10,084 bases of DNA from Candidatus Omnitrophota bacterium (GTDB lineage Bacteria; Omnitrophota; Gorgyraeia; Velamenicoccales; JABMQK01), in assembly GCA_028712915.1 (NCBI GenBank), contig JAQTPJ010000018.1, positions 1 to 10,084 of the forward strand, read 5' to 3'. Below are positions 1 through 10,084 of the stretch, in pieces; positions within the stretch are counted from its first letter, which is position 1; every line of letters begins with the position of its first letter. The notes below the pieces were generated by a model that searched no databases, was not told the origin of the DNA, and saw only the letters and a list, made by a program, of their open reading frames with translations. The position numbers and the translations under genes were made by a program.

Positions 1-1000
1 CTCCTTCTTGGGAAAAACAAACTTTGCTCTGCCAGTTATCTTCGATGATAGCGACGAGCTTATTGCCCGTGTCAATACTGCCTTTGTATGTAAATTGCGG
101 CGTGGGCTTGGCGCCTTTGGCAGCCGCCTGTTTATCCGCGGCTGTTGGCGCCGCGGAAGAATCAGCCTCGCCTTTCTTTAAATCTTTACTCCTGAAAAAA
201 GGATTCCTTTTGGCAAATGATTTCAAATTGATATCCAACGGATAAACGCTGTTTAAATCGAAAATCTCTTTGTTTTTAAACTCTGCCACCTCCTCTAAAG
301 ATACACCCGTAAGAATCCTGGTGGCGACAAGGCTGACTTTAAGCCGCGGCGGCTCAATTGCCACAACGGAAAAATCTTCTATAAAATATACCGGCGCGTG
401 GCTGTTGACCTGCGATAAAATATTCACCAAGGCATCAGTATCAATACTCATCACTATCTGAAGGCTTAATTTATCAAAATCAAAAGATTTTTTTGTCTTA
501 TCAAAAGGCAAAGGCCTTATTGTGGCGACTTCGCATTTGCCCACGCCCACAATAATTCCCATAATGTCATTAATCATTTCTATCTGTTTCAAAAGATAAG
601 GGATATCTTCATCCCTTGGCACATCCATAGAAAAATCTACCGGCGGCAGGACCATTTTTTTAGAAGTAGCCTCCCTCTCTAACAGCTTCATGCTGTTATG
701 AAGCAGCTGGAAAAAATATATGCCTTTGTCCGATACGTCCTGGGGCAAGTCTGCCTTTCCTGTATCAAAAATACCCAATATTTTCTTAAGCTCTTTTTTA
801 TTTGCGGCATCAGCGTCTTTTATTTTCATTATGGCCGCACCTGAAGGCGTGATCCCCGTCTTATCCTGATACTTACGCAGGACTTCTTCCTGTTTAATCA
901 ATTCGTTTCTCAAAACAGCTATCCTCCTTTTGCTATTGAAACGCAAAAAGATAACCAACAATAACAAAACAGCCAAAACTATCAGAATATATTTACGCAC
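1..1000 (-). CDS. pilO: PilO-PilP (GspM-GspC) fusion protein, inner-membrane alignment component, 3' end outside window
   Basis: This frame is open from a GTG at 1000 to the window edge (333 codons). An in-frame TAG lies 12 bases upstream, so GTG is the only start that keeps the membrane anchor. Residues 4-20 are one transmembrane helix (YILIVLAVLLLLVIFL) followed by basic residues and a helical, probably coiled-coil stretch at about 27-46. Residues about 90-240 look like the ferredoxin-like periplasmic domain of PilO/GspM. An Ala/Lys-rich linker (about 278-299) leads to a beta segment from about 300, PQFTYKGSIDTGNKLVAIIE, which resembles the start of the PilP/GspC homology-region domain that contacts the secretin. 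In T2SS/T4P machines these two parts are usually separate proteins linking the GspL/PilN platform to the secretin. The gene overlaps the upstream pilMN gene by 8 bases, which suggests translational coupling. AGGGAAG lies directly before the GTG, closer than usual. The PilO assignment is fairly safe from context; the PilP part is cut off and less certain. Confidence 0.75.
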   Translation of the reverse strand, partial: MRKYILIVLAVLLLLVIFLRFNSKRRIAVLRNELIKQEEVLRKYQDKTGITPSGAAIMKIKDADAANKKELKKILGIFDTGKADLPQDVSDKGIYFFQLLHNSMKLLEREATSKKMVLPPVDFSMDVPRDEDIPYLLKQIEMINDIMGIIVGVGKCEVATIRPLPFDKTKKSFDFDKLSLQIVMSIDTDALVNILSQVNSHAPVYFIEDFSVVAIEPPRLKVSLVATRILTGVSLEEVAEFKNKEIFDLNSVYPLDINLKSFAKRNPFFRSKDLKKGEADSSAAPTAADKQAAAKGAKPTPQFTYKGSIDTGNKLVAIIEDNWQSKVCFSQEG

Positions 1001-2618
1001 CTTCCCTGCCTATTTCGAGTTTAATAATAAAACTGACAATTTCTTCTTTAGTGATTTCGTCTATTTTCACCTTGGAAGAAACCGGTTGTATAGTTTTAAA
1101 ATAACCTGTGTCCTTAAGCCCGGAGATTAACTTATTTATGCCCGCGTAGTTCAAAGACTTGCCGCTTATGGTTAATTCGCCGGCATTATTTTGATAATCC
1201 AGGTTGACAATAAAATTAGCCAGCCAGACATCTTCGGAAATAATCTCGGAAATTTTATACATAATGCGGCTTACGATGTTTCTGTTGTTCACGGCTGTAT
1301 TCAACGCCTTCAGTTTTACATCCGTCTTCTCATATTCTTCTTCGAGTCCGTCTATCTGCGGTATTGACTGTTGGCAGATTACGTTTAGTTCTTTTAATTT
1401 GGAGCTCGCTTCTTTAATTTCTTTGCTATAGGAGCCCTTTTGCGCCCATAAAAACACCAACAACCCCACACAGGCAACGATAAGAATGTTGTATGTGTAA
1501 TCTAATTTTATCTTCTGCCAAAAACTCTTTTTGGTTTGTTTGATAAGGTTTAATTTTGTATCGGCCAGGTTTAATCCTGTTAAGGCCAGCCCGACCGCCG
1601 TGGTAAATTCCGAAGACCGTATGCCCAATAAATTTTTCTTGGCTAACAGTTTTTTATCTTTTACAGGAATTTTGTTTAAGGGATAGACGTAACGCGCAGG
1701 CATATTCAAGGCCTCCGCCAGAAACTTCTCCAACCCCGCGTACAGCGAACCGCTGCCGCTAAGCAATATTTCATCTATCTTTTTATGCGTCGTATCTTTT
1801 GCGCCTGACGCGCTTGTTTGCAGATAATAATAATTAAAAGCCTTGTCCAGTTCCACAGACACATCTTTCATCAAGGCAACCAATGAATCATCAGGGCTAC
1901 CGGAAAAATTATTATCCTGCGATAACATATTTTGCTTATATTCGTAAGCCTCCTTGGCTGACACGCCCAATTTCTTGGATATCGCGTCTATGAATTTATC
2001 TTCCCCTAAAGGCAAAGTCCTCGACCAGAAATTATCTTTGTCGTCGAATATGAACACCTGCGTCTTCTGGGAAGCAATGTCTACCAAGGCATAGCGCCTG
2101 CCGCCGGCTAAGTCGGTATTGAATTTCAAACAATTATATGCGGCCAATATATCTAAAGTAATGGAGTCAATAACAAAGCCGTTCGACTGCTCGAACATCT
2201 TCAGCTTATCCAAAACAACTTCCTTCTTCGCCGCCACAGACAAAACATCATTATTGATTTCTTTAGGGTTATAACGCAAAGTCATATAGTCCCAGAGGCA
2301 ATTCTCCAGCGGCAAAAATAAATTTTTCTTTAATTCGTCTTTTACCAACTCTTTGAATCTTTTTGCGCCTCTGGTTTTTACGGAAATAATTTTTAGAAAC
2401 GCCTCTTCGGCGGATATGGAAAGGCAAATGGGGATATTGGGTTTTAGCTGGTTATTTTTAAAAATAGCCTTTATTAAATTTATAATTTCGTACTGGTTGG
2501 AACCCTGCGGCACTTCTATTACATCTAACTTTAACAGCTCAACATTCCTGCCTTTTAAGGAAATATTGGCTAGTTTTATATCTCTTTGCCCTACGGCTAA
2601 TCCGATTACGTTTTTCAT
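993..2618 (-). CDS. pilM: PilM-PilN fusion (GspL-like) assembly-platform protein
   Basis: This 541-residue protein joins two pilus-assembly proteins. Residues 1-348 match the actin/FtsA-like PilM fold: an N-terminal strand VIGLAVGQRDIKLA, a second nucleotide-fold strand YALVDIASQKTQVFIF (176-191), a segment TLPLGEDKFIDAISKKLGVS with EAYEYK after it (201-228), the LLSGSGSLYAGLEKFL loop (285-300), and SSEFTTAVGLALTG (335-348). Residues 355-361 (KLNLIKQ) correspond to the N-terminal INLL-type motif by which PilN binds PilM. A transmembrane helix follows (about 374-391), then a coiled coil (about 395-440), then a periplasmic ferredoxin-like domain (about 460-538). This cytoplasmic actin-like plus periplasmic order is that of GspL, the T2SS protein that holds the ATPase GspE at the membrane. 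The gene lies 35 bases after a small MerR-type gene and overlaps the PilO-like gene. No Shine-Dalgarno sequence is visible before its ATG. Confidence 0.85.
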   Translation of the reverse strand: MKNVIGLAVGQRDIKLANISLKGRNVELLKLDVIEVPQGSNQYEIINLIKAIFKNNQLKPNIPICLSISAEEAFLKIISVKTRGAKRFKELVKDELKKNLFLPLENCLWDYMTLRYNPKEINNDVLSVAAKKEVVLDKLKMFEQSNGFVIDSITLDILAAYNCLKFNTDLAGGRRYALVDIASQKTQVFIFDDKDNFWSRTLPLGEDKFIDAISKKLGVSAKEAYEYKQNMLSQDNNFSGSPDDSLVALMKDVSVELDKAFNYYYLQTSASGAKDTTHKKIDEILLSGSGSLYAGLEKFLAEALNMPARYVYPLNKIPVKDKKLLAKKNLLGIRSSEFTTAVGLALTGLNLADTKLNLIKQTKKSFWQKIKLDYTYNILIVACVGLLVFLWAQKGSYSKEIKEASSKLKELNVICQQSIPQIDGLEEEYEKTDVKLKALNTAVNNRNIVSRIMYKISEIISEDVWLANFIVNLDYQNNAGELTISGKSLNYAGINKLISGLKDTGYFKTIQPVSSKVKIDEITKEEIVSFIIKLEIGREGA

Positions 2619-2653
2619 TATATATGCTATATTATTATAAATTTATTCGACCC

Positions 2654-2845
2654 TTACTTCCTGCCTATAATCTTTTTTAATGATTCTATATCGCTGGCAG
2701 TATATTCTCTGCGCTCGTTAATGAGATTTCTCTTTGCCCTGGGAAAGATCCTTTTCTTCTCATATCTTAGCAGCGTCTGCTTAGATATCCCCAGAGCCTG
2801 CGCTGTCTCATTCGCAGAAAAATATTCGTTTCTCATCTCTACCAT
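2654..2845 (-). CDS. Short MerR-type helix-turn-helix DNA-binding protein
   Basis: This 63-residue protein is essentially only a winged-helix DNA-binding domain of the MerR superfamily. The helix-turn-helix lies at about residues 9-30 (FSANETAQALGISKQTLLRY), followed by EKKRIFPRAKR and a wing ending in REYTASDIESLKKII. The Y/F-S-x-x-E-x-A-x-x-L-G-I-S-x-x-T-L-x-R-Y pattern and the YT-x-x-D-I-x-x-L end are typical. The dimerisation helix and effector-binding domain of full-length MerR proteins are absent, so no sensed ligand can be named. The first ATG is preferred because GGAGG (2852-2856) stands 6 bases upstream; a second ATG at codon 4 is poorly spaced. It is the first gene after a strong promoter-like sequence and precedes pilMN by 35 bases, so it may regulate its own pilus operon (inference). 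A xis/excisionase-like role is possible but has no supporting context. Confidence 0.8.
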   Translation of the reverse strand: MVEMRNEYFSANETAQALGISKQTLLRYEKKRIFPRAKRNLINERREYTASDIESLKKIIGRK

Positions 2846-2851
2846 AATGCA

Positions 2852-2856
2852 CCTCC
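2852..2856 (-). promoter_or_regulatory. Ribosome binding site of the MerR-type gene
   Basis: GGAGG on the minus strand, 6 bases before the ATG at 2845. It decides between two nearby in-frame ATG codons and is one of only two canonical Shine-Dalgarno sequences in the window. Confidence 0.75.
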
Positions 2857-2904
2857 AACCATTTTATTTTATGTTTATATATAACATATAGAACCAATCC
2901 CTGC

Positions 2905-2955
2905 TTGTATACACTTTGAGTAAATTTAATATAATTTTATAGTATTTGTATATAC
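2905..2955. repeat. Two TTGTATA(TA)C elements around the promoter, possible operator
   Basis: TTGTATAC at 2905-2912 and TTGTATATAC at 2946-2955 are direct copies spaced 41 bases apart, close to four helical turns. Each contains a self-complementary core (GTATAC, GTATATAC). The second sits in the spacer between the -35 and -10 boxes, which is where MerR-family regulators typically bind; the first lies just downstream of the predicted transcription start. Autoregulation by the adjacent MerR-type protein is an inference, and such words arise easily in AT-rich DNA. Confidence 0.3.
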
Positions 2956-2962
2956 CTGTCAA
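2934..2962 (-). promoter_or_regulatory. Sigma-70-type promoter for the merR-like/pilMN/pilOP operon
   Basis: On the minus strand a perfect -35 hexamer TTGACA (2962-2957) is separated by exactly 17 bases from a -10 hexamer TAAAAT (2939-2934). Transcription would start near 2927, giving an untranslated leader of about 80 bases before the MerR-type gene. The -35 match and spacing make this the best promoter in the window, although the surrounding sequence is AT-rich. It lies in the only long spacer ahead of a gene run, which fits a new transcription unit starting here. Confidence 0.6.
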
Positions 2963-2976
2963 TAAAAATCTGTATT

Positions 2977-3013
2977 TTAAACCCTTTGATTGCCATAGAT
3001 TGCATATTAAACC
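2977..3013. repeat. Nested short repeats upstream of the promoter
   Basis: The order is TTAAACC (2977-2983), GATTGC (2988-2993), GATTGC (2998-3003), TTAAACC (3007-3013). The two inner words are exactly 10 bases apart, so they face the same side of the helix. The block would lie about 50 to 86 bases upstream of the predicted start at 2927, a normal location for an activator site. No protein is known to bind here; the regulatory reading is an inference. Confidence 0.3.
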
Positions 3014-3255
3014 ATTAGGTAAAACCAAGTAAAGCTTTAGTAGTATATAGTATAATTTATATGTGGTAAATTGACTAAATTAGCTATTTTCAGATAAGCT
3101 GCAGAATATGAAGAACTGGGATTGATTATCACACAATATACTGTGGAATTTTACGGAGAACACGTCGGAGAAAAGATGCTTTGGAGGCTATAAGAAAAGA
3201 GAGAATTTTATGCGGAAAAGATCTAAAAAACCAGCTAAAAAAGCCTTATTTGCTA

Positions 3256-6200
3256 CTACCTTTCGATGATAGTCTTGATTTCTTGCTGAGCTATAACTCT
3301 ATCTGCATCAAGCACTTGCGCTCTTGCTATAATCTCAAATACATTGGAACGCACTGTAACATAATTAGACAAGGCGCCTAACTGGCTGGTATCGCCGCCA
3401 AAGACATTTGATAAGAATAAATCGCCAACTCCTTTGTATATTCCATCTTTGTTGCCAAAAGGCCTTCCTTTTATTATGTCGCTAGCTGACTGTTGCGTTA
3501 CATTTGGTAAAGATAATAAAACTTCCTGAGGCGCCGTATTAATATTAATGCGGCCATAAACATTCTGCCCGGGATCTAATCTTAAGGAATAAAAATGCGC
3601 TATCTCGCTCTGGGATTCATTCTGTAATTTAATTTCCAGTACATTATCTTCTGTGCCATTGGGTTTATCTGAGCCAATGTTTATTACTCCGCAAAAAGCC
3701 AACCCTTCCTCATTGGGAAGTATTCCCTGAGATAAAACTTGCCATGAACCATCTGCCTTTTTATAACTTACTGTTAGCGCTTCATTGAATTCTCCGCTGA
3801 TGGTTAAAAAATAATCGCCGTTTTCTAAATCTTCCCACTTCCACACGCCTTCTTCTTTTGGCGTATCGCTATAAAAACCTTTGCTTACGCCAGAAATTTC
3901 TATCCAGCCGGATACGTTATGTTCTTTAGGAGAAAACAAAATCCCCGAAAGAGTCAAAGAATCTGTAATCAAACTCAAATCTTTTAAGACCTCTTCTCTT
4001 TCTTCGCTGTCGGTATATCTTTCCCAGTTATAAGTTTTAGGGACATACATTAAATCAGAAAGCACCGTTATGGGAGCATTCCTTACAATAACTTCATGTA
4101 TATCGTGGTCGTAGAATTCATCCTCCTGCATTCCTAAATTATCATTTACCCTGCCGGGGGTTCCGCCGCTTAAATCGCTCGTCGCAAACCAACCGTCAAA
4201 TTCAGAATTCCTATTGCTGTCTGTTTGCTCCGTAGGGTCGCCGCGCTCTAAAGAAGAATAATTTGAGACCTGCGAGCTCAAATACTCAGCTGCGTCAACT
4301 ATCAGCCCTTTTTCATTTCTTAAAACGATAAAATTCTCCCCTTCAACGGGAACATCTTTTAAAAAATCAAAATCCCTATCCAGCGTCCTTAAAAAATCCA
4401 ACTGCACGGATTTCTGAACACCCCATGTATCAACAAAAGCTATATGGTTTGAGGAAAGGCCGTTCGCCGTATCATCTTTATCCACGCATAAGACCAAATA
4501 ATCATAAGGGGAAATCGTCGTGCCCTGCGGGATAAAAGCTATGGCCGCTTCCTGCCCTGTGGTTTCCACTGCCCATCCACTAAGATTAAAACTATTATTA
4601 CTGATATTTAATAATTCTATATATTCCGCATCCGGCTGCTGCGAAAGAATTATGCCTTTAAAATAACATGTTTTATCCCTGAGGTTATTCTGAATTGTTA
4701 CAACCAGCTGGTTAGAACTTGCGTAAACCGTCTCTGATTCCGTAAAGTAATCTCCGTCCCTCATGGAACTTTGAGTCCTTCCGTTTATTTCCACGTCGCC
4801 GACAAATTCACCAGTCTGGCCGGATACCCTCAAATAGTAATAGCCGTTAGGAATGCCCGTAAAAATCCACCTGCCTTCGCCCTGCTGTCCTGATTGCGAG
4901 TCGGCATTTACAAACATGGAAGACTGCCATACCCATGCGCCGCCTGGCCCTTGTGTTGCAACGGTATTTTTTTCTATCTTAGGTGATACCATTATTTCAT
5001 TTATGCGTATAGCTTCCACCCCGTGCACCTCTTTTGATAAAAGCGCGGTGCTTTCGCTGACCTCTTCAGGGACTAATTCTATAGATGAAAAATAACAAGT
5101 CTGGCCAAAATCTTCATTATTTTCAATTGATATGCTAAATACTCCTCCCGCTACAGTTACTTTTCTGTTTTCATTCATGACAAAAGCGTCGCCGTTTTGC
5201 ATGCTACTCTGGGTCTTACCTAGGATTTTCACATCGCCTATAGGATCGTCTTCTATGCCGTAAATATAACAATAGTATTCTCCGTCGGAGAAATCAAGGT
5301 TATACCATGTCCACACGCCGGTGCCTCCGGGGATATCGCACTCATAGTGATTATTGGCCCATATCCAACTGCCGCTGGCCTGACTGGATTCGGATGATAA
5401 GAGATTATAGTGCTTATATACTTTGGTGCGGCTCAGATTCCTGTCTAAACTATCTATCGTATTTACTGCCTTCTGCCACGGCGAGCTCACGCCCTTATCC
5501 AGCATAATTTTTATAAGATTATCCGGTTTTATATAATTAATATTCTGCCGGATAGAACCTTCTGCGTCGCGTTCGTGGTCTTTTGAGGAAACCGTAATAA
5601 AACCGGATATATCTTTGAAATTATCACTAGTAATGCCCTCTATCTTTTTAAGTTCATCCACCACCACAAACGGACGGTCATCGCCCCTAGGTTTCTCTAT
5701 TGAGAATTCCTGCGGCTCATCAACGCCTTCATTGGCCTCATCAACAATACCATCGCCATCGTTATCCAGGGAATCGCTCTCTAGGCTTGCCTTATTGGAA
5801 TTGTCGTCGGTATTTGCGACTCCAGGCTTCTGGTCCGACCCGTACCTATACTTAAGTATCCCATCGGTAATGCTCTGCCCGCTTAACCCAACGCTGTCAA
5901 AAAATTTCCTGATAATTGCTTCATCGCCATTGATATTTACCTTTGCCGCTTCATCACGGACCAATACGGCATATCTGCCTATATTGTTTCCCTGGTCGTC
6001 TTGTATGTTGAACCATTTCGATTCTTTCGTCCCGTCATCATCAATATCCACGTCGCTGCCGGCGAAAACGCTGCGCCAAAGCTCATCTTGCGAATCCAGT
6101 TTATTCGCCCCAGCGTCAAACTCAAGCACCCCCTTTGCGTAATTAATGCCTGCCTCAGCTAAATATTTAGTCTGAAGCCTGCCCATATAAGAACTGATGC

Positions 6201-6321
6201 CGCGCAACTGCGTCTGGCTCATATATAAAAAACTTAAGCCTATTATAGAAGCTACTCCTAAAATGGACAGGACTAATAGAATAGCCTGTCCTTTTTCTTT
6301 ACTAATTAACCTGTTTATCAT
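3256..6321 (-). CDS. gspK: Giant GspK-like minor pseudopilin with lamin-tail domain and three beta modules
   Basis: This 1021-residue protein begins with a prepilin-like segment: KEKG (8-11), then QAILLVLSILGVASIIGLSF as the membrane/pilus-core helix. It lacks Glu at +5, a hallmark of GspK. Residues about 100-295 show GspK-type blocks (AAKVNINGDEAIIRKFF, then PFVVVDELKKIEGI), and the C-terminus (923-1021) has GRININTAPQEVLLSLP and the closing VTVRSNVFEIIARAQVLD. Together these about 400 residues match normal GspK length; about 620 residues are inserted. The insertion holds three Trp/Tyr-rich modules (about 317-417, 461-560, 804-917) and a lamin-tail domain (RINEIMVSPK at 439-448, then AEYIELLNISNN from 565 to about 727) interrupted by module 2. 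Asp-rich DxDxDG-like loops at 90-97 and 186-194 could bind calcium. In T2SS, GspK caps the pseudopilus with GspI and GspJ. The start is 8 bases after gspI with no Shine-Dalgarno sequence, suggesting coupling. The GspK call is strong; the role of the inserted domains is unknown. Confidence 0.8.
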   Translation of the reverse strand: MINRLISKEKGQAILLVLSILGVASIIGLSFLYMSQTQLRGISSYMGRLQTKYLAEAGINYAKGVLEFDAGANKLDSQDELWRSVFAGSDVDIDDDGTKESKWFNIQDDQGNNIGRYAVLVRDEAAKVNINGDEAIIRKFFDSVGLSGQSITDGILKYRYGSDQKPGVANTDDNSNKASLESDSLDNDGDGIVDEANEGVDEPQEFSIEKPRGDDRPFVVVDELKKIEGITSDNFKDISGFITVSSKDHERDAEGSIRQNINYIKPDNLIKIMLDKGVSSPWQKAVNTIDSLDRNLSRTKVYKHYNLLSSESSQASGSWIWANNHYECDIPGGTGVWTWYNLDFSDGEYYCYIYGIEDDPIGDVKILGKTQSSMQNGDAFVMNENRKVTVAGGVFSISIENNEDFGQTCYFSSIELVPEEVSESTALLSKEVHGVEAIRINEIMVSPKIEKNTVATQGPGGAWVWQSSMFVNADSQSGQQGEGRWIFTGIPNGYYYLRVSGQTGEFVGDVEINGRTQSSMRDGDYFTESETVYASSNQLVVTIQNNLRDKTCYFKGIILSQQPDAEYIELLNISNNSFNLSGWAVETTGQEAAIAFIPQGTTISPYDYLVLCVDKDDTANGLSSNHIAFVDTWGVQKSVQLDFLRTLDRDFDFLKDVPVEGENFIVLRNEKGLIVDAAEYLSSQVSNYSSLERGDPTEQTDSNRNSEFDGWFATSDLSGGTPGRVNDNLGMQEDEFYDHDIHEVIVRNAPITVLSDLMYVPKTYNWERYTDSEEREEVLKDLSLITDSLTLSGILFSPKEHNVSGWIEISGVSKGFYSDTPKEEGVWKWEDLENGDYFLTISGEFNEALTVSYKKADGSWQVLSQGILPNEEGLAFCGVINIGSDKPNGTEDNVLEIKLQNESQSEIAHFYSLRLDPGQNVYGRININTAPQEVLLSLPNVTQQSASDIIKGRPFGNKDGIYKGVGDLFLSNVFGGDTSQLGALSNYVTVRSNVFEIIARAQVLDADRVIAQQEIKTIIER

Positions 6322-6329
6322 GCTGGGAA

Positions 6330-6716
6330 TTATTTAAAATAGGTAATGAACGTCTTCTTCCTCTGATTTTCTCCCTCGGACCAGAGCACATCCAGCTGCA
6401 CCTTCTTTAAAACTATATTCTCCTCGGTAGTATAATCCGTAACTTTAACTGTCCAATTGAAAATATTCTCCTGCCCCGTGGAATCAGCAACCGGCTCTGC
6501 GGAGGTTTTTAACTCCTCCAGCTTTTTCTGGGCGAAAAATGATACGCTGCTTAGGGTCTGTGTCTGCCTTGCAACGCGCATCCCCAAAGGAAAGATGGAA
6601 TAGATAAAAGAAATGCCCATCGTCAATATAAAAAAGGCGATGAGCGCTTCTATCAAGGTAAAACCTTGACGGCTTATTGGTTTCACAAACAGCTTTCTAT
6701 AAAGACGGAATATCAT
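6330..6716 (-). CDS. gspI: GspI/PilV-type minor pseudopilin
   Basis: This 128-residue protein has a class III prepilin signal: a basic leader of 18 residues ending SRQG, cleavage expected between Gly18 and Phe19, then FTLIEALIAFFILTMGISFI with the conserved Glu at +5. The mature globular part is small and contains AQKKLEELK, matching the region of GspI that follows the N-terminal helix. GspI is the organising member of the GspI-J-K tip complex of the T2SS pseudopilus; PilV plays a comparable part in type IV pili. It sits between gspF and the gspK-like gene, 36 bases after the former and 8 before the latter. No Shine-Dalgarno sequence is visible before the ATG, so the start is chosen because it gives a normal basic leader. 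Confidence 0.8.
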   Translation of the reverse strand: MIFRLYRKLFVKPISRQGFTLIEALIAFFILTMGISFIYSIFPLGMRVARQTQTLSSVSFFAQKKLEELKTSAEPVADSTGQENIFNWTVKVTDYTTEENIVLKKVQLDVLWSEGENQRKKTFITYFK

Positions 6717-6752
6717 TTTCTGGACAGTCTATTTATTGTATTTTCTATTTAA

Positions 6753-7814
6753 CTACTTTACTAAACTTCCCATGGTGAATATAGGGAAGAACAAGGCGAT
6801 AACAATAAAACCTACGATTACACCCATTGTTACAATCAATAGCGGTTCTAACAGCGACGTCAAACTCGTAAGGGTTCCTTCTGCCTCTTCTTCGTATTCG
6901 TCGGCCACCTGGAGAAGTATTTTATCTAATTGCCCGGATTCTTCTCCCACGCTGACCATCCTGGTCAAGATTTTCGGGAATATCTCATGTTGCTCCATAG
7001 AACTGGATACCGTCGCCCCTTTTTCTATATTCTTGTTTGCGTCATTTATCGCTTCGGCAAACAAAGAATTCTCGCTGGCATCAGCCGTAAGCTTTAAAGC
7101 GTTAAGAATAGATACTCCCGACATAAGAAGCGTGCCTAAGAGCCTTGCAAAACGCGCAATCTCAATATTTAACACTAGATCACCAAGCACGGGAAGGCGC
7201 AGCCTCGTCTTATCTAAAAAAGTTTTGACTGCTGGTTTTCTTCCGGCAACCTTAAAAAAAACTATAAAAAATACAAAGATAAACGGTATAAGATACCAAA
7301 AGCGGTTAAATACTTTGCTTATGGATAACAATATCTGTGTTGCGCCGGGAAGCTCTCCACCCAGATCGTCGAATATCTTGGCAAAACTCGGTACCACGAA
7401 CGCGGTAAGCACAGTTATAATCACAACCGCTATAATCAAAACAAAAGCAGGGTACATCATGGCAAACTTAATCCTCTGCCTTAGCCTGTAGGTGTGATTT
7501 AAAAAATGGTCTACTCTTTTTAATACCGCGGGGAGCAAGCCTCCTACTTCTCCAGCCTTTACCATATTCACAAACAAATTGGAGAATATATCGGGATATT
7601 CGCTCAAGGCCAAAGATAACGAACTCCCTTCTTCCACGCGTTTTATAACATCTTTTATTACTTCTCTAAAATAATTCTCCGGCATCTGCTCGTAAATAGT
7701 GGTCAAGGATTTAATCAAAGGCGTGCCTGCGCCGATAAGAATAGAAAGCTGCCTTGTAAAATGAAGCAATTGCCTCATCGATGTCCTTTTTGAAAACGGT
7801 AATTGAAAAGCCAT
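6753..7814 (-). CDS. gspF: GspF/PilC-type inner-membrane platform protein, short form
   Basis: This 353-residue polytopic membrane protein has the two repeated GspF domains. Repeat 1 has LHFTRQLSILIGAGTPLIKS (17-36) and VKAGEVGGLL (85-94). Repeat 2 has ARFARLLGTLLMSGVSILNA (220-239) and VSVGEESGQL (287-296). Membrane helices lie near 116-142, 172-190 and 322-346, ending EPLLIVTMGVIVGFIVIALF. GspF/PilC links the ATPase to the growing pseudopilus and is thought to help lift pseudopilin subunits from the membrane. Usual family members have about 400 residues; this one lacks the first about 50, the YxAxDxxGK-type cytoplasmic segment. The ATG is preceded by AAGGAG five bases away, so the short form is probably the real start. 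It follows the inverted repeat and precedes gspI. Confidence 0.92.
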   Translation of the reverse strand: MAFQLPFSKRTSMRQLLHFTRQLSILIGAGTPLIKSLTTIYEQMPENYFREVIKDVIKRVEEGSSLSLALSEYPDIFSNLFVNMVKAGEVGGLLPAVLKRVDHFLNHTYRLRQRIKFAMMYPAFVLIIAVVIITVLTAFVVPSFAKIFDDLGGELPGATQILLSISKVFNRFWYLIPFIFVFFIVFFKVAGRKPAVKTFLDKTRLRLPVLGDLVLNIEIARFARLLGTLLMSGVSILNALKLTADASENSLFAEAINDANKNIEKGATVSSSMEQHEIFPKILTRMVSVGEESGQLDKILLQVADEYEEEAEGTLTSLTSLLEPLLIVTMGVIVGFIVIALFFPIFTMGSLVK

Positions 7815-7819
7815 GCTTT

Positions 7820-7825
7820 CTCCTT
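7820..7825 (-). promoter_or_regulatory. Ribosome binding site of gspF
   Basis: AAGGAG on the minus strand, five bases before the ATG at 7814. It supports the short N-terminus of the GspF protein. Confidence 0.75.
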
Positions 7826-7834
7826 TTTAAATAT

Positions 7835-7981
7835 TATTAAACTCTAAGCACTAAACTCTAAATCCTTAATAAACTCAAAACCTAAAATTCAAAATCCAAA
7901 ACAAGCAAATTGGTTTTGAGTTTGGAAAATTCTGGTTTGGGGTTTGTTTAGAATTTAGGATTTGGGGTTTAGGATTTAAAT
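7835..7981. repeat. Large imperfect inverted repeat, MITE-like or REP-like palindrome
   Basis: The left arm (about 7835-7902) and right arm (about 7913-7981) are imperfect reverse complements of about 68 bases, separated by a 10-base loop (7903-7912). The innermost pairs are CAAAAC with GTTTTG. Both arms are built from variants of AAATCCTAAA, AAACTC and AAAATTC-type words, and on one strand nearly all purines other than A are missing. It fills almost the whole spacer between gspJ and gspF and contains no gene. A transcript would fold into a long, weakly paired hairpin that could reduce read-through or protect the mRNA end. Dispersed palindromes of this kind suggest a multi-copy non-autonomous element, but only one copy is visible, and no target-site duplication was identified. 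Confidence 0.7.
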
Positions 7982-8016
7982 TCATTTTAAGCTAACATGC
8001 CTTATTGATTTTATTG

Positions 8017-8634
8017 TCAATACTTAGTCCTTATGGGTAATTCTATTGTCGTCTCAAAAATCTCTTTATTATCAGGATAATCTGTATTTTCTGCGCCTAG
8101 AGAAATTTTTATTGCCTGCGGCGGCGTGCCTTGTTGTGCGCCGCCCTGGCGGCTATCCCAGCTTTCCAGCCAGTTGCCGCTACTATCCATATACCTGAAA
8201 TCTAAAGACAATACATGAATGGCTATCATATCCTTGGAATCATAAGTGTCAAAGTTAAAATCCGCTTTATCCTGTCGGGAAAAAAATATTTTTTGCTCTG
8301 CCGCGTTATATTCATAACCCATCTCAGCTAAATCCCCCTCTGAACTTCTGGCAGAAGCAGAAATAAAATAAAATTTATCCTTGGAGCCGAAACAATAAAT
8401 GCCCCTCGATGTTGCGACAAAAAGGCTGGAGATGCTCCCAGTCATACGGCTAAAAACCAGCCTAGTTGACTGCTGCCTCTGGGTAGAGCTATACCCTCTT
8501 TTCCAATAGTTAAGAACACCTACGAAGATACTTGCCACCATAGCTGTAATCATAAGCATAATGGACATGGCGATTAATATCTCTACAAGGGTAAACGCCT
8601 TCCTGTTTACAGCATTTCTCATGAGTCTTATCAT
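8017..8634 (-). CDS. gspJ: GspJ-type minor pseudopilin
   Basis: This 205-residue protein has a short basic leader ending NRKA, then FTLVEILIAMSIMLMITAMV with Glu at +5. Cleavage is expected between Ala13 and Phe14; Ala replaces the usual Gly at -1, which prepilin peptidases can tolerate. The later part fits GspJ: a beta-rich body, LDFRYMDSSGNWLESW, then TPPQAIKISL near the C-terminus, the place where GspJ proteins carry a conserved P-x-x-I/V-x-hydrophobic strand. GspJ binds GspI and GspK in the pseudopilus tip complex. It begins 39 bases after lnt and has no clear Shine-Dalgarno sequence; a second ATG at codon 5 would also leave a usable leader. It is separated from gspF by the inverted repeat rather than being next to gspI as in many operons. 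Confidence 0.78.
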   Translation of the reverse strand: MIRLMRNAVNRKAFTLVEILIAMSIMLMITAMVASIFVGVLNYWKRGYSSTQRQQSTRLVFSRMTGSISSLFVATSRGIYCFGSKDKFYFISASARSSEGDLAEMGYEYNAAEQKIFFSRQDKADFNFDTYDSKDMIAIHVLSLDFRYMDSSGNWLESWDSRQGGAQQGTPPQAIKISLGAENTDYPDNKEIFETTIELPIRTKY

Positions 8635-8673
8635 ACCATAATTTTTTTTCTATATAAACTGCGTTGTTAAAAT

Positions 8674-10084
8674 TTAAGCATATTTTCTTTTTGCGAATAT
8701 ATAACCAAAAACAAATAAAACCATGTAAAGGCCGCAACAAAAAACAAATAAATCGCCATAGCGGCTGTAAAAAGTCAAAGGATATTCCTCCCTCCCACCC
8801 ATATTTATATCTTGAAACGATTTACTGACCTCTTCTGTTATAAACCCTTTTACAAAAATGTCTGTGCCCTGATTTCCGCCGAGCCGCTTTATGATTTTTC
8901 CACGGTTATCAATGACGCATGTAACGCCTGTATTGGCAGCGCGAATCAGGCAAACCCTATTTTCCACAGCCCTAAAGACAGATGCCTGCAGGTGCTGGTA
9001 GGGGCTTGATGTTTTTTTAAACCAGGCGTCATTGGTAATATTAACCAGAAAATCCGCCCCCCTTAAGACAAACTGTCTCGATAATTGCGCTATCGTATCT
9101 TCAAAACAAATTAATACGCCGAAACGAACTGGCTCTTTATTTTTATTTTCGACATCAAAAATAAAAAATTCGCTGCCGGAACTAAAATCGCCAATAGGCA
9201 CAAATGGCTCCAGAAAGAAAAAGAGCTTTCTTAAGGGAAGGTATTCTCCGAATGGCACAAGGTGTATCTTTTTATAAATCTGCGGCGAGACTGAAATATC
9301 CTTCAGCAAAATCGCGCTGTTAAAATAACTGCCTTCTTTCTGATACACAGCCCCGAATAGAATAGGCACACCTACATGATATTGCGCTGCAAGCATAGGA
9401 ACAATTGATTCCGCATCGCCTTCGATTATATATTCTGGATATGATGTCTCAGGCCAAATAATTATATCAGGCGCATCTTCCGCCGCCTTAACACTCAAAT
9501 CCAAATAGTCAATTTTTATCTTCTCTTTGTGAAAACTGGACCACTTTTCCTCCTGGGGAATATTAGCCTGTATCAAAGAAACTTTCAAAACGGCTTCGTC
9601 GTTACGCGAATACTTATTTATCGAATAACTGCCATAGGCATAAACCGCTATAAATGTCGCCGATAAAATCAGGGCGAACTTAAATAAGGCCTTGAAATCT
9701 CTGGCGTATAAAATCTTTATAACGGCAAACAAGCACAGGTTGACAAAAATAACCAGAAAGGATAACCCGAATCCTCCTGCGATATCGGCGAATTGTATAA
9801 TTTTAATATTCTGGTATTGGCTGTAGCCTAAGATAGCCCAGGGGAAACCGGAAAGCAAATTACTGCGCAGGTATTCTAAAATTACCCATACGCAGGATAA
9901 GAAAATAATCAGATAAATATCGGTCCGCGCATGCCGTATTTTAAACCCCGTAAAAAAATATCCAAAAAATCCAAAATATAAAGCCAGGTATAAACAAAAC
10001 AAAATCAACCCTACCAAAGTAATATGCGCAAGCCAGTAGAGGATCAATATAAAAAATATAAATCCGCAGGCATAAGACAGCCAA
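8674..10084 (-). CDS. lnt: Apolipoprotein N-acyltransferase Lnt, 5' end outside window
   Basis: Lnt adds the third acyl chain to the N-terminal cysteine of lipoproteins, the last step of lipoprotein maturation in the inner membrane. The frame is open to the window edge, with 469 residues visible. The first visible residues (WLSYACGFIFFILILYWLAH) already belong to the membrane region, so a start at the TTG at 10047 is unlikely and some N-terminal residues are missing. Several membrane helices lie in the first about 155 residues, then the nitrilase-fold domain in the periplasm. The catalytic triad is visible: Glu212 (IIWPETSYPE), Lys272 (KKIHLVPFGEYLP) and Cys326 (FGVLICFED), in the family's order and spacing. 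NITNDAWF and the ENRVCLIRAANTG block are also typical. A C-terminal helix ends in KRKYA. The gene stands 39 bases before gspJ, so read-through into the T2SS genes is plausible. Confidence 0.95.
   Translation of the reverse strand, partial: WLSYACGFIFFILILYWLAHITLVGLILFCLYLALYFGFFGYFFTGFKIRHARTDIYLIIFLSCVWVILEYLRSNLLSGFPWAILGYSQYQNIKIIQFADIAGGFGLSFLVIFVNLCLFAVIKILYARDFKALFKFALILSATFIAVYAYGSYSINKYSRNDEAVLKVSLIQANIPQEEKWSSFHKEKIKIDYLDLSVKAAEDAPDIIIWPETSYPEYIIEGDAESIVPMLAAQYHVGVPILFGAVYQKEGSYFNSAILLKDISVSPQIYKKIHLVPFGEYLPLRKLFFFLEPFVPIGDFSSGSEFFIFDVENKNKEPVRFGVLICFEDTIAQLSRQFVLRGADFLVNITNDAWFKKTSSPYQHLQASVFRAVENRVCLIRAANTGVTCVIDNRGKIIKRLGGNQGTDIFVKGFITEEVSKSFQDINMGGREEYPLTFYSRYGDLFVFCCGLYMVLFVFGYIFAKRKYA

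What the first reader, a model, noticed from the sequence alone, without database searches (positions are those of the whole stretch)
3256..6321. GspK-like tip protein about three times normal size with a 620-residue insertion
The N-terminal about 295 and C-terminal about 100 residues together resemble a normal GspK, but about 620 residues sit between them. The GspI-J-K complex caps the pseudopilus and is thought to contact substrate. A large beta-rich head at that place suggests a specialised substrate receptor or surface adhesin rather than a plain cap. The gene is intact, in frame, and embedded among other T2SS genes, so it is not a random fusion in a decaying region.
Basis: partly seen in the sequence, partly recalled or inferred. 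Interest (0 to 1): 0.7.

Follow-up and report, generated by a model that had tools for sequence, protein, structure and literature searches.

The report
Pseudopilus tip protein with giant head
In a little-known bacterial phylum (Omnitrophota), a protein of the type that caps a secretion machine's piston carries a large extra binding-type head, and nearly every sampled genome with that head also carries one particular, apparently secreted partner protein, which offers a concrete way to test how such machines might choose their cargo.

The parts
3256..6321 (-). whole gene: GspK-type minor pseudopilin with inserted head, 1021 aa
5575..6321 (-). GspK frame, N-terminal block, residues 1-249: long N-helix (5-72), beta strands 87-123, first part of the alpha-domain (inferred)
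   Evidence: NF037980 2-211; helix and strands in the model; no Glu at mature position 5 if cleaved after KEKG (sequence; cleavage site inferred)
5425..5574 (-). extra helical stretch, residues 250-299, outside the NF037980 match
   Evidence: helices 266-276 and 281-292 in the model; aligned in relatives
5068..5415 (-). head repeat r1, residues 303-418, CBM35/36/6-like jelly roll
4966..5034 (-). first strand of the lamin tail domain, residues 430-452
   Evidence: invariant residues; structural match to lamin A/C 3gef_A begins at 433
4633..4959 (-). head repeat r2, residues 455-563, jelly roll nested inside the LTD
   Evidence: HHalign of 448-563 to r1 and r3; lies between LTD pieces 430-452 and 564 on; LTD has no such gap in P0029 and P0088
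4252..4632 (-). remainder of the lamin tail domain, residues 564-690
3967..4251 (-). linker, residues 691-785, partly low confidence
   Evidence: pLDDT under 50 at 719-738 and 764-771
3571..3966 (-). head repeat r3, residues 786-917, CBM6/35/36-like jelly roll
3259..3570 (-). GspK frame, C-terminal block, residues 918-1021: INxNTA motif, helices, last two strands
   Evidence: PF12836 over and PF03934 just under the cut-off; NF037980 212-288
6330..6716 (-). GspI-like minor pseudopilin (named by best NCBIfam match and position)
   Evidence: N_methyl 1.9e-6; XpsI 4.9e-8, ComGF 4e-7 and PilV 8.4e-7, all below their cut-offs
6753..7814 (-). GspF, inner-membrane platform protein
   Evidence: T2SSF 3.7e-61; TIGR02120 1.7e-106, below its cut-off
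8017..8634 (-). GspJ-like minor pseudopilin
   Evidence: N_methyl 3.8e-6; T2SSJ 4.8e-4, below its cut-off
2654..2845 (-). 63-aa MerR-type HTH inside the cluster
   Evidence: PF13411 1e-6; relative downstream of GspK in 14 of 33 loci
993..2618 (-). PilM-PilN fusion, inner-membrane platform
   Evidence: PF11104 2.1e-21 and PF05137 6e-6
2..1000 (-). GspM-like protein, cut by the contig end
   Evidence: T2SSM_b 2.3e-4, just under its cut-off; GspM_XpsM 1.7e-7, below its cut-off

Best explanation
The protein is a GspK-type tip pseudopilin of a distinct T2SS-like (type 4 filament) machine. Its GspK frame takes part in the GspI-GspJ-GspK cap. Probably from within its alpha-domain it presents a nested head of three CBM6/35-like jelly rolls and a lamin tail domain. 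The head is a dedicated binding module whose most likely ligand is one Ig-like (Big_13), apparently secreted protein encoded beside it or elsewhere in the genome. The pseudopilus tip would hold this partner in the periplasm and carry it to, or display it at, the machine's own secretin. Shown by computation: the split GspK fold, the nested head, its conservation, a separate machine with secretin and ATPase, and the near-perfect co-occurrence with the partner. Inferred: position at the tip (by analogy with known GspK), secretion of the partner, head-partner binding, and whether the partner is cargo or tip subunit.
Against: No binding is shown, and co-occurrence can reflect shared membership of one machine without direct contact. 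G117, 96% complete, has the head but no long partner hit. T2SSG (PF08334) was sought in 4 genomes: none in G000, and none of the 4 hits in G001, G028 and G019 lies by the head gene, so which major pilin the tip caps is unknown. Gene order is not universal: of 9 loci, L041 shows only MerR, PilMN and GspM beside the gene, and L047 and L048 show none of the window's neighbours. NF037980's cut-off is not reached.
Confidence: 0.5

Rival explanations
1. The head is a glycan-binding or surface adhesin tip: the filament passes the secretin and the jelly rolls bind polysaccharides or host surfaces, as the lectin module of S. sanguinis PilC does.
For: Best structural neighbours of r3 and r1 include carbohydrate-binding modules CBM6, CBM35 and CBM36; PilC is a lectin-bearing pilin modelled at the pilus tip (PMC9934059, abstract and Discussion read); Omnitrophota are reported to carry type 4a pili and giant adhesin-like ORFs (PMC10066038, passages read).
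Against: No Pfam CBM family matches the protein at E up to 1; head about as conserved as the frame, unlike a variable adhesin; insecticidal-protein jelly rolls score about as well as CBMs for r1, so the fold names no ligand; obligate-looking partner.
Confidence: 0.25
2. The head is a structural cap or plug that fits the machine's secretin or its periplasmic vestibule and needs no ligand; the partner is a periplasmic or outer-membrane accessory of the same machine.
For: The cluster's secretin in G001 bears TPR repeats; in G028 only weak TPR hits under the cut-offs. Head and frame are about equally conserved.
Against: Heads between the same GspK blocks vary in make-up among related proteins, which a fixed plug would not need.
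Confidence: 0.15
3. The head is a DNA receptor of a competence-type filament, like ComZ of Thermus with its inserted beta-solenoid.
For: ComZ shows a GspK-like pilin with an inserted beta domain, and binds DNA (PMC6561018, passages read); a paper on a bacterial DNase with DNA-binding domains mentions the lamin tail domain (PMC4486849, search listing only).
Against: Different inserted fold and a different insertion point (ComZ: between penultimate and last strands). The HHH-type motif in the C-block matches the XcpX sequence too, so it is ordinary for GspK.
Confidence: 0.07
4. Assembly or gene-calling artefact, or a recent random fusion.
For: The window is from a fragmented MAG (187 contigs, 76% complete).
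Against: Full-length homologues in other assemblies, including a 1.57 Mb contig; neighbouring genes recur.
Confidence: 0.01

Closest known systems
GspK / XcpX / PulK, T2SS tip minor pseudopilin (PDB 3ci0_K, 5vtm_X)
   Different: About three times as long, with a ~620-aa nested LTD/jelly-roll head inserted before the INxNTA block; belongs to a second machine beside another T2SS in G001
Modular tip pilins of Streptococcus sanguinis (PilB with vWA, PilC with lectin module)
   Same: Pilin carrying extra binding-type domains, proposed at the filament tip
   Different: There the module is grafted onto the pilin by a linker; here it is inserted inside GspK. The published census used IPR012902, and this protein has no PF07963 match at E up to 1, so such GspK types would probably escape it (inference)
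Thermus thermophilus ComZ
   Same: GspK-like pilin fold with a large inserted beta domain, proposed as a tip receptor
   Different: Beta-solenoid instead of LTD plus jelly rolls; inserted between penultimate and last strands; DNA receptor in a competence pilus
Lamin tail domain (PF00932) in bacterial proteins
   Different: Interrupted by a nested jelly roll and placed inside a pseudopilin
CBM6/CBM35/CBM36 carbohydrate-binding modules
   Different: No Pfam CBM family match; binding-site residues and ligand not tested

Membership tests
GspK (T2SS minor pseudopilin K) | GspK fold formed by the N- and C-terminal blocks | tested here: met
GspK (T2SS minor pseudopilin K) | no Glu at mature position 5 (K lacks Glu5: PMC9934059, Discussion read) | tested here: met
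   Mature start after KEKG reads QAILL, position 5 is L (sequence; the cleavage site itself is inferred)
GspK (T2SS minor pseudopilin K) | NCBIfam equivalog cut-off NF037980 (130 bits) | tested here: not met
   65.4 bits; the normal 350-aa GspK of G001 also fails, 84.6 bits. It is therefore called GspK-type, not a certified equivalog
GspK (T2SS minor pseudopilin K) | Pfam T2SSK PF03934 over its cut-off | tested here: not met
   23.7 against 24.2 bits; over the cut-off in relatives P0021, P0024, P0025
GspK (T2SS minor pseudopilin K) | caps a GspI-GspJ-GspK complex at the filament tip | not testable with these tools
   GspI-like and GspJ-like genes nearby; complexes cannot be predicted here
Type II secretion system | secretin, GspE-type ATPase and GspF in one cluster | tested here: met
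   Secretin and ATPase in G001; GspF in the window and in G001; ATPase beside the partner on C71 of the own genome
Type II secretion system | own major pseudopilin GspG | tested here: inconclusive
   PF08334: no hit in G000 (76% complete); the only hit in G001 lies in its other T2SS
Modular pilin (IPR012902 plus extra domain) | N-terminal methylation motif family match (PF07963 in Pfam) | tested here: not met
   Not listed for the protein at E up to 1; PilX_N 0.0034 instead
Modular pilin (IPR012902 plus extra domain) | extra domain not specific to type 4 filaments | tested here: met
   LTD PF00932; jelly rolls
Lamin tail domain PF00932 | profile match over cut-off and lamin-type fold | tested here: met
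CBM6/35/36 | jelly-roll fold | tested here: met
CBM6/35/36 | CBM sequence profile in Pfam | tested here: not met
   No CBM family at E up to 1
CBM6/35/36 | conserved metal and ligand site | not tested
   No coordinates were available for a site check
ComZ-like tip receptor | insert between penultimate and last pilin strands | tested here: not met
   Here the insert precedes the INxNTA helical block, at NF037980 211/212

The most novel reading that the evidence does not exclude
A T2SS-derived machine with essentially one dedicated secreted protein, in which cargo recognition is built into the pseudopilus tip: the nested LTD/jelly-roll head of GspK is the receptor for the obligate Ig-like partner, and swapping of heads between the same GspK blocks has retuned specificity across Omnitrophota and neighbouring phyla.
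Probability: 0.3. Interest if true: 0.75.

Novelty: new variant of a known kind. Interest (0 to 1): 0.55.

Why it matters
How type II secretion machines recognise cargo, and what the tip complex does, is still poorly understood (own knowledge). Here a natural family couples a large binding-type head on the tip-type protein to one co-occurring, apparently secreted protein. That is a defined receptor-ligand hypothesis that can be tested with two purified proteins. It would also extend the modular-pilin idea to GspK-type tip subunits, which a census based on the N-methylation signature would probably miss.

Tried and rejected
PF21687 (T2SSK_1st) gave no hit in the own genome. A single-sequence search of PDB chains found no GspK; the profile search found XcpX only weakly, E 0.0045. 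The top whole-protein Foldseek rows are large multi-domain beta proteins with TM-scores of 0.12 or less and were not used; rows for CBM6 (2cdo, 2cdp), lamin B1 (3jt0_A) and an Xcp filament chain (9a1f_T) further down agree with the VIA rows. The idea that every long GspK of the phylum has this head was rejected: none of 20 other GspK-like ORFs (L090-L109) matched the r1, LTD, r2 or r3 profiles, and none of the 10 of them given to Pfam had an LTD hit. The order in which r1, r2 and LTD were acquired could not be fixed by a tree of the GspK frame (55 rows, 21 of the 56 two-repeat proteins used; long branches; 17 of 52 inner branches open). A Planctomycetes origin suggested by the title of record L070 was rejected: its genome gives the same coordinates and E-value as G221, which the phylum sample places in the window's class. 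Sampling the phylum of two other-phylum hits gave only 3 genomes. In the phylum search 'head present' means rows that run through the LTD/r3 region; 63 of 105 matching genomes had only N- or C-block matches (ordinary or other GspK) or, for G322, a fragment cut by a contig end, and were not counted. Three of the 42 (G061, G120, G295) leave a gap where r1 lies and six more (G143, G181, G184, G254, G315, G383) match in broken pieces, so not all 42 have r1. 'Partner present' means rows at E below 1e-100; 46 of 88 genomes had only partial matches (best 2e-33) and were not counted. P0074-P0076 are classed as noLTD although Pfam sees a weak LTD below its cut-off. The HMM blocks were built from A1, so A1 members match by construction. 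Two of the 23 rows of the r1 alignment A3 used for folding (L066, L076) proved to be r2 copies. HHalign also finds the N- and C-blocks alike (E 8.9e-7), an HHH-type similarity, not evidence for the head. A mirror-tree test of head against partner was considered and not run.

Full report
What is there. The ORF at 3256-6321 (-) encodes 1021 aa. It starts 8 bases after the GspI-like gene ends. On the same strand lie an apolipoprotein N-acyltransferase-like gene, GspJ-like, GspF, GspI-like, the big GspK, a 63-aa MerR-type HTH, a PilM-PilN fusion and a GspM-like gene cut by the contig end. The window is contig C55 of a 1.06 Mb, 76% complete MAG. Of 41 related loci in named records, 32 are titled Omnitrophota or Omnitrophica.

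How widespread and how conserved. Of 59 genomes near the window's (own included), 24 have some match; apart from the own genome, 9 have one through the head, 8 full length and one cut by a contig end. In 384 genomes of the phylum, 105 have some match at E up to 1e-6 and 42 have one running through the head: 40 in the same class and 2 in other classes, over 14 family labels. In some of these r1 is missing or not resolved (see Tried and rejected). The mean pairwise identity of head blocks (LTD 0.50, r2 0.48, r3 0.43, r1 0.41) is like that of the frame (N 0.47, C 0.50; 25 sequences, 300 pairs). Of 89 proteins holding both GspK blocks, the window's own included, 56 have two repeats + LTD + r3, 5 one repeat + LTD + r3, 9 LTD + r3, 7 LTD, 11 no detected LTD, and 1 is of normal size. 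The same GspK blocks thus carry different heads. Architecture clusters on the frame tree, but the order of gain is unresolved. Outside Omnitrophota, related LTD-bearing long GspKs occur in records titled Scalindua, Poribacteria and Abyssobacteria; the last two fall in one small phylum sample of 3 genomes. Both repeats r1 and r2 were found in 21 of 22 named-record loci tested, 20 titled Omnitrophota/Omnitrophica and one Planctomycetales; L076 has only one. The Planctomycetales genome shares coordinates and score with a genome of the phylum sample, so its title is probably wrong.

A separate machine. In G001 the gene order around the orthologue is lnt, GspJ, GspF, GspI, GspK, MerR, PilMN, GspM, then a TPR-bearing secretin, a 3143-aa protein, a GspE-type ATPase with MshEN domain, and a 499-aa Ig-like protein. 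About 37 kb further on the same contig is a second T2SS with T2SSE and T2SSG hits and a 350-aa GspK (its other genes were read from the ORF list only). The own genome holds five secretin hits, no T2SSG hit, and on contig C71 the C-terminal part of a large repeat protein, two small ORFs, a GspE-type ATPase and the Ig-like protein in that order. I infer that C71 continues the window's cluster. The neighbourhood is not universal: of 9 loci, L041 shows only MerR, PilMN and GspM beside the gene, and L047 and L048 none of the window's neighbours. Among 33 named-record loci, MerR is found in 14 and PilMN in 18, some loci being cut short.

The partner. Big_13/Ig-like proteins of about 500-660 aa adjoin the headed GspK in many relatives; 25 of 41 loci examined hold one. 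Across 384 genomes of the phylum, long partner hits (E below 1e-100, at least profile 110-486 of 514) are in 42 genomes. Of the 42 head-bearing genomes 41 have it; G117 lacks it. The one partner-bearing genome without a counted head, G322, has a headed-type N-terminal fragment at a contig end. Fisher's p is 6e-53 without correction for kinship. Of the 41 pairs, 27 lie within 3 kb, 4 further apart on one contig and 10 on different contigs, so adjacency alone does not explain the link. In a smaller search, 4 of 5 head-bearing genomes had the whole partner (G002, 71% complete, did not) and none of 5 without the head did. Secretion is inferred from an N-terminal hydrophobic stretch; no signal-peptide program was run. 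Big_13 matches 14 of 15 members. A short C-terminal tail of the type [VIF]-x-x-[WFY]-[KRE]-x-[EQKD] is kept in 14 of 15, with W in 11; the other, L050, ends at its contig's end.

Mechanism. Known K subunits cap the HIJK tip complex and lack Glu5, and such complexes are thought to present effectors (PMC9934059, abstract and Discussion read). This protein keeps the K frame, lacks Glu5 by sequence, and presents a conserved binding-type head. A conserved head with one co-occurring, apparently secreted protein is best explained by dedicated binding of that protein, as cargo or as tip subunit. A glycan adhesin, a structural plug and a DNA receptor remain possible, in that order. Binding, tip position and export were not tested.

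Against known systems. Modular pilins with grafted domains are well described: more than 1,200 proteins and 264 architectures found through IPR012902 (PMC8179133, passages read). S. sanguinis PilC bears a lectin module and Thermus ComZ an inserted solenoid. The kind is therefore known. What is different here is the GspK-type carrier, the nested LTD/jelly-roll head, the different heads between the same blocks, and the co-occurring partner. Searches for lamin tail domain with GspK (no paper), two of pseudopilin, carbohydrate-binding module and Omnitrophota, GspK with domain insertion or Planctomycetes and GspK with lectin and tip listed no title or abstract describing this family; only openly licensed PMC papers are held. 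The Omnitrophota survey (PMC10066038, passages read) reports type 4a pili widely; the terms 'T2SS' and 'type II' do not occur in its main text. Some homologues already bear database names such as GspK, PulK or lamin tail domain-containing protein.

Noticed in passing
L110:2558-11986 (G001), L119:6480-8816 (own genome contig C71): A giant protein with VGIGT-type repeats (3143 aa in G001; a 779-aa C-terminal part in the own genome) lies in this cluster before the ATPase. In G001 it carries a HINT domain; in the own genome it ends in a Peptidase_S74 chaperone and YadA-head repeats. It could be another cargo or surface fibre of this machine. Homology between the two was not tested.
   Followed up: partly
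window 2654-2845 (-): A 63-aa MerR-type HTH gene sits inside the secretion cluster between GspK and PilM-PilN; a relative, 55-79% identical, lies downstream of GspK in 14 of 33 named-record loci. An embedded regulator of the machine is possible.
   Followed up: partly
L070 (record SBAZ01000050.1): The record is titled Planctomycetales, but its genome has the same contig coordinates and score as G221, which the phylum sample places in the window's own class; the name is probably wrong.
   Followed up: partly
window 3256-6321, residues about 85-97 and 163-205: Acidic D/N/G-rich loops (DVDIDDDG, DNDGDG...) conserved in the family look like calcium loops. XcpX binds calcium (PMC6211770, passages read). 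Much of the second loop is of low confidence in the model.
   Followed up: no
L093-L109, other Omnitrophota genomes: Seventeen other GspK-like ORFs of 673-980 aa with a GspK-type N-block but long remainders unlike this head; of the 7 given to Pfam one has a PA14 domain. A broader pool of enlarged K-type pilins.
   Followed up: partly
A4 members (partner proteins): The partner's extreme C-terminus is a short tail of the type [VIF]-x-x-[WFY]-[KRE]-x-[EQKD] in 14 of 15 members, with W in 11. It may be a docking or sorting signal.
   Followed up: no
G117:C1:425824-428859 (L120): The only head-bearing genome of the sample without a long partner hit; a sigma-70-like gene, not the partner, follows its GspK.
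   Followed up: partly
G000, whole genome: The 76% complete, 1.06 Mb genome gives five secretin hits and 12 T2SSE hits, some partial: many type 4 filament machines for its size.
   Followed up: no
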